Shown here: piece after piece, positions 1 to 64,000 of the stretch
Position numbering within the stretch: position 1 is the stretch's first letter
How the letters are laid out: every line of letters starts with the position of its first letter
Assembly: GCA_947169915.1 (NCBI GenBank)
Contig: CAMVRN010000003.1
Location: 1 to 64,000, forward strand
Origin: an uncultured Candidatus Saccharibacteria bacterium
Lineage (GTDB): Bacteria > Patescibacteriota > Saccharimonadia > Saccharimonadales > Saccharimonadaceae
DNA length: 64,000 bases
Direction: 5' to 3'
Translations under genes and position numbers: made by a program
Notes under the pieces: generated by a model
What the model was told of the DNA's origin: nothing
The model's input: only the letters and a program-made list of their open reading frames with translations
Database searches by the model: none

Positions 1-862
1 GTGTTACCGCAGCTTCAACCTGCTCATGGTTAGGTCACCCGGTTTCGGGTCTAATACTGCCGACTTGTCGCCCTATTCAGGCTCGCTTTCACTGTGGCTC
101 CGTCAACTGACTTAGCCTTGCCGACAACATTAACTCGCTGGATCGTTCTACAAAAAGCACGCCGTCACCCTTGCGGGCTCCGACACGTTGTAGGCACTAA
201 GTTTCAGGATCTATTTCACTCCCCTCCCGGGGTTCTTTTCACCTTTCCATCACTGTACTAGTTCGCTATCGATCAATCAATATATTTAGCCTTGGCAGGT
301 GGTCCTGCCAGCTTCAAACAGGGTTTCTCGTGCCCCGTTCTACTTGAAAAAAGATATAGTAAGCCTATGACCCTTTCGCGTACGCGGCTTTCACGCTGTT
401 TCGCGGACCATTCCAGGTCGTTCTGCTAGGATCAAAAGGATTGTTTCTTACCTGACTCAGTTAACGCTGTTCATTTTTAGACTGAATGTTCGTAAACCGA
501 CCACTCAATCCAAAAAACATCTCATTTCGCAACCCCTTTCAAGCATTAGACGTTAATCCATACTCCCGTGAGGGAGAACTTAAAAGGTTTGGGCTATTCC
601 AATTTCGCTCGCCACTACTTTCGGAATCGTTGTTTACTCTCTTTTCCTCAACCTACTAAGATGATTCAGTTCGGCTGGTTCCCGCTCCTTATCTTATGTG
701 TTCAGATAAGTGCAATATAATATTACTTATATTGGGTTTCCCCATTCGGAAATCCCCGGATCAATTCTCGTACTCAGATCCCCGAGGCTTATCGCAGAGT
801 CCTACGGCCTTCATCGGTATTGATTGTCAAGGCATCCACTATTAGTGCCCTTATTTACCTTT
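1..862 (-). rRNA. rrl: 23S ribosomal RNA, 5' part (continues beyond left edge)
   Basis: The minus strand matches the 5' third of bacterial 23S rRNA: the start region with GTGGATGCCTTG, then CGATGAAGG, TCTGCGATAAGC, TTTCCGAATGGGGAAACCC and, near the left edge, GACCCGAAACC. The mature 5' end is placed near 862 by comparison with the E. coli start and is uncertain by a few bases. About the first 790 E. coli positions are covered and no intron is seen in this part. The gene upstream on the same strand is pepN, with no 16S rRNA or spacer tRNA, so this 23S gene is transcribed from its own promoter. Confidence 0.97.
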
Positions 863-1064
863 TTATGCATTGACTTAATCTAGCAATCGAAGTTCGATTG
901 TTAGAGCCGTCAATTACAAAATCTTTGTTATTCATCGTTCAAATTGTTAACTAAATCTCGAGAGTGCGAGAGAAACTATTCTCGAATGATTCATTCGAGC
1001 CTTTCTCGCAGTTCGGATTTATCGCTTTTTGTACAGAGGTCAGCAAAACTGACTTGTTTAACTG
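863..1064 (-). other. 23S rRNA leader with nested inverted repeats
   Basis: This is the roughly 200-base transcribed leader between the promoter and mature 23S. It contains a nested inverted repeat: CTCGAATGA/TCATTCGAG (981-999, one-base centre) flanked by GCGAGAGAAA (966-975) and TTTCTCGC (1002-1009). A smaller hairpin CAATCGA-ACT-TCGATTG lies near 890. These are probably processing or antitermination structures; the pairing 3' trailer lies outside the window and no clear boxA was recognised. Confidence 0.6.
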
Positions 1065-1070
1065 TTGTCG

Positions 1071-1099
1071 AGTATACCGCACTTTGCGATTTATGTCAA
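1071..1099 (-). promoter_or_regulatory. 23S rRNA promoter
   Basis: TTGACA (1094-1099), a 17-base spacer and TATACT (1071-1076) on the minus strand form a near-consensus housekeeping promoter. Expected start is about 1064. It sits in the gap between pepN and 23S, which shows that the rRNA gene does not depend on an upstream 16S operon. Confidence 0.85.
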
Positions 1100-1159
1100 C
1101 ACTTTTTTTGAAATTTTTTAGATTTTTAGCAGGTTTGACAGGGGCGTTTGTTTATGTTT

Positions 1160-3595
1160 TTATTTTAGATTATTAATGCTAGATAGAACTGAAGATTTAT
1201 CGGAGGCGATAAGGCTTAAAGTCGATTCGATGTCGTTTTTGGCGACTTTTAGAGCGCGGGCTAGCACTGGATTGGATGAGAGAGGAGTGAAGAAATCAAA
1301 GAATTTATCGGCATCTTCTGCTCTGTCGATGGTCGAGGCGAAATAGCGTGGGTAGTCTTCGATGGATTTTTCCCCGTTGATTTGATAGATATAATCCCAG
1401 TTTTTGAGCATCCAGTCGAGAGCGCGGTCACGAGTGTAGCGCCAGCGACGGAGCCTGAGGAGGAATGATAGGTGGTCTTGCGGTTTTAAGAGAGTCTGCT
1501 CTTTTAAGAGTGAGAAAGCGAAATCGATATTCTTTTCTAGACGAGGTTTTGCAAGTGCGCTCCTCAAATCTGCCTTTAGTTCTGGGTCGTCTGTTGTTCT
1601 GTATGCCTTTTTTACCTCAGGATAGAAGGTTTCTTCGTCGCGCCACATTTTAGCAGAGAAAACGAATGGGCGAATATCGTGAGGTATTTTGTCGTAGTCG
1701 GAAGAATAGAGTGCGCATAATTCGTCGATTATTTCTGGGTCCTTAGAGTAGATTGCGCAGACAAGAAGAGTGATTCGAAGCTCAGAATCATTGAGCTCTT
1801 CCTTTTCTTTCGGGACTAATTCGAGTTTATCTAGAGCTGGTTTTATAGTGGAGTAGATATAGGACTTGTATTTTTTCTCCTCTGGAGAGTCGTAGTCGAT
1901 GAAGATAGTCATCTTTGAAACGATGCCGCCGATGATTTCCCAGATAGGTGCAGAAATTTCAGATTTGAACTTTGAGATGAGTGGAATTAGAGAAGCGGTA
2001 GAAACAATTGGAGTTTCAGAGAGAAGTAGGCGGTCAATAAGAAGACGGATGCGCTGCTCTGGCATTAGGGACTTGAAGTTTTCAAGGGCTTCGGCGAACT
2101 CTGGACCGGACAGATTGATGAGATAATGGCCGGACATGTCGTCTTTGACTTCTGGAATTGGATAGATAGTATCGTCGGAGCTTCCGTCGAGCAAAAAACG
2201 TTGCTGTGCTTCGTCGGTTACGACTGGGTAGCCAGGCTTTGTAATCCAGGCGGTCATAAAATCACGGACGGAGAAGCCTTTGGCGTATGGTTCTAGAGAA
2301 GCCCAGAGGTCACCCGCTTCGGCGTTTTTGTACTGATTTTTCTCGAAGTATTCGTGAATGCCCTTATAAAATGCTGGTTCGCCCATTTCTCGAATAAGCA
2401 TGAACATGAGATGTGCGCCTTTTGCGTATACAATGCATGGGTCGAATAAAGTGGCGATTTCTGCTGGGTCGTTAACTTCTTCGCGGACAGCTTGGACGCC
2501 TTGAATCGCATCGCGATAGAGTGCAGAAAGGCAATCAGAAGTAAAGAAATCAAACCAAGCGCGGAATTCTGGGAAAAGATGGTCGGTTGCGTAGTATTGC
2601 ATGATTGTGGCGAAAGATTCATTTAGCCAGAGGTCGTTCCACCATTTCATAGTGACGAGGTTGCCGAACCATTGATGCGAAAGCTCGTGAGTGATAGTTA
2701 GGGTGGCAGCTTTCTTTACGGCGATTGAGGATGCTTCATTACAGAGGAATTGAGACTCGCGGTAAGTGACGAGGCCCCAGTTTTCCATCGCTCCAGCCTC
2801 AAAATCAGGGATAGCTACTTGGTCGAGTTTGGTTAGTGGATATGGAATTTTAAAGAGGTTATCGTAGTATTCGAGGGATTCGATGGCAATTCTGTTGGGA
2901 AGCTCCAGAAGGTCCTCGCATTGATTTAGGGGAGCGTAGGTGCGGACAGTAACGCCGGTTTTGGTTCCCCCTTCCACATAGTTAAACCTACCAATAGCGA
3001 AGGCCAGGAGATAGGTAGACATCTTTGGAGTAGTTTGGAAGTGCCAGGTGTAGCATTTGTCGAGATTAGCGGTTTTGTCCGTCGAATCTGATTCTGATGG
3101 GAATGAAATCATCTCTCCGCTTATAACGGGTTCAGTGTTGGCGAGGACGATATCGTCTTGGTCTGGAACGGTGATTTCGAGGTCAAAGGTGGCTTTTGCG
3201 GCGGGTTCATCAACACATGGGAAGCATTCCCTTGCGTAGTGGGATTCGAATTGAGTGGAAACGATGCGCTCCTCTTTTCCTTCGTATTCGTAGGTTGAGA
3301 GGTATGCTCCTTGCATATCCTCTTTTATTTTACCGGTGTAACTAATTTCTACCGTTAGAGGAGACTTGGGAGCGTAATGGAAACCGAGAGCATCGTTTTC
3401 TAGGGTAAATTCAACCATTTTGCCGTCGATTTTGACATAACGAATATCGAGACCTACGGAATGCAGTTTTACTATATCAGAGACTTTAGTCTTACCACTG
3501 ATAGTAACGATACCTGTTAGTTCCTTGGTGTGTTTATTGATGAAAAGTTTTAGTTTGTAGGATTTGGGGGTAAAAAAATCTAGAAATCGTTCCAT
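1160..3595 (-). CDS. pepN: M1 family aminopeptidase (PepN-like)
   Basis: This is an 811-residue zinc aminopeptidase of the gluzincin M1 family, which removes N-terminal residues from peptides, probably in the cytoplasm because no signal peptide is visible. The substrate-recognition motif GAMENWG lies near residue 270, followed by the zinc site HELSH and the downstream ligand in WLNESFA. Length fits the family, including the C-terminal helical domain. The ATG at 3595 follows TAAAAT (3602-3607) by six bases with no Shine-Dalgarno, so translation is probably leaderless. In an organism without visible amino-acid biosynthesis it would serve peptide salvage; that role is inferred. Confidence 0.95.
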   Translation of the reverse strand: MERFLDFFTPKSYKLKLFINKHTKELTGIVTISGKTKVSDIVKLHSVGLDIRYVKIDGKMVEFTLENDALGFHYAPKSPLTVEISYTGKIKEDMQGAYLSTYEYEGKEERIVSTQFESHYARECFPCVDEPAAKATFDLEITVPDQDDIVLANTEPVISGEMISFPSESDSTDKTANLDKCYTWHFQTTPKMSTYLLAFAIGRFNYVEGGTKTGVTVRTYAPLNQCEDLLELPNRIAIESLEYYDNLFKIPYPLTKLDQVAIPDFEAGAMENWGLVTYRESQFLCNEASSIAVKKAATLTITHELSHQWFGNLVTMKWWNDLWLNESFATIMQYYATDHLFPEFRAWFDFFTSDCLSALYRDAIQGVQAVREEVNDPAEIATLFDPCIVYAKGAHLMFMLIREMGEPAFYKGIHEYFEKNQYKNAEAGDLWASLEPYAKGFSVRDFMTAWITKPGYPVVTDEAQQRFLLDGSSDDTIYPIPEVKDDMSGHYLINLSGPEFAEALENFKSLMPEQRIRLLIDRLLLSETPIVSTASLIPLISKFKSEISAPIWEIIGGIVSKMTIFIDYDSPEEKKYKSYIYSTIKPALDKLELVPKEKEELNDSELRITLLVCAIYSKDPEIIDELCALYSSDYDKIPHDIRPFVFSAKMWRDEETFYPEVKKAYRTTDDPELKADLRSALAKPRLEKNIDFAFSLLKEQTLLKPQDHLSFLLRLRRWRYTRDRALDWMLKNWDYIYQINGEKSIEDYPRYFASTIDRAEDADKFFDFFTPLSSNPVLARALKVAKNDIESTLSLIASDKSSVLSSINNLK

Positions 3596-3601
3596 AAGAT
3601 T

Positions 3602-3610
3602 ATTTTAGCA
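3602..3610 (-). promoter_or_regulatory. Extended -10 of pepN (leaderless)
   Basis: TGC-TAAAAT on the minus strand ends six bases before the pepN ATG, placing the expected transcription start at or next to the A of the start codon. No good -35 is visible. Confidence 0.55.
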
Positions 3611-3633
3611 TGTTTGGAGGGATCGAGATAAAC

Positions 3634-3661
3634 TTGAAAAAAGTAGTGTTTATGTTATAAT
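3634..3661 (+). promoter_or_regulatory. Promoter of orphan secreted protein
   Basis: TTGAAA (3634-3639), 16-base spacer, TATAAT (3656-3661) with an extended TGT just before. It is divergent from pepN. Confidence 0.7.
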
Positions 3662-3718
3662 AGAAATACATACCTGTGAGGGGCGGGTAAAGTTTTTTAC
3701 AAAGTTGAGGTGTTAAAA

Positions 3719-4516
3719 ATGGTTAGCGTGCGTCGAAGTGCCCTAATTATTGTTTCTTTTGCACTTACGATTTTTCTTATTTTTGGGATTTGTGGTGCTC
3801 TGAATTCTGTTGCAGAATCTGAGGAGCCGTCAATTGTCGATAATCAGGAACGTTGGATGCAGATGAAGGACAACATTAGAGACAGAATGCAGGACTTTTT
3901 GGAGAATGACCCAATAATGCAAGAGTATGGTATTTCGGTCGATAGTTGGGGCTGGCTTAGACAAAACTTCGAGAGAATCGAACATGAGGAGATGCGTGAT
4001 TGCTACGAGGAGTTATATCCTGGATATGAATTTGACGCAGAATGGCGTGCAACGACATTGAGCAAGAAATACATCTTAAATGGCGGTGGTTCTATTAGAG
4101 ATGTTCAATTTGAAACTGTCGAAACGTATCAGATGGATTGGGAGCGTACTGTCGAGTATTTCAAAGCGGTACAAAAACGCGGAACAACTGAGCTTTACTA
4201 TGTTTTGTTCCCGTATTTTACGCTGAGATTTGCTGATGGCGAAAAAGTTGTGGATTATTTGTACGTTTCCGGAAAGGCTGAGAAAGACGTTAACGACGAG
4301 GGCGTAATGAATGCTTTGATTGAGCTCTTCGAGAGCTGTTATGTCGGCGAGAATGGATATCTTATCTACAGGACAGATGAGGCCGAAAGGACGATTCTTG
4401 CTTGGTATGGAACCTCGTTAAGAGCTTATGCGGAGGAAGACTTCGAAGAAGCCGACGTTGATTCTTTGCCTAACTACTATGATTTAAATCGAGTTGGTTT
4501 TGAAGATGTAGAATAA
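3719..4516 (+). CDS. Hypothetical exported or membrane-anchored protein
   Basis: A 265-residue protein of no family I recognise. Residues about 6-28 form a hydrophobic segment after two arginines, typical of a signal peptide or N-terminal anchor. The rest is acidic and rich in aromatic residues and looks like a soluble extracytoplasmic domain. I chose ATG 3719 because GAGGTG precedes it at normal spacing; an in-frame GTG at 3710 overlaps that site. It is a stand-alone unit with its own promoter and terminator, like the other orphan genes of this window. Confidence 0.75.
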   Translation: MVSVRRSALIIVSFALTIFLIFGICGALNSVAESEEPSIVDNQERWMQMKDNIRDRMQDFLENDPIMQEYGISVDSWGWLRQNFERIEHEEMRDCYEELYPGYEFDAEWRATTLSKKYILNGGGSIRDVQFETVETYQMDWERTVEYFKAVQKRGTTELYYVLFPYFTLRFADGEKVVDYLYVSGKAEKDVNDEGVMNALIELFESCYVGENGYLIYRTDEAERTILAWYGTSLRAYAEEDFEEADVDSLPNYYDLNRVGFEDVE

Positions 4517-4530
4517 TAACGCCAAGACTT

Positions 4531-4553
4531 GCCCCGTTTCGACGGGGCTTTTT
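4531..4553 (+). terminator. Intrinsic terminator of 3719-4516
   Basis: GCCCCGT-TTCG-ACGGGGC hairpin followed by TTTTT on the plus strand. Confidence 0.85.
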
Positions 4554-4557
4554 CATG

Positions 4558-4582
4558 AAAAACCCCGCCTCTAGTGGCGGGG
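4558..4582 (-). terminator. Intrinsic terminator of 4599-5387
   Basis: CCCCGCC (4563-4569) pairs with GGCGGGG (4576-4582); a U-run follows on the minus strand. Confidence 0.85.
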
Positions 4583-4598
4583 TGTATCGATGTTTTGA

Positions 4599-5387
4599 CT
4601 AACGGTGTCTTTTTAGGAGTTCCTCAGTCGGGAGGTCGCTGGGGTTGCTCCCCGTCCACTTGACGAAAGCAACGATTTCGTCGTCATAGATACAACAACG
4701 TTCGTATTGGATGCGAATGAAGTGATGAGAATTGCAGTAACCGATTATACCGGCAGGAGATACGTTGTCTTTAAAGAGAAACTTTGCAACGAGGCTGACT
4801 GGAACATGCGGAAAAGCTTCGTTTAGTAGGTAATTGATGTAATCTGGATTCTCGCTCGCTTCTGTCCAAGAGTGAATGGGTTTAATTTTGCAGGTAGAGA
4901 GAATCGTTCTGACGCGCTTATCGTTAATAGTCACGACGTTTACAGGATTTTCTATGCTCAGTTCTTCTCTCTGTTCTCGACGTTTCTTCATGAGGAAGTT
5001 ATGAACCTCTTTCTCGATGGCATCGAGCTGATAGAACTTGGTTCGTTTTTCAGCTTTTTCAACTACGGCTTTGAGGTCAATATAATACGAATATCGGTCA
5101 GTTTTTAGAGTTTTTCTTTGCCAGATTCTCCGTTGGATGATGGCGTTTTCTGCGTTTTGCGAGCTTAGCTCGGCATCAATATGACATTTTCGGAATAAGT
5201 ATTCGACCTCGTTCCTGGATGAACCAGGAAGAGCCTTGGTTATGCCATCCACGCCATGAATGCCGATACTTCGGAGGAAACTTATAAACGAGCGGATTAG
5301 GTTCGATGATAAATTTCCCAGGTAGCTGGCTTCTGGAAAGGAGCCATAAGAGACGTTGTCGAGCTTGATAATTGTGTCGATTGACAT
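4599..5387 (-). CDS. Hypothetical protein, probably cytoplasmic
   Basis: A 262-residue protein without a recognised domain, signal peptide or membrane segment. It is charged and mixed alpha/beta in appearance, with several short aromatic and Lys/Arg-rich stretches. The ATG at 5387 is preceded by TAGGAGGGG at normal spacing; an upstream in-frame ATG lacks such a site. The gene has its own promoter region with a hairpin in the 5' untranslated region and its own terminator. I cannot assign a function. Confidence 0.7.
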   Translation of the reverse strand: MSIDTIIKLDNVSYGSFPEASYLGNLSSNLIRSFISFLRSIGIHGVDGITKALPGSSRNEVEYLFRKCHIDAELSSQNAENAIIQRRIWQRKTLKTDRYSYYIDLKAVVEKAEKRTKFYQLDAIEKEVHNFLMKKRREQREELSIENPVNVVTINDKRVRTILSTCKIKPIHSWTEASENPDYINYLLNEAFPHVPVSLVAKFLFKDNVSPAGIIGYCNSHHFIRIQYERCCIYDDEIVAFVKWTGSNPSDLPTEELLKRHR

Positions 5388-5419
5388 TGTACCCCTCCTA
5401 ACATCGATGATAAAATACT

Positions 5420-5475
5420 TGTCGTTCCCCAAACGACAGATTTTCAATTATAACATAAAAACTAGATATAGAAAA
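5420..5475 (-). promoter_or_regulatory. Promoter and 5' hairpin of 4599-5387
   Basis: TATAAT (5447-5452, extended TGT) is clear; the -35 position reads TTTTCT and is weak. Eight bases downstream the transcript can form TGTCGTT-TGGGG-AACGACA (5420-5438), a 7-bp hairpin with a G-rich loop at the expected mRNA 5' end. Confidence 0.65.
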
Positions 5476-5493
5476 CCCCGCTATGAAGCGGGG
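5472..5493 (-). terminator. Intrinsic terminator of 5506-5676
   Basis: CCCCGC (5476-5481) and GCGGGG (5488-5493) pair around a six-base loop, followed by TTTT on the minus strand. Confidence 0.8.
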
Positions 5494-5505
5494 TGGGGAG
5501 GGGGG

Positions 5506-5676
5506 TTAATATCTGTGATAGTAGTTTTCAGGCGATTCAGGGTCAAAGATGGTGCCAATCTCGGTAAGGAAAAAGATTGGTGCTAAGACGACGCAGACTA
5601 CGAGCAAAATAAGGGCAAATCCGCCCCAAGCCAAAAATGCTATTGCGTCAAAACAGAAGTTGGTGAACTTGCTCAT
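5506..5676 (-). CDS. Small membrane protein (56 aa)
   Basis: This short reading frame encodes 56 residues beginning MSKFTNFCFDAIAF. Residues about 12-40 form one or two closely spaced hydrophobic segments (AFLAWGGFALILLVV is central), and the tail is polar and ends NYYHRY. An AAGGAGGGG ribosome site lies just before the ATG, a consensus promoter lies at 5722-5750 and a terminator follows the stop, so it is well supported as a gene although very short. No family is recognised. Confidence 0.75.
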   Translation of the reverse strand: MSKFTNFCFDAIAFLAWGGFALILLVVCVVLAPIFFLTEIGTIFDPESPENYYHRY

Positions 5677-5721
5677 AAATACCCCTCCTTAATGTACTTT
5701 TCTCCCCCCAGAGATGTTCTA

Positions 5722-5750
5722 ATTATAGCACAATAAAACGCTAATGTCAA
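5722..5750 (-). promoter_or_regulatory. Promoter of small membrane protein 5506-5676
   Basis: TTGACA (5745-5750), 17-base spacer, TGC-TATAAT (5722-5727) on the minus strand. A short TCTC/GAGA hairpin with a G-rich loop can form at the mRNA 5' end. Confidence 0.9.
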
Positions 5751-5770
5751 TAATAACAGGGGTTTTGAGC

Positions 5771-5796
5771 AAAAAAATACCCCGCGGAGTGCGGGG
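5771..5796 (-). terminator. Intrinsic terminator of 5805-6032
   Basis: CCCCGC (5780-5785) pairs with GCGGGG (5791-5796) and is followed by a run of seven U on the minus strand, interrupted by one AU. Confidence 0.85.
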
Positions 5797-5804
5797 CGGT
5801 GGGA

Positions 5805-6032
5805 TTAGTCTAGTATACAGTATTCTTTTGTCTTCGGGGAAGTATAGGTGCGCGGGCTGCCGTCGGCGTTGACCATCACGGTCATTGAACTGCCTCCGTC
5901 TAGCTTGTGGAGCATATCTCCGGATTTGGTCTCGAGATACATTACTCTGGTTTCTCTGTCGACATGGATGGCGTATCTGTCGTCATCACAGATTGTCCAG
6001 AAGAAACTGCTGAAAGACTGGTTTTCGCTCAT
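5805..6032 (-). CDS. Hypothetical small protein (75 aa)
   Basis: A 75-residue soluble-looking protein starting MSENQSFSSFFW. I chose the ATG at 6032 because AAGGGAGGG precedes it; the longer frame upstream overlaps another small gene and has no ribosome site. It lies 29 bases downstream of the small membrane protein 6062-6187 and most likely shares its promoter, since a terminator follows only this gene. No family is recognised. The alternating hydrophobic pattern (YAIHVDRETRVMYLE) suggests a small beta-rich fold. Confidence 0.7.
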   Translation of the reverse strand: MSENQSFSSFFWTICDDDRYAIHVDRETRVMYLETKSGDMLHKLDGGSSMTVMVNADGSPRTYTSPKTKEYCILD

Positions 6033-6061
6033 TGTTTTCCCTCCCTTGAATATAAAATCAG

Positions 6062-6187
6062 TTAGATGAGTGGAATGATGTTGTCCTTGATGAAGAAAAT
6101 GACGAGCAGAAGTGGCGAAAGTAATACGATTAGTATTAAGCCGATGATGTCGAAGATTTTCTTTAGGACGGTCTTCAGAGCATTCAT
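6062..6187 (-). CDS. Small membrane protein (41 aa)
   Basis: This 41-residue frame (MNALKTVLKKIFDIIGLILI...) has a basic amphipathic start followed by a hydrophobic helix (about residues 11-33). ATG 6187 is preceded by GGGGGAGGG at proper spacing; a second ATG at 6183 is out of frame. It is the first gene of a two-gene unit with 5805-6032, driven by the consensus promoter at 6236-6264. It resembles small single-pass proteins or hydrophobic peptides of toxin type in size only; I have no evidence for toxicity. Confidence 0.7.
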   Translation of the reverse strand: MNALKTVLKKIFDIIGLILIVLLSPLLLVIFFIKDNIIPLI

Positions 6188-6213
6188 ATTTTCCCTCCCC
6201 CATGTAAAGATTC

Positions 6214-6264
6214 ATTGGACTAGACCAATACTTTAATTATAGCATAAACATGTTAAAAAGTCAA
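6214..6264 (-). promoter_or_regulatory. Promoter and 5' hairpin of 6062-6187/5805-6032
   Basis: TTGACT (6259-6264), 17-base spacer, TGC-TATAAT (6236-6241). Over its 29 bases it differs at only two positions from the promoter at 42764-42792. ATTGG/CCAAT, close to the mRNA 5' end, can form a short hairpin. Confidence 0.9.
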
Positions 6265-6305
6265 AAAATCGGTCTGGAGTGAACTCGGGCCTGATTTTGG
6301 ATTAT

Positions 6306-7007
6306 TTACTCTGCGTTTGTATAAGTATTAACTACGTCGTCTAAATCGTCTATGTTCTCTAGTAGTTTGCTTAGCTTTTCGGAATCTTCTTCGGAAATCG
6401 AGACTTTATTAGCAGCTATATAGGCTAGTTCGGCAGAAGTGACGGTGAGTCCAGCGTCTATAAGATTTTGACGAACTTTCATGAGGTCTTTGTCGGAGGT
6501 GATAATTTCGATACCATCTTCAACTTCTTCGGCATCCTCTGCGCCAGCATCAAGGGCCATCATGAGGGCATCTTCGGTTTTCTCGGAGATGACAATTTCG
6601 CCTTTGCGGGAGAATTGGAACATAACTGAGCCAGAGTCGGCGAAGCGACCACCGTTCTTTTCGACTGTGTGACGAACCTCTGGGAGAGTGCGGTTTTTAT
6701 TGTCCGTGGCTACCTCGATAATGATACCTGTTCCGCCTGGGCCATAGGCTTCATACACCTCTTCAATAAGTGTGGCGGCAGATTTGTCGGCGACGCGCGC
6801 AATTGCGCGTTCGATGTTTGCCTTTGGCATGTTGGCAAGGCGGGCTTTTTCAAGGACCATCGCAAGGGATGGGTTCATGTTTGGGTCAGTTCCAGCGCGT
6901 GCAGCAATGGCGATTTGATTGCCGATTTTTGTAAAAAGAGCGCCTCGTTTCGCATCGACGACAGCTTTTTGGCGCTTGGTGGTGGCCCATTTGGAATGTC
7001 CAGACAT
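6306..7007 (-). CDS. yebC: YebC/PmpR family protein
   Basis: A 233-residue member of the YebC family, starting with the hallmark MSGHSKWATTKRQK and carrying the conserved EVYEAYGPGGTGIIIE stretch near residue 85. Family members have been described as DNA-binding transcription regulators and, more recently, as factors that relieve ribosome stalling; which applies here cannot be told from sequence. The ATG follows CAGAGGAAAAATC. Its promoter overlaps head-to-head with that of the orphan gene at 7155. Confidence 0.95.
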   Translation of the reverse strand: MSGHSKWATTKRQKAVVDAKRGALFTKIGNQIAIAARAGTDPNMNPSLAMVLEKARLANMPKANIERAIARVADKSAATLIEEVYEAYGPGGTGIIIEVATDNKNRTLPEVRHTVEKNGGRFADSGSVMFQFSRKGEIVISEKTEDALMMALDAGAEDAEEVEDGIEIITSDKDLMKVRQNLIDAGLTVTSAELAYIAANKVSISEEDSEKLSKLLENIDDLDDVVNTYTNAE

Positions 7008-7047
7008 GATTTTTCCTCTGTTAATTGATATTTATTCAGTTGGCTTC

Positions 7048-7076
7048 ATTATAACACGGCAAGGGTTATTTGTAAA
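7048..7076 (-). promoter_or_regulatory. Promoter of yebC
   Basis: TTTACA (7071-7076), 17-base spacer, TGT-TATAAT (7048-7053) on the minus strand. The -35 overlaps that of the divergent plus-strand promoter. Confidence 0.8.
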
Positions 7077-7098
7077 ATATCAAAATATGTGTTATAAT
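7070..7098 (+). promoter_or_regulatory. Promoter of 7155-7418
   Basis: TTGTAA (7070-7075), 17-base spacer, TGT-TATAAT (7093-7098). The leader carries a perfect CTAGCT-GAGT-AGCTAG hairpin twelve bases after the -10. Confidence 0.8.
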
Positions 7099-7154
7099 CG
7101 ATGGAATTGTCTAGCTGAGTAGCTAGCGTATTTTATTAAAAAGAGGTGAGATTA

Positions 7155-7418
7155 ATGTCCGAAGTAGCAACCATCGGTTCTTCCCTGCGCAAAACCTATG
7201 AACACCTTACACCGGAAATGCTCTCAAGAATCGCCCTTAATCAGGTGGTGAGAAAGGACAGTAAATGCCAGTCGCTCGGTGTCATCATTGACATTTTATC
7301 GAAAGACAGAGATATGCTTTATTATTTGGATGATAAAGTCGAGCAGCATGTCGGTAAGGACGAGGTCGCATTCTACAAGGCGCAACGCAGACAAGCTCTT
7401 AAGACGAGCAAAAAGTAA
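7155..7418 (+). CDS. Hypothetical protein (87 aa)
   Basis: An 87-residue, highly charged, mainly helical protein with no recognised domain. It has no signal peptide; the C-terminus is basic (RRQALKTSKK). ATG 7155 is supported by AAAGAGGTGAG; a GTG nine bases upstream lies inside that site. It is divergent from yebC with overlapping promoters and ends in a terminator shared with the converging rubrerythrin gene. Confidence 0.7.
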   Translation: MSEVATIGSSLRKTYEHLTPEMLSRIALNQVVRKDSKCQSLGVIIDILSKDRDMLYYLDDKVEQHVGKDEVAFYKAQRRQALKTSKK

Positions 7419-7438
7419 TCCCCGCCTCTAATCAGAAA

Positions 7439-7466
7439 CCCCGCTTCTAGGAGCGGGGCCTTTTTT
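7439..7466 (+). terminator. Intrinsic terminator of 7155-7418
   Basis: CCCCGCT/AGCGGGG hairpin (7439-7458) followed by TTTTTT (7461-7466). The T-run overlaps the rubrerythrin stop codon on the other strand. Confidence 0.85.
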
Positions 7467-8010
7467 AGTAGTTAGTTGCGCGGATTTCAAAGAATGATTG
7501 AGGGTGCGCACAGACTGGACAAATCTCGGGAGCGTTTTCGCCAACATAGATGTGTCCGCAGTTGCGACACTTCCAAACGGTAACCTTGTCACTCTTGAAT
7601 ACTACGTCGTTTTCTATATTCTCTCTGAGCTTAAGATAACGCGCTTCGTGCTCTTTTTCGATAGCGGCGACTTGCTCGAATTTTTCTGCGATTTCGTCAT
7701 AGCCTTCTTCGCGAGCTTCTTCGGCAAATTTTTTGTACATATCAGTCCATTCAAAGTTTTCGCCGCTTGCGGCAGATGCGAGGTTGGTTTTAGTGTCGGC
7801 AACTGTTCCGTTGTTTAGGAGTTTATACCAGATCTTCGCATGTTCTTTTTCGTTCCCTGCAGTTTCGGTAAAGATATCGGCAATTTGTTCATAGCCATCT
7901 TTTTTGGCACGAGAGGCATAGTATTGATATTTCATGTGAGCTTGGGACTCGCCGGCAAAGGCGGCCTCAAGGTTTTTCCAAGTTTTGCTGTTCTTTTTTA
8001 ATTCGGTCAT
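7465..8010 (-). CDS. rbr: Rubrerythrin
   Basis: A 181-residue rubrerythrin: an N-terminal ferritin-like diiron four-helix domain (conserved [21 protein letters not shown] and the second EKEHEARY pair) followed by a C-terminal rubredoxin domain with CRNCGHIY and CPVCAHP iron ligands. The family reduces peroxide in the cytoplasm using rubredoxin-type electron transfer, so it is an oxidative-stress protein. The start has an AAAGGAG site. A TGC-TATACT -10 (8028-8033) lies upstream, overlapping the downstream end of the neighbouring gene's terminator. Confidence 0.97.
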
Positions 8011-8027
8011 AAAACTCCTTTTTTTCT

Positions 8028-8036
8028 AGTATAGCA
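8028..8036 (-). promoter_or_regulatory. Extended -10 of rubrerythrin
   Basis: TGC-TATACT on the minus strand, upstream of an AAAGGAG-led ATG. The -35 position (8051-8056) reads TTTTCC and lies in the preceding terminator's U-run. Confidence 0.6.
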
Positions 8037-8052
8037 TATACCTTTTTCAAGG

Positions 8053-8076
8053 AAAAAGCCCCGCTTTTGGCGGGGC
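8053..8076 (-). terminator. Intrinsic terminator of 8084-8707
   Basis: GCCCCGC (8058-8064) pairs with GCGGGGC (8070-8076), followed by UUUUU on the minus strand. Confidence 0.85.
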
Positions 8077-8083
8077 ATGGTCG

Positions 8084-8707
8084 TCAAGGAGTAGAAAATG
8101 GGAGATAATAGGCCGACAAACGTTCTCTTAGGAAATTCCATGAGGTTATTGCGCGTTCGTGCGCAAACAGGTGGCTAATTACGGCTCTTAGGCTTGAGGT
8201 AGTTTCACCAACAATGTACTGCTTGTTCAAAACTTCACGCAAATTCAAGCGTGTGTTTTCTGAAACTGAATAATTAAATAAACCTTCTTTAACGTTGAGC
8301 GGGTCAGTTGAATCTTTCGGAAAACCAAAGTTTATAAAGGCCGGACGTAAATCAAGGGTATCTTTTCGGAAAAAAGATTCGCATTCTCGGCCTCCGTGTA
8401 CCCTATCGTCTTTTACGATTTCCAGGTCTGGTAGGTAGTAAATAAGTTGATGTTCGTAATCGGATGCCTCTTTTTCTCTTCTTCGACTCGCGGAGAATAG
8501 AAGGATTGGTAGCTCAGATTCGTCTTCGAGGCGTTTGATTTGGTCCTCAATTTTTGTCAGGTCGCCATCTTGTTCTTCATGTAAGTTGAGTTTCACTTTA
8601 GCAAGTTGTTCAAGGTAGATGTAGTGGTAAATCTTGTGATTTTTCCAACTAGAATTTTGGATTTCTTCGGTTTTCGGGTTACTGTTGCCTTGTAAGACAG
8701 AAATCAT
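8084..8707 (-). CDS. Hypothetical protein (207 aa)
   Basis: A 207-residue protein with no domain I recognise and no signal peptide. It is charged and appears alpha/beta, with a Lys/Glu-rich helix near residues 50-75. I place the start at ATG 8707, seven codons inside the longest frame, because AAAGGAGTGAT sits just before it. Promoter and terminator flank it, so it is a single-gene unit adjacent to a second orphan (8853-9557) of similar layout. Confidence 0.65.
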   Translation of the reverse strand: MISVLQGNSNPKTEEIQNSSWKNHKIYHYIYLEQLAKVKLNLHEEQDGDLTKIEDQIKRLEDESELPILLFSASRRREKEASDYEHQLIYYLPDLEIVKDDRVHGGRECESFFRKDTLDLRPAFINFGFPKDSTDPLNVKEGLFNYSVSENTRLNLREVLNKQYIVGETTSSLRAVISHLFAHERAITSWNFLRERLSAYYLPFSTP

Positions 8708-8753
8708 TTTTATCACTCCTTTCAAAGAACGTCGCTTGAGGCGATTAAAAAAT

Positions 8754-8782
8754 ATAATAACATAAAAATAGTTTTACAGCAA
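8754..8782 (-). promoter_or_regulatory. Promoter of 8084-8707
   Basis: TTGCTG (8777-8782), 17-base spacer, TGT-TATTAT (8754-8759). A TCGC-CTCAA-GCGA hairpin can form in the leader. Confidence 0.65.
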
Positions 8783-8783
8783 G

Positions 8784-8804
8784 AAAAACCCCGCGACTGC
8801 GGGG
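8784..8804 (-). terminator. Intrinsic terminator of 8853-9557
   Basis: CCCCGC-GACT-GCGGGG (8789-8804) followed by UUUUU on the minus strand. Confidence 0.85.
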
Positions 8805-8852
8805 TCTGTAAAGTGCATGGCTAAGGCCATGGTTCAGTGCGGAAGTAGAAGA

Positions 8853-9557
8853 CTAGAGTTGCCTTTTTTTGATGGCTTCTTCGATTTTGGTTCGAGTGAT
8901 TTCGTTTTGGTCTTCTATCTCCTTAAGGTAGAGATAGTTTTCCATCATGATTGCGTCTTTGTAAACTTCGTTGAGTTCGCAGGCAAGGTCGTGGTTGAAT
9001 TCACCTTTCGTAAAACAATAACCTGAGTTGTTGATTGAGACGCGCGGAATAAGATGAATCGGGAAAATGACGAAGTTTAAAAAGTGTTCGTGGACCACTT
9101 TTACCCAGCTACTGTTCGTCGCGATTGGCTTTGCCATGTGTTCGTAGATTAGCATGATGCAATCACTGCTCATTGGCAAAGCGGTACACAGGGTATGTGC
9201 GGTCCCGTAAAGAGGTTCATTAGAAGTAAGAATACCAGTGTAGATTTCGGGGCTTTGGAGTTCAGCGGGAAACTCACCCAGATATTTTTCTCTGAAGAAC
9301 TTTTTTGCGGCTTCTGGGAATCCAATTATGGGTACACCTTTGTGGTCGAGTGGAGCCTTCTTTGAGTGGTAAATTGATACCATTTTGGAGTGGCTAGGGC
9401 GTTCCACTAGGTCTTTATCCGTAATAGTGAAGTCTTCAGGGCGTTTTACGGCCCTTTGCGGAATCGAATCAAGGAGGCAGACACGTGAATCATCTCTTGT
9501 GGTGATTGACGCTGCCTCGAGGATGAACGAATCGCATTCTCTAAAGAAATTGTTCAC
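8853..9557 (-). CDS. Hypothetical protein (234 aa), GTG start
   Basis: A 234-residue protein with no recognised family, no signal peptide and no clear membrane helix. Hydrophobic stretches in the middle (LYGTAHTLCTALPMS and HFLNFVIFPIHLIP) look like a folded core, and the C-terminus is a charged helix. The start is GTG 9557, preceded by AGGAAGAGAT. A TGT-TATAAT lies at 9611-9616 with a long leader holding the palindrome TGTTCTAGAACA, a possible operator or hairpin. Confidence 0.65.
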   Translation of the reverse strand: MNNFFRECDSFILEAASITTRDDSRVCLLDSIPQRAVKRPEDFTITDKDLVERPSHSKMVSIYHSKKAPLDHKGVPIIGFPEAAKKFFREKYLGEFPAELQSPEIYTGILTSNEPLYGTAHTLCTALPMSSDCIMLIYEHMAKPIATNSSWVKVVHEHFLNFVIFPIHLIPRVSINNSGYCFTKGEFNHDLACELNEVYKDAIMMENYLYLKEIEDQNEITRTKIEEAIKKRQL

Positions 9558-9610
9558 AACATCTCTTCCTTTCTATAATGTTCTAGAACACGAGGCGCGT
9601 CTCTTTTGGT

Positions 9611-9619
9611 ATTATAACA
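9611..9619 (-). promoter_or_regulatory. Extended -10 of 8853-9557
   Basis: TGT-TATAAT on the minus strand; no convincing -35 at the expected distance. Confidence 0.55.
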
Positions 9620-9649
9620 AAAAAATCGTTTGACGTAGATTTGGGCAAA

Positions 9650-9681
9650 AAATAAAGAGTCGCGGGCGCGACTCTTTATTT
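9650..9681 (-). terminator. Terminator of rpoBC
   Basis: A perfect 15-bp inverted repeat AAATAAAGAGTCGCG/CGCGACTCTTTATTT with a two-base centre lies 12 bases after the rpoC stop. It is symmetrical and could act in both directions. Confidence 0.85.
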
Positions 9682-9693
9682 TGTGGAAGGTTT

Positions 9694-12600
9694 CTACATT
9701 CCTTCGAGGTCAGCTTCGGTTGGGCCTTCATCGACGTTGGTGAGAGGATTGACACCTGTACCAACTGGGATTTTGCGACCGATGATGACGTTCTCTTTGA
9801 GGCCATGCAAGTGGTCGACACGACCGTTGATAGCCGCATTGATAAGCACACGCGTGGTATCTTGGAAGGATGCTGCAGAGAGGAAGGAATCTGACCAAAT
9901 GGAAACTTTGGTGATACCGAGGAGTAGGTGCTCGACGGTAGCAGGGGTTTTACCTTCAGCTTCGAGTTGTTTGTTCTCGTTCTCTACGGCAGAGCGACCA
10001 ACAATGTCACCAGCGACAAACATAGAGTCGCCAGATTCTGTAATCATAACGCGGTTGAACATTTGGCGGATGATAACTTCGAAGTGTTTCGAAGAGATTT
10101 CGTGGCCTTGGGCTGCATAGACAGACATAACGTCGTTCATGATGTAGCGTTGTGTTGCTTCGGTTCCCTTGTATTTCAAGAGGTCTTGAAGGTTGAGAGA
10201 GCCAGCAGTGAGGCGGTCACCAGCGGTAACTTCGTCATCGGTTTTGACGACGAGCTCTGCCGTGTTTGGAATTTCGATTCGGACAGGAGCACCCGCATCG
10301 CCAACAAGTATAATAGCGCCGTCGACGAGTTGTGCGTTAGCATCGAATGGAGCAATGATTGGTTCGGCACCTTTAGGTTTGGAGGCAATAATATCACCAG
10401 CCTTGACTGAGGCTCCGTCTTTAACTTTCGCCTTGCGACCATCGAGCTCGATACGTTCAGTGTCTCCGCTCTTTGGAGTGATTGTAGCGATGAAGTGATT
10501 ACCATCTTCGTGGACTTCGACGATACCATCGATTGGGGAAACCCAAGCTTGACCTTTTGGATTGCGGGCTTCGAGAAGCTCTTCGACACGAGGAAGACCT
10601 CGAGCAATAGCACCGGAACCTGCAACACCAGAACCGTGTTTGGTATCGAGGGTAAGCTGGGTACCTGGCTCACCAAGAGATTGAGCCGCAATGACGCCAA
10701 CTGGCTGATTTGGCTTGACGAGTTCACGGGTTGCCATGTCGACACCGTAAGCTTTGCAAGGAACGCCATTGACTGCAGTTGTTGTGAGGACGGATTGAAT
10801 CTTGACGAATTCGATTTTGTCATCGTTTGCGATTTGCTCTGCAATTTCTGGAGTGATGAACGCGTCAGCTTCGATGTAGCCTGGGACAGCTTCGGCGGTG
10901 TAGCGGCCGGAGATGCGGAACTTGAAGTCGATGCCAGTTTGTTCGGTTTCGTACTTGTAAACAGCGAATCCTGGGTCGTATGCTTCTTCGTCAGTAGTGA
11001 AGACGTCCTGAGCGACGTCGACAAGACGGCGAGTTAGATAACCGGAGTCAGCGGTACGGAGAGCCGTAGAGACCTGACCTTGACGAGCGCCTCGGGTCGC
11101 AATGAAGGACTCAAGTGTGTTCAAGCCTTGTTTGTAGGAGCTCTTTACTGGGAGCTCAATTTCGTTGTTGTTGATATCGACCATGATGCCAATTTCGGCA
11201 GAAGCAAGTTTGATGTTAGAAACGGAACCACGAGCACCGGAGTTAACCATAACAGCGATATCGGTGTCGAGGTCGGCCAATTTCTCCTTAAGGAAGGAAG
11301 AAATGCGGTCGTCGATGTCTCTCCAAGTTTTGACGGTAAGTTTCTTACGCTCTTCTTCAGTAAGGAGACCTTGGTTGAATTGGTCTTGAATTTGAGCGGT
11401 AGTTGCATCACCTTCGGCGATGAAGTCGTCGATTTCTGGGTAAGTTGGATAGTCGTCTTTTGCGGTAGAAACGGAGGCAATAGTCTCGTATTCGAACGCA
11501 AGATTTTTGACAGCGTCAGCGGTTTTAACGGTGACTTCCGGACCGTAAATATCGAAGATGTCGGCCATAACTTTCTTGAGTTGCTTCGACGTCTGAACGT
11601 TATTGTCGAACGGATAATCCTTTGGAAGGATTTCGTTGAAGATAACACGACCTAGGGTTGTATCGCGAATTTCGCGCTTAGAGAAGACGCGGATTGGAGT
11701 TTGGAGAGCGATGAGACCTTTGTCGTAAGCCATTTCAGCTTCATAAACAGAGGAGAAAGCGTGGGCTTTTTCAGTCTCGGTGCCTGGCTTGTTGTAAGTC
11801 AAGTAATAGATACCAAGGACGACGTCCTGATAAATAGCGAGGACTGGTGCGCCATCTGCTGGCTTTAAGAGGTTCTTAGTGGCAGACATAAGTTCGCGAG
11901 CTTCGGTCTGAGCGGCGTCTGATAGCGGTAGATGGACGGCCATTTGGTCACCGTCGTAGTCGGCGTTAAAGCCAGATGCGACGAGCGGGTGGAGTTGGAT
12001 AGCTTTACCATCAATAAGCTTTGGTTGGAAAGCTTGGACGGACAATCTGTGAAGGGATGGAGCGCGGTTCAAAAGAACGTAGCGTCCTTGAATCACTTCG
12101 TCGAGAGCGTCCCAAACAACTGCTTCGCCGGCTTCAATCATGCGTTGAGCGGAGCGGATGTTGTTAGCATTGTCATGTCCGATGAGCCAGCTGATAACGA
12201 ACGGCTTGAAGAGCTCGAGGGCCATTTGCTTCGGAAGACCACATTCGTTGAGCTTCAATTCAGGACCAACGACTATAACGGAACGACCAGAGTAGTCGAC
12301 GCGTTTACCGAGGAGGTTTTGACGGAAGCGACCTTGCTTACCCTTGAGAAGGTCAGAAAGCGATTTGAGCTTTCTGCGACCGTTTTGAGTGGCTGCAGTG
12401 CGGTTTCCATGGGCGGCCGAGTTGTCAATGAGAGCGTCGACAGCCTCTTGGAGCATGCGCTTCTCGTTGCGGCAGATGACTTCTGGAGCATTGAGGTCGA
12501 GAAGCTTTTTCAAGCGGTTGTTACGGTTGATAACGCGACGATAAAGGTCGTTTAGGTCGGATGTCGCGAAACGTCCACCAGGAAGTGCAATCATTGGGCG

Positions 12601-13515
12601 TAAATCTGGAGGAATAACTGGGATAACAGTTAGAACCAAATCGTTTGGCTTGATGCCGGCGGATTGCATACCCTCGAGGGTCTTAAGGCGTTTGATGATT
12701 TTCTTAGCCTTTTGGCCTTTGGCAGTTTCAGATTCTTCTTTCAATGTGTTAATTAGAAGGTCGAGGTCGATTTCGTCAAGAAGTTTCTTGATAGCGGTTG
12801 CACCCATGTCGACTTCAATGAGGTCTTCGTAGCCTTCTGGAAGGTTACGATAATCGTTCTCGGCAATGACTGCTCCTTTGTGGAAGCCTTCAAGGAAGTT
12901 TTTGCGTTTGATGTAGTCGATATCGAGGTCTTCGAGCTCTTTGGTGCGAGCTTCAGCGAGAGCTTTAACGTCGGCACCTTCGGCTTCACTCTCCTTGTCG
13001 TAGCGAATTTTAATAGCTTCGCGAGCGGCTTCTGTTTGAGCTTCGAGGTCAGCAAGGGTTTTTTCGATTTCTTCATCTTTCGCATCTGTGATGAGATAAG
13101 TTGCAAAGTAGATGACTTTTTCAATGTTCTTAACGGTAAGGTCGAGAAGGATTGAAAGTGCGGATGGGGTACCACGCATGAACCAGATATGTGTAACTGG
13201 AGCAGCAAGGGTAATGTGTCCCATGCGTTCACGGCGAGTAATGCTCTTCGTAACAAGGTTACCTTCCTTATCGACTGCTGCTTCGCGAGAACGAACGCCT
13301 TTGAGCTTTGCATCGTGTGGATTAATATCTTTTACCGGTCCGAAAATTCTTTCGCAGAACAAGCCATCGCGTTCTGGTTTTTGGGTGCGGTAGTTAATGG
13401 TTTCTGGTTTGGTGACTTCGCCGTAGCTCCAGTTAAGGATGTCGGCGCTTGAGGCGACACTCAAACGAATTGAGTCGAAATCGCTTGCACTAATGTAGTT
13501 ATCTGCCCAAGCCAT
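9694..13515 (-). CDS. rpoC: RNA polymerase beta' subunit, zinc-site-less
   Basis: The 1273-residue largest subunit of RNA polymerase. The catalytic NADYDGDQM motif and GEPGTQLT are intact. The zinc-binding domain near the N-terminus keeps its normal length, but the four ligand cysteines are replaced (P66, D68, V81, E84). At the second zinc site the four cysteines are also gone: the segment after VDVAQDV reads TTDEEAY, and the later cluster reads [14 protein letters not shown] with only one off-register cysteine. I place the start at ATG 13515 (GAGAGGAG upstream), one base after the rpoB stop; the longer frame overlaps rpoB. The two genes form an operon. Confidence 0.97.
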
Positions 13516-13516
13516 A

Positions 13517-16500
13517 TTAGAACTCCTCTCCGAGGTCAACGGTTCCATCGTCGTCGCCCTCTGTTATTTGGATACCCTCCTCATCGAGAGAAGCTTTCCC
13601 TTCCTCGGAATCGAGGTCAGTGATAGAAGGTTCGGTTTCTTCTCTATGTTGAGCGTATATTTGTTGATCGTCTTTTTCTTTTTCAATTTCGCGTGAGGTT
13701 TCTTCAATGACGTCGGAAGCATCAGACATTTCACCGTGGTCGAGAAGGTCGACTTTAAGGCCTAGACCTTGAAGTTCTTTAACGAGAACGTTGAAGCCTT
13801 CTGGAAGTTTTGGCCCTTCAATTGGTTCGTGTTTGATGATTGCTTCGTAAGCTTTCGCACGGCCATAAACATCATCGGATTTGATAGTAAGCATCTCTTG
13901 AAGCGTGGTAGCTGCACCGTAGGCTTCAAGTGCCCACACCTCCATTTCTCCGAAGCGCTGACCACCGTTTTGTGCTTTACCGCCGAGTGGCTGTTGAGTG
14001 ACCATTGTGTATGGACCTGTCGAGCGAGCGTGGATTTTGTCTTCAACCATGTGGTGGAGTTTAATCATGTGCATGACGCCAACAGATGTGCGTTCGTTGA
14101 ATGGTTCGCCGGTTAGACCGTCGTAGAGTTGGACACGGCCATCTTCGTCGAATCCAGCTTTCTTAAGCTCTTTAGAGATAGTGTCGCTTGGTACGCCGTT
14201 GAAAGATGGGGTTGCGACTTTGTATCCAAGTGCGCGAGCAGCCATGCCAAGGTGAGTCTCGAAGAGCTGACCGAGGTTCATACGGCTTGGAACGCCCATT
14301 GGGCTTAGAAGAATATCGATAGGAGTACCATCGGCCATGAATGGCATATCTTCGACTGGAAGGATGCGGGAGACCACGCCTTTGTTACCGTGACGGCCAG
14401 CGAGCTTATCGCCGACGTCGATTTTGCGCATTTCGGCGACATAAATCTTGATTTGCATGATAACACCGGCTTTGAGGTCGTGACCTTGTTCGCGGGTGTA
14501 GATGCGCACACCGATAACTTTACCAGTTCCACCGTTCATGCGGACAGATGTATCGCGGACGTCTTTGGCTTTTTCGCCGAAGATGGCGCGGAGAAGTCTT
14601 TCTTCGGAGCTGAGCTCTTGTTCGCCTTTTGGAGTAATTTTACCGACGAGGATGTCGCCAGAAGAAACTTCGCTACCGACGGTTACGATGCCATCTTCGC
14701 CAAGGTGACGGAGAGAATGTTCGCTAACGTTTGGAATATCACGAGTGATTTGTTCTGGACCAAGTTTGGTTTCACGAACTTCGACATCGTAATCTTTGAT
14801 GTTAATCGAGGTGAGCTCATCGTCTTGTACGAGGCGAGAAGAGATGACGATAGCGTCATCCATGTTGTAGCCACGCCATGGCATGAAGGCAACGAGGAGG
14901 TCTTTACCAAGAGCAAGCTCGCCGTCAGTAACAGAGGCGCCTTCGGCTAAGACATCGCCTTGTTTGACTTTTTGGCCACGGACAACTTTGACGCGCATAT
15001 TGTAACAGCGGTCGTCGTTGTTTTTTTCGAAGTGGGTAAGTTTGTATTCTTTTTCGGATTTGTCGGCGTATTTAACGATGACAGAGACGCCATCAGCTTT
15101 CTTTACTTCACCGTCACCTTCAGCAAAGATGACTTGAGAAAGATTTTTGGCGACTTCTTTCTCGATACCGGTACCGACGACTGGAGCATCAGTATGAAGT
15201 AGAGGGACTGCTTGTTTCTGCATGGCGCAGGCCATGAGAGAGCGGTCGACGCGGTTCTTTTCTACGAATGGAATGAGGGATGCGGACACACCAAGAATTT
15301 CCTTGTGCGCGGCATCAACGTGAGTAACGCGGCTAGATTCGACTTGAGCTGGGGTACCGTGGACACGAGCAGAAACGTAAGTGTCAACGAATTTACCAGA
15401 CTTGTCTAGTTTAACAGATGCGTCAGCAATAATCATCGAGTCTTCGGCGGAAGCGTCGACGTAAACGACTTTGTTGGTGACTTTGCCGTCTTTCACGACG
15501 CGATACGGTGCTTCGATGAAGCCGTATTCGTTGATACGGGCGTAAGTTGCAAGGTTAAGCACGAGACCGACGTTGCCACCTTCTGGGGTCTCGACCGTAC
15601 AAATACGGCCGTAATGAGTTGGGTGCGCATCGCGGACATCGAAGCCTGCGCGTTCACGGGTGAGACCACCAGGACCCATAGAGCTTAGACGGCGTTTGTG
15701 TGAAAGCTCGGAGAATGGGTTGGTTTCATCCATGAGCTGAGAGAGCTGAGATGAAGCGAAGAATTCTTTAACAGCGGCAACGACTGGGCGAGAGTTGAGA
15801 AGTTGTGAAGGAGTGACTTCTTCTGGGTTAGCCATGGACATGCGGTCAAGAATGTTCCTTTGTAAACGGAGCATGCCAAGGCGGAATTGACGTTGAACGA
15901 GTTCACCGACAAGTTTGATGCGGCGGTTTGCTAGAGAGTCGATATCGTCGGCTGGCTCTTGGGTAATATTCAGACGGATGATTTCGCTGATGATAGCGAT
16001 GAGGTCTTCCATTTGAAGGGTGCGGTGTTCGCTGTCGTTTGGCGTATCGAAACCAAGTCTTTGATTGATTTTGAAACGGCCAACACGAGAGTAGTCGTAG
16101 CGTTTATAATCGTGGAAAGTGCGCTCAATCATGTCTTTCGCATTTTCGACGGTTGCCAGGTCTCCTGGGCGTAGACGACGATAAACTTCAATAAGGGCTT
16201 CAGATTGACCGCGAGAGGTATCTTTATCGATTGTTGAAATAATATATTGCATTCCTTCCTCATCTAGGTGAGCGAACTTCGCTTCGATGTCGCTGTTCTT
16301 GGAAATACCAAGAGCGCGGAGAAGGGTAGTAACTGGGATTTTACGACGGCGGTCGATTTTGACATAGATGGCACCGTTCTGAGCGGTTTCGAATTCGAGC
16401 CATGCGCCACGACCTGGGATAACCTTAGCGCCGTAGTAGTTTCGCTCGCCAATTTGGTCAGCGGTGAAGAAAACACCTGCTGAGCGGATGAGTTGAGAGA

Positions 16501-16891
16501 CGATAACGCGTTCGGTTCCGTTGATAATGAACGTTGCGCGGTCAGTCATCCATGGGTAGTTACCAAAGAAGATATCTTGTTCTTTCTTCTCACCGGTGAC
16601 TTTGTTTTCTAGTTCGACCTTTACATGAAGCGGTGCTTCATAAGTTGTGAGGTTGTATTTGGCTTCGTCAACTGTCTCGGATGGAGCTTTAAATTCGTAG
16701 TCTTTAAAGCGAAGCGCGAGTTTTTGTCGAGTATAATCCTCGATAGGATTGAGCTCTGTAAAAACTTCGCGAAGACCCGATTTGACGAAATCTTCCCAAG
16801 AATCTTTTTGGTGGGCAATAAGATCTGGGATAGGGAGAGCTTGGTCGCCTTCAGTGAAGAACTTGCGACCAGAATCGGTTGTAGATTTCAC
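13517..16891 (-). CDS. rpoB: RNA polymerase beta subunit
   Basis: The 1124-residue second-largest subunit of RNA polymerase. Recognised blocks include the rifampicin pocket (SQLSQLMDETNPFSELSHKR, with Gln, Asp, His and Ser contact positions kept), GPGGLTRERAGF, and the C-terminal GGKAQNGGQRFGEMEVWALEA. The tail after about residue 1060 is acidic. The start is GTG 16891 with AAAGGAAT before it. It is the first gene of the rpoB-rpoC operon and is not preceded by rplJL as in many bacteria. A structured leader of about 200 bases precedes it. Confidence 0.97.
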   Translation of the reverse strand: MKSTTDSGRKFFTEGDQALPIPDLIAHQKDSWEDFVKSGLREVFTELNPIEDYTRQKLALRFKDYEFKAPSETVDEAKYNLTTYEAPLHVKVELENKVTGEKKEQDIFFGNYPWMTDRATFIINGTERVIVSQLIRSAGVFFTADQIGERNYYGAKVIPGRGAWLEFETAQNGAIYVKIDRRRKIPVTTLLRALGISKNSDIEAKFAHLDEEGMQYIISTIDKDTSRGQSEALIEVYRRLRPGDLATVENAKDMIERTFHDYKRYDYSRVGRFKINQRLGFDTPNDSEHRTLQMEDLIAIISEIIRLNITQEPADDIDSLANRRIKLVGELVQRQFRLGMLRLQRNILDRMSMANPEEVTPSQLLNSRPVVAAVKEFFASSQLSQLMDETNPFSELSHKRRLSSMGPGGLTRERAGFDVRDAHPTHYGRICTVETPEGGNVGLVLNLATYARINEYGFIEAPYRVVKDGKVTNKVVYVDASAEDSMIIADASVKLDKSGKFVDTYVSARVHGTPAQVESSRVTHVDAAHKEILGVSASLIPFVEKNRVDRSLMACAMQKQAVPLLHTDAPVVGTGIEKEVAKNLSQVIFAEGDGEVKKADGVSVIVKYADKSEKEYKLTHFEKNNDDRCYNMRVKVVRGQKVKQGDVLAEGASVTDGELALGKDLLVAFMPWRGYNMDDAIVISSRLVQDDELTSINIKDYDVEVRETKLGPEQITRDIPNVSEHSLRHLGEDGIVTVGSEVSSGDILVGKITPKGEQELSSEERLLRAIFGEKAKDVRDTSVRMNGGTGKVIGVRIYTREQGHDLKAGVIMQIKIYVAEMRKIDVGDKLAGRHGNKGVVSRILPVEDMPFMADGTPIDILLSPMGVPSRMNLGQLFETHLGMAARALGYKVATPSFNGVPSDTISKELKKAGFDEDGRVQLYDGLTGEPFNERTSVGVMHMIKLHHMVEDKIHARSTGPYTMVTQQPLGGKAQNGGQRFGEMEVWALEAYGAATTLQEMLTIKSDDVYGRAKAYEAIIKHEPIEGPKLPEGFNVLVKELQGLGLKVDLLDHGEMSDASDVIEETSREIEKEKDDQQIYAQHREETEPSITDLDSEEGKASLDEEGIQITEGDDDGTVDLGEEF

Positions 16892-17101
16892 GAAATTCCT
16901 TTTCTCTACATTAAGTTTTATATACCCTTACAGGGACATAAACCCGTTTTTTCGGGATAAATCGAGCATGCATGATTTAGCCCAGTTATGCGGATTGATG
17001 TAATCTTTAGCGCCGAAGATTACTGCCAATTTTTCTAGCTCGTGAGTCGCCAACTGTGAGCTAGTTACAAAAAAATTTGGCAAACTGCTTCTTAATTTAT
17101 C
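16892..17101 (-). other. Structured leader of rpoBC
   Basis: The transcribed leader between the likely promoter and rpoB. It holds a perfect CTAGCTC/GAGCTAG inverted repeat enclosing about 16 bases near 17036-17066, an AATCTT/AAGATT hairpin near 17006-17025, and CCCG-AAAAAA-CGGG near 16942-16956. These could fold as an attenuator or autoregulatory site; this is inference. An additional TATATA motif near 16920 could be a secondary -10. Confidence 0.5.
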
Positions 17102-17130
17102 ATATTAACGCATTTTTAGTGAAATGGCAA
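17102..17130 (-). promoter_or_regulatory. Likely promoter of rpoBC
   Basis: TTGCCA (17125-17130), 17-base spacer, TAATAT (17102-17107) on the minus strand. Confidence 0.6.
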
Positions 17131-17163
17131 GGGGGTATTTGGCGTATTTTGACCGTTCTAAAC

Positions 17164-17189
17164 AAAAAACAGCTCCCTTGTGGGAGCTG
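17164..17189 (-). terminator. Intrinsic terminator of khpA
   Basis: CAGCTCCC-TTGT-GGGAGCTG (17170-17189) followed by UUUUUU on the minus strand. Confidence 0.85.
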
Positions 17190-17198
17190 GTTGGTATA

Positions 17199-17597
17199 TT
17201 AGATATCTAGGTCGTCGAGGTCTTCGAGTTCACGGCGAGTTTTATCGGCGAGTTCAGAAGTATCCTCTGATTCTTCGGACTCTGCTTCTTCTGCTTCGTC
17301 TTTAGTGACCTCGGCAGGTTTACTGGAGGCTTTTTCTCCGCCTTCATCACTGTCTGTGTTGACGATTTTGAGGTTGTAACGAGCGTCGTTTTTGGTGCCA
17401 AGAGCACGGAGCAAGGTGCGAATCGATTGTGCGGTTGCACCGCGTTTGCCGATGACGCGACCAACATCTTCTGGGTCTACAGAAAGGGATAGAAGGACGC
17501 CTTTTTCGTCGATTTTGCGTTCGACGGCAACTTTTTCAGGATTGTTCACGAGGGTTTTGACGATATATTCGACAAATTGTTGGTCAATGGTAGCCAT
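17199..17597 (-). CDS. khpA: KH-domain RNA-binding protein (KhpA/YlqC type)
   Basis: A 132-residue protein whose first ~78 residues match the KhpA family: a single KH domain with the GKRG nucleic-acid loop (VGRVIGKRGATAQSIRTLL). In Firmicutes KhpA pairs with KhpB and binds many RNAs, affecting cell division and wall synthesis. The C-terminal ~50 residues are an added acidic Ser/Glu-rich tail, beyond the usual ~76-residue length. The start at ATG 17597 follows ATGGAGAAAA. The classic rpsP-khpA pairing is kept in order, but an orphan gene with its own promoter (17684-18238) now lies between them. Confidence 0.9.
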   Translation of the reverse strand: MATIDQQFVEYIVKTLVNNPEKVAVERKIDEKGVLLSLSVDPEDVGRVIGKRGATAQSIRTLLRALGTKNDARYNLKIVNTDSDEGGEKASSKPAEVTKDEAEEAESEESEDTSELADKTRRELEDLDDLDI

Positions 17598-17653
17598 TGT
17601 TTTCTCCATATTAAGGTTATAAGTATATATTATCACAAAATAAGCAAAAATGG

Positions 17654-17676
17654 AAAACCCCGCGATTCTCGCGGGG
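17654..17676 (-). terminator. Intrinsic terminator of 17684-18238
   Basis: CCCCGCGA-TTC-TCGCGGGG (17658-17676), followed by UUUU on the minus strand. Confidence 0.85.
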
Positions 17677-17683
17677 CGATAGG

Positions 17684-18238
17684 TTATTCGACAGTTACTT
17701 CTTCGATGATTATGTCGGAGTCGCCTGAATCCGTGTATCTGACGGATTCTTCAGGTTCTTCAGTTTCTTCAGTGTTTGTTTCGTCCTCTTCTAGGGGTAG
17801 AAAGCCCATTCCCGGAGCAAGTTCTTCCGCTAAGGCGGATGTAAGAGTATAAACGCGGGATTGGCTGGCGTAGAACTCAATTTTTTCATTTTTGAGAGCC
17901 TCGATATTTGTTTCGAGCTCTGCTTCACGGGTCGCGAGATCGGTAGCACGTTTCTCGAGCTTCCGCTCTCTTGTTGCGACTTCTTCCTCATGTTTTCTAA
18001 CCGCTTCAGCTGCATTAATAAAATCAAGCTCCTTTTGTTTCGCGGTTTCCTCGCGTTCGGTGGCGCGTGCGATTGCGGCATCGAGAGTGCTCTGGCGGCT
18101 AGTGTCGAGGAACCCGAAGAGGATGAGACATCCTCCGATAATGAGGACTAAGAGAACAACCGAGATGATAACCTGCTGTTTGTCGAATTGTTTGCGGGGT
18201 CTGGGGGACACGTCGGGCTGAATTGGATTCTTAGACAT
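17684..18238 (-). CDS. Single-pass membrane protein with coiled coil
   Basis: A 184-residue protein: a short cytoplasmic Pro/Lys-rich N-terminus, a transmembrane helix (about residues 22-45, VIISVVLLVLIIGGCLILFGFL), then a long charged heptad-type coiled coil (about 50-135) and an acidic Glu/Thr-rich tail. No family is recognised; the layout suits a structural or scaffolding envelope protein. ATG 18238 is preceded by AAGGGAGGG. It is inserted between rpsP and khpA with its own promoter and terminator. Confidence 0.75.
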   Translation of the reverse strand: MSKNPIQPDVSPRPRKQFDKQQVIISVVLLVLIIGGCLILFGFLDTSRQSTLDAAIARATEREETAKQKELDFINAAEAVRKHEEEVATRERKLEKRATDLATREAELETNIEALKNEKIEFYASQSRVYTLTSALAEELAPGMGFLPLEEDETNTEETEEPEESVRYTDSGDSDIIIEEVTVE

Positions 18239-18278
18239 GGATAACCCTCCCTTCGTCAGTTCGAATAACCTGTTTCGC

Positions 18279-18307
18279 ATTATATAATATAGTTGATTTT
18301 TTTGCAA
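18279..18307 (-). promoter_or_regulatory. Promoter of 17684-18238
   Basis: TTGCAA (18302-18307), 17-base spacer, TATAAT (18279-18284) on the minus strand. Confidence 0.8.
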
Positions 18308-18310
18308 CAA

Positions 18311-18336
18311 AAAAGCCTCGGTTGAACGAGGCTTTT
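18311..18336 (-). terminator. Intrinsic terminator of rpsP
   Basis: AAAAGCCTCG (18311-18320) pairs with CGAGGCTTTT around a six-base loop; a U-rich stretch follows on the minus strand. Confidence 0.85.
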
Positions 18337-18342
18337 ATGGTT

Positions 18343-18720
18343 TTACTCTGCAGGAGTTTCCTCAGTAGGCGTTTCACCTGCTGGGGCTTCTTCGGCAGGA
18401 GCGTCTTTAGATTGGTTTTTGCGAAGCTTGTCAGCATGTTTAGCCTTAGACTGTTTTGCTGGAGCTTTCTTATACCAAGATGGAAGTTTAACCTTGTTCT
18501 TTTCAAGAATGTAAGCGACGCGGCTCGAAGGTTGTGCGCCGTTCTTGAGATAGAACTCAATTTTTTCCTTGTCGAGGACAAGGTTTTTGGTTTCTGGGTT
18601 ATAATTGCCGACCTCGGCCACAACGCGCCCAGAAAGAGGGTGACGCTGGGATTCTTGGACGACTATCCTGTACACGGGGTTGTGTGTACGGCCATTACGT
18701 TGCATGCGAATCGCTAGCAT
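18343..18720 (-). CDS. rpsP: Ribosomal protein S16
   Basis: A 125-residue bS16 of the small ribosomal subunit. The N-terminus MLAIRMQRNGRTHNPVYRIV and the VGNYNP segment near residue 38 are diagnostic. The family is usually 80-90 residues; here residues after about 90 form a Lys/Ala then Pro/Glu/Thr-rich low-complexity tail. An AAGGAG site precedes ATG 18720. Confidence 0.96.
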   Translation of the reverse strand: MLAIRMQRNGRTHNPVYRIVVQESQRHPLSGRVVAEVGNYNPETKNLVLDKEKIEFYLKNGAQPSSRVAYILEKNKVKLPSWYKKAPAKQSKAKHADKLRKNQSKDAPAEEAPAGETPTEETPAE

Positions 18721-18781
18721 TGGATTTTCTCCTTAATTTATTAGTTTTTTTATTTTACACCATTTTTTAGTTTTTGGCAAG

Positions 18782-18806
18782 AAAAACCCGGGGGTTTATT
18801 CCCGGG
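18782..18806 (-). terminator. Terminator overlapping the end of 18796-19422
   Basis: The two CCCGGG blocks (18787-18792 and 18801-18806) pair across the stop codon of the gene, followed by UUUUU on the minus strand. Confidence 0.75.
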
Positions 18807-19422
18807 CCTTGGCTCTTAAGAGCCGTTTCTTTCTTGCATCAAGATAATTGCTGAATTCTTCCTCTAAATCATAGGGGGAGAGGAATTCGATGTCGGCATC
18901 GGACTTTTTCAGCTGGCGCCTGGCGATTGTGCGAAAGCGCTCTCTGCGTAGCTTGGCCGTTTCCATATCCCATGTGCCGTTCTTCCCTACTACGCAGAGC
19001 ATATTAAGCAAGTTTCTGCCGTCGGAATCCTCTTTTGTGAGAGGTTTTCCAAGCTCCTTAGTCCAGAAGCGAACGTTTTCGAATGCGAATTTGCACTGAG
19101 TGCGCGCATCGGAGATTTTGCTGGAGAGCACATCTCTGCTTCCGTTATGCTTTTCCATGAATACTCTGATGGAATCTGGACTCGGAGCGGTTTCGTCGAG
19201 GTCTAAGCTCAACTTGTAATGCATGAAGAAGTTTCCAACCTCATTTGTCAATTTCTTGACTGCTTGATAATAGGTCCGAACCTGAGTAGGCAAAACTGTT
19301 TTTGCCTCAGATTTTTCTACGACTGGTGCTTCCTGCTTTTTCGTAGCTGTCTTTTTGGAGCTAGCGAGAATGACGTGTCGGCTATCTTGATACTGGGTGT
19401 AAAGTTCGCTCATTTTCGACAT
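18796..19422 (-). CDS. Hypothetical protein (208 aa)
   Basis: A 208-residue, charged, largely helical protein with no signal peptide or membrane segment. The Lys-rich stretch near residues 20-45 looks disordered, and the C-terminus is strongly basic (DARKKRLLRAKARE), which could fit nucleic-acid binding; this is a guess from composition. No family is recognised. The ATG at 19422 is preceded by AAGGGAGGGAG. It is a single-gene unit. Confidence 0.7.
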   Translation of the reverse strand: MSKMSELYTQYQDSRHVILASSKKTATKKQEAPVVEKSEAKTVLPTQVRTYYQAVKKLTNEVGNFFMHYKLSLDLDETAPSPDSIRVFMEKHNGSRDVLSSKISDARTQCKFAFENVRFWTKELGKPLTKEDSDGRNLLNMLCVVGKNGTWDMETAKLRRERFRTIARRQLKKSDADIEFLSPYDLEEEFSNYLDARKKRLLRAKARE

Positions 19423-19458
19423 ATTAACTCCCTCCCTTATCGTCGAAAAGATATCTTA

Positions 19459-19487
19459 ATTATATCATAAAACTCTCATTTTTACAA
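19459..19487 (-). promoter_or_regulatory. Promoter of 18796-19422
   Basis: TTGTAA (19482-19487), 17-base spacer, TGA-TATAAT (19459-19464). The leader carries the palindrome AAGATATCTT. Confidence 0.8.
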
Positions 19488-19519
19488 TAGCGCCATTGGT
19501 GAAAAATAGAGGGTAAAAC

Positions 19520-19613
19520 CAAAAAACCACCCCGATTGGTGTGGATTTTTGAACATATAAGCTCTCAACTTTTATGTGTAAGCTGACTCGCAGTTAGCTT
19601 GTTCAAAAGAACT
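19520..19613 (-). ncRNA. Candidate small RNA with three-way junction
   Basis: A non-coding stretch with a strong promoter, a compact fold and its own terminator. The RNA would start near 19613. A perfect 9-bp closing stem pairs 19600-19608 with 19547-19555 (UUUUGAACA/UGUUCAAAA). Inside it are two hairpins: AGCUAACU-GCG-AGUCAGCU (19581-19599, one A-C mismatch) and AAGUU-GAG-AGCUU near 19560-19573. A terminator hairpin (19527-19544) and six U end it, giving about 94 nt. There is no good reading frame. It does not show the SRP RNA GGAA loop region, nor is it long enough for 6S, tmRNA or RNase P RNA. Confidence 0.7.
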
Positions 19614-19619
19614 ACTTTT

Positions 19620-19648
19620 AGTATAAGCGAAATGACAGCCCGTGTCAA
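19620..19648 (-). promoter_or_regulatory. Promoter of the candidate small RNA
   Basis: TTGACA (19643-19648), 17-base spacer, TATACT (19620-19625): the same hexamers and spacing as the 23S rRNA promoter. The TGA stop of rnc is embedded in the -35 element. Confidence 0.85.
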
Positions 19649-20367
19649 GATTTTTTTGAACTTTTATTTAAATTTGCTTTGATTTTCTTGATGCCTTCTC
19701 TAGCGGCTTCGGTTTGAGCGTCTTGCTTTGAATGGCCTACGCCAACGCCGTAAATGTTTTTACCGATATAGACAGCAACCGTGAAGGTCTTATCGTGGTC
19801 GGGACCTTCGTCTTTAATTGTGCGGTAAGTTGGGGTTTCACCAGACTGTTTTTGAGCGAGCTCTTGGAAGTAAGATTTGGCATCGCGCCAGGAATCACTT
19901 TCAATAATCTCTTCGGTTTTCGAGAGGATATGCTTTTCGATGAACTTCTTTGCCTCTTCGTAACCTTGGTCTAGATAAATAGCTCCGATTACGGCTTCAA
20001 AACAATCTGCCATGATGACTGCATGAGCGCGCTCTGTGCCCATTTTTTCTCCGTGGGAGAGTCTGACTAGCGGAGCGTATCCGAGCTTAATGCCAGCTTC
20101 GCCGATTGACTCGGTGCGAACAAGAGCAGCTCGCCATGCTGTCATGATGCCTTCAGGTTCGTTGTAATTGCGGAAAAGGAAGTCTGAACTGACAAGTTCG
20201 AGAACAGCATCGCCTAAATACTCGAGACGTTCATTATGTTCGACGGCGCTCTGACGATGCTCGTTAACATAGCTTCTATGAGTTAAGGCGGTAATTAAAA
20301 GATTGATATCATTGAATTCAAAGCCAAGTTTTTCCTTGGCAAAGTTTTGATAATCCTGTGGATTCAT
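19645..20367 (-). CDS. rnc: Ribonuclease III
   Basis: A 240-residue RNase III, which cleaves double-stranded RNA during rRNA and mRNA processing. The catalytic signature NERLEYLGDAVLEL is near residue 44 and the second acidic cluster (DCFEAVIGAIYLD) near 126; a double-stranded-RNA-binding domain fills residues ~160-228 and ends in a basic tail. It lies downstream of nusB and the Nudix gene in the same direction with only a short gap, probably in one transcript. A strong promoter for a small RNA begins inside its stop codon. Confidence 0.97.
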   Translation of the reverse strand: MNPQDYQNFAKEKLGFEFNDINLLITALTHRSYVNEHRQSAVEHNERLEYLGDAVLELVSSDFLFRNYNEPEGIMTAWRAALVRTESIGEAGIKLGYAPLVRLSHGEKMGTERAHAVIMADCFEAVIGAIYLDQGYEEAKKFIEKHILSKTEEIIESDSWRDAKSYFQELAQKQSGETPTYRTIKDEGPDHDKTFTVAVYIGKNIYGVGVGHSKQDAQTEAAREGIKKIKANLNKSSKKS

Positions 20368-20372
20368 TTGTT

Positions 20373-21002
20373 TTAGTAGTCTCCTGAACGGATTTTTTTC
20401 TTTGCGATGAGCATGAGCTTTTCAATGTCTTCGTATTCTATCGCGTCAAGTGCGTCGGCGAAACGGAACCATTTAATGCCGTTCATCCATTTTTCCTTGG
20501 TTGGTGTTTCGCGTGGGTCAAGTGAGTGGACGAGATATATTTGAGTTGTCATCAAGACAAGCTTGTCGAGACGGCGATATTTAAAGTGAATTTTTCCAAG
20601 CCAACACAAGGTATTGATATGGAAAAGTCCGGCTTCCTCGCCGATTTCGCGAATCGCGGTTTGTTTTGCGGTTTCTCCTGGTTCGATGTGTCCTTTTGGA
20701 ATGGTCCAGCGATTTTTGCTATCCTGGATTAGAAGGATTTCAATATCTTTTCTGTCTCTCGATAAACGAAAAACTATACCGCCTGCGGTCGGTTCGCGAA
20801 CGATTTCTTGAATGACTGGTTTTCTACGAAAAACAGTTTCTTTAAATTTGTCAATTGGGGAAGGTTTATATTGCTTCGGAAGTGCTTCCGGAATTTTGAG
20901 GTTAGTTCCCTTCCTCTTCACTGGTTGGCGCACCGGTTTCGGATTCGTCTGCGGACGCCTTGTCGGACGTTTTTGCGTTTCCATTGTTTTCTTTCGGCTC
21001 AT
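20373..21002 (-). CDS. Nudix hydrolase with basic N-terminal extension
   Basis: A protein of up to 209 residues with a complete Nudix box ([23 protein letters not shown] pattern, split here as GHIEPGE...REIGEEAGL) near residues 118-140. Nudix enzymes hydrolyse nucleoside diphosphates linked to other groups; the exact substrate cannot be told. The first ~75 residues are Lys/Arg/Pro-rich. The start is uncertain: the longest frame overlaps the nusB end by about 100 bases, and a GTG closer to the nusB stop is possible. It sits between nusB and rnc. Confidence 0.85.
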
Positions 21003-21438
21003 CAGGTTCTAGGCCGAGTTGTTTGTATACTGTTCCTAGGACACCATTGATGAATTTTGATGAGTTTTCCGACCCAAAGGCCTTGGCTAATTCAACTGCT
21101 TCGTTGATAGCGACTTTTGGTGGGACTTTGTCGTTAGTATATTTTAGTTCGTAGAGGCCGATACGAAGAATATTTCTATCGATGGCGGCGATGCTACTGA
21201 TTGGCCATTCTGGCGCAAGCGGAGTTAAATCCGCATCCAAGCTTTCGGTTTTTTTGACTACATTGCGGGAAAGTTCATAAACAAACTCGGTGTCACCGAT
21301 AGCTTTTTCATATGGGATGATGTTTTTTGCGACAATATGGTCAATGTCGGCGCTGGCGTCGCCCGCCTTGCTTCGGAACTCATATTCATACAAGCTCTGA
21401 AGCGATATGATTCTGCCTAAATGCCGATTTGAAGCCAT
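20902..21438 (-). CDS. nusB: Transcription antitermination factor NusB
   Basis: A 178-residue NusB, an all-helical protein that with NusE (S10) binds boxA RNA to promote rRNA antitermination. The N-terminal [19 protein letters not shown] and the C-terminal [12 protein letters not shown]...KFINGVLG block are diagnostic. The last ~35 residues are an acidic Ser/Glu/Asp tail absent from typical family members (about 140 residues). Its ATG overlaps the rpmF stop (TAATG), implying translational coupling. Confidence 0.95.
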
Positions 21439-21680
21439 TAGTCCTTCTTTGCTTTAGATTTCTTAGCAAGCTTTGCTTTTGTTGCAGCTTTCTTTGCAGC
21501 TTTCACGGAAGTCGTTTTTGCTGGTTTGACAGTTTTAACTTTGACGCGAGGAGTCTGCTTTTTGGTTTCGAAAGCTTTTACTGGGGAAATCTTATTAACA
21601 GCCCTAGCTAGGTCGAGGCGGATGTGACTCCTGCGAAGACCAGTCTTGCGTGGGCTACTCTGTTTTTTAGGTTCAGGCAT
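21438..21680 (-). CDS. rpmF: Ribosomal protein L32-like, zinc-free with Lys-rich tail
   Basis: An 80-residue protein whose first ~20 residues ([16 protein letters not shown]) match the bL32 N-terminus. The usual CxxC...CxxC zinc knuckle that follows is absent; instead there is a Lys/Ala/Thr-rich tail of about 45 residues reminiscent of histone-like tails. L32 is a large-subunit protein. Assignment rests on the short N-terminal match and gene context (next to nusB). An AAAGGAG site precedes the ATG. Confidence 0.75.
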
Positions 21681-21711
21681 GATGCTCCTTTAATAATAGA
21701 TACTTTGGTTA

Positions 21712-21740
21712 ATAATAGCACGATTCTGTGATAATAGCAA
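21712..21740 (-). promoter_or_regulatory. Promoter of rpmF-nusB-nudix-rnc
   Basis: TTGCTA (21735-21740), 17-base spacer, TGC-TATTAT (21712-21717) on the minus strand. Confidence 0.65.
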
Positions 21741-21803
21741 GGAGTCTTTGAGTTCAAAAAACTCTTTTCAAAAACAGGGGTTTTGAGCAATATGGTTATG
21801 GAA

Positions 21804-24059
21804 TTAGGCTACAATGTTTAAGAGTTTTGCTTTTTTGACAAAGATGGTTTTCTTTGGTGTAGTGACGAACTTTTTGACGTTTTCGTTTTTGAGCGCAAGT
21901 GCAGTGATTTTTTCTTCGTTATCGAGTTCTTCGGCTGGGAGGTCAAGTTTAGCACGAAGCTTTCCGTTGACTTGGACGATAATTTGGACGGTTTCAGACG
22001 TTAGATGTTTTTCTTCGAAGACTGGCCAATCGTCGTTGGCACTGAGTTGTTCTAGCATTTCGCTGGCGAGATGAGGTGCGAACGGCTTTAGGAGTTTTGA
22101 GAGTACGACGAGGTCTTCTTTGGAGGCTCCGACTTTGTAGAGTTCGTTGACGTATTCCATTAATGCAGAGATGGCAGTATTGAATGAAGCGCGGTCGATA
22201 TCCTCGGTGACTTTTTTGATGGTTCTGTGGCGGAGATTGTCGTTCTTTGTGTCGGTTAATTCGGTTTCGAAACACAGGGTCCAGCATCTATTGAGGAAGC
22301 GGTAAACACCGCCGACTGAGCGCGGGTTCCAAGTTGCGTCTTGGTCATATGGACCGATAAACATTTCATATGTGCGGAGCGTATCGGCACCATAACCATC
22401 GTTGATTACGTCGAGAGGGTCGACAACATTGCCTTTTGATTTGCTCATCTTCTTTCCGTCTGGAGCATTAATATAGCCGTTGTAAAGAAGTTTTGTGATT
22501 GGCTCGCGGAATGGGAGTTTTCCTTCGTCGGCGAAGAATTTACACCAAAAACGGATGTATAGGAGATGAGCCACGGCGTGGTCGCCGCCACAGTAAATAT
22601 CGAGTGGGGACCAATAAGCGATTTTCTTTGGGTCCCAGGCATGCGCTGAATCGTGTGGAGAAGCATAGCGCCAAAGATACCAAGAGGAACAAGCGTATCC
22701 ATCAAGTGTGTCGGTTTCGCGACTCATTTCTTCCCCATCGATTGTAACTTTAAGCCAGTCGGTTGCTTTTGCGAGCGCCGAGCGACCAGAATTGTCTGGT
22801 TTGTAGTCTTCGATTTCTGGAATTATAACAGGAAGTTGCTCTTCTGGAATAGGGTGAGTATTGCCATCTTTGTCGTAGGCGATTGGAATTGGGCATCCCC
22901 AATAGCGTTGGCGAGAGATGAGCCAGTCGCGCATACGATAGGTGGTTTTTGGTGTTCCGAAAGGTTTTTCTGGAACTTTTGATATTTCGACGATAGGGAG
23001 GTCGAATTTTTCGGCAAATTCACGGTCGCGTTCATCGCCAGCTGGAACCGCCATGATGGCTCCGGTCCCGTAGCCGATGAGAACGTAGTCGGCAACCCAA
23101 ATTGGAATCTTTTCTTTTGTCGCAGGATTTATTGCGTAAGAACCAGTAAAGACACCTGTCTTTTCTTTATTTTCTTGGCGTTCGATTTCGCTTTTCTTGA
23201 GGGCGTTCTTGCAGTATTCTTCGACGGCGGATTTCGTTTTGTCGGTAACGATGTTTTTTATTAGAGGGTGTTCTGGAGCAAGAACTAGGAAAGTTGCACC
23301 AAAGATGGTGTCTGGGCGAGTCGTAAATACAGTTATTTCTTCTTTAGAATCGACAATTCCGAAATCGATTTCTGCGCCTTCGGAACGGCCAATCCAGTTT
23401 TTCTGCATGGTTTTAATTTTGTCTGGCCAGTCGAGAGAATCGACATCGTCGAGTAGTTCGTCGGCATATTCGGTGATTTTGAAGAACCATTGTTTCATTT
23501 TCTTCTTTTCTACTTCTGAGCCGCATCGCCAGCAGTGGCCATTTTCAACCTGCTCATTTGCGAGCACGGTCTGGTCGACCGGGCACCACCATTGGTAGGA
23601 TTCTTTTTGATAGGCAAGGCCTTTTTTGTAGAGTTGAAGGAAGCACCACTGGGTCCACTTGTAGTATTCAGGCGATGAAGTATTGATTTCTCTGCTCCAA
23701 TCAATAGCAAAGCCGAGTTTTTTTAACTGATTGCGGAAATTAGAGACGTTGGTGTCGGTGGCGACCTTAGGAGAAACACCGGTCTTGATGGCGTAGTTCT
23801 CAGCAGGAAGACCAAAGGTATCATATCCAAATGGGCGAAGAACGTTATAACCTTTTTGAGAATAATATCTGGCAAGAACATCAACAATAGTAAAGTTGCG
23901 GACATGACCGACATGCAATCCGGCTCCGGATGGGTACGGGAACATTTCAGCGAGGAACTTTTTGGGTTTAGGGGATGATTCGTCTACTTCGAAAGCACGA
24001 GAATCTTCCCAAATTTTTTGCCATTTGGCTTCAATTGCTAAGGGGTTATAACGATTCAT
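21804..24059 (-). CDS. leuS: Leucyl-tRNA synthetase, compact form
   Basis: A 751-residue class I synthetase charging tRNA-Leu. The HIGH-type site (GLHVGHVRN), zinc knuckle (WCPVDQ...HCWRCG), editing-domain motifs TTRPDTIFG and GDERDREFA, and KMSKS are present. It is shorter than usual (about 800-870). Between the editing motif and YRMRDWLISRQRYWG only about 20 residues remain where roughly 80 are normal, and the leucine-specific insert before KMSKS is absent. ATG 24059 has no ribosome site and lies seven bases after TATAAT, so the mRNA is probably leaderless. Confidence 0.96.
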   Translation of the reverse strand: MNRYNPLAIEAKWQKIWEDSRAFEVDESSPKPKKFLAEMFPYPSGAGLHVGHVRNFTIVDVLARYYSQKGYNVLRPFGYDTFGLPAENYAIKTGVSPKVATDTNVSNFRNQLKKLGFAIDWSREINTSSPEYYKWTQWCFLQLYKKGLAYQKESYQWWCPVDQTVLANEQVENGHCWRCGSEVEKKKMKQWFFKITEYADELLDDVDSLDWPDKIKTMQKNWIGRSEGAEIDFGIVDSKEEITVFTTRPDTIFGATFLVLAPEHPLIKNIVTDKTKSAVEEYCKNALKKSEIERQENKEKTGVFTGSYAINPATKEKIPIWVADYVLIGYGTGAIMAVPAGDERDREFAEKFDLPIVEISKVPEKPFGTPKTTYRMRDWLISRQRYWGCPIPIAYDKDGNTHPIPEEQLPVIIPEIEDYKPDNSGRSALAKATDWLKVTIDGEEMSRETDTLDGYACSSWYLWRYASPHDSAHAWDPKKIAYWSPLDIYCGGDHAVAHLLYIRFWCKFFADEGKLPFREPITKLLYNGYINAPDGKKMSKSKGNVVDPLDVINDGYGADTLRTYEMFIGPYDQDATWNPRSVGGVYRFLNRCWTLCFETELTDTKNDNLRHRTIKKVTEDIDRASFNTAISALMEYVNELYKVGASKEDLVVLSKLLKPFAPHLASEMLEQLSANDDWPVFEEKHLTSETVQIIVQVNGKLRAKLDLPAEELDNEEKITALALKNENVKKFVTTPKKTIFVKKAKLLNIVA

Positions 24060-24066
24060 GTGGTAT

Positions 24067-24075
24067 ATTATAACA
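24067..24075 (-). promoter_or_regulatory. Extended -10 of leuS (leaderless)
   Basis: TGT-TATAAT (TATAAT 24067-24072) ends seven bases before the leuS ATG. The tsaC stop codon TAA is part of this -10. Confidence 0.65.
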
Positions 24076-24652
24076 CATTTAGGTCGCCCTGGCGGATGAT
24101 AACTGGGGTTTTACCAGTGAGGTCGACGACTGTGGAAGGAAGTTTGCCTTCTAGGGTGCGGCCTTTGACGATTAAGTCGACCTTTGGAAGGGTATTTGCG
24201 ACTTCGTCTGAAGAAATAGCTGGTTGGTTACCGCGAGGGTTAGCTGAGGTGAGCAGTAATGGGCCAGTTTCGAGTAGGATAGCGGAGAAAAGCGGGGATG
24301 CTGGAATGCGGATTCCTACGGTCGTAAAATGGTCAAAGTATGGGTGGGAGAATTCGGGGTTTTTATTAAGGATGAGGGTGATTTCTCCAGGTATGTACTT
24401 AGCGATGTATTCGCGCGCAAGTTTATCTACGGTTGCGTATTTTTGGATGTCGGTTTTCGACTCAGGGACGAGCGTGAAGATTTTGCCGGAATTCAAGTCG
24501 CGACGCTTCAAATAAATGAGTTTCTCGAGAGCGGAGGCGGAGTTGAAGGCGATTGCTAAGCCATAGACGGTTTCGGTTGGGAGTGCGACGACTTGTCCAG
24601 ATTTCAGACTTTTAATGATTTCGGAAGTGTGTTCTGCAGAAGTTTGAATCAT
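24068..24652 (-). CDS. tsaC: L-threonylcarbamoyladenylate synthase (TsaC/Sua5/YrdC family)
   Basis: A 194-residue YrdC-domain protein making threonylcarbamoyl-AMP for t6A modification of ANN-decoding tRNAs. The substrate site VALPTETVYGLAI near residue 20 and the LLLTSANPRG segment near 131 are diagnostic. It is divergent from a TrmH-type methyltransferase, with overlapping -10 elements, and its stop codon is merged with the leuS promoter. Confidence 0.93.
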   Translation of the reverse strand: MIQTSAEHTSEIIKSLKSGQVVALPTETVYGLAIAFNSASALEKLIYLKRRDLNSGKIFTLVPESKTDIQKYATVDKLAREYIAKYIPGEITLILNKNPEFSHPYFDHFTTVGIRIPASPLFSAILLETGPLLLTSANPRGNQPAISSDEVANTLPKVDLIVKGRTLEGKLPSTVVDLTGKTPVIIRQGDLNVL

Positions 24653-24679
24653 AGTTAAAACTATTGTATCATATTTTTC
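24653..24679. promoter_or_regulatory. Divergent overlapping -10 elements (tsaC / TrmH)
   Basis: Minus-strand TACAAT (24663-24668) lies ten bases before the tsaC ATG; plus-strand TATCAT (24667-24672) lies seven bases before the methyltransferase ATG. The two start codons are separated by only 27 bases and neither has a ribosome site. Confidence 0.55.
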
Positions 24680-25198
24680 ATGGATTTGATTTTGGTTTTA
24701 CATAATATTCGCTCGACGCATAATGTTGGCTCGATTCTTCGTACTGCGGATGGCATTGGCGCAAAGAAGGTAATCTTTTCTGGGTACACTCCGAGGATAA
24801 ATGATAAGCGTGTTTTACCGCATCTTAGGGAGAAATTGAATAAGCAAATCGAAAAGACAGCTCTTGGTGCAGATAAGTTTGTTGAAAATTATGCATGCGA
24901 TGATATTAAGAGCGAGCTTGTGAAGTATAAAAAAGACGGTTTTACGATTGTTGGACTGGATAATAATTTAAGTACAGAAAAACCGGTTCTACAGACGAAT
25001 TTTGAAAATTTGTCGCAAAATCGCTCCGCGCTTCATTCGCGGGTTGTTCTGATTCTTGGCGAAGAAGTTGAAGGGATTGATTGTGCCCTCTATGATATGA
25101 TTGATTTGTTCCTAGAGATACCTATGAGAGGTCAAAAAGAATCATTTAATGTTTCGGTTGCGACTGGAATAGCTGGGTTTTATTTAACTACTCTGTAG
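24680..25198 (+). CDS. TrmH/SpoU family RNA methyltransferase
   Basis: A 172-residue SPOUT-class methyltransferase of the TrmH type. Motif 1 (LHNIRSTHNVGSILRTADGIG), motif 2 (LILGEEVEGI) and motif 3 (IPMRGQKESFNVSVATGI) are all present. The family methylates ribose 2'-OH in tRNA or rRNA; the target is not determinable. It probably starts leaderless at ATG 24680. Its stop overlaps the converging gene 25188-26171 by 11 bases and no terminator lies between them. Confidence 0.93.
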   Translation: MDLILVLHNIRSTHNVGSILRTADGIGAKKVIFSGYTPRINDKRVLPHLREKLNKQIEKTALGADKFVENYACDDIKSELVKYKKDGFTIVGLDNNLSTEKPVLQTNFENLSQNRSALHSRVVLILGEEVEGIDCALYDMIDLFLEIPMRGQKESFNVSVATGIAGFYLTTL

Positions 25199-26171
25199 TT
25201 GGCGAATCGCTTGGGACCGGTACAACGCTAGCCTCAGGTTCTGTGTTGGTGTTGGCCTGATTTTGTGTATCGTCAGTATTTGTGTTTGGAGTAGTTTGGT
25301 CTGTTGAAGTGTTGTCTGTCGGGAGGTCAGTTACTGGCGTTACGTCGTCTGGATTAACAACTACGCCCTCAGGGGTAGTTTGCGGGGTATCGTCAACTGG
25401 AACTACTGTTGAAGAATCATTCGGGTTTTGCGCTGGAGGATTTGAGGATGGCGAGTTGAATAGAACGAAATAAACGACTACGCCACCAACGACAAGAAGA
25501 AGTACGATTGCAAGAAGAATAATGGTTGTTTTGCTCATTTTTTTCTTCTGCGGCTTTGCCTCTGCGAAGGCACTTTTTGGCATCGCGACTGGCGATTCGG
25601 TTGCGGCGACAGCCAGGATGTCTGGTGTTGGTTCAGGAATACCCGATGCAATTGGCGTAACAATGTTTGGATTCATTTCTGGAGCCGGCTCAGCCGGAGT
25701 TTGCTCAATGCCGGAATTATCAGCAGCTGGAACTTCTGGGGCAGGTCCAGCTACTTGAGCTTCTGGGGTTGGTTCAGAAGTTGGGATAACCGATTCTGAC
25801 GCCGGAGTTGGCTCCGTGGTTGGTTCGGGAGCGATTGGCGCCGGCTCAGGAATAGGCTCTGCCGCTGGAGCAGGCGCGGGTTCTGGTGCAGGTGCAGGTT
25901 CAGGAGCTGGAGTGGGTTCTGCGGCTGGTGCCGGTGCTGGCGTTGGTGCTGGAGCTGGAGCTGGCTCTGGCGCGGGGGTTGGTTCGGGAGCGATTGGCGC
26001 CGGCTCAGGAATAGGCTCTGCCGCTGGAGCAGGCGCGGGTTCTGGTGCAGGTGCAGGTTCAGGAGCTGGAGTGGGTTCTGCGGCTGGTGCCGGTGCTGGC
26101 GTTGGTGCTGGAGCTGGAGCTGGTGTTGGCTCTGGCGCGGGGGTTGGTGGGGTTGGTTGAGTTGGCTCCAT
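25188..26171 (-). CDS. Pro/Ala-rich membrane protein with tandem repeat
   Basis: A 327-residue protein. About residues 1-205 are a low-complexity cytoplasmic region dominated by Pro-Ala-Glu-Thr (PAPEP-type units) including a 53-residue near-identical tandem repeat. A basic KKKMSK stretch precedes a transmembrane helix (about 211-235), and the outer C-terminal ~85 residues are Thr/Asp/Asn-rich. No enzyme domain is seen. It is translationally coupled to the upstream Glu-rich membrane protein (TAATG overlap), and the pair likely works together. A wall-spanning or scaffolding role is only an inference from composition. Confidence 0.85.
   Translation of the reverse strand: MEPTQPTPPTPAPEPTPAPAPAPTPAPAPAAEPTPAPEPAPAPEPAPAPAAEPIPEPAPIAPEPTPAPEPAPAPAPTPAPAPAAEPTPAPEPAPAPEPAPAPAAEPIPEPAPIAPEPTTEPTPASESVIPTSEPTPEAQVAGPAPEVPAADNSGIEQTPAEPAPEMNPNIVTPIASGIPEPTPDILAVAATESPVAMPKSAFAEAKPQKKKMSKTTIILLAIVLLLVVGGVVVYFVLFNSPSSNPPAQNPNDSSTVVPVDDTPQTTPEGVVVNPDDVTPVTDLPTDNTSTDQTTPNTNTDDTQNQANTNTEPEASVVPVPSDSPTTE
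25818..26122 (-). repeat. 159-bp tandem duplication inside 25188-26171
   Basis: The 146 bases 25818-25963 are repeated without a difference at 25977-26122, a period of 159 bp (53 codons). The copies diverge only at the edges, where a six-base unit is gained. Reading frame is kept, so repeat number may vary between strains. Confidence 0.95.
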
Positions 26172-27340
26172 TATTTCTTCTCCGTATTAGTGTTATCAAC
26201 TAAATCGTTTGTCTCTTTTGATTCGACAACGGGGTGCTTCTCTTGGAATTCGTAGAGGCCAAATTCGGTCTTTTTGAAGACATAGCGATATTGTGAGTAA
26301 TTTTGAAAGTTCTCTGCGGTAATGGTTACGTCAGAGGAAACTGCGGTTTTGCAGTTTGTTGTGTCTTCTCCGTCGGTGATCGAGTTAATGCAGTTCGTGA
26401 CGTCCGTGCTCGGTTCCGCTGAATTGTAATAAATGTATTCATCTTCTCCAATCTTCTGGTAGGTTTTGGAAACGACATAGAAGGTTGGAATATCTTTGTG
26501 AAGTTCGACGAATAGTTTATCAACTTCTGCAAGGAGCTTTTCGTCAGTCAAAGGAATCTCGGCGCTAGGCTCCGCTTTCTTTTCAGTAGGGGTTTGTTCA
26601 GAAGTCTCTGGGGATTTCTTGAACAGATTTGGGAATGGATTATCGATGATGTTCTGCTCAACAAGAACGCAAACTAGGACAGCAGCAACTGCGAGGATGA
26701 ACAAGATGATAAGGAAGTTGCGGAAGCCATGATGACGTTTCTTTGCTGGTTCGGTTGAAAGAGGCTCAGTATAATCGCCTGATTCTTCCTCGGCATTTAA
26801 ACGACTAAGAGCTGCTTCGACTTCTGGTGAATACTTAGGGGTATTCGAAACTGGTTGCTCTGTTTCCTCATCCATTGAAAGAATCATTGGCTCTTCGTGA
26901 TTGATTTCGATGGGTTCAGCTTTAGAGTCGTCAGCTTTTTCTACGGGCACATCCTGCTCTTCTAGTTTTTCTTCCTCATGTTTTTCTTCGTGATTCCCTT
27001 CTTCGTGAGACTCTTCTGATTCGTGTCTTTCTTCAATTTGTTTGTCATTTTCTTCGGGCTCTGGAGTGTAATCGGAGACTTCCGATTCGCTTTCTTCGCG
27101 CTCTTCATCTTCGTTTTGTTCGTCAAGATTCTCTTGAAGCTCTTCTACTGGAGAATCCTCATGATGCTCTTCGTTATGCTCGCCTTCATCATGATGTTCC
27201 TCATGATTCTCTTCGGCAGGACGATTCTCTTCATTTATATCAGTGTCTTGAGGCTCTTCTGGAGCTTCGTGATTTTCGGCTTCGCGAGGGCCGGTATTGT
27301 TCGCGATGTTTTGAGATAAATTACGTAATTTTTCTTCCAT
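26171..27340 (-). CDS. Glu/His-rich single-pass membrane protein
   Basis: A 389-residue protein. Residues ~20-200 are an extremely acidic cytoplasmic region rich in Glu with many His (EEHHDEGEHNEEHHED type), a possible metal-binding or buffering segment; the basic KKRHHGFRN precedes a transmembrane helix (about 210-230). The outer C-terminal domain of ~150 residues is soluble with two cysteines that could form a disulfide. No family is recognised. It begins near-leaderless behind TGC-TAAAAT and is coupled to 25188-26171. Confidence 0.85.
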   Translation of the reverse strand: MEEKLRNLSQNIANNTGPREAENHEAPEEPQDTDINEENRPAEENHEEHHDEGEHNEEHHEDSPVEELQENLDEQNEDEEREESESEVSDYTPEPEENDKQIEERHESEESHEEGNHEEKHEEEKLEEQDVPVEKADDSKAEPIEINHEEPMILSMDEETEQPVSNTPKYSPEVEAALSRLNAEEESGDYTEPLSTEPAKKRHHGFRNFLIILFILAVAAVLVCVLVEQNIIDNPFPNLFKKSPETSEQTPTEKKAEPSAEIPLTDEKLLAEVDKLFVELHKDIPTFYVVSKTYQKIGEDEYIYYNSAEPSTDVTNCINSITDGEDTTNCKTAVSSDVTITAENFQNYSQYRYVFKKTEFGLYEFQEKHPVVESKETNDLVDNTNTEKK

Positions 27341-27350
27341 GGTTATTAAT

Positions 27351-27383
27351 ATTTTAGCATAAAAACTTTGGAAGTGGTATAAT
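27351..27383. promoter_or_regulatory. Divergent -10 elements (26171-27340 / dnaE)
   Basis: Minus-strand TGC-TAAAAT (27351-27359) lies ten bases before the membrane-protein ATG. Plus-strand TGG-TATAAT (27378-27383) lies seven bases before the ATG at 27391 of dnaE. Neither gene has a ribosome site. Confidence 0.6.
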
Positions 27384-27390
27384 GATTTTT

Positions 27391-30300
27391 ATGAAACGTG
27401 TGGAGGAGGAAAAAGAGATTGTTTTGAAGCCTAGCGACTTTGTGCATCTTCATAACCATACTCATTATTCTTTGCTTGATGGTCTTACGAAAATACCCGA
27501 ACTTGTAACTTTTGTTAAAGAACATGGCATGGAGGCTGTTGCCGTTACGGACCACGGAACGATGTCGGGTTTGGTTGAACTTTATAAAACTTGTAAAGAT
27601 AACGGCATAAAGCCTATTTTGGGTCTTGAGGCGTATGTGGCCGCTAGAAATCTTGAGGACCGCGACCCCGCACACGATAAACAAAGATTCCATATAACCT
27701 TGCTCGCTATGAACGACAAGGGATTTGAGAATCTTTGCCGTTTGATGAGCAATGCTGAGATTAATGGTAAGTATTACAAACCGCGTACTGACCATAAAGA
27801 CATGGAAAAATATAGTGAGGGGATTATTTGTCTTTCTGGTTGTGCTGGGTCTGAGATTTCTGAAGCGTTGCGCGCAGGTGACGAGAAACGCGCTATTGAG
27901 CTGATTGAATGGCACAAGAAAGTTTACGGGGATAGATTCTATCTTGAAATGCAGGACCATGGTCACCCTGATTCTCCGACACATTGGAAAGAACAAGAGA
28001 TGATTAACAACTGGCACATGGCACATGCCAAGGAGCTAGGTGTACCGCTGGTTGTAACTTGTGATGCTCACTATCTCAAACACGAAGACCAAGATGCTCA
28101 TGAAGTGTTGCTTTGCGTGGGCACGGGCTCTAATCTTTCCGACACAAACAGAATGAGCTTGAAAGAATTCCAGCTTCATGTTATCCCGCCAGAAGAAATC
28201 ATTAAAAGATGGGGCAAAACATGCCCCGAAGCGGTGCTCAACACGAAAAAAATTGCAGATAGGTGTAACGTTGAACTTCAACTTGGTAGAATTTTGATTC
28301 CGAAGTTTCCTGTTCCCGATGGAGAGACTGATAAAACCTATCTTGACAAGTTAGTTTTTCGTGGTCTCGCCTTTCGGTATGGCGGAAAAACTGAAGAAGA
28401 AGCAAGCAAGTTGAGCATTTCGGAATGTCGGAAAATTTTGGAGAAAGTCGATAAAGAACGTGACGATTTGCATAAGTTACTTCCGCGTATCGATTATGAG
28501 TTATCGGTCGTTGATAAGATGGGCTATAACGGTTACTTCTTGATTGTCTGGGACTTCATTAACTGGGGTAAGAAAAAAGGTATTATTTACGGGCCGGGAC
28601 GTGGTTCAGCTGCTGGTGCCTTGCTTGCTTATGCTCTCCGCATTACGGAGCTTGACCCGATGAAGTATGATTTGCTCTTCGAGCGCTTCCTTAACCCAGA
28701 CCGTATTTCCATGCCAGATATCGATACGGACATTCAGGATACTAGACGTGACGAAGTGATTGAGTACTGTACGGAGAAATACGGGGCGGGCAGAGTTTCG
28801 AACATTGCGACGTTTGGCAAGATGATGGCCAAAAACGCTGTGCGTGATGTTGCGCGCGTGCTTGAGGTTCCATACGCGGAAGCAGATAGACTCGCGAAGA
28901 TGGTGCCAGACCCAGTGATGGGGCACCATTGCCACTTAGTTGACGAGATTGAAAAGCCAGGTGACCTAAAGAATGAGTATGAAACGAATCCGACTTCAAG
29001 AGAAGTACTTGATTTTGCGAGCCGGCTCGAAGGAACGATTCGTGGACATGGTGTGCATGCTTGTGGCGTAGTGATTGCCCCGGATGACCTTGTGAAATTT
29101 GTTCCGCTTGAAGTGTCGGCGAAGGGTCCAATTGCGGCACAATTCCCTATGGGGACGATTGAGGAACTTGGGCTTCTTAAAATGGACTTTCTTGGATTAT
29201 CAAACCTTTCGGTGATTAATAATGCACTTCGTATGATTCGGAAAGTTTATGATGACGATATCGATATGTATTCTGTGCCGCTCGATGATTCGTTGACTTA
29301 TAAATTGCTCCAGAATGCGGAGACGACAGGAGTTTTTCAGCTTGAGTCTGCTGGCATGAAGCGCTATTTGAAAGATTTGAAAGCCGACCATTTTGAAGAC
29401 ATTATCGCTATGGTGGCACTTTACCGTCCTGGACCGATGCAGTTTATCGATTCATTCATTCGCCGTAAACATGGTCAAGAGGAAATAACTTATCTTCACC
29501 CAGGTCTTGAGAACGCACTTAAGAGTACTTATGGAATCTTGATTTATCAGGAGCAGTTCATGCAGATAAGCCGAGAATGGTGCGGTTTTACTGGAGGTCA
29601 AGCTGATACCCTGCGTAAGGCGGTCGGTAAGAAGAAAATTGACCTCATGGAAAAAGTCAAACCGCAGTTTATTGAAGGCGCTATTAGAGTTGGCGGAGCG
29701 ACAAAAGAAATAGCTGAAGAATTCTGGTCAGAGCTACTAGATTTTGCTAACTATTGTTTCAATAAGAGCCACGCCGCGTGTTATGGTTTAGTAGCATATT
29801 GGACTGCTTACCTCAAGGCTCATTATCCAGATGCGTATATGGCCGCACTTATGACTTCGGATATGAGATGGACAGATAGGCTTGCAATTGAGATTGCAGA
29901 ATGTAAGAGAATGGGGCTCAAAGTTCTTGGTCCAGATATTAATGAAAGTTTCGGCGATTTTGGTATCGTGAAGGGCGAAAAAACAATCCGCTTCGGGCTC
30001 TCTGGTATTAAGGGCGTCGGAAAGGCGTTGGTTGAAGAAAAAGTGATTCCCGAGAGAAAGCTAAACGGTCCATTTAAGAGTGTTTGCGATTTCGCTAAAC
30101 GAGTCGATTCTACGAAGTTTAACAAGAAAGCGTGGGAGTCGACAATAAAAACTGGCGGATTTGATAGATTTGGAACTAGAAGCGATTTGTTGTACAACCT
30201 CGAAAACATTCAGGCGTATGGTGCGAAGATGCAAAAAGATGCCGCTTCAGGACAGACGGATTTATTTGGAGCGTTTGGCTCAGTAGCGGAAATCCCGGAA

Positions 30301-31179
30301 GTTGAGATTAAACCGGCGCCAACTCAGTATTCTGATAAAGAGCTCCTTCTCTGGGAGAGAGACTTGATGGGGCTTTATATCTCTGCGCATCCGCTTGATA
30401 AATATGACAAATATTTCGAAGAACAAACACATCCGTATAGTGTCGTGACGAAGGAAAATGACGGAAAAGTAGTCGTGATTGGCGGCATTATTACGACGGT
30501 TAGAACAATTTTAACGAAGAGCAATACAAAGATGGCATTTGTTAAGATTGAAAGCAAAACGGGCGAGCAAGAAATAATTGTTTTCCCGAGCGTATACGAG
30601 GAGTATGGCGGAAAACTGATTCAGGATAATGTGATTAAGGTTACCGGGAGAGTAAACGCGAAGGATAAGAACGGAAATGTAGTACCAGATGCGAAGGTTT
30701 TGATGGATAGTTGTGAAGTAATTTCTGACGAGGTGCTCGCAAATTACAAAGAAACTGGAACCCAACTTGAGGCTCCGAAAGAAGTAGCTAACGGATTTGG
30801 GCGTAGGAGAAATTCTTCGACAAGTGCTTCTGGTGTGTCGGGTAGGCATGGTGGGTACAAGTCCGGCGGAGCAAGTTTTGAACCTGGAACAAAGAAGGGC
30901 CAGGATGTCTCCTTTGAGAGTGTTAAGGTTGTAGAGCCACCAAAAGATACTAGGCATGAGAAGGTTTATATCTTGATTGAAAAACCGGACGACGTAAATG
31001 TTCTTTCGAGCGTGAAACGAATTTGCGACAAAAATGCTGGATTCAATGATGTTATTTTGGTGCTGTCTGAGGGAGAAAAGAAAAAAGCGCTTAAGATGCC
31101 ATTTAGAGTTGAGCCAAATGACGACTTTTTAGCGGGTATTCAAAAAGTGGTTGGCGAAGCTAATATAAAAGTAAAATAA
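27391..31179 (+). CDS. dnaE: DNA polymerase III alpha subunit
   Basis: A 1262-residue replicative polymerase catalytic subunit. The N-terminal PHP domain shows HLHNHTHYSLLDG and VTDHGTMSG; the polymerase active site shows GPGRGSAAGALLAYAL and MPDIDTDI; the C-terminal part includes helix-hairpin-helix and OB-fold regions (VVVIGGIITTVRTI). No inserted exonuclease domain is seen, so it is DnaE1-type rather than PolC. An upstream in-frame ATG at 27382 overlaps the -10, so I choose ATG 27391, seven bases after TATAAT, as a leaderless start. Confidence 0.97.
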   Translation: MKRVEEEKEIVLKPSDFVHLHNHTHYSLLDGLTKIPELVTFVKEHGMEAVAVTDHGTMSGLVELYKTCKDNGIKPILGLEAYVAARNLEDRDPAHDKQRFHITLLAMNDKGFENLCRLMSNAEINGKYYKPRTDHKDMEKYSEGIICLSGCAGSEISEALRAGDEKRAIELIEWHKKVYGDRFYLEMQDHGHPDSPTHWKEQEMINNWHMAHAKELGVPLVVTCDAHYLKHEDQDAHEVLLCVGTGSNLSDTNRMSLKEFQLHVIPPEEIIKRWGKTCPEAVLNTKKIADRCNVELQLGRILIPKFPVPDGETDKTYLDKLVFRGLAFRYGGKTEEEASKLSISECRKILEKVDKERDDLHKLLPRIDYELSVVDKMGYNGYFLIVWDFINWGKKKGIIYGPGRGSAAGALLAYALRITELDPMKYDLLFERFLNPDRISMPDIDTDIQDTRRDEVIEYCTEKYGAGRVSNIATFGKMMAKNAVRDVARVLEVPYAEADRLAKMVPDPVMGHHCHLVDEIEKPGDLKNEYETNPTSREVLDFASRLEGTIRGHGVHACGVVIAPDDLVKFVPLEVSAKGPIAAQFPMGTIEELGLLKMDFLGLSNLSVINNALRMIRKVYDDDIDMYSVPLDDSLTYKLLQNAETTGVFQLESAGMKRYLKDLKADHFEDIIAMVALYRPGPMQFIDSFIRRKHGQEEITYLHPGLENALKSTYGILIYQEQFMQISREWCGFTGGQADTLRKAVGKKKIDLMEKVKPQFIEGAIRVGGATKEIAEEFWSELLDFANYCFNKSHAACYGLVAYWTAYLKAHYPDAYMAALMTSDMRWTDRLAIEIAECKRMGLKVLGPDINESFGDFGIVKGEKTIRFGLSGIKGVGKALVEEKVIPERKLNGPFKSVCDFAKRVDSTKFNKKAWESTIKTGGFDRFGTRSDLLYNLENIQAYGAKMQKDAASGQTDLFGAFGSVAEIPEVEIKPAPTQYSDKELLLWERDLMGLYISAHPLDKYDKYFEEQTHPYSVVTKENDGKVVVIGGIITTVRTILTKSNTKMAFVKIESKTGEQEIIVFPSVYEEYGGKLIQDNVIKVTGRVNAKDKNGNVVPDAKVLMDSCEVISDEVLANYKETGTQLEAPKEVANGFGRRRNSSTSASGVSGRHGGYKSGGASFEPGTKKGQDVSFESVKVVEPPKDTRHEKVYILIEKPDDVNVLSSVKRICDKNAGFNDVILVLSEGEKKKALKMPFRVEPNDDFLAGIQKVVGEANIKVK

Positions 31180-31180
31180 A

Positions 31181-31204
31181 AATCACCCCTTTGCAGGGGT
31201 GATT
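31181..31204 (-). terminator. Intrinsic terminator of 31219-32250
   Basis: AATCACCCCT-TTGC-AGGGGTGATT hairpin; the U-rich stretch is on the minus-strand side. It may also slow dnaE transcription on the plus strand. Confidence 0.75.
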
Positions 31205-31218
31205 GCCGTTTTGGAAAG

Positions 31219-32250
31219 TTACTTGTTTACAATTGTTCCGCCGTTGGCGTAAGTAGAGAGGTCCCAGGAGCGATTGTCGATGACGAGCGCGGTTCCTTTT
31301 GTGAAATGCTGTTTCACCCACTTGCTGTCTTCGAGGTCCAGACGGACGCAACCATGTGAGCAGAAGGTTCCAAGAGCCGAATTGTCGTCTCTCTTCCATT
31401 TGCCACCGGCTTTTCTCCAGCGAAGTACAGAGTGGAAGAAATCTCCTCCGCCAATAGCAACGGCGTTGTCGCCAGCCCATTCGCGGTTTCCGTTTTTGCC
31501 GTAGATGGCAGAATGACCGGAGCCATTCAGAACTTTGTTTCTAACGGCAGTCATCGTGTTGTTTTTGATACTTCCTGTTGCACAGCTCATCACGCGAACG
31601 AGATACCATTCACCGTCAATCTTTTCATAGACTTCAAGTAAGTGGGAATTCAGGTTCAGGTGTGCAGCTACGCCGTTGGTGGACTGTTCGAAGGACTCAT
31701 AGAGATTCGGAGCGTAGCGAGGATGCTCGCCAGTATCTTCAATTCCGAGAGCCTTCAGTGTATTTTTGCCACATATACCATCAACAACGAGGTCGTTTTT
31801 GCGCTGAAAAAGCTTAATTGCCTTATCAGTGCCTGGTCCAAGGATTCCATCTACTGGAATCTTTTTGTAACCACTGACTCTTGCCATTTTGTCGTTCAGG
31901 GCAGTCTGAATTTCACGAATGAGTTCCGATGACCAATCCTGATAATCATCGGTGAGTGCTGAGTAGCTCATGTATGCTCCTTCAGCGTGCGCAGGGGTTT
32001 TGATGGTTCCAATAAGGAGAACCAAGCCTATGATTGCGACGACGAGCAGGAGTGTACCAAGGATTTCGGCGAACACACGAGCGCATTTGCGGGCGCGTTC
32101 GCGCTTGGCCAGCTCGACGGCGTTTCCACTGACGAACCAGTGACGCTTCCGACCGACAGTTTTTTCCGGGTTGATGATGAAGTCGATATTACTATCTCCT
32201 TCAAAAAACCTAGGAACAGAGTAGTTGCTGTTGCTTGTGCGTTTAGTCAT
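31219..32250 (-). CDS. L,D-transpeptidase with peptidoglycan-binding domain
   Basis: A 343-residue wall enzyme: cytoplasmic basic N-terminus, transmembrane helix (about 58-82), PG_binding_1 repeat (about 110-168, PVDGILGPGTDKAIKLFQ), and a YkuD catalytic domain with intact SHGCVRL (residues 298-304, Cys301). Such enzymes form 3-3 peptidoglycan crosslinks or attach proteins to the wall. ATG 32250 is led by GGGAGGGAAAT. Its promoter and 5' hairpin are shared in design with the neighbouring 32406-33242. Confidence 0.93.
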   Translation of the reverse strand: MTKRTSNSNYSVPRFFEGDSNIDFIINPEKTVGRKRHWFVSGNAVELAKRERARKCARVFAEILGTLLLVVAIIGLVLLIGTIKTPAHAEGAYMSYSALTDDYQDWSSELIREIQTALNDKMARVSGYKKIPVDGILGPGTDKAIKLFQRKNDLVVDGICGKNTLKALGIEDTGEHPRYAPNLYESFEQSTNGVAAHLNLNSHLLEVYEKIDGEWYLVRVMSCATGSIKNNTMTAVRNKVLNGSGHSAIYGKNGNREWAGDNAVAIGGGDFFHSVLRWRKAGGKWKRDDNSALGTFCSHGCVRLDLEDSKWVKQHFTKGTALVIDNRSWDLSTYANGGTIVNK

Positions 32251-32305
32251 TTCATTTCCCTCCCAAATAAAATGTATTTCCTTAACGGTCCTTAAATAGC
32301 TTCGC

Positions 32306-32362
32306 TTGACGAGATCGTCAAACGATAATTCATATTATAGCATAACCAGAACAAAAAGTCAA
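32306..32362 (-). promoter_or_regulatory. Promoter and leader hairpin of L,D-transpeptidase
   Basis: TTGACT (32357-32362), 17-base spacer, TGC-TATAAT (32334-32339). Eleven bases later the leader has the 7-bp hairpin TTGACGA-TC-TCGTCAA (32306-32321), nearly identical to one before the next gene. Confidence 0.85.
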
Positions 32363-32372
32363 TATAAAATAG

Positions 32373-32396
32373 AAAAGCACCCCTGTTGGGGTGCTT
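32373..32396 (-). terminator. Intrinsic terminator of 32406-33242
   Basis: AAGCACCCC-TGTT-GGGGTGCTT, followed by U-rich sequence on the minus strand. Confidence 0.85.
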
Positions 32397-32405
32397 GGTT
32401 AGGGT

Positions 32406-33242
32406 TTAGTCCCAGTCAGCATAATCTTCGTCGTTAATGAGTTCTTGGTAGCCGATAGATGAGGGCTGATAGTTGCGGTCATCGATGACGATGGTTACAC
32501 CTTTGCTCTCGTTCTTCCTGAGCCAGGTAGAGAATTCCTTGGGAATGCGGATGCTTCCGTCGGTCAGATGAAGCCCAAGAGTTTGGCCTCCTACCACTTC
32601 TGTTTTGCTTCCTTTGACATAGAGAAGGCTCTGAATGGCAAAATCGCCTTTGAATTGGATGTGGTCGTAGAAGGTTCCGTTTGCTTCTTCGTAAACTTTG
32701 GTTTTCGAGCGGATAGTGAACGCGCCTAGGGGCGTAAAGTATCCCTCTTCTTGATTACCGGTAATACAGAGAGTTTCGGCGATAAGTACGCCGTCGCGGA
32801 AGAGACAGAATCTCGAGCCAGTCTCTGGGATATTGCTGTTGTAGCCATCGCCGCCAAGAGCGATATAAATTAAGTCTTCATAGGGTGACTTATCGTAAAT
32901 CCTCTGGAGGTCAGCCATGTAATACAGCGTATACCCTTTTTCGTATGGCCATTCATTGATTCTGAGTTCTTTTGCGAGAGCGTCGTCGGCAACACCGGTA
33001 ACTGGAAGTCCTTTCCATCTCTGGAAAACTTTGACTGCTTGCGCGGTAGCGGGTCCGTAATCTCCGTCGATGGCGATATCTGCGCCAAATCTGACAAGGT
33101 ATTGCTGGACTAGCTTAACCAGAGAAGAATCGTGTTTCCAGTATGATGGAAATCCGATTTCGTCGGCGTTTGCGGTGACAAAACAACCGAAGGCTAGTGC
33201 GATAACGAGGAGTAAACTGACAAAAATGGACAACCTGGACAT
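32406..33242 (-). CDS. Secreted L,D-transpeptidase homologue with altered active site
   Basis: A 278-residue protein with a signal peptide (about 1-27), a PG_binding_1 domain (about 40-95, AIDGDYGPATAQAVKVFQ) and a YkuD-like C-terminal domain. Where active enzymes have SHGC(V/I)R it reads TDGSIRI: catalytic His is Asp228 and catalytic Cys is Ser230, while Gly and Arg are kept. It is therefore probably not an L,D-transpeptidase and may bind wall peptides. ATG 33242 is led by GGGAGGGAAAT. It sits beside an intact paralogue. Confidence 0.82.
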   Translation of the reverse strand: MSRLSIFVSLLLVIALAFGCFVTANADEIGFPSYWKHDSSLVKLVQQYLVRFGADIAIDGDYGPATAQAVKVFQRWKGLPVTGVADDALAKELRINEWPYEKGYTLYYMADLQRIYDKSPYEDLIYIALGGDGYNSNIPETGSRFCLFRDGVLIAETLCITGNQEEGYFTPLGAFTIRSKTKVYEEANGTFYDHIQFKGDFAIQSLLYVKGSKTEVVGGQTLGLHLTDGSIRIPKEFSTWLRKNESKGVTIVIDDRNYQPSSIGYQELINDEDYADWD

Positions 33243-33297
33243 GATATTTCCCTCCCGAATATAATGTTGTATCCCTAACAAAAGTTAAGGAGCAAGG

Positions 33298-33353
33298 TCG
33301 ACAAAATCGTCAAACCATGCCATAATTATAGCACAAACAGATTAAAATGTCAA
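33298..33353 (-). promoter_or_regulatory. Promoter and leader hairpin of 32406-33242
   Basis: TTGACA (33348-33353), 17-base spacer, TGC-TATAAT (33325-33330), then TTGACGA-TT-TTGTCGA (33298-33313), ten bases after the -10. Compared with the paralogue's leader, the differences keep pairing through G-U. Confidence 0.85.
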
Positions 33354-33359
33354 TCTGGG

Positions 33360-33443
33360 CTATCTTGGAGCGCGAAAAACGCCCGCAAAGAAACCGAGTA
33401 TTGAACCAAAGAGTTTACCGAAGAATGTTTTAAGCTTTTTCAT
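33360..33443 (-). CDS. Possible cationic amphipathic micropeptide (27 aa)
   Basis: A 27-codon frame overlapping the last 14 bases of 33430-33750. It would encode MKKLKTFFGKLFGSILGFFA plus a short GVFRAPR end: basic, hydrophobic and Gly-spaced, like membrane-active peptides. The ribosome site is weak (AGAAG). Translational coupling with the upstream gene is plausible. I am not sure it is expressed. Confidence 0.4.
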   Translation of the reverse strand: MKKLKTFFGKLFGSILGFFAGVFRAPR

Positions 33444-33750
33444 CTTCTAGGCCGAATTTTTTACTAATTGCGGAAACAACTGCGCCTTTAACGACACCAG
33501 TGGTGTCCGTGACGTCTTTCTTGACGCTTTTGGCGGTTTTTGTAGCGGTTTTGGATAGGTCGTCGACAGTTTCGGAGGCTTTAGAAACGATAGTGTTTCC
33601 TTTTTTGGTCATGCGTTCAATTTGTTTTAGGATATGCTTAGCATCGCGAGAGAGGTCGAGGAGTTTTGCTAAAAGCATGATTCCTAAGATTAGGAACACG
33701 AAAAGTGTTAAGGATAGGATTGCTACAATAATCCATTCAGCGACGTCCAT
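33430..33750 (-). CDS. Small membrane protein with helical tail
   Basis: A 106-residue protein: an N-terminal transmembrane helix (about 6-28, EWIIVAILSLTLFVFLILGIMLL), then a long Lys/Thr/Val amphipathic helical region resembling general-stress or DUF948-like proteins in pattern. No firm family is claimed. The ATG is led by AAAGGAGGTAAC. It follows galU in the same direction with a 24-base gap and is likely co-transcribed. Confidence 0.75.
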   Translation of the reverse strand: MDVAEWIIVAILSLTLFVFLILGIMLLAKLLDLSRDAKHILKQIERMTKKGNTIVSKASETVDDLSKTATKTAKSVKKDVTDTTGVVKGAVVSAISKKFGLEDEKA

Positions 33751-33774
33751 TTGTTGTTACCTCCTTTAAATTGT

Positions 33775-34650
33775 TTAATTGTTTTGAATGAATGAGCGAA
33801 TTTCGTCGGCGAAGTCTTCGTTGTCTAAGATGTATTTTAAGAGGGCGAAGCTATAGTTTTTTGGGTCGCCAGTAGTCATCCAGAGGCCGTTGGTTGGTTT
33901 TGCATATACCTTGCCAGTTGGGATTAGACGAGCGATTGCTTCGGGAAGCCAGAGTTCGTCATCTTTGCCAGTGTGGGCTGGGGTGAGGTATTGGAACACT
34001 TCTGGGGTTAGGAGATAGCGACCGTATGAAGCGAGGTCGGAAGCAGCTTCTTCTGGTTTTGGTTTCTCAACAAGGCCATTAAGGATTTCGGTTTCTGGGT
34101 TGTAATCAACTGATGCGTATTTCTGGATTTCTTCGTGTGGAACGAGTTGGCAGCCGATGATGGCACGCGCATCAGGATGTTTTTCGAAAGCGTCGACAAG
34201 GTCTTTGACGGCGGACTTGCCGTAAACTACATCGTCGGAATAGATAGCGATGAATGCTTCATCATCGTTAATGAAGGATTTAGCGCTCGCAATAGGAGAG
34301 CCGTTTCCGTATGGAAGGGATGGGTCTTGGGTGATAATGGTAACCTTTGGAAAATCGAGGACTTTTTGAACCGGCTCAAAACGTTCATCTTTGCCCTGAG
34401 AGTGAAGTTGGTCGCGAATTTTATCAACGGTATTGTTGAAATAATCTTTGTAAATAGACTTGCTACTTTCAGTCGTAACAATGATGAGGTCAGTTAGACC
34501 TGCGTCGAAACATTCTTCGACGACAAGTTGCATGACGGGACGATTGCCGATTGGAAGCATTCCTTTAGGGATGGTCTTAGTGATGGGTAGAAAGCGACTT
34601 GCAAACCCAGCATCAGTAATGATAGCCTTAGTAGGTTTTTTGTAATTCAT
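33775..34650 (-). CDS. galU: UTP-glucose-1-phosphate uridylyltransferase family
   Basis: A 291-residue nucleotidyltransferase of the GalU type, which makes UDP-glucose for envelope polysaccharides. The RFLPITKTIPKGMLPIGNRPVMQ signature and the GNGSPIA and EKPKPEEA blocks fit. The normally conserved AAGLGTR nucleotide loop reads DAGFASR, a noticeable change, so substrate or nucleotide preference could differ. ATG 34650 is led by AAGGAG, with a TGT-TATACT -10 upstream. Confidence 0.88.
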   Translation of the reverse strand: MNYKKPTKAIITDAGFASRFLPITKTIPKGMLPIGNRPVMQLVVEECFDAGLTDLIIVTTESSKSIYKDYFNNTVDKIRDQLHSQGKDERFEPVQKVLDFPKVTIITQDPSLPYGNGSPIASAKSFINDDEAFIAIYSDDVVYGKSAVKDLVDAFEKHPDARAIIGCQLVPHEEIQKYASVDYNPETEILNGLVEKPKPEEAASDLASYGRYLLTPEVFQYLTPAHTGKDDELWLPEAIARLIPTGKVYAKPTNGLWMTTGDPKNYSFALLKYILDNEDFADEIRSFIQNN

Positions 34651-34679
34651 TAATAACTCCTTGAGTCCCTAGTATAACA

Positions 34680-35321
34680 TTATTTTTTGCGGGAAGCAAC
34701 TCTAGAAGAGGTTTTCGTCTTCTTGGCGTTACGTTTGCGGGTTTTTGCTGCAAGTGCGGCAGTTTCTTTACGGGCGGCTCTGTCTTCCATCTTTTGAGCA
34801 CGGTTATGAACACCGTAGATAAGGCTGCAGATACCAAGAGCGAAGAGATAAGCGCCGAAGAAGCGGACGAAGTATTCGCCAGAGTTGAAGACGACAATAC
34901 CCATGATAGCGCCACAGACACCACAAAGTATCCAGATAAAGCGGTCGGTGTCATCCTCGTCAGTGCGGAAGCCAGTGATGATTTCGCAGATACCGCGGAC
35001 AAACGTGTAGCCCGCAATTATATAAAGGTGCCAAGCGGTGTCTTCGTGGATTGTGAGAAGAAGTGCAAGGGCGACGATTGCATCAACGATGGCTATGGAT
35101 ACAGAAATACCCCAACCGGTTTTTTGATGTGCGCGATGAAGGGCGTTTAAAAATTCAACAATAGAGAGACAGAGTAAGAAAACTCCGACAATCGACACGA
35201 GAGATGCGAAGGATTGTTTCATGGAGAAAAGCGCAACCCAACCAAACAGAATCGCGATGATTCCGCGAACGACAAAGACTGACCAGTGACTATCGATGTA
35301 TTTACGTTTAATGTGTGCCAT
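34680..35321 (-). CDS. HdeD/DUF308 family membrane protein
   Basis: A 213-residue integral membrane protein with six predicted helices (two sets of three) and the DUF308/HdeD pattern (VVRGIIAILFGWVALF). In enterics HdeD relates to acid resistance; the role here is unknown. The C-terminus is a strongly basic Arg/Lys/Ala tail of about 40 residues, as seen in several proteins of this window. It precedes galU with a short gap. Confidence 0.85.
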   Translation of the reverse strand: MAHIKRKYIDSHWSVFVVRGIIAILFGWVALFSMKQSFASLVSIVGVFLLCLSIVEFLNALHRAHQKTGWGISVSIAIVDAIVALALLLTIHEDTAWHLYIIAGYTFVRGICEIITGFRTDEDDTDRFIWILCGVCGAIMGIVVFNSGEYFVRFFGAYLFALGICSLIYGVHNRAQKMEDRAARKETAALAAKTRKRNAKKTKTSSRVASRKK

Positions 35322-35334
35322 TTAAGCTCTCCTT

Positions 35335-36063
35335 TTATTGATTAAATGTAATTGTTTCTATGATTTTATTAAAATCTTCAACGTAGATTTCTGCATCTGT
35401 TTGGAAAACAACGGTCTTATCGCGTAGTTTGAAAATAACGGCCGAGCCAACGATATCGCGTTCGAGCTTTCCGTCGAAACGGGTTGCATCGGTGCCATTA
35501 ACGGAAACAACGGAAGAAGTAGTCTCGTTCCTTTCGACGTTATTCTTGAAGCGGTCAGTAACATTTTCGAAAGTGCTAGTCTCGATGTAGACGCGGAGGG
35601 CATTCAACGAATCGCTGTTGTCGACTGGTGCAACTTCAGCGGGGTGGAGATAGGCTTCGAAGTTACCGCCTTTTGATGCGTCTTTGTCGATGTATGCGCT
35701 CCAGGTTTTAGGGTATTTAAAGGAAACTGAGCCATAATCTGCTGGACCAGTAAAGGTGCGGAATGGAGATTTTTCACGCTCGGCGAACTCTGCTTCGAGT
35801 TCATCGGTAAGTTCCTTTTCATGCGACAAGACAGCTTCGTCAATTTTGCGGTCGACTTCGGTTTTCGCTTCCCTGTATTCGTTATAGAAATAGACGGCAA
35901 GAAGAGCCGCTCCAATAACAAGGAGAGTTAAAAGCACAATAGCGACGGTTTTGATAATGGATGAGTTGCCACTTTTTCCGACAGCTTTGGAGGCTCCAGA
36001 AGGTGCGATGGACGGGGCGGGAGAAACCGGTGGCATAGATGAGATTGGGGGTTGGTTAAACAT
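35335..36063 (-). CDS. Membrane-anchored extracellular protein (PsbP/DcrB-like fold suspected)
   Basis: A 242-residue protein: Pro/Ser-rich cytoplasmic N-terminus (about 1-34), transmembrane helix (about 35-58), coiled-coil stalk (about 60-98), then a domain with SFKYPKTW, a long strand-rich middle and a terminal FNKIIETITFNQ, a pattern seen in PsbP/DUF1795-type domains. That resemblance is tentative. It begins leaderless: TGG-TAATAT ends six bases before ATG 36063. It leads the HdeD-galU cluster. Confidence 0.7.
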   Translation of the reverse strand: MFNQPPISSMPPVSPAPSIAPSGASKAVGKSGNSSIIKTVAIVLLTLLVIGAALLAVYFYNEYREAKTEVDRKIDEAVLSHEKELTDELEAEFAEREKSPFRTFTGPADYGSVSFKYPKTWSAYIDKDASKGGNFEAYLHPAEVAPVDNSDSLNALRVYIETSTFENVTDRFKNNVERNETTSSVVSVNGTDATRFDGKLERDIVGSAVIFKLRDKTVVFQTDAEIYVEDFNKIIETITFNQ

Positions 36064-36069
36064 ATCTTT

Positions 36070-36078
36070 ATATTACCA
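36070..36078 (-). promoter_or_regulatory. Extended -10 of 35335-36063 (leaderless)
   Basis: TGG-TAATAT (TAATAT 36070-36075), six bases before the ATG, with no ribosome site. Confidence 0.55.
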
Positions 36079-36086
36079 TAAGCACA

Positions 36087-36284
36087 TTATTTTGTAAAAT
36101 CTTTGTCAATGATTTTTATCTCGTTTTTTAGATTATCAAGGTCGGTTTCTATTTCCTTGGCGAGCGCGACGGCTTCCTTGTAGTTTTTCGAGGCATGCTC
36201 AAGAGAAAAATCGTCGGAATAGAACCACTTTACCTTGGTATTTAGGTCGGTAATCTTGTCGTTGATTGATTTAGCTTCTGTCAT
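36087..36284 (-). CDS. xseB: Exodeoxyribonuclease VII small subunit
   Basis: A 65-residue helical protein directly downstream of, and overlapping by 14 bases, xseA. Length and position fit XseB, which binds the large subunit to form a single-strand-specific exonuclease. The match in sequence is modest (FSLEHASKNYKEAVALAKEIE), so the call leans on gene order. Confidence 0.75.
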   Translation of the reverse strand: MTEAKSINDKITDLNTKVKWFYSDDFSLEHASKNYKEAVALAKEIETDLDNLKNEIKIIDKDFTK

Positions 36285-37392
36285 GGATTTCTTCTACCTT
36301 TGCTTTAATTTGTTTTTTGTGAGTCGTGATTTCGATGGATGAGCCTGGCGATATCTTGCCGGTGATGATGGAATAACCTTGTTTTAGGACGTTTTCGGGG
36401 TTTAGAGATTCAAGAATTGCGAGCTTTCCTTCGAGCTCCTTTTTCGCAGAATCAATGCGCGCTTCAATGATGTGATTAACGGAGGCGAGAGCGGAAGAAT
36501 TGGTCTCTTTTAGCGTGTCAAAATAATGGGTTAAGTATTTTGAGAGTGACGATATATTGTCGCGAATGCGCACCTTCTCGCTTCGCTTGTCACGAGAGAG
36601 CATTTCTGCGGCGTTGGTTGGGGTTGAGGCGCGTAGGTCTGCAGCTAAATCTGCTAGACTTTCGTCGATTTCGTGTCCGATGCCGGTGATTGTCGGAATA
36701 CGAGAGCTGGCAATGCGACGGGTTAATGGCTCATCGTTAAAAACGGCGAGGTCATCTTTTGAACCACCGCCACGAACAATAGCAATAATATCGACATCAC
36801 TTGATTCGTTGAAATAATCGAGCGCTCGGATGATTTCGTCAGAAGCGTCGAGCCCCTGGACGCCAGTATTTGCGACTTCTAAAGTCAGACCTCCCCAGCG
36901 TTCGCCTAGGATTTTACAGAAATCAGCATAGCCAGCTGAGTTTGTGGAGGCAATAACGCCGATTTTCTTGATATTCTCGGGCATCGGGCGTTTTTTGGCT
37001 GGGTCGAAGAGACCTTCTTTTTCGAGTTTGGCTTTCAGGAGTTCGAAAGCTTTTTTGATGCTGCCTTCGCCTATAGGCTTAATTTGGGTAATAGTGACAG
37101 AAAAACGGCCGAATTTGGCGATTTTTGGATGACCGGAAATGATGACTTTCATGCCATCTTCTAACGGAATGCGTAGCTGAAAAACAGTCATAAAACAAGG
37201 GACGATTCCTCCTTCGTCGTCTTTTAAGTCGAAGAACACCCAACGGTCTTTTGAAACCTTAAAGTTTGCAACTTCACCCTCGATTTCTACTAACGGAAAA
37301 GCGTATTCGAGAGTTTGATTTATAATATCGAGAAACTGAGAGACTGTGAAGCGGGGGGTAGTTGACTCAGAGGCGAATAAACCGTCATTCAT
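36271..37392 (-). CDS. xseA: Exodeoxyribonuclease VII large subunit
   Basis: A 373-residue protein with an N-terminal OB-fold (EGEVANFKVSKDRWVFFDLKD near 34-55) and the catalytic domain with IGVIASTNSAGYADF, DIIAIVRGGGSKDDL and ITGIGHEIDESLADLAADLRASTPT. It degrades single-stranded DNA in repair. I start at ATG 37392, six bases after TATTAT, so leaderless; it is divergent with a methyltransferase over a 34-base gap. Confidence 0.95.
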   Translation of the reverse strand: MNDGLFASESTTPRFTVSQFLDIINQTLEYAFPLVEIEGEVANFKVSKDRWVFFDLKDDEGGIVPCFMTVFQLRIPLEDGMKVIISGHPKIAKFGRFSVTITQIKPIGEGSIKKAFELLKAKLEKEGLFDPAKKRPMPENIKKIGVIASTNSAGYADFCKILGERWGGLTLEVANTGVQGLDASDEIIRALDYFNESSDVDIIAIVRGGGSKDDLAVFNDEPLTRRIASSRIPTITGIGHEIDESLADLAADLRASTPTNAAEMLSRDKRSEKVRIRDNISSLSKYLTHYFDTLKETNSSALASVNHIIEARIDSAKKELEGKLAILESLNPENVLKQGYSIITGKISPGSSIEITTHKKQIKAKVEEIHDRS

Positions 37393-37426
37393 ATGATTAT
37401 AATAACACATATGGTATAATGTTGAT
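37393..37426. promoter_or_regulatory. 34-bp divergent leaderless promoter pair (xseA / methyltransferase)
   Basis: Minus strand: TGT-TATTAT (37399-37407) six bases before the xseA ATG. Plus strand: TGG-TATAAT (37412-37420) six bases before ATG 37427. The whole gap between two start codons is 34 bases, with no room for ribosome sites or separate -35 elements. Confidence 0.65.
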
Positions 37427-38566
37427 ATGAAGTATATTGCGGTCCTTGGTCGACTTCCAATGCTTTCGATTGCAGAGCTGGAAAGTCAGTTTACAGATGT
37501 GAAACCGCTTTTAAAGCGCGGAGTGAATTTGCGACAAAAGTCGGATGTTTTTGAGCTTGCGACGTTTGAAAGCGATAAGGAGCCAGATATTTCGAAACTG
37601 GGGGGGGAGCAGAAAATTGGAGTCGAAATGAAAAGTGGCTTTAATTCCCTGATTGAATTTTTGGCGGATTTACCAGAGGGGAAAATCACTCTTGGTGTGT
37701 CTGATTTTAGAAAAGGGGCTTCGGCAAGACGTGCGCAGGGCGAGGCACTTAAGCTCAAGAAAATTCTTCAGCGACATGGGCGTTCGGTTAGAGTGTTGGA
37801 GAATAGGAGCGCTACTTTGTCAACGGCGACATCGCACCATAATCAACTTGCAGAAAAGAAGAATCATGTTGAAATATTGATGACCGAAATCGGTAATTTT
37901 AATTTAGTTGGTGTCCAAAACATTTCTGAATATGCCAAACGCGACCAGGCGCGCCCAGCACGCGATGCAAAGGTCGGAATGCTTCCGCCGAAACTTGCAC
38001 AGATTTTGATTAATTTGTGCGGAGAATTAAAAGAGAATGCGAGGGTTCTTGACCCGTTTTGTGGCACAGGAGTGGTTCTACAGGAAGCCTTTTTGGGCGG
38101 GAAAACTCCATACGGAACCGATATTTCCGAGAGGATGATTGAGTATAGCAAGAAAAATCTCGAATGGATAAAGTGCGAAGATTTCGAAGTTGAAGTAGGT
38201 GATGCAACGGCACATAAATGGACTGGCAAGATTGACGCGGTTGCGAGTGAACTTTTCTTAGGACAACCGATGTCTAAGTCCCCTGTTGATATTAAGTTAA
38301 AACAAGAAAAAATGCGTTGTGGGGAAATTACACTTGGGTTCTTAAAAAATCTTAGTGGTCAAATCGGGTCAGGAACGCCAGTCGTTTTAGCAGTGCCAGC
38401 ATGGCTTCGAGAAACAGGCGAATATTCTAGGTTAAATCTCCTTGACGAGGTAGAGAATCTGGGGTATAATGTGAAGAAGTTTATTAACTTGGGCCAAAAC
38501 GACCTCTTGTATTTTAGGGAGGGGCAAATCGTGGCTCGAGAAATAATAGTATTAAGGAAGAAATAA
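37427..38566 (+). CDS. Trm11/TrmG10-like SAM-dependent methyltransferase
   Basis: A 379-residue protein with an N-terminal region typical of THUMP-bearing tRNA guanine-N2 methyltransferases and a Rossmann domain with DPFCGTGVVLQEAFLGGK (motif I) and DAVASELFLGQP, where the family usually has an acidic-Pro-Tyr type active site. It likely methylates tRNA; the position (for example m2G10) is not provable here. One base separates it from rpmA, so the two are one transcript. Its start is probably leaderless. Confidence 0.82.
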   Translation: MKYIAVLGRLPMLSIAELESQFTDVKPLLKRGVNLRQKSDVFELATFESDKEPDISKLGGEQKIGVEMKSGFNSLIEFLADLPEGKITLGVSDFRKGASARRAQGEALKLKKILQRHGRSVRVLENRSATLSTATSHHNQLAEKKNHVEILMTEIGNFNLVGVQNISEYAKRDQARPARDAKVGMLPPKLAQILINLCGELKENARVLDPFCGTGVVLQEAFLGGKTPYGTDISERMIEYSKKNLEWIKCEDFEVEVGDATAHKWTGKIDAVASELFLGQPMSKSPVDIKLKQEKMRCGEITLGFLKNLSGQIGSGTPVVLAVPAWLRETGEYSRLNLLDEVENLGYNVKKFINLGQNDLLYFREGQIVAREIIVLRKK

Positions 38567-38567
38567 A

Positions 38568-38840
38568 ATGTCACATGTCAAAGCGGGTGGTACCGCTAAG
38601 AACGTCCACAACAATGCCGGCCAACGTCTTGGTGTCAAGCGCTTTGGCGGACAAAAAGTTAAGGCTGGTGAAGTCATCGTTCGCCAAACTGGTTCAACTA
38701 AGTTAGCTGGTGAAGGAACATATATGTCCCGCAACTTCACTATCCACGCTAAAAAAGACGGAGTCGTCACATTCGTTAAGACGAAGAAATCCCACTTTAG
38801 CGGAAAATCTGTTCCACGCGTTCGCGTTGAAGTTAGATAA
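38568..38840 (+). CDS. rpmA: Ribosomal protein L27
   Basis: A 90-residue bL27 of the large subunit. The N-terminal SHVKAGGTAKN and GVKRFGGQKVKAGEVIVRQ are diagnostic; the flexible N-terminus reaches the peptidyl-transferase centre. There is no Firmicutes-type N-terminal extension needing cleavage. An AAGGAAG site precedes the ATG. The usual partner rplU is not adjacent; instead a tRNA methyltransferase precedes it. Confidence 0.96.
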   Translation: MSHVKAGGTAKNVHNNAGQRLGVKRFGGQKVKAGEVIVRQTGSTKLAGEGTYMSRNFTIHAKKDGVVTFVKTKKSHFSGKSVPRVRVEVR

Positions 38841-38846
38841 AAATAA

Positions 38847-38867
38847 GCCCCCGGAAGGGGGCTTTTT
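38847..38867 (+). terminator. Intrinsic terminator of rpmA
   Basis: GCCCCC-GGAA-GGGGGC followed by TTTTT. A UUAUUUUUAU stretch also follows on the minus strand, so it may serve the converging gene. Confidence 0.9.
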
Positions 38868-38875
38868 GGTGGAGA

Positions 38876-39271
38876 TTATGCATGGTTTTGATACTGAGAA
38901 GTGTAGGCTGAGATGAGAACACCGATTTTTTCAAGTTCTTCGGTAAGAGCGGAAAGCCGTGAGAGAACTTCCATATAACTAAGTAAAAATTGCCCTTTGT
39001 TGGTTATTCTCGAAAATTCTGAGCGCGATTCTTTGACTCGATTTATGACGAGCTGCGTTCCGTTTGTAAAATCAGCAATCATTTCTTCGAGCGATGAGAG
39101 AGTTGTATTGAAGTAGAAGTGGTCGAATGAAGTGTAAGGACGTGCACACGAAGCAATGTTTCCGATAATTGCAACCTTATCTTGTATGGCCTTCAGTTCC
39201 TCTTCAAGCATTGGGATAGTTTTGCTTTGCGATTGTTCGCTATTTGAGTTGTTTGTGGAAATGTCGGACAT
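38876..39271 (-). CDS. Hypothetical helical protein (131 aa)
   Basis: A 131-residue soluble protein, Ser/Asn/Gln-rich at the N-terminus and then helical with coiled-coil tendency; no family recognised. I place the start at ATG 39271, where GGGGAGGGAAAT precedes; upstream in-frame ATGs lack a site. It is a single-gene unit with its own promoter. Confidence 0.65.
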   Translation of the reverse strand: MSDISTNNSNSEQSQSKTIPMLEEELKAIQDKVAIIGNIASCARPYTSFDHFYFNTTLSSLEEMIADFTNGTQLVINRVKESRSEFSRITNKGQFLLSYMEVLSRLSALTEELEKIGVLISAYTSQYQNHA

Positions 39272-39338
39272 TGTAATTTCCCTCCCCTCAAAATGTAGAG
39301 CATAATCCATGTGAAAGAGCGTCATAAACGACATGTTT

Positions 39339-39367
39339 ATTATACAATAAAATCACTATATTTGCAA
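39339..39367 (-). promoter_or_regulatory. Promoter of 38876-39271
   Basis: TTGCAA (39362-39367), 17-base spacer, TATAAT (39339-39344). The leader begins with a GTC/GAC hairpin. Confidence 0.8.
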
Positions 39368-39380
39368 GAAACTTGGAATG

Positions 39381-39403
39381 AAAAATCCCGCTAGAGCGGG
39401 ATT
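39381..39403 (-). terminator. Intrinsic terminator of 39409-40128
   Basis: ATCCCGCT-AG-AGCGGGAT followed by UUUUU on the minus strand. Confidence 0.8.
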
Positions 39404-39408
39404 CTTGG

Positions 39409-40128
39409 TTAGTATCCGCGGACGTATTGTTCAAGAGTCATGTTATTGTCCGTAATGTCGTGAGCGTCCTTGGCGAAACCGACGAAACGGATTTCGTAGG
39501 GTTCGCTTGGATAACCGGTGATAGATTCTTTGCCGGCAGGATAGCGCTCGATAAAGCCGTAATCGGGTAAGGTTTCGTAGATAATCTCGACAATCGGGAA
39601 TTCCTCGCGACGCTCAGGAGTGATGGTATACCAGATGGGAACACCATCAGAATCTGGCAGGAGAACCATGAAGTTAATCAATAGTCCTGTGTGATGCTCC
39701 GAGAGGCCAGGGAGGGCGACATTGTTTGTTTCGCTCCATCCCTCTAGATTGGAGTAATAGTCGTAGACCCATTGTTGGTCTGCACGTGTGCGATATGCGC
39801 TGTAGAGGCCAATACAGACGCCATTTTTCATTAAATCATATTGAAGTTCAGCAAAGGCGTACGCGGCGGCTCTTTCGACTAAGGTCGGGTCTCCGTTAAT
39901 ATCGGGTATTGCAATCAGGTCCGCTTGAAGAGCGGTGGCATAGTCGGCGTCAAAATCGTACGGATTTTCATCGTTTACTATCTGAAGATAGTCGCGACTC
40001 GGGTTCATGAGAGACACGAATTTGTCATCATACGGTTCTTCTTCGGCATGGACAGCTCCAATGGCAAAAACAAATACGAAAAGTAGGATACAAGAAATTA
40101 ATCGTGCTATACTGTTCCTTTTAGCCAT
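39409..40128 (-). CDS. Secreted VanY-like (M15) protein with altered metal site
   Basis: A 239-residue protein with a signal peptide (about 1-28) and an M15B D-Ala-D-Ala carboxypeptidase-type domain: YSAYRTRADQQWVY, ALPGLSEHHTGLL, DYGFIERYPAGK and EPYEIRFVG in the usual order. Of the three zinc ligands only His145 (in SEHHTG) remains; the Asp position is Asn152 and the second His (usually EPWH) is Glu212. The catalytic Glu209 is kept. It may be inactive, use another metal, or only bind wall peptides. ATG 40128 follows AGGGGGTG. Confidence 0.82.
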   Translation of the reverse strand: MAKRNSIARLISCILLFVFVFAIGAVHAEEEPYDDKFVSLMNPSRDYLQIVNDENPYDFDADYATALQADLIAIPDINGDPTLVERAAAYAFAELQYDLMKNGVCIGLYSAYRTRADQQWVYDYYSNLEGWSETNNVALPGLSEHHTGLLINFMVLLPDSDGVPIWYTITPERREEFPIVEIIYETLPDYGFIERYPAGKESITGYPSEPYEIRFVGFAKDAHDITDNNMTLEQYVRGY

Positions 40129-40168
40129 AAAAACACCCCCTATTTTTTTGTAAAACAGTATCTTTATG

Positions 40169-40197
40169 ATTATAGCATAAAAATGGTCAGTCTGCAA
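40169..40197 (-). promoter_or_regulatory. Promoter of 39409-40128
   Basis: TTGCAG (40192-40197), 17-base spacer, TGC-TATAAT (40169-40174). The -35 abuts the stop codon of the upstream gene. Confidence 0.85.
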
Positions 40198-42018
40198 CTA
40201 AACTGATTTTCTGAGTGCTTTGCAGTTTGCCTCAAGACGTTCTGCGAAGGCCTCTTTGGCTTCTGGATAGTTGTCGTTATTTCCTTTCCAGGCTTCTAAT
40301 GCTGGGCCTTGGAGCGCGCGCGCAAATGAGAAAGTGACTGGCCACGGGAAAGGACCATTGTTGGTAACTTCCTGGAGGTTTTCGGTTGCCTGCTCTGGGG
40401 TCTGTCCGCCAGAAAGGAAGACGACGCCTGCGAGGTCTTTGGGTACGAATTTAAGCAATGTTCTTGCGGTCCATTTACCAACTTCTTGTGGTGTTGACTT
40501 GGATTCGTACTGTTTTCCGGCAATAATCATGTTGACTTTAAGAATTGTTGCTTTTAAATCGACTTTCTTGCGTTCGAGTTCGGCGAATAGTTCGCGAAGG
40601 ATAATTCCAGTGACGCCTGCGCAATGCTCAATTGGGTAATCGCCATCGAAAACTACTTCTGGTTCGACGATTGGAACGATGTTCGCATTTTGACAAGCAA
40701 GGGCGTAATCGGCAAGGATTTCTACGTTTTTATAGACGGCGTTTTTGGTTGGGGTTTTATGGGTAATCTCAAAAGCGGCGCGCCATTTTGCGAAGCGGAG
40801 GCCCATGTCGAAGTATTCTTCGAGTCGTTCTGGAAGTCCAGAAAGACCTAGGGTGTATTTTTCGGTGGAGCTAGGCATATTTGCGAGACCCTTGTCGACT
40901 TTGATGCCAGGAATGATACCTTTCGATGTGAGATATTTTACAAAATCGCGACCGTCGTCGGCGAATTGACGTGCGGTTTCATCAAACAAGATAACGCCGT
41001 TGACGTAATTTTCGAGCCCCTCAGTCGTAAAGAAGAGATTACGATAATCGCGTCGGTGGTCATAGTCGTCTGGGATATTCATTGATTCGAACTTTTTGTG
41101 AATTGAACCGCCAGATTCGTCGGCGGCAAGAATACCCTTTCCGTTCCCGACTAGTTGCTTTGCCATTTGGCGAAGATTGATGATGTTCGAGCGCGCCTCA
41201 GAAGCAAGGTCTTCAAGTCCATCCATAGATAGCGACGAATCGAGCTTGGAATTTTCAACGTTGATTTTGGCCATAAGTAGTGAATCCTCCTCGGATTTAT
41301 TATTTAGTATTGAACCTAAAATGGTAGCGGAAATAATAGAGTAAATCGTTAGATGCGTGAACATCTCTGTCTTTTCGAGCTTACGGAATTTTATTTCACA
41401 TTTATCTGACACGATGCTTGATTCGGAGATGAGGTAAGTTTTGGCCTTAGTATTCTTCTCAGAGATTTTATGGTCGGTAAAGATGATGTTCGCACGTTTC
41501 AGGAGAGGCTCAACGGTTTTTGAAATGCGCTTTGGCGCGTAGAAAGCGAATCTTAGAGATTTTTGACCATCTAGGAAGGCTATGAGCTCCTCGACGGTGG
41601 TCTTGGAAAGGATGGCCGAGCGGTCAACGAAAAGCCAATCATAATCGTCGGAAATGGATGACGCTTGGAATACAGTAGAGCGTCTTTCGCTTGGTGTTAG
41701 ATAGGAAATTTGGTTGCCAGCGCAGAGGATGTAACGATAGTTCGCGGCGTTAATAAAGGAAGAAGCAAAATCTTCCGATTCTGGAGCGATATTTGAGCCG
41801 TAGATTTCGGCTTCGAAACCGAGATTTTTTAGAACTTCAAGGGTAACAATAGCGCCGGAGTAGAAACTACTGCGACTATAGAATTGATGAGAGGAACCAT
41901 TAAAACCGAGATTAAGCCATTTTGTTCCGTTTTGGTCAATTTCGAGGGCTTCTTGTCTTTCATTAAGGCGGAGATAGATATCTTTTAAGATGTTGCCCAC
42001 GATAAGAATTTTGTTCAT
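40198..42018 (-). CDS. Fusion: degenerate PfkB-like kinase domain + class I fructose-bisphosphate aldolase
   Basis: A 606-residue fusion. Residues ~1-265 resemble the ribokinase/PfkB fold (ILIVGNILKDIYLRL start, late FTHLTIYSIISATILGSIL helix), but the DTxGAGD catalytic motif is absent, so it is likely non-catalytic. Residues ~270-606 are a complete class I fructose-1,6-bisphosphate aldolase: GILAADES (295-302), KWR (411-413), VEPE (451-454), Schiff-base Lys494 in ILKVN and LSGGQ (535-539). The aldolase acts in glycolysis. ATG 42018 is leaderless behind TGC-TATAAT. Confidence 0.9.
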   Translation of the reverse strand: MNKILIVGNILKDIYLRLNERQEALEIDQNGTKWLNLGFNGSSHQFYSRSSFYSGAIVTLEVLKNLGFEAEIYGSNIAPESEDFASSFINAANYRYILCAGNQISYLTPSERRSTVFQASSISDDYDWLFVDRSAILSKTTVEELIAFLDGQKSLRFAFYAPKRISKTVEPLLKRANIIFTDHKISEKNTKAKTYLISESSIVSDKCEIKFRKLEKTEMFTHLTIYSIISATILGSILNNKSEEDSLLMAKINVENSKLDSSLSMDGLEDLASEARSNIINLRQMAKQLVGNGKGILAADESGGSIHKKFESMNIPDDYDHRRDYRNLFFTTEGLENYVNGVILFDETARQFADDGRDFVKYLTSKGIIPGIKVDKGLANMPSSTEKYTLGLSGLPERLEEYFDMGLRFAKWRAAFEITHKTPTKNAVYKNVEILADYALACQNANIVPIVEPEVVFDGDYPIEHCAGVTGIILRELFAELERKKVDLKATILKVNMIIAGKQYESKSTPQEVGKWTARTLLKFVPKDLAGVVFLSGGQTPEQATENLQEVTNNGPFPWPVTFSFARALQGPALEAWKGNNDNYPEAKEAFAERLEANCKALRKSV

Positions 42019-42024
42019 GGTTAA

Positions 42025-42033
42025 ATTATAGCA
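42025..42033 (-). promoter_or_regulatory. Extended -10 of the kinase-aldolase fusion (leaderless)
   Basis: TGC-TATAAT (TATAAT 42025-42030) six bases before the ATG; no ribosome site and a weak -35. Confidence 0.6.
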
Positions 42034-42055
42034 TAGACAGGAGTTTTTCCATAGA

Positions 42056-42079
42056 AAATACCCCGCTCAAGGAGCGGGG
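42056..42079 (-). terminator. Intrinsic terminator of 42094-42681
   Basis: CCCCGCTC-AAG-GAGCGGGG (42061-42079), followed by a short U-rich stretch on the minus strand. Confidence 0.8.
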
Positions 42080-42093
42080 TGGGGAGGGAGGGG

Positions 42094-42681
42094 TTAGTTG
42101 TAGATTTTTACATGGATTTCAATACGTTTGACGGTTTCTTTTCCATCGCGGAGTTCATAATAGAATTCATAATTCCCTGCTGGGACATCTTCCTGTGGTA
42201 ACAGTTCGAATTTGATTTCGTATGAGACGTTCGGTTCGAGCGTGATTTCTTTGTATTCATCAAAGCACCAAGCCCAATCATCATGGGGTTCGTTGTCGTC
42301 GGAAGCATCCGATACAATTAAGGACGGGGTGAGCTCGAAAGTGATGTTTTTCGCGGAGCGAATTCTAACGGTTACGTCTCGTTCTTCGCCGGCCTTCATA
42401 GGGATGTAGATTTCCAATGTATGAATCTCGTCGGTTAATGCATTATCGAATTCTGGAGTTGGCGTTGATTCTGAAACAGGAACATCGAAAGTTGAAGGAA
42501 CCACAAGGGGTTGTATCTCTTTTTCGTGGGTTATAGGTGTCGAAGTTTCCTGCGGAGTATCTAGGTCGGATTCTGGCGGAATTTCTTCAGCTATGGCAAT
42601 TCCGGTCATGACCAACATGAAGATAATCGGGATAAGAATCACGGCATAAATAGTGGCGAAAAATAGACTATCCTTTTTCAT
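42094..42681 (-). CDS. Exported beta-sandwich protein, hypothetical
   Basis: A 195-residue protein with an N-terminal signal or anchor helix (about 7-30), a Pro/Thr/Glu-rich linker (about 32-80) and a C-terminal strand-rich domain with LTPSLIVSD, ITLEPNVSYEIKFELL and GNYEFYYELRDGKE, suggestive of an Ig-like or alpha-amylase-inhibitor-like beta-sandwich. No specific family is claimed. I start at ATG 42681 because AAAGGAGAG precedes it; the longer frame has no site. Confidence 0.72.
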   Translation of the reverse strand: MKKDSLFFATIYAVILIPIIFMLVMTGIAIAEEIPPESDLDTPQETSTPITHEKEIQPLVVPSTFDVPVSESTPTPEFDNALTDEIHTLEIYIPMKAGEERDVTVRIRSAKNITFELTPSLIVSDASDDNEPHDDWAWCFDEYKEITLEPNVSYEIKFELLPQEDVPAGNYEFYYELRDGKETVKRIEIHVKIYN

Positions 42682-42732
42682 TGTTATCTCTCCTTTTTCG
42701 TATACTAACTTCTCCCAAATTGTTATGTGCCG

Positions 42733-42792
42733 AGTTGAACCCCCCAATTCAACTATAATTTTTATTATAGCATAAACACCTTAAAAAGTCAA
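42733..42792 (-). promoter_or_regulatory. Promoter and 5' hairpin of 42094-42681
   Basis: TTGACT (42787-42792), 17-base spacer, TGC-TATAAT (42764-42769). The leader forms AGTTGAA-TTGGGGGG-TTCAACT (42733-42754), a perfect 7-bp stem with a G-rich loop. Confidence 0.9.
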
Positions 42793-42817
42793 TAAAACAC
42801 AGTTAAACTAGGCTTAC

Positions 42818-42844
42818 AAAAAGACCCCTTAATAGGGGTCTTTT
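42818..42844 (-). terminator. Intrinsic terminator of rplY
   Basis: Symmetrical AAAAGACCCCT-TAAT-AGGGGTCTTTT; works for rplY on the minus strand. Confidence 0.85.
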
Positions 42845-42873
42845 GAATTTCTAGGTGAATAAGTGAGTAGCGA

Positions 42874-43569
42874 TTACTCTGCAGCTTTCTCTTCGCCTCC
42901 GGTAGCTTCCTCTTCGGGTTTGCTACCAGCATCGCTTGGGACGTCGGCGGCGTCAACTTGAGCTTCAGCAGCTGCCTTTTCGGCTTCTTCACGAGCAGCG
43001 GCTTCAGCGACAGCGTCATAGACGTTCGCAACGACAGCATCTTGGTCGAGTTCTTTATCTGCAAACTCAACTTTCTCTGGCAAGACGATATCCCTGATAA
43101 AGAGTTTGTCTTCGACAGTTGCGAGTTTAGAAGCATCAATAACGACTTCTTTTGGAAGGTCGGCTGGTTTAGCTTTGACGTCAATCTCTTCAAGAATTTG
43201 GTCGAGAGTGAGATGTGCTTTAGAAGCATCGGACTCTTCGAAGTTTTTGATGATGATTGGGGTGGTTGCTTCAACTGCTTTGTTTGCAGAGACGGCTTGG
43301 AATGAGACAGCGATAATGCGACGAGAAACTGGATCGATTTGGACGGATTTGACGATAGCCATAGTTTTCTTATCGTCAACGACTAGGTCGATTGGTGAGT
43401 GATAACCAGCTAATTTCAAGACTTTTTCGGTGTCGTTGTAAGGTGATTTAGCTAGAATATCAGTCTTTCCACCGTAGATAACGGATGGGACAAGGCCCTC
43501 TTCGCGCAGGGCGAGGGCTTTTTTACCAGTTTCCGTGCGGACGCTCAAACTTAAATTGTAATCAGACAT
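42874..43569 (-). CDS. rplY: Ribosomal protein L25 (TL5/CTC type)
   Basis: A 231-residue bL25 of the longer CTC type, binding 5S rRNA. The N-terminal beta-barrel shows RTETGKKALALREEGLVPSVIYGG and the C-terminal TL5 domain shows LDQILEEIDVKAKPADLP. The final ~40 residues are an acidic Ala/Glu-rich tail. ATG 43569 is led by AAGGAGAAA; upstream in-frame codons lie before the promoter-like TATAAT. Confidence 0.94.
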   Translation of the reverse strand: MSDYNLSLSVRTETGKKALALREEGLVPSVIYGGKTDILAKSPYNDTEKVLKLAGYHSPIDLVVDDKKTMAIVKSVQIDPVSRRIIAVSFQAVSANKAVEATTPIIIKNFEESDASKAHLTLDQILEEIDVKAKPADLPKEVVIDASKLATVEDKLFIRDIVLPEKVEFADKELDQDAVVANVYDAVAEAAAREEAEKAAAEAQVDAADVPSDAGSKPEEEATGGEEKAAE

Positions 43570-43640
43570 ATTTTTCTCCTTAAAAGTATTGCTCTTATTA
43601 TACCCGAAAATGCAAGATAACGCAAGGGGGTTATGCTCTA

Positions 43641-43666
43641 TAAAAAGCCCCGCCTGGGTGGCGGGG
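43641..43666 (-). terminator. Intrinsic terminator of 43677-44318
   Basis: GCCCCGCC pairs with GGCGGGG (43647-43666), then UUUUU on the minus strand. Confidence 0.85.
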
Positions 43667-43676
43667 TGTTTGGGCA

Positions 43677-44318
43677 TTAAGGGTTTAAATCTTCGGCGGT
43701 GAAGTCGTTTCCCGACTCAATATCTTCGCTTTCTTCTGCTTGAGAACCTTCTTCTGAGAAAATGTCCGGGAAAGCGGAGAATGGCGGGATGACGAGGCCT
43801 ACCCAGTCACACTGGGCAAAAGTGTAGAGCCGACTTTCGTACCCAGGAACGGGTTGATTTTCTAAGGAATCGGCGATTGTGCAAAGGTGAAGGTCGTATT
43901 CGATTGTGTCATTGAATTCGATTACTTCGTCCTTAACGAGGTCGATTGCATAGAGCTTGCCGTTCTTGTCGAATACTGTGTCGGGGAGGCGAAGCATTAC
44001 TTCGGCATCTTTTACTTCCGACAGGTCGAGAACCAGATATTCAGGGCAATCGGTCTCGTGTATGTAGTAGTTCGTGATTCGACTCGCAATCTGGATGTCC
44101 GCAGGGACAAAATAGAACCGATTTGGCGCCTGTTTGGTTTTGGATGCGCTATTGAAGAACATCCGGCCAGTCGGCGAGAAAATCGGAACCAGATTGATGA
44201 GTCCGCCGTTGTCCAGACAGACACCGAGCTGTTTGTGGCCTTCCCCAGCGACAATCGTGCGAATGCCGCTTTCGTAGGTCATGGTTCTGATACCATACCG
44301 CTCATCTAAACTCCTCAT
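43677..44318 (-). CDS. Hypothetical protein (213 aa)
   Basis: A 213-residue soluble protein with no recognised family or signal peptide, strand-rich (GKLYAIDLVKDEVIEFND), and an acidic C-terminal tail of about 25 residues. I place the start at ATG 44318, preceded by AGGATGGGGG; an in-frame ATG four codons upstream lies within that site. The leader holds a long hairpin just before the ribosome site. Confidence 0.7.
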   Translation of the reverse strand: MRSLDERYGIRTMTYESGIRTIVAGEGHKQLGVCLDNGGLINLVPIFSPTGRMFFNSASKTKQAPNRFYFVPADIQIASRITNYYIHETDCPEYLVLDLSEVKDAEVMLRLPDTVFDKNGKLYAIDLVKDEVIEFNDTIEYDLHLCTIADSLENQPVPGYESRLYTFAQCDWVGLVIPPFSAFPDIFSEEGSQAEESEDIESGNDFTAEDLNP

Positions 44319-44332
44319 GTTAACCCCCATCC

Positions 44333-44370
44333 TAGTTCAATAAAATTTGCGGAGGACCGCGATTGAACTA
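44333..44370 (-). promoter_or_regulatory. Leader hairpin of 43677-44318
   Basis: A perfect 9-bp stem TAGTTCAAT/ATTGAACTA encloses a second hairpin GCGG-TCCT-CCGC (44349-44360). The outer stem ends two bases before the AGGATGGGGG ribosome site, so folding could affect initiation. Confidence 0.75.
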
Positions 44371-44379
44371 TATCTTATT

Positions 44380-44408
44380 ATTATAGCATAAAAATCCTAT
44401 TTTGACAA
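44380..44408 (-). promoter_or_regulatory. Promoter of 43677-44318
   Basis: TTGTCA (44403-44408), 17-base spacer, TGC-TATAAT (44380-44385). Confidence 0.85.
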
Positions 44409-44432
44409 TAGATACATGGGTATAGATGAGGA

Positions 44433-47315
44433 TTAGAGATATTTAGCGAGGTACTTTCCAGTTGGCGTGGCTTTGGATTTTGCGAGGTCCTCTGGGGTTC
44501 CTTCGGCGATAACTGTGCCTCCGCCTTGCCCGCCTTCTGGGCCCATGTCGATAATCCAATCGGCTGATTTAATGACATGGAGATTATGTTCGATGATAAT
44601 CATTGAATTTCCGCCAGCAACAAGTTTACCGAGGATTGCTAGAAGGCGTTTGACGTCGTCGGTATGAAGACCCGTGGTTGGTTCATCAAGAATATAGAGA
44701 GTTTTTCCTGTACTTCGTCTTGAGAGTTCCGTTGCAAGTTTGATGCGTTGTGCTTCACCACCAGAGAATGTTGTGGCTGGTTGTCCGAGACGGATATAGC
44801 CTAAGCCTACTTCTTGGAGAGTAAGTAGCTTGTTGTGAATGGCGGGGATGTTTTTGAAGAATTCGACAGCTTCGTCTATAGTCATGTCAAGAACTTGGGA
44901 AATGTCCTTCCCTTTATACTTAATTTCGAGAGCTTCGTGATTATAGCGACGACCGTGACAAGCTGGACAGGTTACGTAGACATCTGGTAGGAAGTGCATT
45001 TCGATTTTATTCACGCCGTCACCTTGGCAAGCTTCGCAGCGTCCGCCTTTGACATTAAATGAAAAGCGTCCAGATTTATAGCCTCTGATTTCGGATTCTG
45101 GTTGTGCGGCGAAGAGGTCGCGAATAGCGGTAAAAACGCCAGTATAGGTGGCTGGGTTAGAGCGAGGGGTGCGACCAATTGGTGATTGGTCGACGATTAC
45201 TACTTTGTCGAGGTTTTCGATGCCGTCGATGCGGTCGTGAAGGCCGGCGACGGTTTGAGCGCGATTGAGACGAGCCTGGAGCTCTTTTGCTAGAATCTCA
45301 TTTACAAGGGTTGATTTACCAGAGCCAGAAACGCCAGAAACGACGGTCATCACGCCTAACGGGAATTTTACATCGATGTTTTTGAGATTGTTTTCGCGTG
45401 CACCAACAACGGTGAGATATTTATCTTTTTTCGGTTTTCTACGGGTTTTTGGAGTGTCGATTTTTAGCTCTCCACTGAGGTATTTACCGGTTAGAGAGTC
45501 TTTGTTTTTCATGATTTCCTCTGGAGTTCCGCAGGCGACCAAGCGTCCACCTTTTGCTCCGGCAGCTGGACCGATATCGATAATATAATCGCTAGAGAGC
45601 ATGGTGTCTTCGTCGTGCTCGACGACCAGAACGGTGTTTTTTAGGTCGCGAAGATGTTTCAAGGTTGCGATAAGCTTGTCGTTGTCACATTGGTGCAAGC
45701 CGATAGACGGTTCGTCAAGAACATAGAGGACGCCTTGCAGACCAGAGCCGATTTGTGTGGCTAGACGAATACGTTGCGCTTCACCACCAGAGAGGGTGTT
45801 AGCAGCGCGTCCGAGCTCCATATAGCCAAGACCGACATCTTGCATGAATTGGATGCGTTCACGGATTTCTTTCAAAATTGGGTCGGCGATTAGATGTTCT
45901 GCTTCGGTGAATTGTAGGTCAGAGTTGAGAATCTTTAAGGTGGAGTCGACATCAAGGCTGCACATATCGACGATATTTAAGTCGTGAATTGTTACGGCAA
46001 GAACGGCAGGCTTTAACCTTGCGCCATGGCAGGCCTGGCACTCGTGAACACGCATGAATCTTTCGATATCGTGCTTGATGAATTCTGAGACATCTGGGTT
46101 ATTGTAGCGTCGCTCGAGGTTAGGAATAACGCCTTCGTAAGTCGTTTCGTATGCGGTTCCAGCTGCAAATTTTCCCCGACCGCTGACAGTAACTTTATAT
46201 TTGTCGGCGCCTGTACCATAGAGAATCTTTTGGATAGCTTCTTCTGGAAGCTCGCGAATTGGTACGTGAATCGAGAAGCCATGACGTTCGCCAACGCTTG
46301 CGAGGCGTTTTAGCCAGTATGAATCATAAGAAATACGATTAAATGGACGAATACCACCTTCGGCAATTGTGAGATTTGGGTTTAGAACTAGTTTTGGGTC
46401 AATTTCCATACGGATACCAAGACCGGTACAGATTGGACAGGCTCCTTCTGGGGCGTTGAACGAGAAAAGACGCGGTTCAAGCTCTGGAATAAGTTCATCT
46501 GGATGGAGCGGACAGGCATAACGTTGAGAGAACGTAATAACGTTTGAGTCGGCGTTGCCTTTTATGCCTTTATCGGAAATTGAGGCAGAATTGTCAGTAA
46601 TTTTTAGGAGTTTAATAATTCCTTGACCGAGGTCGAGTGCTTGTTCGATTGAGCCAGAAATGCGAGATTGAATGTCTGGCGAAAGAATAAAACGGTCAAC
46701 GACTAGTTCGATGTCATGGCGTTCTTGTTTTTCTAGTTCCGGGAACTCGTCTAGTGCATAGACGATTCCGTCTACGCGGACGCGCGAGAAACCTTTTGAA
46801 ATGTATTGGTCTGGAATGTGTTGAAACTCGCCTTTCTTTTGCGAGACAAGTGGGGCGAGGAGCATGAGTTTGCTCCCAAGCGGTAGTTTCATAACTTCAT
46901 TCACGATGTCTTCGACACTACGGCGAGAGACTTCACGATGACAGATTGGGCAGTGAGGAACGCCAACGCGAGCGAAAAGAAGACGGAGATAATCATAAAC
47001 TTCCGTTACGGTTGCAACGGTTGAGCGAGGGTTCCGGCTAGTCGATTTTTGGTCGATAGAGATGGCAGGAGAAAGACCAGTGATTGAATCGCAATCTGGC
47101 TTATCCATAACGCCTAGGAACATACGAGCATAGGAAGAGAGGGATTCTACATAGCGACGTTGACCTTCGGCATAAATCGTATCAAAAGCTAGACTAGATT
47201 TTCCGGAGCCGGATAAACCTGTAATAACAACGAGCTTATCTCTTGGGATATCGACGTTGATGTTTTTAAGATTATGTTGGCGTGCGCCACGTATTTTAAT
47301 ATAGTTCTCTTCCAT
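44433..47315 (-). CDS. uvrA: Excinuclease ABC subunit A
   Basis: A 960-residue damage-recognition ATPase of nucleotide excision repair. It has two ABC modules ([20 protein letters not shown] near 32 and [15 protein letters not shown] near 640), two signature motifs ([27 protein letters not shown]), and cysteine knuckles ([16 protein letters not shown]...CPACHGRR), so its zinc sites are intact. ATG 47315 follows TGC-TATAAT by ten bases without a ribosome site, giving a very short leader at most. Confidence 0.97.
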
Positions 47316-47325
47316 AAACTGGTAT

Positions 47326-47334
47326 ATTATAGCA
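47326..47334 (-). promoter_or_regulatory. Extended -10 of uvrA (near-leaderless)
   Basis: TGC-TATAAT (TATAAT 47326-47331), ten bases before the ATG. Confidence 0.6.
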
Positions 47335-47373
47335 CTTTTTAGCGTTTTTTTCTATACCGCTAGTGCGTTGGCG

Positions 47374-47637
47374 TTAACGGCGGAAAAGGCTGCGACGACG
47401 TGGCTCTGGTTGAGTGCCGTTTAGTTGCGCAACTTTGTTTGCTACGGTACTATTGAGGGTATTTAAAGCCGAGTCTGCATTTGCGTTGGCGCGGTCGAGC
47501 TGAGCTTGCATTTCGCGAAGATGGTCCAAGGTTTTTTGACCTGTGATTTGTGCTTCGTTACGTGGAAAAGGAACGCGTTCGACTTGTCCTAGTTGTTCCC
47601 TCCCGCTCGCATACTGTAAATTATTAAAATTAACCAT
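47374..47637 (-). CDS. Hypothetical protein (87 aa)
   Basis: An 87-residue soluble protein (MVNFNNLQYASGREQLGQVE...) with a helical centre rich in Ala/Asn/Leu and a basic C-terminus (PRRRSLFRR). No family recognised. I choose ATG 47637, which sits seven bases after TGA-TAGAAT, matching the leaderless pattern; upstream in-frame starts precede that element. Confidence 0.6.
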   Translation of the reverse strand: MVNFNNLQYASGREQLGQVERVPFPRNEAQITGQKTLDHLREMQAQLDRANANADSALNTLNSTVANKVAQLNGTQPEPRRRSLFRR

Positions 47638-47667
47638 TATCTTCATTCTATCATATTTTTTAAAAAG

Positions 47668-47690
47668 AAAAGAAGCCCCATGCGGGGGCT
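47668..47690 (-). terminator. Intrinsic terminator of 47696-47893
   Basis: GCCCC-ATGC-GGGGGC hairpin (47674-47690) followed by a U-rich stretch on the minus strand. Confidence 0.75.
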
Positions 47691-47695
47691 TTGAG

Positions 47696-47893
47696 TTAAT
47701 TGGAGCCATTGTCGAATGAGAGGTCATTGATGTAATGAAGATATGAATTCATGATAGTAAGTAAGGCAATTAGTCCGAAGATGAGACAGTTTGAAGTATT
47801 AGCCGCTGACGCGTTGATGCCTACCATGACGCAACTCATGACAATGATTAAAATTCTGGTCCAGAAAGTAAAATGCCTGGTGAACTTTGCCAA
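47696..47893 (-). CDS. Small two-helix membrane protein (65 aa), TTG start
   Basis: About 65 residues with two hydrophobic helices (about 11-30 and 36-54) and a short polar tail. The longest frame begins at an ATG inside the ribosome site AAAGGAGTGATT; the codon at proper spacing is TTG 47893, which I take as the start. A TGT-TATAAT lies upstream. No family is recognised. Confidence 0.6.
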   Translation of the reverse strand: MAKFTRHFTFWTRILIIVMSCVMVGINASAANTSNCLIFGLIALLTIMNSYLHYINDLSFDNGSN

Positions 47894-47966
47894 AATAATC
47901 ACTCCTTTCAAAAGAACTACAAAAATGCGCTCACATATTATAACATATATAGTATATGTGATAAAA

Positions 47967-49373
47967 CTAATAATCTGTTTCGCTAAGTGATTGATACCAA
48001 AGATATAGCTCGTCGAGGATGAAATCGTCTGCGCCTTCTTCTTTCTTCTTTTGAAGCTCGGCGAGAAATGGCGCTGATTGACGAGTTAAGCGGTCGGTGC
48101 GATATTTATTCCATTTTGCTTGTTCGGCTTCGGTGAGTGAAGTAGGGAAATTTTTAGCCTTATAATGCAAAAGCAGTTCTCCGAGTCTTTCATCAGTAAA
48201 GATTGGATGATAATCAGCCATTGAGTTCTCATCCTTTTTTCTGATTGTTGAAAAATGACGTTTGTCATTGTCGGGGACAAATCCGTCATAAAGTGACCCT
48301 TCCGCATCGGGAGCTGGTTTGTTGTATGTTTTTTCGTCGAATTCTTTTTTAATGCGTGTGATGATTTCTGGGTGGTTGTTTAGCGATTCGAGATTCTTTT
48401 TGATAGTATCTTTAGAAAGTTCAACTTTTTTCCACCCCGATTCTTTGTCGAGTACACCAAGTGGCGCAACAGCTGGACAACGGTTGAAGGCAAAATCTTT
48501 AAAAGCTGGATAAAAGAGACTGCTGTATCTTGTATCCTTATCTTTCAGAGCCTCTGGTTTGTTTTTCTTAATATCTGTAAGTTTTTCGTCGAGATTGACG
48601 CGGAGGTCAAAGACGACGATTTGGTCGTTTTTGGTTGAAAAAACTGGAACTGCAACGGTTGTGAAACTATGGTTTGAGCCATAACGTCCAGACGAGTAGA
48701 CAAATGGCTCAGGGGAGTCTGGATTGATAAGTCTTTTTACTTCTCTTTTGTCGCGCATCTTAAGAAGATATTTATAAAGATGTGGTTGCTTATCCCGGAT
48801 AAGACGAGTGACGTCAATTAGGGCATTGACATCTGACAATGCATCATGTGCAGACTCGTGAGATATTCCGTTCTCTTTCGTGATTAGCTCGAGTCGATTG
48901 GTTGGTTTTCCCTCATCTGTGACTGGCCAGTTAATTCCTTCTGGACGGAGAGCCCTTGTCATGCGAACAACGTCTAGCATATCCCAACGCGAACGTCCGT
49001 CTTTCCATTGCCATTCATACGGGTCGTAAAAGTTTCTCCAGAAAAGGTGTTGAATAAATTTGTCGTCGAATCGGTTCGAGTTGAAGCCAAGAATTATCGT
49101 ATCTGGCGTAAAGATTTCTTCGTGAAGAATTCTAGCCAATTCGCGTTCGGAGATGCCATCCTCCCGGGTTTTTTGCGGAGTAATTTTGGTCGTTAAAATA
49201 GCGGATGGCGACGGGAGTGTGTCGTCTTCTAATCGAACAAGGATATTGACGGGGTTTTCAATCGGCTCGAGATTTAAGTTCGTGCGTTGTCCGGCGAACT
49301 GCATAATGCGGTCGTCTGAACCAGATAACCCAGATGTTTCTAGGTCATAGAAGAAGAATGTTGGCTCTGCCAC
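47967..49373 (-). CDS. sbcB: Exodeoxyribonuclease I
   Basis: A 468-residue DEDDh exonuclease that degrades single-stranded DNA 3'-5'. It matches E. coli ExoI end to end: YDLETSG with the first acidic pair, NRFDDKFIQHLFWRNFYDPY, RWDMLDVVRMTRALRPEGIN, HDALSDVNALID and the C-terminal LLHYKAKNFPTSL. The start is GTG 49373 with GGAGAA before it, two bases after the FKBP stop. This enzyme is typical of gamma-proteobacteria, so its presence may reflect transfer. Confidence 0.95.
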   Translation of the reverse strand: MAEPTFFFYDLETSGLSGSDDRIMQFAGQRTNLNLEPIENPVNILVRLEDDTLPSPSAILTTKITPQKTREDGISERELARILHEEIFTPDTIILGFNSNRFDDKFIQHLFWRNFYDPYEWQWKDGRSRWDMLDVVRMTRALRPEGINWPVTDEGKPTNRLELITKENGISHESAHDALSDVNALIDVTRLIRDKQPHLYKYLLKMRDKREVKRLINPDSPEPFVYSSGRYGSNHSFTTVAVPVFSTKNDQIVVFDLRVNLDEKLTDIKKNKPEALKDKDTRYSSLFYPAFKDFAFNRCPAVAPLGVLDKESGWKKVELSKDTIKKNLESLNNHPEIITRIKKEFDEKTYNKPAPDAEGSLYDGFVPDNDKRHFSTIRKKDENSMADYHPIFTDERLGELLLHYKAKNFPTSLTEAEQAKWNKYRTDRLTRQSAPFLAELQKKKEEGADDFILDELYLWYQSLSETDY

Positions 49374-49374
49374 T

Positions 49375-50115
49375 TTATTCTCCAGTGACTACTTCGCCGG
49401 TTTCGTCGGTGGTTGTGGCGTCAGTTGTTTGGTTTTGCGTGTAAACGCTTGATAGAGCGCTATAAATCTCGTTCAGCTCATTGTTGAGTGTTTGAAGTTT
49501 TTCGCTTTTTTCGATTGCCATAATGATGAATTTGAGCGGAGAGTTTTTACCGCCGCAGACTTCCATATAATCACCATATGCAAGACTTCCAGGGATTGTG
49601 ATTTCGCGAACGCCACCAATTTTCATGCCCTCTGCGCCCATATACCAACCTTCAATAAGGGTATTTGGTTGGACGATGATTGGGGTTTTGAGCGCGGTTG
49701 GCTCATCGTAATTATCAAACGAAGAGTCGAAGATAGACTCGTCAGAACACCAACCGATGTAATAGGCTGAGTAGTTAGAGTCAGAAACCGTGTCACCAGT
49801 ACCTTCTTTGAGGTCTCTTGAGGTTACACCGTTCGAATTTGCGGTATTTTTGTTATAGCCTTTGACTTCCGAACGATAAGATTTTAAATCCTCAAAATAT
49901 TTGTTGGATAATTCAGCCGCTTCAGCATCGAGTGCTGTGACTTTTTCGTTGTAGGCGTTCTGTAGCTGCTCGATAGTCATCTTTGAGTAGTTAATATCGC
50001 CTTTACCCATGATGATTAATATGTAGGTACCGATAGGTATAAGAATGAATAATGCGGCGATTAGCGCAAAAAGCAAGCGCTGTTTTCGATTAGGCCTTAA
50101 ATCTTTCTCTTCCAT
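49375..50115 (-). CDS. Membrane-anchored FKBP-type peptidyl-prolyl isomerase
   Basis: A 246-residue protein: basic N-terminus, transmembrane helix (about 13-35), coiled region (about 45-75), then an FKBP domain (about 95-215) with LIEGWYMGAEGMKIGGVREITIP and SLAYGD. FKBPs isomerise prolyl bonds and help fold secreted proteins; the outside orientation is inferred. ATG 50115 has CAAGGAGG. It follows pheT by 18 bases and likely belongs to a pheS-pheT-fkbp-sbcB run. Confidence 0.9.
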   Translation of the reverse strand: MEEKDLRPNRKQRLLFALIAALFILIPIGTYILIIMGKGDINYSKMTIEQLQNAYNEKVTALDAEAAELSNKYFEDLKSYRSEVKGYNKNTANSNGVTSRDLKEGTGDTVSDSNYSAYYIGWCSDESIFDSSFDNYDEPTALKTPIIVQPNTLIEGWYMGAEGMKIGGVREITIPGSLAYGDYMEVCGGKNSPLKFIIMAIEKSEKLQTLNNELNEIYSALSSVYTQNQTTDATTTDETGEVVTGE

Positions 50116-50133
50116 GATACCTCCTTGGGATTA

Positions 50134-52581
50134 CTAGACAACTTCCGCACCGAGCGTCTTGAGATTATTAGTGATTTTTTCTATTATACCAGATATTTCT
50201 TCTGAGGTTAGTGTTTTTTCTTCGTTAGTGATGTCTAGGTGGAACGAAAGGTTCTTTGTTTTAGACATTGGTTTTTGATAAATTGAAGTTGGCTTTAAGA
50301 CGCAGATTGTATTTTTAATTTCTTTGAACGTGCCTTGAATTCTCGTCTCAACATCGACATACGGAACGGTCTCATTAACGCGGAGTGTTATGTCGCGAGA
50401 AACGGATGGGAATTTGGACAATTTGATTCCGGAGCGTTTGTCGCGATTAATGCTAGTATGTTTTTCGAATGTTTCACCAGAAATATCGAGCTCGATTGCG
50501 GATATAGTCTCTTCTAGTTTGAAGCGTTTCAAGACGGTAGATTTAATTTCGCCAATGATGCCGATTTGCCTTCCATTTGCAACAACTGCTGCAGAATGGA
50601 ATGGTTCGAAATAGCTCGATTCCTCAATTGGTTTTAATTGAAGTGATACGCCGAATTGCTTTGAGATTTCTGAAAGAATTCGTTTGACTTTATAGAAATC
50701 ACCAAACGCCGTAAGACCGAGATGTGTCTGCAGTTCAGGGACTTTTTCATCACTTAGGCCGAGAGATTTTTTTGTGATTTGGTTTAGTTCGTACAAAGTA
50801 AAATCGGAGAAACTGGCTTTTTTATTCTCCCGAATCTTGTCGAGTAATGATGGGACTAGGCTTTGTCGGAAGCATTCTAACTCTGGAGAAATAGAATTGG
50901 CAATTTGGTACGAATCCTCTGGACTCTCATTAACCTTTTCTTGAAGCGCTTTTGATACGAATGAATAAGTTAGGACTTCGTTTGCGCCGAGTTGGTCGGA
51001 AAGTATTTCTCTGAAACGAGTTTTGACTAGAAGCATAGAATCGACTTCAGGACAGACAAATGGTCGCATAGGATATTCGAGCGGAAGATTATCGAAGCCT
51101 AGAAGGCGTCCGACTTCTTCAATGATATCTTCTTTGATGTGGATATCAGTACGCCAGAGCGGTGCGGAAACAGTAAGAGTGCTATCCTCGATTTCGACTT
51201 TGAAGCCCGTATTTTCTAGCGTAGCCGCGATTAGCTCTTTGGAATAATCTGAACCAAGAAGGTCGTTAATGTCTTTAACGGTAAGGGTGACGACTTCCTT
51301 CTTTAGTGGAGTGGTGTACTTTCGACCGAATGATTCAACCTTTCCGTCTTCAGAAACGTTGGCAATTTCTTGCGCAACGGCAAGTAAAACTCGTTCGCAG
51401 TTTACGGCAGGTTGGCCTTTCGTAAATCTTGTGATGGCTTCCGAGAAAATACCGTGAGCCATTTGGGTCTTACGAAGATTGTAAAGCGAGAAGGTAGCGG
51501 ACTCGAGCAATACGCGTTTTGTGGATTCGTCAATCTTCGTTGATTCCCCGCCCATTGCACCAGCCAAGGCCACTGGTTTGTCGTTAGAACAGATTACGAT
51601 GTCTGTAGGCACGAGGGAAATTTCTTTACCATCAAGAAGTACAAGTTTTTCATCGGCACGAGCAAGACGGACGCCGATTTTCGGTTCGCTTGTATTCCCG
51701 ACTGCAAGAAACTTGTCATAATCAAAAGCGTGGAGTGGTTGACCGGTTAGGAGCATATATTCGTTAGTCAAATCAACGATGTTGGAGATTGAATGCATAC
51801 CGGATTTTGCAAGGAAGGCTACATGTCTATCAAAATATGGTTGTTTTGCAAGTGGGTTTTTTAGATTAATAATTGCATATGTGTAACAAGGACAGATCTC
51901 TGGAGATTCGATATAAATATCTTCATCTTTTAGCCAAGCATCTGCTTGTGGAAGACCTGGAGCGCGGAATGACTGACCTAGAATACCAGCAACTTCGCGA
52001 GCGAAACCGAAGATACCGAAGCAATCTGGGCGGTGAGTTAAAGATTTGTTTTCGACTTCGATGATTTTGTCATTAAGGTCGAGAACGTCCGCAAGAAGGT
52101 CGCCAGGTTTGGCGGTTTCTGGGTCGAGAGAAATAATGCCTTCGTGGTCTTCTCCAAGTGCGAGTTCGTCCGCGGCGGCAAGCATGCCAAAGCTTGTAAA
52201 TCCTCGAAGTGGGCGGGCGGAAATTTCGAAAGGTTCTGCAGTGCCGTAGGTTGAAGGAACGATTGCGCCTGGTGCAATCCATGCGGCTAGCATTCCTTTT
52301 TTGACGTTCGGGGCGCCACAGACAACTTGAATAAAGCCATCGTGTTCTGGGTCGACTTCAGTGTTTAGCGTTTTGCCGGCGTCGATTTTGCAAAGATGGA
52401 GATGAGTTCCTTCAATAGGTTCGGCTGAGGTAACTTTCACTACGTAAATTTTTTTGTATTTTGGAGTAAGGTCTTCAACACCTTCAATCTCGACAAGTCT
52501 TGAGCCGATGAGCTTGAATAATTCTTCGTCGGAGATTTTAATATTTACGAGTTGTTTGAGTTCGTTTAGAGATATTAACAT
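50134..52581 (-). CDS. pheT: Phenylalanyl-tRNA synthetase beta subunit
   Basis: An 815-residue PheT with N-terminal EMAP-like tRNA-binding domain (about 40-150), B3/4 editing domain (about 210-380), B5 domain, catalytic-like core and C-terminal ferredoxin-fold anticodon domain (LSKFPSVSRDITLRV near 725). It pairs with PheS to charge tRNA-Phe. Two bases separate it from the pheS stop and it has an AAGGAG site. Confidence 0.97.
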   Translation of the reverse strand: MLISLNELKQLVNIKISDEELFKLIGSRLVEIEGVEDLTPKYKKIYVVKVTSAEPIEGTHLHLCKIDAGKTLNTEVDPEHDGFIQVVCGAPNVKKGMLAAWIAPGAIVPSTYGTAEPFEISARPLRGFTSFGMLAAADELALGEDHEGIISLDPETAKPGDLLADVLDLNDKIIEVENKSLTHRPDCFGIFGFAREVAGILGQSFRAPGLPQADAWLKDEDIYIESPEICPCYTYAIINLKNPLAKQPYFDRHVAFLAKSGMHSISNIVDLTNEYMLLTGQPLHAFDYDKFLAVGNTSEPKIGVRLARADEKLVLLDGKEISLVPTDIVICSNDKPVALAGAMGGESTKIDESTKRVLLESATFSLYNLRKTQMAHGIFSEAITRFTKGQPAVNCERVLLAVAQEIANVSEDGKVESFGRKYTTPLKKEVVTLTVKDINDLLGSDYSKELIAATLENTGFKVEIEDSTLTVSAPLWRTDIHIKEDIIEEVGRLLGFDNLPLEYPMRPFVCPEVDSMLLVKTRFREILSDQLGANEVLTYSFVSKALQEKVNESPEDSYQIANSISPELECFRQSLVPSLLDKIRENKKASFSDFTLYELNQITKKSLGLSDEKVPELQTHLGLTAFGDFYKVKRILSEISKQFGVSLQLKPIEESSYFEPFHSAAVVANGRQIGIIGEIKSTVLKRFKLEETISAIELDISGETFEKHTSINRDKRSGIKLSKFPSVSRDITLRVNETVPYVDVETRIQGTFKEIKNTICVLKPTSIYQKPMSKTKNLSFHLDITNEEKTLTSEEISGIIEKITNNLKTLGAEVV

Positions 52582-52583
52582 AA

Positions 52584-53531
52584 TTAAAACTCCTTCAAAA
52601 ATTCAAGTTTGCCAGATTCGAAGTAGCGCACATCATTAATTCCGTACTTAAGCATGACTAGGCGGTCAATACCTCCTCCCCAAGCAAAGCCTTTGTAGAC
52701 TTCTGGGTCGATGCCGGCTGTTTTTAGGACGTTTGGATGAATCATGCCACAACCACCCATTTCGAGCCAACCGTCTCCTTTTCCGCCGAGAGAAGCGGGT
52801 TTTTCGATTTGGAACTCTAACGATGGTTCGGTGAATGGGAAAAACCCTGGTTGAGTTTTAATGTTGAGAGTTTGTCCGTAATAAGTTTCGAAGAAGTTTT
52901 TCCATGTAGCGAGAAGTTGACCGAGAGTAGCGGTCTTTGATACGAACACGCCTTCGCATTGGTAAAATGTATGCTCGTGTGTTGCGTCGACGTCTTCGTT
53001 TCTAAAAACGCGTCCTGGAACAACAACTGCAATTTGCCCGTATTTTTCGAGATGGTCACGGAAACGAGTGAGCGCGCGGTATTGCATTGTGGAGGTGTGT
53101 GCAGGTGGGATAAAGCCTTCGGTCGTGCGGAAGGTGTCATATCCGTCGCGAGCAGGGTGTCCCGCCGGGAAGTTGAGGGAGTCGAACATGTGAAACTCAT
53201 CATCAAGCTGGCGCGCTTCGATGACATTGAAACCCATTTGACGATAGATTTCTGCAACGTGGTCTAGCTCAACGGTAAGAGGGTGTTTTGTTCCCGTTGC
53301 TTCTGTAAAAGGTTTTGCGTTCTCTGCAAATGGGGCGGTGATATCGATTGGGCTAACCTTGGCCGAAGATGCTTCTTCCTCAAGGGCTTTTATGCGAGCG
53401 AGCAGCTCTTGCTTTCGGCGATTGACTTGCTCACCAAAGGCTTTACGCTCACTCTCGCGTAAGGTTTTGATTTTTGCATATTCTTGCCCGAGGTTTTTTA
53501 ACTCGAGCTTTAATTCTTCTAGCTTGGACAT
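52584..53531 (-). CDS. pheS: Phenylalanyl-tRNA synthetase alpha subunit
   Basis: A 315-residue class II catalytic subunit: N-terminal coiled coil (about 1-60), motif 2 region with TSTMQYRALTRF and VFRNEDVDATHEHTFYQCEG, and motif 3 with GFAWGGGIDRLVMLKYGI. ATG 53531 lies nine bases after TGG-TATAAT and has no ribosome site, so the message is nearly leaderless, whereas pheT downstream has a normal site. Confidence 0.97.
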   Translation of the reverse strand: MSKLEELKLELKNLGQEYAKIKTLRESERKAFGEQVNRRKQELLARIKALEEEASSAKVSPIDITAPFAENAKPFTEATGTKHPLTVELDHVAEIYRQMGFNVIEARQLDDEFHMFDSLNFPAGHPARDGYDTFRTTEGFIPPAHTSTMQYRALTRFRDHLEKYGQIAVVVPGRVFRNEDVDATHEHTFYQCEGVFVSKTATLGQLLATWKNFFETYYGQTLNIKTQPGFFPFTEPSLEFQIEKPASLGGKGDGWLEMGGCGMIHPNVLKTAGIDPEVYKGFAWGGGIDRLVMLKYGINDVRYFESGKLEFLKEF

Positions 53532-53540
53532 ATATGATAT

Positions 53541-53549
53541 ATTATACCA
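53541..53549 (-). promoter_or_regulatory. Extended -10 of pheS (near-leaderless)
   Basis: TGG-TATAAT (TATAAT 53541-53546), nine bases before the ATG. Confidence 0.6.
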
Positions 53550-53561
53550 CCGCTTAACAGA

Positions 53562-53795
53562 TTAGAGAAGAATAATGAAAACGAGTGATGCGAGTGCTAG
53601 AACGATTAACACAAACCATACCCAGCCAAAGCGCCCGGTCTTTTCGTACTGCTCAAAGTATTCCGAGTCCGCAATAAAATCAGGGTCTTCACCGTCTGCG
53701 ATTTGGGTACGTTCGATTTTTTCTTTAAGGTCGGCGTTAATGCGCCTTGATAAGGCCTTGTTGTCGTCTTCGTCTTTGGTGACCATTACGCCCAT
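53562..53795 (-). CDS. Small tail-anchored membrane protein (77 aa)
   Basis: A 77-residue protein with a charged cytoplasmic region and one C-terminal helix (about 57-77, GWVWFVLIVLALASLVFIILL), thus tail-anchored. ATG 53795 has AAAGGAG; an internal ATG three codons later is possible. A TGG-TATAAT (53842-53847) precedes it. No family is recognised. Confidence 0.7.
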   Translation of the reverse strand: MGVMVTKDEDDNKALSRRINADLKEKIERTQIADGEDPDFIADSEYFEQYEKTGRFGWVWFVLIVLALASLVFIILL

Positions 53796-53841
53796 GAATT
53801 GGCTCCTTTTTCTTCTTCAATTTTTTGAAATTTGTTAATCT

Positions 53842-53874
53842 ATTATACCACATCGAGTAATTGTATGATATAAT
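53842..53874. promoter_or_regulatory. Divergent -10 elements (53562-53795 / channel gene)
   Basis: Minus-strand TGG-TATAAT (TATAAT 53842-53847) serves the small membrane protein; plus-strand TGA-TATAAT (53869-53874) serves the aquaporin-like gene. Both mRNAs have leaders with AAGGAG-type sites. Confidence 0.6.
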
Positions 53875-53901
53875 GCGGATAAATATCATTTAAGGAGGTT
53901 T

Positions 53902-54882
53902 ATGGCTAAATCGAAAAAGTCTGGTAAAAGAACCAAGACTACCCAACCCGCGAAAGAAGAGAAACTTCTTAAAAACGAAACAAAAAAGGTGGTGAAAAAA
54001 ACTAATACCGCTAAGAAGACTGTTAAGCCTTCAAAGACTAAAACAGCAACAGTCGCAATAAAGGCTGAAGAAGTTGCTGAAAAACCAGCAGAAGAAACCG
54101 TAGCTAAAACTGCAAAGACGGGCTTCTTCAAAAAGATGTTTGCTAAGAAATATGAAGGCAATGAAAACATCTTGACCATTTTCAAGAGCAAAAAGATTTA
54201 TGGTGCTCTCCTCGGTGAGCTTTTCGGAACGATGTTTATCGCGATGCTTATTCTCACTATCGGTGCATACAACTTTATCTATTTATTCTTACTATTTATT
54301 GCTGTCTTTGTTGCAGTACACAAAATCTCCGGTGCAAACCTTAACCCAATCGCAACGGTCGGCATGATGGTCACGCGCAGAATTTCTCCAATTCGTGGCG
54401 TGCTTTATCTTCTTGCTCAGGTAGTCGGTGCATGGATTGGCCTTTCAATCATTACTGCTTTCCTCAATGCTGGCGGTTCTGGGGTTGAACTCCCAGCTAT
54501 GACTGCTATTCCTGAAGGAAAATTCTGGTCTGTTACTCTGATTGAATTTTTTGGTGCTACAATGCTCGGTTTCTTCTTTGCCCGTGCACAACAATTCAAA
54601 CACAGTTCTTTGACATTCGCTGTTATCGCAACTGGTGGCACAATTATTTCCCTACTACTCGTCTACGTCATTTCCGCAAACTTCTTCTCACTTGATGGAA
54701 CTTCAATGCTTAATCCGGCGGTTGCTTTGATGTACCAAATTTTGCCAAAGAGTGCCGATAATGTTGGGCAGCTTCTTGGCGGTGTTGGACTTGCGCTTGT
54801 CACTTACGTCATCTTCCCGATGATTGGTGGTGCGATTGGTTCGCTCTTGTCTGATGCCTCTCAGACGCTCACAGAAGACTAG
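53902..54882 (+). CDS. Divergent aquaporin (MIP)-like channel with Lys-rich N-terminal tail
   Basis: A 326-residue protein. Residues 1-75 are a Lys/Thr/Ala-rich cytoplasmic tail; residues ~98-320 hold six helices with MIP family marks: GELFGT (105-110), HKISGANLNPI (first NPA box reads Asn-Pro-Ile, 148-150) and MLNPAVAL (second box NPA, 271-273). The Arg that follows the second NPA in water and glycerol channels is Val274. It is probably a channel for water or small solutes with unusual selectivity. ATG has AAGGAGG. Confidence 0.85.
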   Translation: MAKSKKSGKRTKTTQPAKEEKLLKNETKKVVKKTNTAKKTVKPSKTKTATVAIKAEEVAEKPAEETVAKTAKTGFFKKMFAKKYEGNENILTIFKSKKIYGALLGELFGTMFIAMLILTIGAYNFIYLFLLFIAVFVAVHKISGANLNPIATVGMMVTRRISPIRGVLYLLAQVVGAWIGLSIITAFLNAGGSGVELPAMTAIPEGKFWSVTLIEFFGATMLGFFFARAQQFKHSSLTFAVIATGGTIISLLLVYVISANFFSLDGTSMLNPAVALMYQILPKSADNVGQLLGGVGLALVTYVIFPMIGGAIGSLLSDASQTLTED

Positions 54883-54894
54883 GCCATAGAGACT

Positions 54895-54926
54895 AAAAAA
54901 GACTGCACCTAAGGTGCGGTCTTTTT
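54895..54926. terminator. Bidirectional terminator (channel gene / metG)
   Basis: GACTGCACC/GGTGCGGTC (one mismatch) lies between AAAAAA and TTTTT runs, so it suits both converging genes. Confidence 0.88.
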
Positions 54927-54936
54927 GGTTGTCTTT

Positions 54937-56367
54937 TTAGGCTTTCTTGGGGAATAGTGGTTTTGGTACGACAATCTCCGTTCCGAAAGTATCTAATATA
55001 TTCTTGCTAGTTGTTGGTAGGAATGGCGATAATAGTTCTGCGATAGCGATGAGTCTTAAATCCAAATCCAGAAGGATTTCTTTTGCTTTCTCTAGGTCGG
55101 TCTTAGCAACGGACCATGGTTGCAAGTCGTTGATGTCTTTGTTGATTTGTTGAATTTTAGTCCAGACATAATCGAATGCTTTCGAGAATTTAAATTCGTC
55201 CATAAGTTGGTTATATTCAGCATCTTTGTGGGCGTTTTCTTTTGCTCTCTCTATAGATTCGACTGAGAGTTCAACATTGTCCTTTTGGCTTAAGACTGCT
55301 AGACGCTGAACTAGATTGCCAAGGTCATTTGCGAGTTCGCCAGAATAGGCTGCATCGAATTTCTCCCACGTGAAGTCTGAATCTGCGAAGGTATCAATAT
55401 GGCGCAAGAAGAAGTAACGGAATGGGTCGAGACCATATTTTCCAAGGATGTCAATTGGGTCTATCACGTTGCCAATAGATTTACTCATTTTTTGACCATT
55501 AGCTAGAACGTGTCCGTGTGAAAGGATAACTTTTGGTAGTTCGAGCCCTAGCGCGAGTAAAATTGAAGGCCAAATAATTGCATGGAATCTCAAGATGTCT
55601 TTTCCAACAAATTGTACGTCTGCTGGCCAGTAATCGGAAATATCTTTTTCTGGGTATCCGAGGACTGTGATATAGTTTGCAAGTGCATCAATCCAGACAT
55701 ACATAACTTGGTCTTCGTCGTGTGGAACCGAAATGCCCCACGAGAGGTTTTTGCGCGGGCGAGAAATGGATACGTCTGGAGAGTCCTCCAAAAGTCTAAG
55801 AACTTCTTTTTTTCGGAAGTCCGGAAGGATTTTTAGGCGGTCATTTTCGATTGCTTCCTTGATTTGAGGCTTGAAATTGGAGATGCGTAAATAGTAATTC
55901 TTTTCAGAGAGGCGTTCGTATTTCGTTTGATGGTCTGGGCAGATGCCATTGTTTTCTTCATATTCTTTATCAGTAATGAAGCCTTCGCATCCAGAGCAAT
56001 ACCATCCTTCGTAGTCGGATGGATAGATATGGTCTTTAATTTTATCCCATATTAGTTGTACGAGGCGTTCGTGTTCTGGGTCGGAGGTGCGAATGAAATC
56101 TGTCGGCTCAACGCCAAGTTTTGCGATGAATTCACGGAAGATATTGGCGTTCTCTTCTACGTATTGTTCGACGGGAATGCCTTGTGCGGTGGCCTTGTTG
56201 AATATTTTATTACCGTGTTCATCGGTTCCAGCTTGAAATCGAACACTTATCCCCTGTTCTTTTTTATAGCGTGAGTAGACATCCGCTAATAGATAGTCTA
56301 ATGCGTGACCAACATGAGGTTTGCCATTAACATACGGAATGGCAGTGGTAATATATTGATTTTTCAT
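54937..56367 (-). CDS. metG: Methionyl-tRNA synthetase
   Basis: A 476-residue class I synthetase without the C-terminal tRNA-binding (EMAP) extension. PYVNGKPHVGHALDY (HIGH region), the CSGC...CPDH knuckle and KMSKSIGNVIDP are present; the anticodon-binding helical domain follows. It charges initiator and elongator tRNA-Met. No ribosome site is visible before ATG 56367; it follows the orphan Pro-rich gene by 12 bases. Confidence 0.96.
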   Translation of the reverse strand: MKNQYITTAIPYVNGKPHVGHALDYLLADVYSRYKKEQGISVRFQAGTDEHGNKIFNKATAQGIPVEQYVEENANIFREFIAKLGVEPTDFIRTSDPEHERLVQLIWDKIKDHIYPSDYEGWYCSGCEGFITDKEYEENNGICPDHQTKYERLSEKNYYLRISNFKPQIKEAIENDRLKILPDFRKKEVLRLLEDSPDVSISRPRKNLSWGISVPHDEDQVMYVWIDALANYITVLGYPEKDISDYWPADVQFVGKDILRFHAIIWPSILLALGLELPKVILSHGHVLANGQKMSKSIGNVIDPIDILGKYGLDPFRYFFLRHIDTFADSDFTWEKFDAAYSGELANDLGNLVQRLAVLSQKDNVELSVESIERAKENAHKDAEYNQLMDEFKFSKAFDYVWTKIQQINKDINDLQPWSVAKTDLEKAKEILLDLDLRLIAIAELLSPFLPTTSKNILDTFGTEIVVPKPLFPKKA

Positions 56368-56379
56368 AGTGAATTATTT

Positions 56380-56976
56380 TTAGATTACAAAGGCGATAAC
56401 GAGGATGAGAGCAACGATGATGATTGCGGAGCCAGCGACAATCGCAACAACTGGATTGATTTTTTTGCCATCAAGGAATGACGGTTTTTTGATTCTGTGA
56501 GCCGTGGCCCCATCTGGTTGTGATGCAGGGTCGTTGAAAGCAACGGATGGAGTGGTTTTTTGCGGTTCGCCTTCAGCCGGTGTAGTGGGTTGTTCTGGAG
56601 TTGGATTGGTATCCATTGTAGGAGCTGCGGTCGCAAAAGGTGATTCGTCTGGAGCTGGTCCTTCAACCGAAACAGCAGCAGGTTGTTCTGGAGCTGGTGT
56701 TGCGCCATCTGGAACATCGGCAATTGCCTCTTGAAGGAGAGCTGGGTCAATTGTTGGCATTTCCGGTATTCCTGCTGGTGCTTCTGGTATTGCTGGGGCT
56801 GGGTTTCCTGTTATCGGAGCTTGCGGTGCTGCCATTTCGGGAGAAGCAGGCATACCCAAATCTGGAGTAGCAGCTGCTGCAGGGTTAAAAGACTGAGTAG
56901 GGTTCATCATCGGCTCAACTGGCATTTGTGGCTGGACCGGATTCTGCATTCCTGGATTCATTGGATCTTGATTCAT
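56380..56976 (-). CDS. Pro/Ala-rich tail-anchored membrane protein
   Basis: A 198-residue protein: residues ~1-160 are low-complexity Pro/Ala/Met/Gln/Thr-rich and presumably cytoplasmic and disordered; a basic HRIKKPSFLDGKK stretch precedes the C-terminal transmembrane helix (about 175-198). No family is recognised. Topology resembles 25188-26171 without its outer domain. AAGGGAGAG precedes the ATG and a TATAAT lies upstream. Confidence 0.78.
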   Translation of the reverse strand: MNQDPMNPGMQNPVQPQMPVEPMMNPTQSFNPAAAATPDLGMPASPEMAAPQAPITGNPAPAIPEAPAGIPEMPTIDPALLQEAIADVPDGATPAPEQPAAVSVEGPAPDESPFATAAPTMDTNPTPEQPTTPAEGEPQKTTPSVAFNDPASQPDGATAHRIKKPSFLDGKKINPVVAIVAGSAIIIVALILVIAFVI

Positions 56977-57018
56977 TTTTCTCTCCCTTAGAATTATAAA
57001 AATCTTATTTTAATTGTA

Positions 57019-57807
57019 TTATTTTTTTAGTGTTTTTGCAAGCATAGCGTAATCATCTAATGTGAGGTCTGCTGGACGAATGTTCGTGCTAAATCCAAGT
57101 GTTTCGAGGATGGTTTCGGTTTCGTCTTTTGAAAGACCGGTAAATGATGCAAGGTTTGCAGAAAGTTTTTTGCGCGGGTTCGCAAATGATTTATGAACGA
57201 AATCAAGTATGTCGTTTGACGCCTTTGGTTTCTCGTGAGGCTCAAGTATCAAAACTCTTGAGTCAACTTTTGGTGGTGGAGTGAAGAATTCTTTCGTGAC
57301 AATTGGACCAAGATGCGCGATCGCAAAATTATCAATAAAAAGGCTTAGAGATGAGTTGTGCTGGTTCGACTCGTCCGGACAAGCTTTTTCGGCGACTTCT
57401 TTTTGAACAAGTAGGACAATTTTTTCAGGTTTTGTTTTACTAGTAAGTAGTTTTTCAATGATTGGGGAGGTGATATAATACGGAATATTTCCGGCAACTA
57501 CGAACGGCTCAGATATTTGCCCAAGGTCAAACCTTAGAAAATCCTGATTGATTACTTCGAGGTTTTTGCCCGGGAAAGACTTTGGAAGGTTGTTCGCGAG
57601 TTGTTCGTCAAATTCGACTGCGATAACTTTTTCGAACCGTTTTAAAAGACTTGACGTAAGTGTACCGAGTCCTGGACCGATTTCGATACAAATTCTAACG
57701 TTTTTTGATAAAGACTTTTCTGGCAGGTCGCATGCTATTTCGGAAATTAGGTCGAGGGTTTGGCGGTCTTTCAGCCAGTTTTGTCCTAGAGATTTTTTAT
57801 TTTTCAT
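57019..57807 (-). CDS. rsmA: 16S rRNA dimethyladenosine transferase
   Basis: A 262-residue KsgA/RsmA, which dimethylates two adjacent adenosines near the 16S rRNA 3' end. KSLGQNWLKD, IEIGPGLGTLTSSLL (SAM site) and VVAGNIPYYITSPI (catalytic NIPY) are diagnostic. One base separates it from the YabE-like gene upstream, a pairing also known in Firmicutes. Confidence 0.96.
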   Translation of the reverse strand: MKNKKSLGQNWLKDRQTLDLISEIACDLPEKSLSKNVRICIEIGPGLGTLTSSLLKRFEKVIAVEFDEQLANNLPKSFPGKNLEVINQDFLRFDLGQISEPFVVAGNIPYYITSPIIEKLLTSKTKPEKIVLLVQKEVAEKACPDESNQHNSSLSLFIDNFAIAHLGPIVTKEFFTPPPKVDSRVLILEPHEKPKASNDILDFVHKSFANPRKKLSANLASFTGLSKDETETILETLGFSTNIRPADLTLDDYAMLAKTLKK

Positions 57808-57808
57808 T

Positions 57809-58882
57809 CTAAATCCCGTTTGGTGTTGTCCAGTCAGTTGCTAAGTCGAAGTTTTCGGGCCTTGTACTGACAAAGCTTCCTGTATCATAGACCTTTCCGA
57901 GCCCGAGTGATGTCTCGACGATGCTGCAGCGAGGATATCTATCAAGCGCAGCGGCAACGATGACGTATCCGTCGTCGTCAATTTTTGCACCATCATCGCG
58001 GACACTATAACTCGTTTTGCCACAGAAGCCCATCACGCCAGACATATTAAGGTCGTAATAAGTTTCTTCACGTTCGACATAATCGCCGTTTAGATTTTTT
58101 GCGGTGTAATGATTTCGACCCATAGATGCGGTTAGTGGTTTAGCATCTTTGATTGCTGTACCGACTGCGACGATACGGGTAACTGGTTCACGAATTATTT
58201 CGCTTGAAACTAGTTCCCTTTCAATTTCTACGCCGTTGACACTTTTTACTTTGTAAATTTTTTTTACTTTTCCTAACTCGCCGAGTTGGCGTACTTCTTC
58301 AGAACCAACAGGAATATCGTAATCGCGCACAGTTTCGGTGTCGAATTCCACATCTTCTTCAATTGTGACTATAGAGCCTTCGCCACGAATGATTTTGTAG
58401 GCGAGCGAGACTCCAGTTTCTAGAAAGTTAGTCGTCGTGACCATTTCGATTTTATCGTCGTCATAGACTTCGAATCCGGCGGAGCGAACAGCGGTTTTTG
58501 GGTCGTAGCTGGTAACGTTTGCGATTTTTTGGACGGTGTTTTCGATAATAACGACAGGGCGTGAGCGATAGATATTGATAAAGAATAGGTCAGAATCGAG
58601 AACCGTTTCTATATTTGGATAGACTGAATCGGAGGCATCTAATTTGATTTCAAGACGCTCTAGAACTTCGCCGACGGTTGATGCATCGGTTTTTACGGTT
58701 GTTTTGTTTCCATTATCAAAAACGGTGACAAAATGTTCGTTACCAGAAATAGAATATTCAACTTCGCCATCGTTGCCTTCCGCAAAGGAAGCAGTTGGCG
58801 CAATTTTGAGACCAAGAACGAAAAAAGTGGCCATTAACAAAAAGCCTAAGACATAAATAGGTATGTCGGACTTAGTCCTCAT
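57809..58882 (-). CDS. YabE-like protein (DUF348-G5-3D architecture)
   Basis: A 357-residue exported protein: signal or anchor helix (about 8-30), DUF348-type repeats (about 50-165), a G5 domain (about 170-245) and a C-terminal 3D-like double-psi barrel (about 250-345) ending with GLGKVYDTG, where the Asp fits the catalytic-type aspartate. Firmicutes YabE and related stationary-phase proteins act on the wall. ATG 58882 lies seven bases after TATAAT with no ribosome site. Confidence 0.87.
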   Translation of the reverse strand: MRTKSDIPIYVLGFLLMATFFVLGLKIAPTASFAEGNDGEVEYSISGNEHFVTVFDNGNKTTVKTDASTVGEVLERLEIKLDASDSVYPNIETVLDSDLFFINIYRSRPVVIIENTVQKIANVTSYDPKTAVRSAGFEVYDDDKIEMVTTTNFLETGVSLAYKIIRGEGSIVTIEEDVEFDTETVRDYDIPVGSEEVRQLGELGKVKKIYKVKSVNGVEIERELVSSEIIREPVTRIVAVGTAIKDAKPLTASMGRNHYTAKNLNGDYVEREETYYDLNMSGVMGFCGKTSYSVRDDGAKIDDDGYVIVAAALDRYPRCSIVETSLGLGKVYDTGSFVSTRPENFDLATDWTTPNGI

Positions 58883-58889
58883 GTTTTAT

Positions 58890-58895
58890 ATTATA
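58890..58895 (-). promoter_or_regulatory. -10 of the YabE-like gene (leaderless)
   Basis: TATAAT ends seven bases before the ATG; the element lies directly after the ctpA stop. Confidence 0.55.
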
Positions 58896-60083
58896 CTAAA
58901 TTTCTAAAGCTTTGTCCATCTGTGGGTCGCGGAAATGGTTGATGTCATCATAGGTGTTTGTGACTTCAACGTCTGGTTCGATGCCTGAGAGGTTGATGGT
59001 GTTTCCGAGAGGAGTGTACCAGTGAGCGCTTGTGACTTTAAGTGTGGTGCCGTAGGAAAGGTTTAACATGGTCTGGACGACGCCTTTGCCATAGGTTTTC
59101 TCGCCCACAATGGTTGCTTTCTCGTAGTCTTTAAGAGCACCTGCGACGATTTCGGAAGCGGAAGCGGTCGTACTGTTGGTAAGCACTATGGTCTTTATGT
59201 TCTCGAACGAGGCTTTCCCTCTTGCGGAGTAGGTGATATCGTCGACTAAAGTGGTTTTTGATTTTTGAATGAGGATTTTTTCATTATCAAGCCAGAGCGA
59301 AAGTAAATCGCGGGCGGCGCTAACGTATCCTCCCCCGTTACTGCGGAGGTCAAGAATGATTTTCTTTGTTCCTTTCTCGAGTATTTCTTTCGCAAAACCT
59401 TGTACCATGGTACCAGTGTCGGTGTCGAAACGAGTGACGGTTATAACGGCAGTATCGTTTTCTTTGTAGGTTACGTAAGCAGAAACATTATTGATGGTTT
59501 CGCGAGTGAGAGTGAATGTTTTTTCTTCCCCGTCACGAACAATGGTGAGTTCGACGGTGGTTCCCTCAGCCCCGCGGACAACTTCCGCAATCTCTTCGGA
59601 CGCCCAATTATAAACTTCTTCGCCGTTTACCTTATAGAGGATATCTCCTGCGAGAATCCCTGCTTCGCGAGCCGGATTATTCGGGAGAGTTCTTAGGACG
59701 TGTACGTATCCGTCACGTAGGCCCATTTCAATGCCAACGCCAGCCCCGACGTCACCATGGAGGGCTTTGTTGAATTCGGTTGTCTCTTCCCGGCTTAAGT
59801 ATTCGGTATAGACGTCGCCAACGGCTTCCACCAAGCCGTGTTTGGCGCCATCAATGATTTTGTCTTTGTCTAAATCTCCGTCGTAATTTTGAGCCAGAGT
59901 CGAATAAACCTCGTCGAGTTCATTCCAGGAGATTTTATTTGTTGAAGATAACTTACCGCCAAGATACGGTGCGAAATTATTGAAATTGATACCTAGAAAA
60001 ATACCAATAATAAGAGTTACGGCTGCAGCGACGATTGCACTACCAAGTTTGACTTGCTTAGCCTTCCAATTGATTCTAGACAT
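58896..60083 (-). CDS. ctpA: S41 carboxyl-terminal processing peptidase
   Basis: A 395-residue membrane-anchored protease: N-terminal transmembrane helix (about 14-35), PDZ domain (about 115-200) and the S41 catalytic domain with TTASASEIVAGAL (nucleophile Ser) and GEKTYGKGVVQT (general base Lys). In Gram-positives CtpB-type enzymes process wall or signalling proteins. It lies directly downstream of the PcsB-like hydrolase, as ctpB follows ftsEX in Bacillus. ATG 60083 is leaderless behind TGC-TACAAT. Confidence 0.95.
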   Translation of the reverse strand: MSRINWKAKQVKLGSAIVAAAVTLIIGIFLGINFNNFAPYLGGKLSSTNKISWNELDEVYSTLAQNYDGDLDKDKIIDGAKHGLVEAVGDVYTEYLSREETTEFNKALHGDVGAGVGIEMGLRDGYVHVLRTLPNNPAREAGILAGDILYKVNGEEVYNWASEEIAEVVRGAEGTTVELTIVRDGEEKTFTLTRETINNVSAYVTYKENDTAVITVTRFDTDTGTMVQGFAKEILEKGTKKIILDLRSNGGGYVSAARDLLSLWLDNEKILIQKSKTTLVDDITYSARGKASFENIKTIVLTNSTTASASEIVAGALKDYEKATIVGEKTYGKGVVQTMLNLSYGTTLKVTSAHWYTPLGNTINLSGIEPDVEVTNTYDDINHFRDPQMDKALEI

Positions 60084-60089
60084 ATAATT

Positions 60090-60098
60090 ATTGTAGCA
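60090..60098 (-). promoter_or_regulatory. Extended -10 of ctpA (leaderless)
   Basis: TGC-TACAAT (TACAAT 60090-60095), six bases before the ATG. Confidence 0.6.
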
Positions 60099-60116
60099 TA
60101 AACGACAAGCAACGTG

Positions 60117-61229
60117 CTAGTCAAAATGGATGAAAACTAGACCATAGGTTGGGACTTCGTAGCGGTAACCGTAATCGCCTGGCAAGTGAGAGAATGAAGA
60201 GCCATAGTTGTTGTATTCTGAGACGTTGATTGTTCCATCGCTATTAACGCCTTCAACCCACATGACGTGCCCGACTTCACCACCATTATCGACGGCGACA
60301 GTGAATGGCTCTGGGTTGCGGTCTACGGTGTATCCGCGATTTACTGCTGATTCGTCCCACATGTTCGCATTGCCCCAATAATAGATATCGACACCCCAGT
60401 GTTCAGTTGCTTTGTAGGCGGCGTAGTGGACACACTGACAGACGTATCCCCAACCGTCCCACCAAGCTAAATTGCTTTCAGGACAATCGTTTTGATATGG
60501 GTATGTGTTGACGCCAAAGCCTGCGACGCCAGTGCCGTTACGGGAAGCGATTTCTTCGGCGATGCGTTGAATCTTTTCTTGGCGCGCTTCTTCTGCTTCT
60601 TCGCTATAAGCTTCGGCGTTGTTGCGGTATTGTTGCATGAGACGCTGTTGTTCTTCGCGACGTTGTTTAATGACGGCTTTTTGGTTTTTCTGGTCTTCAA
60701 TGAGTTTATCGACTTCGGCTTTGTCGCTTTCGAGCTCATCCTTAATGGATTTTACGTTCTTGGCGGAAAGATTAATTTGCTGTTTGATGGTCTCGGCGCG
60801 TGCCTGTCGCTCGGTCAAATCGGAAATAGTGCTGCTGCTCGCGAGAATCATGATGGTTTCTGGCTCGGAGTCAAAATAGTTATCAACTAGGAGGGATGCT
60901 AAAGCATTTTTTTGTGCTTCGAGTTTTTCCTCGTTGACCTTAATCTTTGTCGCTAATTCTGCAGCAACAGCTTCGTTTGAAGCAATTTTTGCTTCGATGG
61001 CATAGATTTCTAGTTCGATACCTTGAATGACTTCTTCGAGAGATTCTGCGGCTCTGACTGCTTCGGCGGCTTTTTGGCGAGCTTCGGCTTCACGGGCGGC
61101 GGCGGCTTGGCATTCATCCGTATTACAGACAGCGTAGACACCATAGTTTGCGGTGATGACTAGGGTGCTTGAAATAAGCATCACGACGAGAGCGACGACA
61201 ATGATTTTGAATCTTCTAAGCATTACCAT
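60117..61229 (-). CDS. PcsB-like coiled-coil CHAP peptidoglycan hydrolase
   Basis: A 370-residue exported protein: signal helix (about 7-30), long coiled coil (about 40-230) and a CHAP amidase/endopeptidase domain (about 250-370) with nucleophile Cys266 in CQCVHYAAYKA, His321 in GEVGHVMWVEGV and the VSEYNNYG block. This is the PcsB layout, and PcsB-type hydrolases are activated at the septum by FtsEX; ftsX and ftsE lie directly upstream here. The start lies six bases after TGT-TATATT, so leaderless. Confidence 0.92.
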   Translation of the reverse strand: MVMLRRFKIIVVALVVMLISSTLVITANYGVYAVCNTDECQAAAAREAEARQKAAEAVRAAESLEEVIQGIELEIYAIEAKIASNEAVAAELATKIKVNEEKLEAQKNALASLLVDNYFDSEPETIMILASSSTISDLTERQARAETIKQQINLSAKNVKSIKDELESDKAEVDKLIEDQKNQKAVIKQRREEQQRLMQQYRNNAEAYSEEAEEARQEKIQRIAEEIASRNGTGVAGFGVNTYPYQNDCPESNLAWWDGWGYVCQCVHYAAYKATEHWGVDIYYWGNANMWDESAVNRGYTVDRNPEPFTVAVDNGGEVGHVMWVEGVNSDGTINVSEYNNYGSSFSHLPGDYGYRYEVPTYGLVFIHFD

Positions 61230-61235
61230 GATTAA

Positions 61236-61244
61236 AATATAACA
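61236..61244 (-). promoter_or_regulatory. Extended -10 of the PcsB-like gene (leaderless)
   Basis: TGT-TATATT (TATATT 61236-61241), six bases before ATG 61229. Confidence 0.55.
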
Positions 61245-61273
61245 CTTTATGCTTAAAAGTGCAATAATTTCTA

Positions 61274-62305
61274 TTATTTAGATGGGTTACGGAGGTATTT
61301 TTGAATTGCGAGTCGAGCGGAAATAATACCGATGAAGCTTCCAGCGAGAATCATTGCAAGAATGACAAGAACGATTTTATTAGAGTTGACAATATTGGAA
61401 ACCGTGTCGACGTTTATACCATATTTTGCTAGACGCGGTTCAAGGAAGTGAAAGCCAAGATAGCTCAGGCCGGAAGCAAGAATGCCAGAAACTACGCCAG
61501 ATAGTTGCGCTTCGACTATGAATGGGCCTCGGATGAAGTAGCTATCAGCACCGACGAGTTTCATCATGTAAATCTCTTCTCTGCGAGAGAAGATGGCCAT
61601 ACGAATCGTGTTAAAGATAACGAGAACGGAAATAACGATAAATACGGCAGAAAGTATAATGCCGCCTGTCGTTGCAATGTTCGCCCAACGTGTAATTGTT
61701 GCAATTTCGGCTTTATTTACATCGTAGGTCGGCTCTTCGGTCTCGTCGAGATTTTTAACGAAATTGATATCGGACGCGACGATTTCTTTGATAGAATCGA
61801 GGTTTTCAGTATCGTGCACCTTGAGGCGCATAGTCGATTGCATGGTTGAAATCATAGTTGCGCGCATATCCATGTCTGGGTCTTCAAGAGTTTCAATGAG
61901 GAGCGTGTTGTTGGCGTTCTCTTTCAAAAAGTTTTCATATTCTTCTTCGCTAGTGCGAACTTCGACAGACTTAACATTGGAATCGTTCTCCATAACCTGC
62001 TTTAAAACCTCGAGGGTTTCTTTTCCTGTTCCTGGCTTAAAAAAGAGAGTAATATCAATTTTGTCGCGCATAGTGTTGGCAGTTTCGGACAAAACTACGG
62101 TGGCGACGAGAGTTATTGAAAGGATGATCAACGTGATAGTCATCACGAGCGTAGCCGCGGTTGAAAGCCAGATATTACGGCCGAAATTGATAGCGCCATA
62201 TTTGACCACGCGACGAGCGGAGCGAATTCTTTTTGTACGTCCGTTCTTTGTGAGTGCCTTCAGATTCTTTTTTGTTGCCTGTTTCTTAGATGGTTGTTTA
62301 GCCAT
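61274..62305 (-). CDS. ftsX: Cell division protein FtsX
   Basis: A 343-residue permease-like divisome protein: basic cytoplasmic N-terminus (about 1-45), first membrane helix (about 47-72), a large extracellular loop (about 75-200) that would contact the CHAP hydrolase, and three further helices in the FtsX/MacB arrangement (RREEIYMMKLVGADSYFIRGPF conserved). ATG 62305 lies two bases after the ftsE stop with AGGAGAAAGG. Confidence 0.94.
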   Translation of the reverse strand: MAKQPSKKQATKKNLKALTKNGRTKRIRSARRVVKYGAINFGRNIWLSTAATLVMTITLIILSITLVATVVLSETANTMRDKIDITLFFKPGTGKETLEVLKQVMENDSNVKSVEVRTSEEEYENFLKENANNTLLIETLEDPDMDMRATMISTMQSTMRLKVHDTENLDSIKEIVASDINFVKNLDETEEPTYDVNKAEIATITRWANIATTGGIILSAVFIVISVLVIFNTIRMAIFSRREEIYMMKLVGADSYFIRGPFIVEAQLSGVVSGILASGLSYLGFHFLEPRLAKYGINVDTVSNIVNSNKIVLVILAMILAGSFIGIISARLAIQKYLRNPSK

Positions 62306-62307
62306 AA

Positions 62308-63144
62308 TTAGATGACCTTTCTCCTAATACGAGGTTTTTTAGGCGCAGCTTTTGGCTTTTGTTTAGGAGCTGAGGAAATAGTCGTACGAGGCGGTTCTTC
62401 TTTGAGTGCAAAGCCAGGGGCTTTTGGCGAATTATCGATGATGATTTCTGGCTCGCCGTCGAGTTTGTAGATACCACCGGTCTTTTGGTCGGCGACGATG
62501 CGACCGTTCTTTAAGGTGATAACTCGTTTATCAAGCATGTTAACTATGTTTTGGTTGTGGGTGGTAACGAGGACGGTAGTTCCAAAGTCGTTAATTTTTT
62601 GAAGTAAAGTGATTATCTCGGCAGAAGTGACACTATCGAGGTTTGCCGTTGGCTCGTCTGCAATGAGGATTTTTGGCTGTCTAGCAACAGAACGAGCTAT
62701 GGAAACGCGTTGTTGTTGACCGCCAGAGAGTTGGTTTGGAAATTTGTTTGCTTGGTCTATAAGACCGACGAGTTCGAGGACTTTAGGGACGGTGTGTTTG
62801 ATTTCGCGAGTGGACATTCCGGCGATTTCGAGAGCGAAAGCTACGTTCTCATAAACGGTACGGCGTGGGAGAAGCTTGAAGTCTTGAAAGACGACGCCAA
62901 GGCGGCGGCGATAATGAGGAATATGACGACGACGGATATAGTCGAGGTCGATGCCACCAATGATTATTTTTCCGGAATCGGGGTCTTCTTCCTTGGTAAT
63001 CATTTTCATCAAAGTTGACTTACCGGCACCAGATTTGCCAACAAGAAAGACGAATTCGTTAGGCTCGATATGGAGAGAGACGTCATCCAGTGCGGGATGT
63101 TTGTCTCCTGGGTAGATTTTAGTGATATGATCGAGCAATATCAT
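62308..63144 (-). CDS. ftsE: Cell division ATP-binding protein FtsE
   Basis: A 278-residue ABC ATPase: Walker A GKSGAGKSTLMKM, signature LSGGQQQRVSIARSV and Walker B ILIADEPTANLD. It energises FtsX to activate septal hydrolases. About 50 basic Pro/Lys-rich residues extend the usual C-terminus. ATG 63144 follows TGG-TAATAT by seven bases and lacks a ribosome site, so leaderless. Confidence 0.95.
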   Translation of the reverse strand: MILLDHITKIYPGDKHPALDDVSLHIEPNEFVFLVGKSGAGKSTLMKMITKEEDPDSGKIIIGGIDLDYIRRRHIPHYRRRLGVVFQDFKLLPRRTVYENVAFALEIAGMSTREIKHTVPKVLELVGLIDQANKFPNQLSGGQQQRVSIARSVARQPKILIADEPTANLDSVTSAEIITLLQKINDFGTTVLVTTHNQNIVNMLDKRVITLKNGRIVADQKTGGIYKLDGEPEIIIDNSPKAPGFALKEEPPRTTISSAPKQKPKAAPKKPRIRRKVI

Positions 63145-63151
63145 ACACTAT

Positions 63152-63160
63152 ATATTACCA
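63152..63160 (-). promoter_or_regulatory. Extended -10 of ftsE (leaderless)
   Basis: TGG-TAATAT (TAATAT 63152-63157), seven bases before the ATG, in the 25-base gap after prfB. Confidence 0.6.
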
Positions 63161-63169
63161 TAACTAGAA

Positions 63170-64000
63170 TCATTGTTCAAGAAAACTGTCGATGAACGGC
63201 ATGATGTCGCCATCTAGGACGGCGTCAGTGTCAGTTTCTTCGTGCTTAGTACGAGTATCCTTTACTAGTTTGTACGGTTGAAGGACGTAATTTCTAATTT
63301 GTTGGCCCCATTTTGCTGATTCGCCAGCACGGAGTTTGTCGATAGATTCTGCTTGTTGCTCAATCTTCATTTGTGCAAGTTTGCCTCGTAGAATCTCCAT
63401 GGCTTTTTCCTTGTTCTGGAGTTGAGAGCGCTCGTTTTGAATTGCAACAACGGTGTTCGTTGGGAGATGGGTGATACGGACGGCTGAATTGGTGGTATTT
63501 ACGGATTGTCCACCGTGGCCTCCTGAATGGTAGACGTCGATGCGCAAGTCCTTTTCGTCGATTTTGATTTCTGTGTCGGATTTAATGACGGGCAGGACTT
63601 CGACGAGCGAGAAGGAAGTCTGGCGCAAATTATCGGCGTTGAACGGACTTAGGCGCACTAGGCGGTGAACGCCATGTTCGGATTTGAGAGTACCGTAGGC
63701 ATTTATGCCGGAGATTTCATAAACGGCGGTTTTGATGCCGGCTTCTTCTCCAGCGATACGTTCGATTAATGTGGCTTTGAAATCGTTTCTTTCAAAGAAG
63801 CGAAGATACATGCGCTCAAGCATGGAGGTCCAATCCATCGCTTCTGTTCCGCCGACGCCAGCTGTAAGGCGAAGGATTGCGTTTGCGTGGTCGAATTCTC
63901 CGGTAAAGCGTAATGCTTTTTTGAGACTTAAGTATGATTCTTGCATGGCGTCGAGCTGGTCGGAAATTTCTTCTCGCAAATCTTCTCCACCTAAATTTAT
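63170..64000 (-). CDS. prfB: Peptide chain release factor 2, 5' end beyond the window
   Basis: The C-terminal ~277 residues of a class I release factor; the frame stays open to position 64000, so the gene continues beyond the edge. The SPF tripeptide (VRLSPFNADN) identifies RF2, which reads UGA and UAA, and GGHGGQSVN carries the catalytic GGQ. Its own stop is TGA. The programmed frameshift site common in prfB would lie near the 5' end and cannot be checked here. Confidence 0.95.
   Translation of the reverse strand: MNLGGEDLREEISDQLDAMQESYLSLKKALRFTGEFDHANAILRLTAGVGGTEAMDWTSMLERMYLRFFERNDFKATLIERIAGEEAGIKTAVYEISGINAYGTLKSEHGVHRLVRLSPFNADNLRQTSFSLVEVLPVIKSDTEIKIDEKDLRIDVYHSGGHGGQSVNTTNSAVRITHLPTNTVVAIQNERSQLQNKEKAMEILRGKLAQMKIEQQAESIDKLRAGESAKWGQQIRNYVLQPYKLVKDTRTKHEETDTDAVLDGDIMPFIDSFLEQ

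Follow-up and report, generated by a model that had tools for sequence, protein, structure and literature searches.

A 23S rRNA gene unlinked from 16S and preceded by its own predicted promoter in a genus of Saccharibacteria

Introduction

In Thermus, the two rRNA units presumably carry similar promoters, and Brewer and colleagues reportedly found in 2020 that unlinked rRNA genes are widespread. For the CPR, the accessible text of Lui et al. (2021, PMC8172020) reports unlinked rRNA genes in 27 of 34 circularised genomes, in agreement with the original prediction for the locus described here, according to which such genes are known from parts of the CPR. As in our case, 16S lies apart from 23S(-5S) in those genomes and a common transcript is impossible; the two Saccharimonadia genomes of that study, however, are operonic, whereas the Saccharibacteria genus analyzed here is unlinked and its promoters, leaders and relics can be described. 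Another member of the Saccharibacteria with a non-contiguous rRNA locus is Nanosynbacter lyticus TM7x, in which pyrD and a hypothetical gene lie between 16S and 23S (PMC12424978, accessible part). Only these two genes intervene in TM7x, whereas the units of the present genus occupy unrelated places, 26–360 kb apart in five genomes among the matches listed. The largest spacer in the set of PMC10402275 is also from Saccharibacteria, and a limit of 1,500 bp is quoted in the accessible part of that article.

Unlinked operons have been tied to reduced symbiont genomes in the accessible part of PMC7761764. Wolbachia, Buchnera, Helicobacter, Rickettsia and Thermus likewise have separate 16S and 23S-5S units, the symbionts with reduced genomes; what sets the order studied here apart from these groups is a spacer motif of linked relatives that indicates the route. 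The roles of boxA and of the leader-trailer helix are described for the E. coli rrn operons (PMC10250234, accessible part). Our genus has in common with this system NusB, a boxA-like element and a leader-trailer helix at 16S, and another boxA ahead of 23S, but its boxA-like sequence itself lies inside the 16S leader-trailer helix. rRNA insertions in CPR are treated in the accessible part of PMC11270868, and the boxA sequence was not found in PMC4807359. In the accessible parts of the literature covered, with subscription journals mostly outside its scope, we found no description of an unlinked Saccharibacteria arrangement or of a spacer promoter.

Reduced genomes often have unlinked rRNA genes, and how a split spares the 1:1 output of the subunits is rarely visible. 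The arrangement reported here belongs to this known class; new is a well-documented Saccharibacteria genus with an informative history.

Results

The analyzed DNA stretch, called the window, comprises the first 64,000 nucleotides of contig C3 (CAMVRN010000003.1) of an uncultured Candidatus Saccharibacteria bacterium, whose genome assembly (GCA_947169915.1) has a size of 770 kb in 12 contigs and is 96% complete. Of the 23S rRNA gene, the window contains only the 5′ part, because the contig start cuts the gene. This piece was detected with cmscan (RF02541, 588.7 bits, model positions 1–762 of 2925) as the sole Rfam match in the window at the gathering threshold, and in a nucleotide comparison it was 85% identical to the 23S gene of genome G024. 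No 16S gene was found in the 64 kb by the Rfam scan and no tRNA by a tRNA search of the window. In front of the 23S gene there are a leader of about 206 nt, a TTGACA-17-TATACT promoter sequence and, as upstream neighbor, the aminopeptidase gene pepN (Table 1). On all these points the original prediction, which had described a 23S gene without upstream 16S or tRNA, a leader of about 200 bases, this very promoter and pepN as upstream gene, proved accurate. The window also encodes NusB, which reached 116.3 bits with TIGR01951 in a profile search of the window (cut-off 88.35).

Table 1. Features of the 23S rRNA locus and the nusB gene in the window.
Feature	Position	Strand	Basis
23S rRNA gene, 5′ part	1..864	minus	Rfam RF02541; cut by contig start
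23S leader, about 206 nt between the -10 element and the gene (predicted start)	865..1070	minus	sequence
Candidate 5′ strand of 23S processing helix	865..906	minus	deduced from 12 relatives for which both flanks are available; partner strand absent from the assembly
boxA-like TTAACAATTT	941..950	minus	exact motif in leaders of the genus
-10 element TATACT of predicted 23S promoter	1071..1076	minus	consensus over 76 aligned genomes
Extended -10 TGCG	1078..1081	minus	TGCG in 55/78 23S and 29/50 16S promoters
-35 element TTGACA, 17-bp spacer to -10	1094..1099	minus	17-bp spacer in 77/78 23S promoters
A-tract, seven A, UP-like, just 5′ of -35	1103..1109	minus	kept in 75/78 23S promoters
pepN, M1 aminopeptidase, upstream neighbor of 23S; ORF end 1160	1160..3595	minus	PF01433/PF17900/PF11838
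nusB, factor expected to bind boxA	21019..21426	minus	TIGR01951 and PF01029

Whole-genome Rfam searches missed short rRNA ends; for the window genome, such a search gave no rRNA match, though the window scan finds the 23S gene. The rRNA ends were located by nucleotide searches with 16S and 23S sequences of the genus. The 16S gene of the window genome was recovered in two pieces only, both at contig ends, namely 52 nt of its 5′ end on contig C10 (28173–28224) and 44 nt of its 3′ end on contig C12 (19756–19713). The 23S gene was matched only at the start of C3 (about 1–865), and the rest of it, its 3′ end and a 5S gene were not found in this assembly by the nucleotide search. The original prediction had proposed to locate 16S and 5S in the full genome: this succeeded for 16S, whose two ends lie after gyrA on C10 and before a SpoU methylase gene on C12 and therefore not upstream of the 23S gene of the window, and it failed for 5S. 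Contig C10 has the order gyrB, gyrA, a promoter sequence (TTGACA-17-TAAACT), a boxA-like motif and 16S. On C12, 16S is followed by a strand complementary to its leader, a terminator-like hairpin, the SpoU methylase gene (PF00588) and then tRNA-Ile and tRNA-Ala, which are in opposite orientation; there is no 23S gene in the 19.7 kb after 16S. The identities of gyrA, gyrB and the SpoU methylase gene were checked with Pfam.

To cover the genus, 174 genomes were searched, of which 150 matched 23S and 139 matched 16S. From the matches listed, flanks of up to 2.5 kb were taken upstream of 23S for 78 of the 150 genomes (77 of these flanks being at least 1 kb long) and downstream of 16S for 57 of the 139. 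None of the 78 flanks upstream of 23S contained 16S, and 56 of the 57 flanks after 16S were free of 23S within 1.5–2.5 kb. The single linked case is a contig of G177 with rRNA only 72–74% identical to that of the genus, which looks like another lineage in the bin; contig C12 of G177 also carries a linked pair of the same low identity. Among the matches listed, ends of both genes occur on one contig in five genomes, at distances of 26 kb (G195), 66 kb (G027), 102 kb (G119), 131 kb (G129) and 360 kb (G034), and in the last three of them 16S and 23S are convergent. In the window genome, the two genes are on different contigs, more than about 1.5–2 kb apart and in a position that does not allow co-transcription.

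The neighborhoods of the two genes recur within the genus. A pepN match was present upstream of 23S in 30 of the 78 flanks, the other 48 having none in the stretch covered, and 16S had gyrA within 2.5 kb upstream in 23 of 51 flanks and a SpoU-type gene downstream in 35 of 57. The order pepN followed by a 23S end was also found on JAUMYE010000040.1 (L117; Candidatus Saccharibacteria bacterium isolate S16M_St_8), where the 23S end shares 89.6% identity with the genus across 431 nt and the promoter is by eye of the same type, although the automatic promoter scan did not pick it. The five best matches of pepN among named genomes all belong to Candidatus Saccharibacteria, which places the window genome in this phylum; apart from L117, the search, from which close records may be missing, yielded only more distant Saccharibacteria, followed by other phyla. 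In the relatives L020, L100 and L106, 23S is still linked to 5S, which follows after 215, 224 and 105 nt, respectively.

For the comparison of the promoters, 50 16S leaders and 78 23S leaders were scanned without a motif bonus. A promoter with a 17-bp spacer was obtained for 50/50 16S and 77/78 23S leaders, so that each unit has a promoter of its own as predicted from sequence. In the 78 flanks, the distance from the -10 element to the 23S gene was 171–337 nt. Directly 5′ of the -35 element, 47/50 16S and 75/78 23S promoters had five or more A within six positions; control windows placed 900 nt farther away from the gene never had such a tract at their best sites (0/19 for 16S, 0/28 for 23S). 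In addition, AGTYTAA follows the -10 element of the promoters of the genus independently of the scan. As the scan demands TTG and TA...T, the hexamer positions are not independent evidence, whereas the A-tract, TGCG and AGTYTAA are. Both genes thus have in common a compound design of A-tract, TTGAC-like -35 element, 17-bp spacer and extended -10 element.

The 16S promoters had on average 5.78 of 6 consensus matches in the -35 and 4.20 of 6 in the -10 element (9.98 of 12 in total), the 23S promoters 4.38 and 5.64 (10.01 of 12). Within genomes, the scores of the two promoters were uncorrelated (r = 0.16, permutation p = 0.28, 22 genomes with both), and the match therefore consists in design and average score, fine tuning being unsupported. 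The matched promoters that, according to the original prediction, balanced output needs are present in design and mean score; co-tuning within a genome is not supported.

The compound pattern (A-tract + TTGACW + N12 + TGNGN + TANNNT) occurs at three sites in the 770-kb genome and at none in a reversed control, and two of the three are the 16S and 23S promoters. The third, on contig C4, has no Rfam match at the gathering threshold and just weak, implausible ones at a relaxed threshold. In the genus, the pattern is not exclusive to rRNA: most genomes listed have none to three sites, but a few have many, as does G196 with 20. It was therefore counted only as enrichment over the reversed control, which was zero among the matches listed for the 174 genomes. 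Some of the sites carry TGTG instead of TGCG. No compound-pattern site at all was found in 30 of the 174 genomes; the contigs bearing rRNA are often missing, and many 23S -35 elements differ from TTGACW.

The boxA-like sequence TTAACAATTT, which we take to be the boxA of E. coli rrn, was found as an exact copy within 300 nt upstream of the gene in 40/50 16S and 67/78 23S leaders, whereas the more distant upstream parts of these flanks, 208.6 kb in total, contained no copy. When one mismatch was allowed, all 50 16S and all 78 23S leaders had the motif, compared to 1/50 and 5/77 control windows. Together with the nusB gene in the window, the boxA-like motif in both leaders is consistent with a common antitermination signal.

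From the boxA-like motif on, the 16S leader can pair with the trailer in all 19 genomes with both flanks, over roughly 20 bp or more and with -30 to -45 kcal/mol in a short-window duplex test. Pairing was about equal across and within genomes in this test, the own partner being best in 4/19, and a long-window test gave means of -61.8 for own and -60.6 for cross pairs, with the own partner best in 0/19. The 16S helix therefore reflects conservation more than covariation, and since the boxA-like motif lies inside it, pairing alone could conserve the motif there. For the 23S flanks, own pairing was better than cross pairing in 12 genomes (mean -45.1 versus -38.2). Terminator-like hairpins were found after 16S in 53/57 flanks, mostly 150–190 nt past the gene (control 10/57), and after 23S-5S in 12/13 (control 1/12). 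16S thus has separate, putative intrinsic terminators.

The history of the arrangement was approached with a sample of 24 genomes, each representing another family of the order. In ten of these relatives, 16S and 23S were present on one contig in operon order. In all ten, gyrA preceded 16S at a distance of no more than 1.5 kb and the spacer contained tRNA-Ile and tRNA-Ala, the tRNAs being inverted in G058, G041 and G056. The window genome lacks this gyrA-16S-tRNA-Ile/Ala-23S-5S arrangement, in which 23S follows 16S and the tRNAs. In G054, 16S and 23S were on different contigs without gyrA there, apparently a separate split. As gyrA precedes 16S in 10/10 linked relatives, 16S would by the simplest reading have stayed put and 23S-5S have left. 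In the genus, with G177 left out, tRNA-Ile/tRNA-Ala were found within 2.5 kb after 16S in 14 of 56 flanks (one with tRNA-Ala alone), and we regard them as a relic of the old spacer pair; upstream of 23S, none of the 78 flanks had a tRNA.

A promoter-like motif was also found before 23S in linked relatives. In six of 11 relatives from the order (G036, G058, G053, G056, G041, G042), the spacer contains TTGACN or TTTACA-17-TANNNT with GAGTTTARG after it, and G040 has a looser version; in the linked relatives G049, G052 and G059 no such motif was found. When seven spacers were compared without gaps, conservation of the promoter block was 5.3/7, modestly above that of the 60 nt before it (4.7), and that of the sequence after it was 3.9. 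We searched 392 genomes of the order with the blind pattern TTGACYRCCTCTGTT-N5-TG-N-TANNNT and obtained 21 sites in 20 genomes; neither the reversed control nor the family of the window yielded a site. Five of the 20 genomes were sources of the pattern, and the other 16 sites were new. All 21 sites preceded a 23S gene of the same orientation by 182–611 nt and were followed by TTGAGTTTAG (20 sites) or TTGATTTTAAG (one site); the 23S leaders of the genus start with the similar AGTTTAAGCA. The motif of the relatives and the 23S promoter of the genus are alike only in the hexamers, their spacing and the following AGTTTARG. The CCTCTGTT core of the relatives' motif is absent from the promoter of the genus, and homology therefore rests on position and the short downstream motif. 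Since the spacer motif marks 23S in linked relatives, a 23S promoter would have existed before the separation, and the 23S promoter probably predates the split.

Discussion

The unlinked 23S gene with its own predicted promoter, as originally proposed, is recognizable both in the window genome and in the flanks of the genus examined. We consider it likely, with a probability of roughly 0.87, that the single rRNA operon of the genus was split and now forms two independent transcription units. That of 16S would have remained at the ancestral place behind gyrA, with its own promoter, a processing helix of leader and trailer and, in most cases, a terminator some 160 nt past the gene. The 23S-5S unit would have moved elsewhere with its own promoter and leader, in the window genome behind pepN. 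Equal output would most likely be kept by strong promoters of one type (A-tract, TTGAC-like -35 element, 17 bp, TGCG-extended -10 element) and by the same boxA-like antitermination signal on both units, which NusB would read, and the helix flanking each precursor might keep processing local. Activity of the promoters, function of boxA, equality of the outputs and the order of the events are points that we infer from sequence.

Four other explanations were weighed. The contig ends inside 23S, as many contigs of the genus end inside rRNA genes, which might point to a normal 16S-spacer-23S operon wrongly joined to pepN, the very outcome by which the original prediction was to stand or fall. This is exceedingly improbable given the recurrence of pepN-23S in 30/78 flanks and on the L117 contig JAUMYE010000040.1, the 16S 3′ end that runs on into a different contig of the window genome and the five genomes, among the matches listed, with both gene ends far apart on one contig. 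The arrangement is real and misassembly is not its cause. Equally hard to credit is an operon in which protein genes separate 16S from 23S and which is nevertheless transcribed as a unit. The spacer of TM7x (PMC12424978, accessible part) is a precedent, and flanks of at most 2.5 kb would miss such an operon in genomes with short contigs. This reading is contradicted already where both genes share a contig, by convergent genes in G034, G129 and G119 and by distances of 26–360 kb among the matches listed; furthermore, the hairpins past 16S and, in the window genome, the 19.7 kb of C12 after 16S without 23S speak against it.

The 23S gene of the window could also be an extra solitary copy in a genome that has a complete operon at another place, and a 96% complete assembly could hide a collapsed second copy. 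Against this very unlikely reading, 16S was found in the genome with a single 5′ end and a single 3′ end and 23S as a single piece, and across the genus 16S is followed by a terminator-like hairpin in 53 of 57 flanks and by no 23S within 1.5–2.5 kb in 56. Finally, the promoter-like sequence might be accidental and 23S transcribed from the promoter of pepN, which is on the same strand directly upstream. This we consider highly improbable, as the 48 flanks without a pepN match are among the 78 of which nearly all have the same type of promoter at 171–337 nt.

Under the preferred reading, two independent units derived from one operon, the promoter most likely preceded the move of 23S-5S, linked relatives already having the promoter-like motif in the spacer. 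A more specific course of events is tentative, and we rate its chances a shade below even: an ancestor of the order may have gained a dedicated 23S-5S promoter in the spacer, by which 23S was transcribed independently while still linked, and in the genus the unit may later have moved, its strength being kept equal to that of 16S by opposite compromises (a near-perfect -35 and a weaker -10 element for 16S, the reverse for 23S). The occasional inversion of the spacer tRNAs belongs to the same picture.

The order contains both linked relatives with a promoter-like motif in front of 23S and a genus with the genes apart and their promoters similar, in some species with relic tRNAs next to 16S. As it contains both stages, a stepwise route is testable, and the intermediate that the order preserves is a plausible one. 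In practical terms, long amplicons spanning 16S and 23S should miss the genus.

Possible additional rRNA-type promoters

A TTGACA-18-TATACT motif was found between the 23S and 5S rRNA genes in four of 13 spacers (genomes G024, G192, G166, and G195 of the genus; spacer sequences L020, L108, L114, and L100), where it adjoins the 23S trailer. It is perhaps an additional 5S promoter. In the own genome (G000), the rRNA-type compound promoter pattern occurs at a third site, which is followed by about 340 nt of intergenic sequence with a long hairpin at its end. An Rfam search of this sequence gave no credible family match; it may encode an undescribed stable RNA.

Coordinates of the third compound promoter and of the length-variable 23S stretches within the genus
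Feature	Contig and position	Position in extracted DNA	Strand	Source
Third rRNA-type compound promoter site, own genome	G000:C4:45922-45958	L318 near 1501-1537	minus	pattern search
Length-variable 23S stretch, ~70 nt extra	G034:C1 26849-26930			
Length-variable 23S stretch, 167 nt replacing 113 nt of the G024 gene	G195:C2 91870-92038			

rRNA gene arrangement in related genomes

In G054, which belongs to another family of the order, the 16S and 23S rRNA genes lie on different contigs (L010, L022) and no gyrA was found upstream of the 16S rRNA gene; this looks like an independent unlinking. Other relatives within the order (L002, L034, L025, L324, L330) carry tRNA-Ile and tRNA-Ala inverted within the 16S-23S spacer, and co-transcription of these tRNAs with the rRNA is therefore impossible. 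Two genome bins of the genus contain rRNA pieces with only 72-74% identity to the genus (G177:C12, G177:C65, G166:C55, G166:C59), those of G177 being operonic. These contigs probably stem from another lineage.

Follow-up and report, generated by a model that had tools for sequence, protein, structure and literature searches.

A predicted PfkB-fold pseudokinase fused to a class I fructose-bisphosphate aldolase in Saccharibacteria and kept where the aldolase has been lost

The DNA analyzed here (the window, 64,000 nucleotides) comes from an uncultured Candidatus Saccharibacteria bacterium (contig CAMVRN010000003.1 of assembly GCA_947169915.1). Its minus strand carries an open reading frame in which a predicted pseudokinase domain precedes a class I fructose-bisphosphate aldolase (Table 1). 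The frame extends from an ATG at 42018 to a TAG/TAA stop at 40200-40198, and many stops interrupt the plus strand across the same interval. A TATAAT sequence at 42030-42025, immediately 5' of the ATG, and a terminator-like hairpin between the upstream gene and the fusion gene suggest that the latter probably begins its own transcript, although both elements are consensus matches only. The gene directly downstream encodes a VanY-type D-alanyl-D-alanine carboxypeptidase (39412-40128, minus strand; PF02557, E 3.3e-18). An assembly artefact, a chimera or a sequencing error was considered as the source of the fusion and rejected, given that full-length fusions are found in most genomes of the genus.

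Table 1. Features of the fusion gene and its surroundings (positions in the window)
Feature	Position	Strand	Basis
Whole ORF, pseudokinase-class I fructose-bisphosphate aldolase fusion	40198..42018	minus	606 aa; full-length relatives in genus
N-terminal PfkB/ribokinase-fold pseudokinase domain (predicted), residues 1-274	41197..42018	minus	fold match; homology to intact Saccharibacterial kinases; catalytic motifs absent
Class I fructose-bisphosphate aldolase domain, residues 282-602	40213..41175	minus	PF00274, NF033379, PDB matches
Schiff-base lysine K494	40537..40539	minus	invariant in alignment of 18 full-length fusions; catalytic-residue check
T221-H-L-T-I-Y-S227, stretch in place of the GAGD loop	41338..41358	minus	catalytic Asp column = Ser227
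Arg95	41734..41736	minus	column comparison, pseudokinases vs intact kinases
D132-R133-S134 motif, new in the pseudokinase	41617..41625	minus	column comparison
K12-D13	41980..41985	minus	D13 is the sole sugar-site residue retained from kinases; K12 new
Terminator-like hairpin between upstream gene and fusion ORF	42060..42080	minus	consensus match only

The C-terminal half is a complete class I fructose-bisphosphate aldolase with predicted cleavage activity, as an earlier note on this DNA had proposed when it named Lys494 as the Schiff-base residue. PF00274 matches residues 282-602 above its cut-off (E 2.9e-107, 358.9 bits), NF033379 reaches 399.4 bits over the domain against a cut-off of 250, and all seven catalytic residues are retained (D300, K373, K411, E452, K494, S536 and R567). 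The likeness to class I aldolases extends over the full domain and the whole active site. Unlike them, the window protein has an N-terminal pseudokinase, and it is without the C-terminal Tyr tail found in vertebrate aldolases.

The N-terminal half is a marker domain with no assigned function that is invisible to databases. No Pfam or NCBIfam model matches residues 1-274, and searches of Pfam, NCBIfam and PDB sequences with the single sequence and with profiles of 19 and 102 sequences gave no meaningful match; PF00294 matches neither the window domain nor any of 102 relatives. An AlphaFold2 model of the isolated domain was built from degenerate sequences only (alignment A3), which keeps the test of the fold independent of the intact kinases. 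The model is of high quality (pLDDT 92.4, pTM 0.91), and its top Foldseek matches are ribokinase-family structures, including ketohexokinase, ribokinase, KDG kinase and PfkB phosphofructokinase (E about 1e-11). The VIA comparison gives Z scores of 19-20 across residues 1-276, with about 245 residues aligned. As modeled, the domain has the ribokinase/PfkB fold that the earlier note had ascribed to the first ~265 residues; a model with some other fold, which the note had named as the refuting outcome, was not obtained.

The motifs that define this kinase family are missing. The earlier note was right that the domain holds no GAGD, and the loss extends in all of the roughly 130 relatives of the window type to the NxxE and TDGxxG motifs and to the sugar-binding Asn, whose column is Val or Ile in the pseudokinases. 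The segment that holds the nucleotide in relatives is shortened or missing in the window domain, together with the NxxE (Mg/phosphate) and TxGxxG (nucleotide) motifs, and the pseudokinase domain is about 60 residues shorter than an intact kinase. This pattern of loss makes a kinase role very unlikely and marks the domain as a predicted pseudokinase. When the order was searched with a profile of the degenerate domain, intact kinases bearing RTGAGDA, NREEA and TDGPxGSYAS were reached, and hhalign of 102 degenerate against 16 intact sequences aligned the whole domain (columns 3-273; probability 99.6, E 1.9e-23). By these alignments the window domain and the intact Saccharibacterial PfkB kinases (the A4 set) are of common descent. 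The two share fold, ancestry and an aldolase as gene neighbor; the intact kinases keep GAGD, NxxE and TDGxxG, whereas the window domain has none of them.

The stages between these two forms are still found among living relatives. In other families of the order, the gene immediately before an intact kinase encodes a class II fructose-bisphosphate aldolase. For the window family, gene order in most genera sampled runs from a class II aldolase through a PfkB kinase of a second type to an A4-type intact kinase, the last with an N-terminal extension or a separate gene. Many Saccharibacteria have a helical domain of ~170 aa, without a Pfam match, fused before or encoded beside the intact PfkB kinase (L091 1030-1530; L095 2140-3372; L102 351-887). 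Homologues with an intact GAGD, which the earlier note had proposed to seek, exist as fusions in the sister genus g22 (L097, L109-L111), where a kinase with every motif is joined to a class I aldolase. The fused kinase of g151 (L112) is half decayed, with GAGD kept and NxxE and TDGxxG lost, and in the window genus (g1) as well as g24, g20, g34, g133 and g138 it is wholly degenerate. Both g22 and g151 still carry a class II aldolase elsewhere in the genome; none was found when it was looked for in g1.

The aldolase tree fits this succession. A split with support 100 separates all of the fused aldolases, as a single clade, from 30 stand-alone sequences of the phylum, and the g22+g151 clade (support 100) branches before the degenerate fusions, within which support is low in places. 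In a 380-genome sample of the phylum, class I aldolases outside the window family (f1) have frames of normal length, so none of them is fused. The comparison of gene order, motifs and trees shows the historical steps from neighbor genes to fusion to predicted kinase death. An ATP-dependent PfkB sugar-phosphate kinase, clustered in other Saccharibacteria with a class II aldolase, was joined once to a class I aldolase, and the lineage of the window genus then lost the ATP, magnesium and catalytic motifs, together about 60 residues. In g34 (L117, L118, L088) the pseudokinase is still shrinking, with whole frames of 567-610 aa. A lone class I aldolase of 360 aa (L124, in G325 of g167) falls within the fused-aldolase clade and has apparently shed its pseudokinase, the sole such case seen in the family.

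The window genus comprises many MAGs, those with titles mostly from ruminant guts. The N-terminal domain is present in 163 of its 174 genomes (107 of the 110 of good quality), and the fusion is the commonest state, with about 150 genomes. Fifteen of the 163 domain-bearing genomes have lost a working aldolase, by deletion or decay, and kept the pseudokinase; the opposite case, an aldolase without the N-terminal domain, was not seen among genomes of the genus, an asymmetry of 15 to 0. Eight of the fifteen have a free-standing pseudokinase that ends at the domain boundary (G005, G473, G448, G524, G277, G516, G472 and G510), and no aldolase remnant was found beside these copies. The other seven retain an aldolase part whose active site is no longer intact (G222, G274, G284, G460, G462, G491 and G554). 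These aldolase halves (L217-L220, L099, L105, L106), possible pseudo-aldolases, remain in frame with the pseudokinase, and most are without the Schiff-base Lys. In the domain tree, which has modest support at some nodes, aldolase-less copies form only seven clades in the genus. Parsimony gives eight changes, the eighth being G396 of g24, in which a free-standing pseudokinase is followed directly by a class II aldolase gene. Some apparent cases were set aside: contig ends truncate the fused fragments in G004 and G015, and the splits in G011 (a run of N) and G547 (a frameshift) resemble errors of sequence or assembly and were left out of the loss count.

Substitution rates agree with retention. 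The pseudokinase is under strong purifying selection, as strong as that on the aldolase, with dN/dS of 0.022-0.13 in close pairs, no higher than for the aldolase; distant pairs (dS over about 1), for which the ratio is unreliable, were left out. Values between free-standing copies are 0.033 and 0.080, and the value where the aldolase has decayed is 0.077. The decayed aldolase part of G222 and G462 itself has a dN/dS of 0.11 over its first 110 codons, and it too may still act as a structural part.

A new set of conserved residues accompanies this constraint. Arg95 is present in 131 of 131 pseudokinase domains, where all 16 intact kinases have Trp, His or Tyr. D132, R133 and S134 are found in 108, 103 and 106 of the 108 fused domains of the genus and g24, and each in 16 of 16 aldolase-less domains. 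The pseudokinase-wide set that differs from the kinase residues comprises R95, K12 (Thr/Ser in kinases), D132-R133-S134, T221-H222 and E255; D13, which we take to be the equivalent of ribokinase Asp16, and N253 are retained from kinases. All signature residues stand at 15-16 of 16 in the aldolase-less copies. From the topology of the ribokinase fold, the new conserved positions would lie at strand ends lining the sugar pocket. The early-branching genera share R95, K12 and D13, and in them H222 is absent and D132 only partly present, which indicates that the full set arose after kinase death.

The explanation that best accommodates these findings, and a probable one, is that a kinase-aldolase fusion gave rise to a dead kinase that has been kept as a noncatalytic module, a sensor or a scaffold, with some partner in addition to the aldolase. 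This additional partner is invoked because aldolase-less lineages keep the domain unchanged. The old active-site cleft would now carry the new conserved set (K12, D13, R95, D132-R-S, T221-H, S227 and N253/E255), and the domain would most likely bind either a protein partner or a small anionic metabolite, sugar phosphates and triose phosphates being examples. It may in this way have a sensing or scaffolding part in central carbon metabolism, and where the two are fused it would tether the working aldolase or tune it. The genus keeps an intact PfkB kinase of the second type, exactly one in 160 of 170 genomes, and this probably made the loss of kinase activity tolerable. The domain is kept in G005, G473 and G491, where no other PfkB and no aldolase were seen, so neither enzyme is a necessary companion of the domain.

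The history of the domain, the exchange of aldolases in G396 and the adjoining triosephosphate isomerase (TPI) gene suggest a connection with glycolysis or triose phosphates. In many genomes the TPI gene divergently adjoins the pseudokinase gene (L212-L216 and other loci). TPI was found in 13 of 13 tested genomes that keep the domain without a working aldolase and is missing in G254 and G283, both of which are without the domain; adjacency alone accounts for part of this co-occurrence. Of 13 tested genomes that have no working aldolase, 8 gave no match to glucose-6-phosphate isomerase (PGI, PF00342), suggesting loss of upper glycolysis in them (G005, G524, G277, G516, G472, G510, G460 and G284). 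A link between domain retention and PGI was rejected, as PGI is present in some aldolase-less genomes and no rule emerges. A more far-reaching proposal, for now tentative, is that a ribokinase-fold domain that was once a glycolytic kinase took on a new role in Saccharibacterial carbon metabolism, either as a regulator that binds a ligand or as an enzyme, and outlived its aldolase in a genus of gut episymbionts that retains it almost universally.

Two other accounts are each rather unlikely. The domain could serve the aldolase only, in cis, as a folding, oligomerization or allosteric domain; this would suit the predominance of the fusion, the intact aldolase active site and the different aldolase that adjoins the pseudokinase in G396. 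It accords poorly with the eight genomes that have the domain and no class I aldolase in a genus where class II was not found, and with the seven further genomes in which the aldolase active site is broken. By the same retention, sensing for the fused aldolase cannot be the only role of the domain, which limits the sugar-phosphate sensor of the earlier note and leaves room for sensing with another partner. A new enzyme that uses H222, D132, R95 or K12 for catalysis on some phosphorylated metabolite has a comparably small chance of being the answer: polar residues at the pocket-lining strand ends are 95-100% conserved and different from the kinase set, and the domain is retained without the aldolase, but a few copies have R, K or D in place of H222, the early-branching ones are without it, and no known relative of the fold has such an activity.

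That the domain is a functionless, decaying relic carried by the aldolase is highly improbable. The loss of all catalytic motifs and of about 60 residues would be expected of a relic, but dN/dS is 0.02-0.13 in close pairs and equal to that of the aldolase, the domain stands alone with a clean C-terminus in eight genomes (dN/dS 0.03-0.08), and the asymmetry of loss runs against it. Purifying selection and this asymmetry together lead to the rejection of a simple relic, a term used in the earlier note; the residue set that is absent from intact kinases and the survival of the domain after aldolase loss point the same way. The "decayed bifunctional enzyme" suggested there holds as to descent from a kinase-aldolase, of which the g22 fusions are examples, and finds no support as to decay. 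Least credible of all is a kinase still working without the GAGD aspartate, since D13 and the fold are kept but GAGD, NxxE, TDGxxG, the sugar-site Asn and the nucleotide-holding segment are all absent.

The finding touches on the workings of glycolysis in Saccharibacteria, where it proceeds in the absence of a classical phosphofructokinase. These bacteria are usually reported to lack this enzyme (PMC6031116, PMC8386444, PMC7304191), in agreement with the earlier note, and a search for a PfkA-type kinase in the window's own genome found none. The sole intact PfkB kinase of that genome (G000:C5:15470-16255; L026, L225) is a candidate phosphofructokinase of the genus. It adjoins ribulose-phosphate epimerase, RpiB and GAPDH-like genes, and its orthologue in sister genera is flanked by the class II aldolase on one side and the other PfkB kinase on the opposite side. 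In TM7x, the PfkB-type TM7x_02415, of either the A4 or the second PfkB type, lies in an operon with an aldolase and has been proposed as a phosphofructokinase (PMC12815258).

Kinase-aldolase fusions of the IolC type and PfkB proteins without kinase activity are already known. The IolC-type 5-dehydro-2-deoxygluconokinase/aldolase (NF047869) and the KDPG aldolase/sugar kinase fusions (NF041633) likewise combine, within a single polypeptide, a PfkB kinase with an aldolase that acts at the adjacent step. They differ in using other aldolase families and an intact kinase, whereas the window protein combines a PF00274 aldolase with a predicted dead kinase. On the intact relatives their models score well below the cut-off and cover the kinase half alone, and the window protein falls outside the IolC type by its C-terminal PF00274 domain and its missing kinase motifs. 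The plant proteins FLN1 and FLN2 have the PfkB fold without fructokinase activity (PMC9698557) and are subunits of the plastid RNA polymerase complex (PMC3409070). The window domain has the PfkB fold in common with them, and its inactivity is predicted from motif loss. The FLNs differ in retaining the motif as a GSGD/ASGD variant and in having no attached aldolase, and their origin is independent of that of the window domain. In the open-licence literature searched, no report of a PfkB-class I aldolase fusion, a Saccharibacterial pseudokinase or its free-standing form was found.

Pseudoenzymes are usually met as isolated end states. Here the neighbor genes and the active, half-dead, dead-but-indispensable and free-standing stages are all extant, which opens the origin of a pseudoenzyme to stepwise study. 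TM7x, with no known copy of the pseudokinase domain, is a cultivated relative in the family for which genetic tools exist (PMC12815258).
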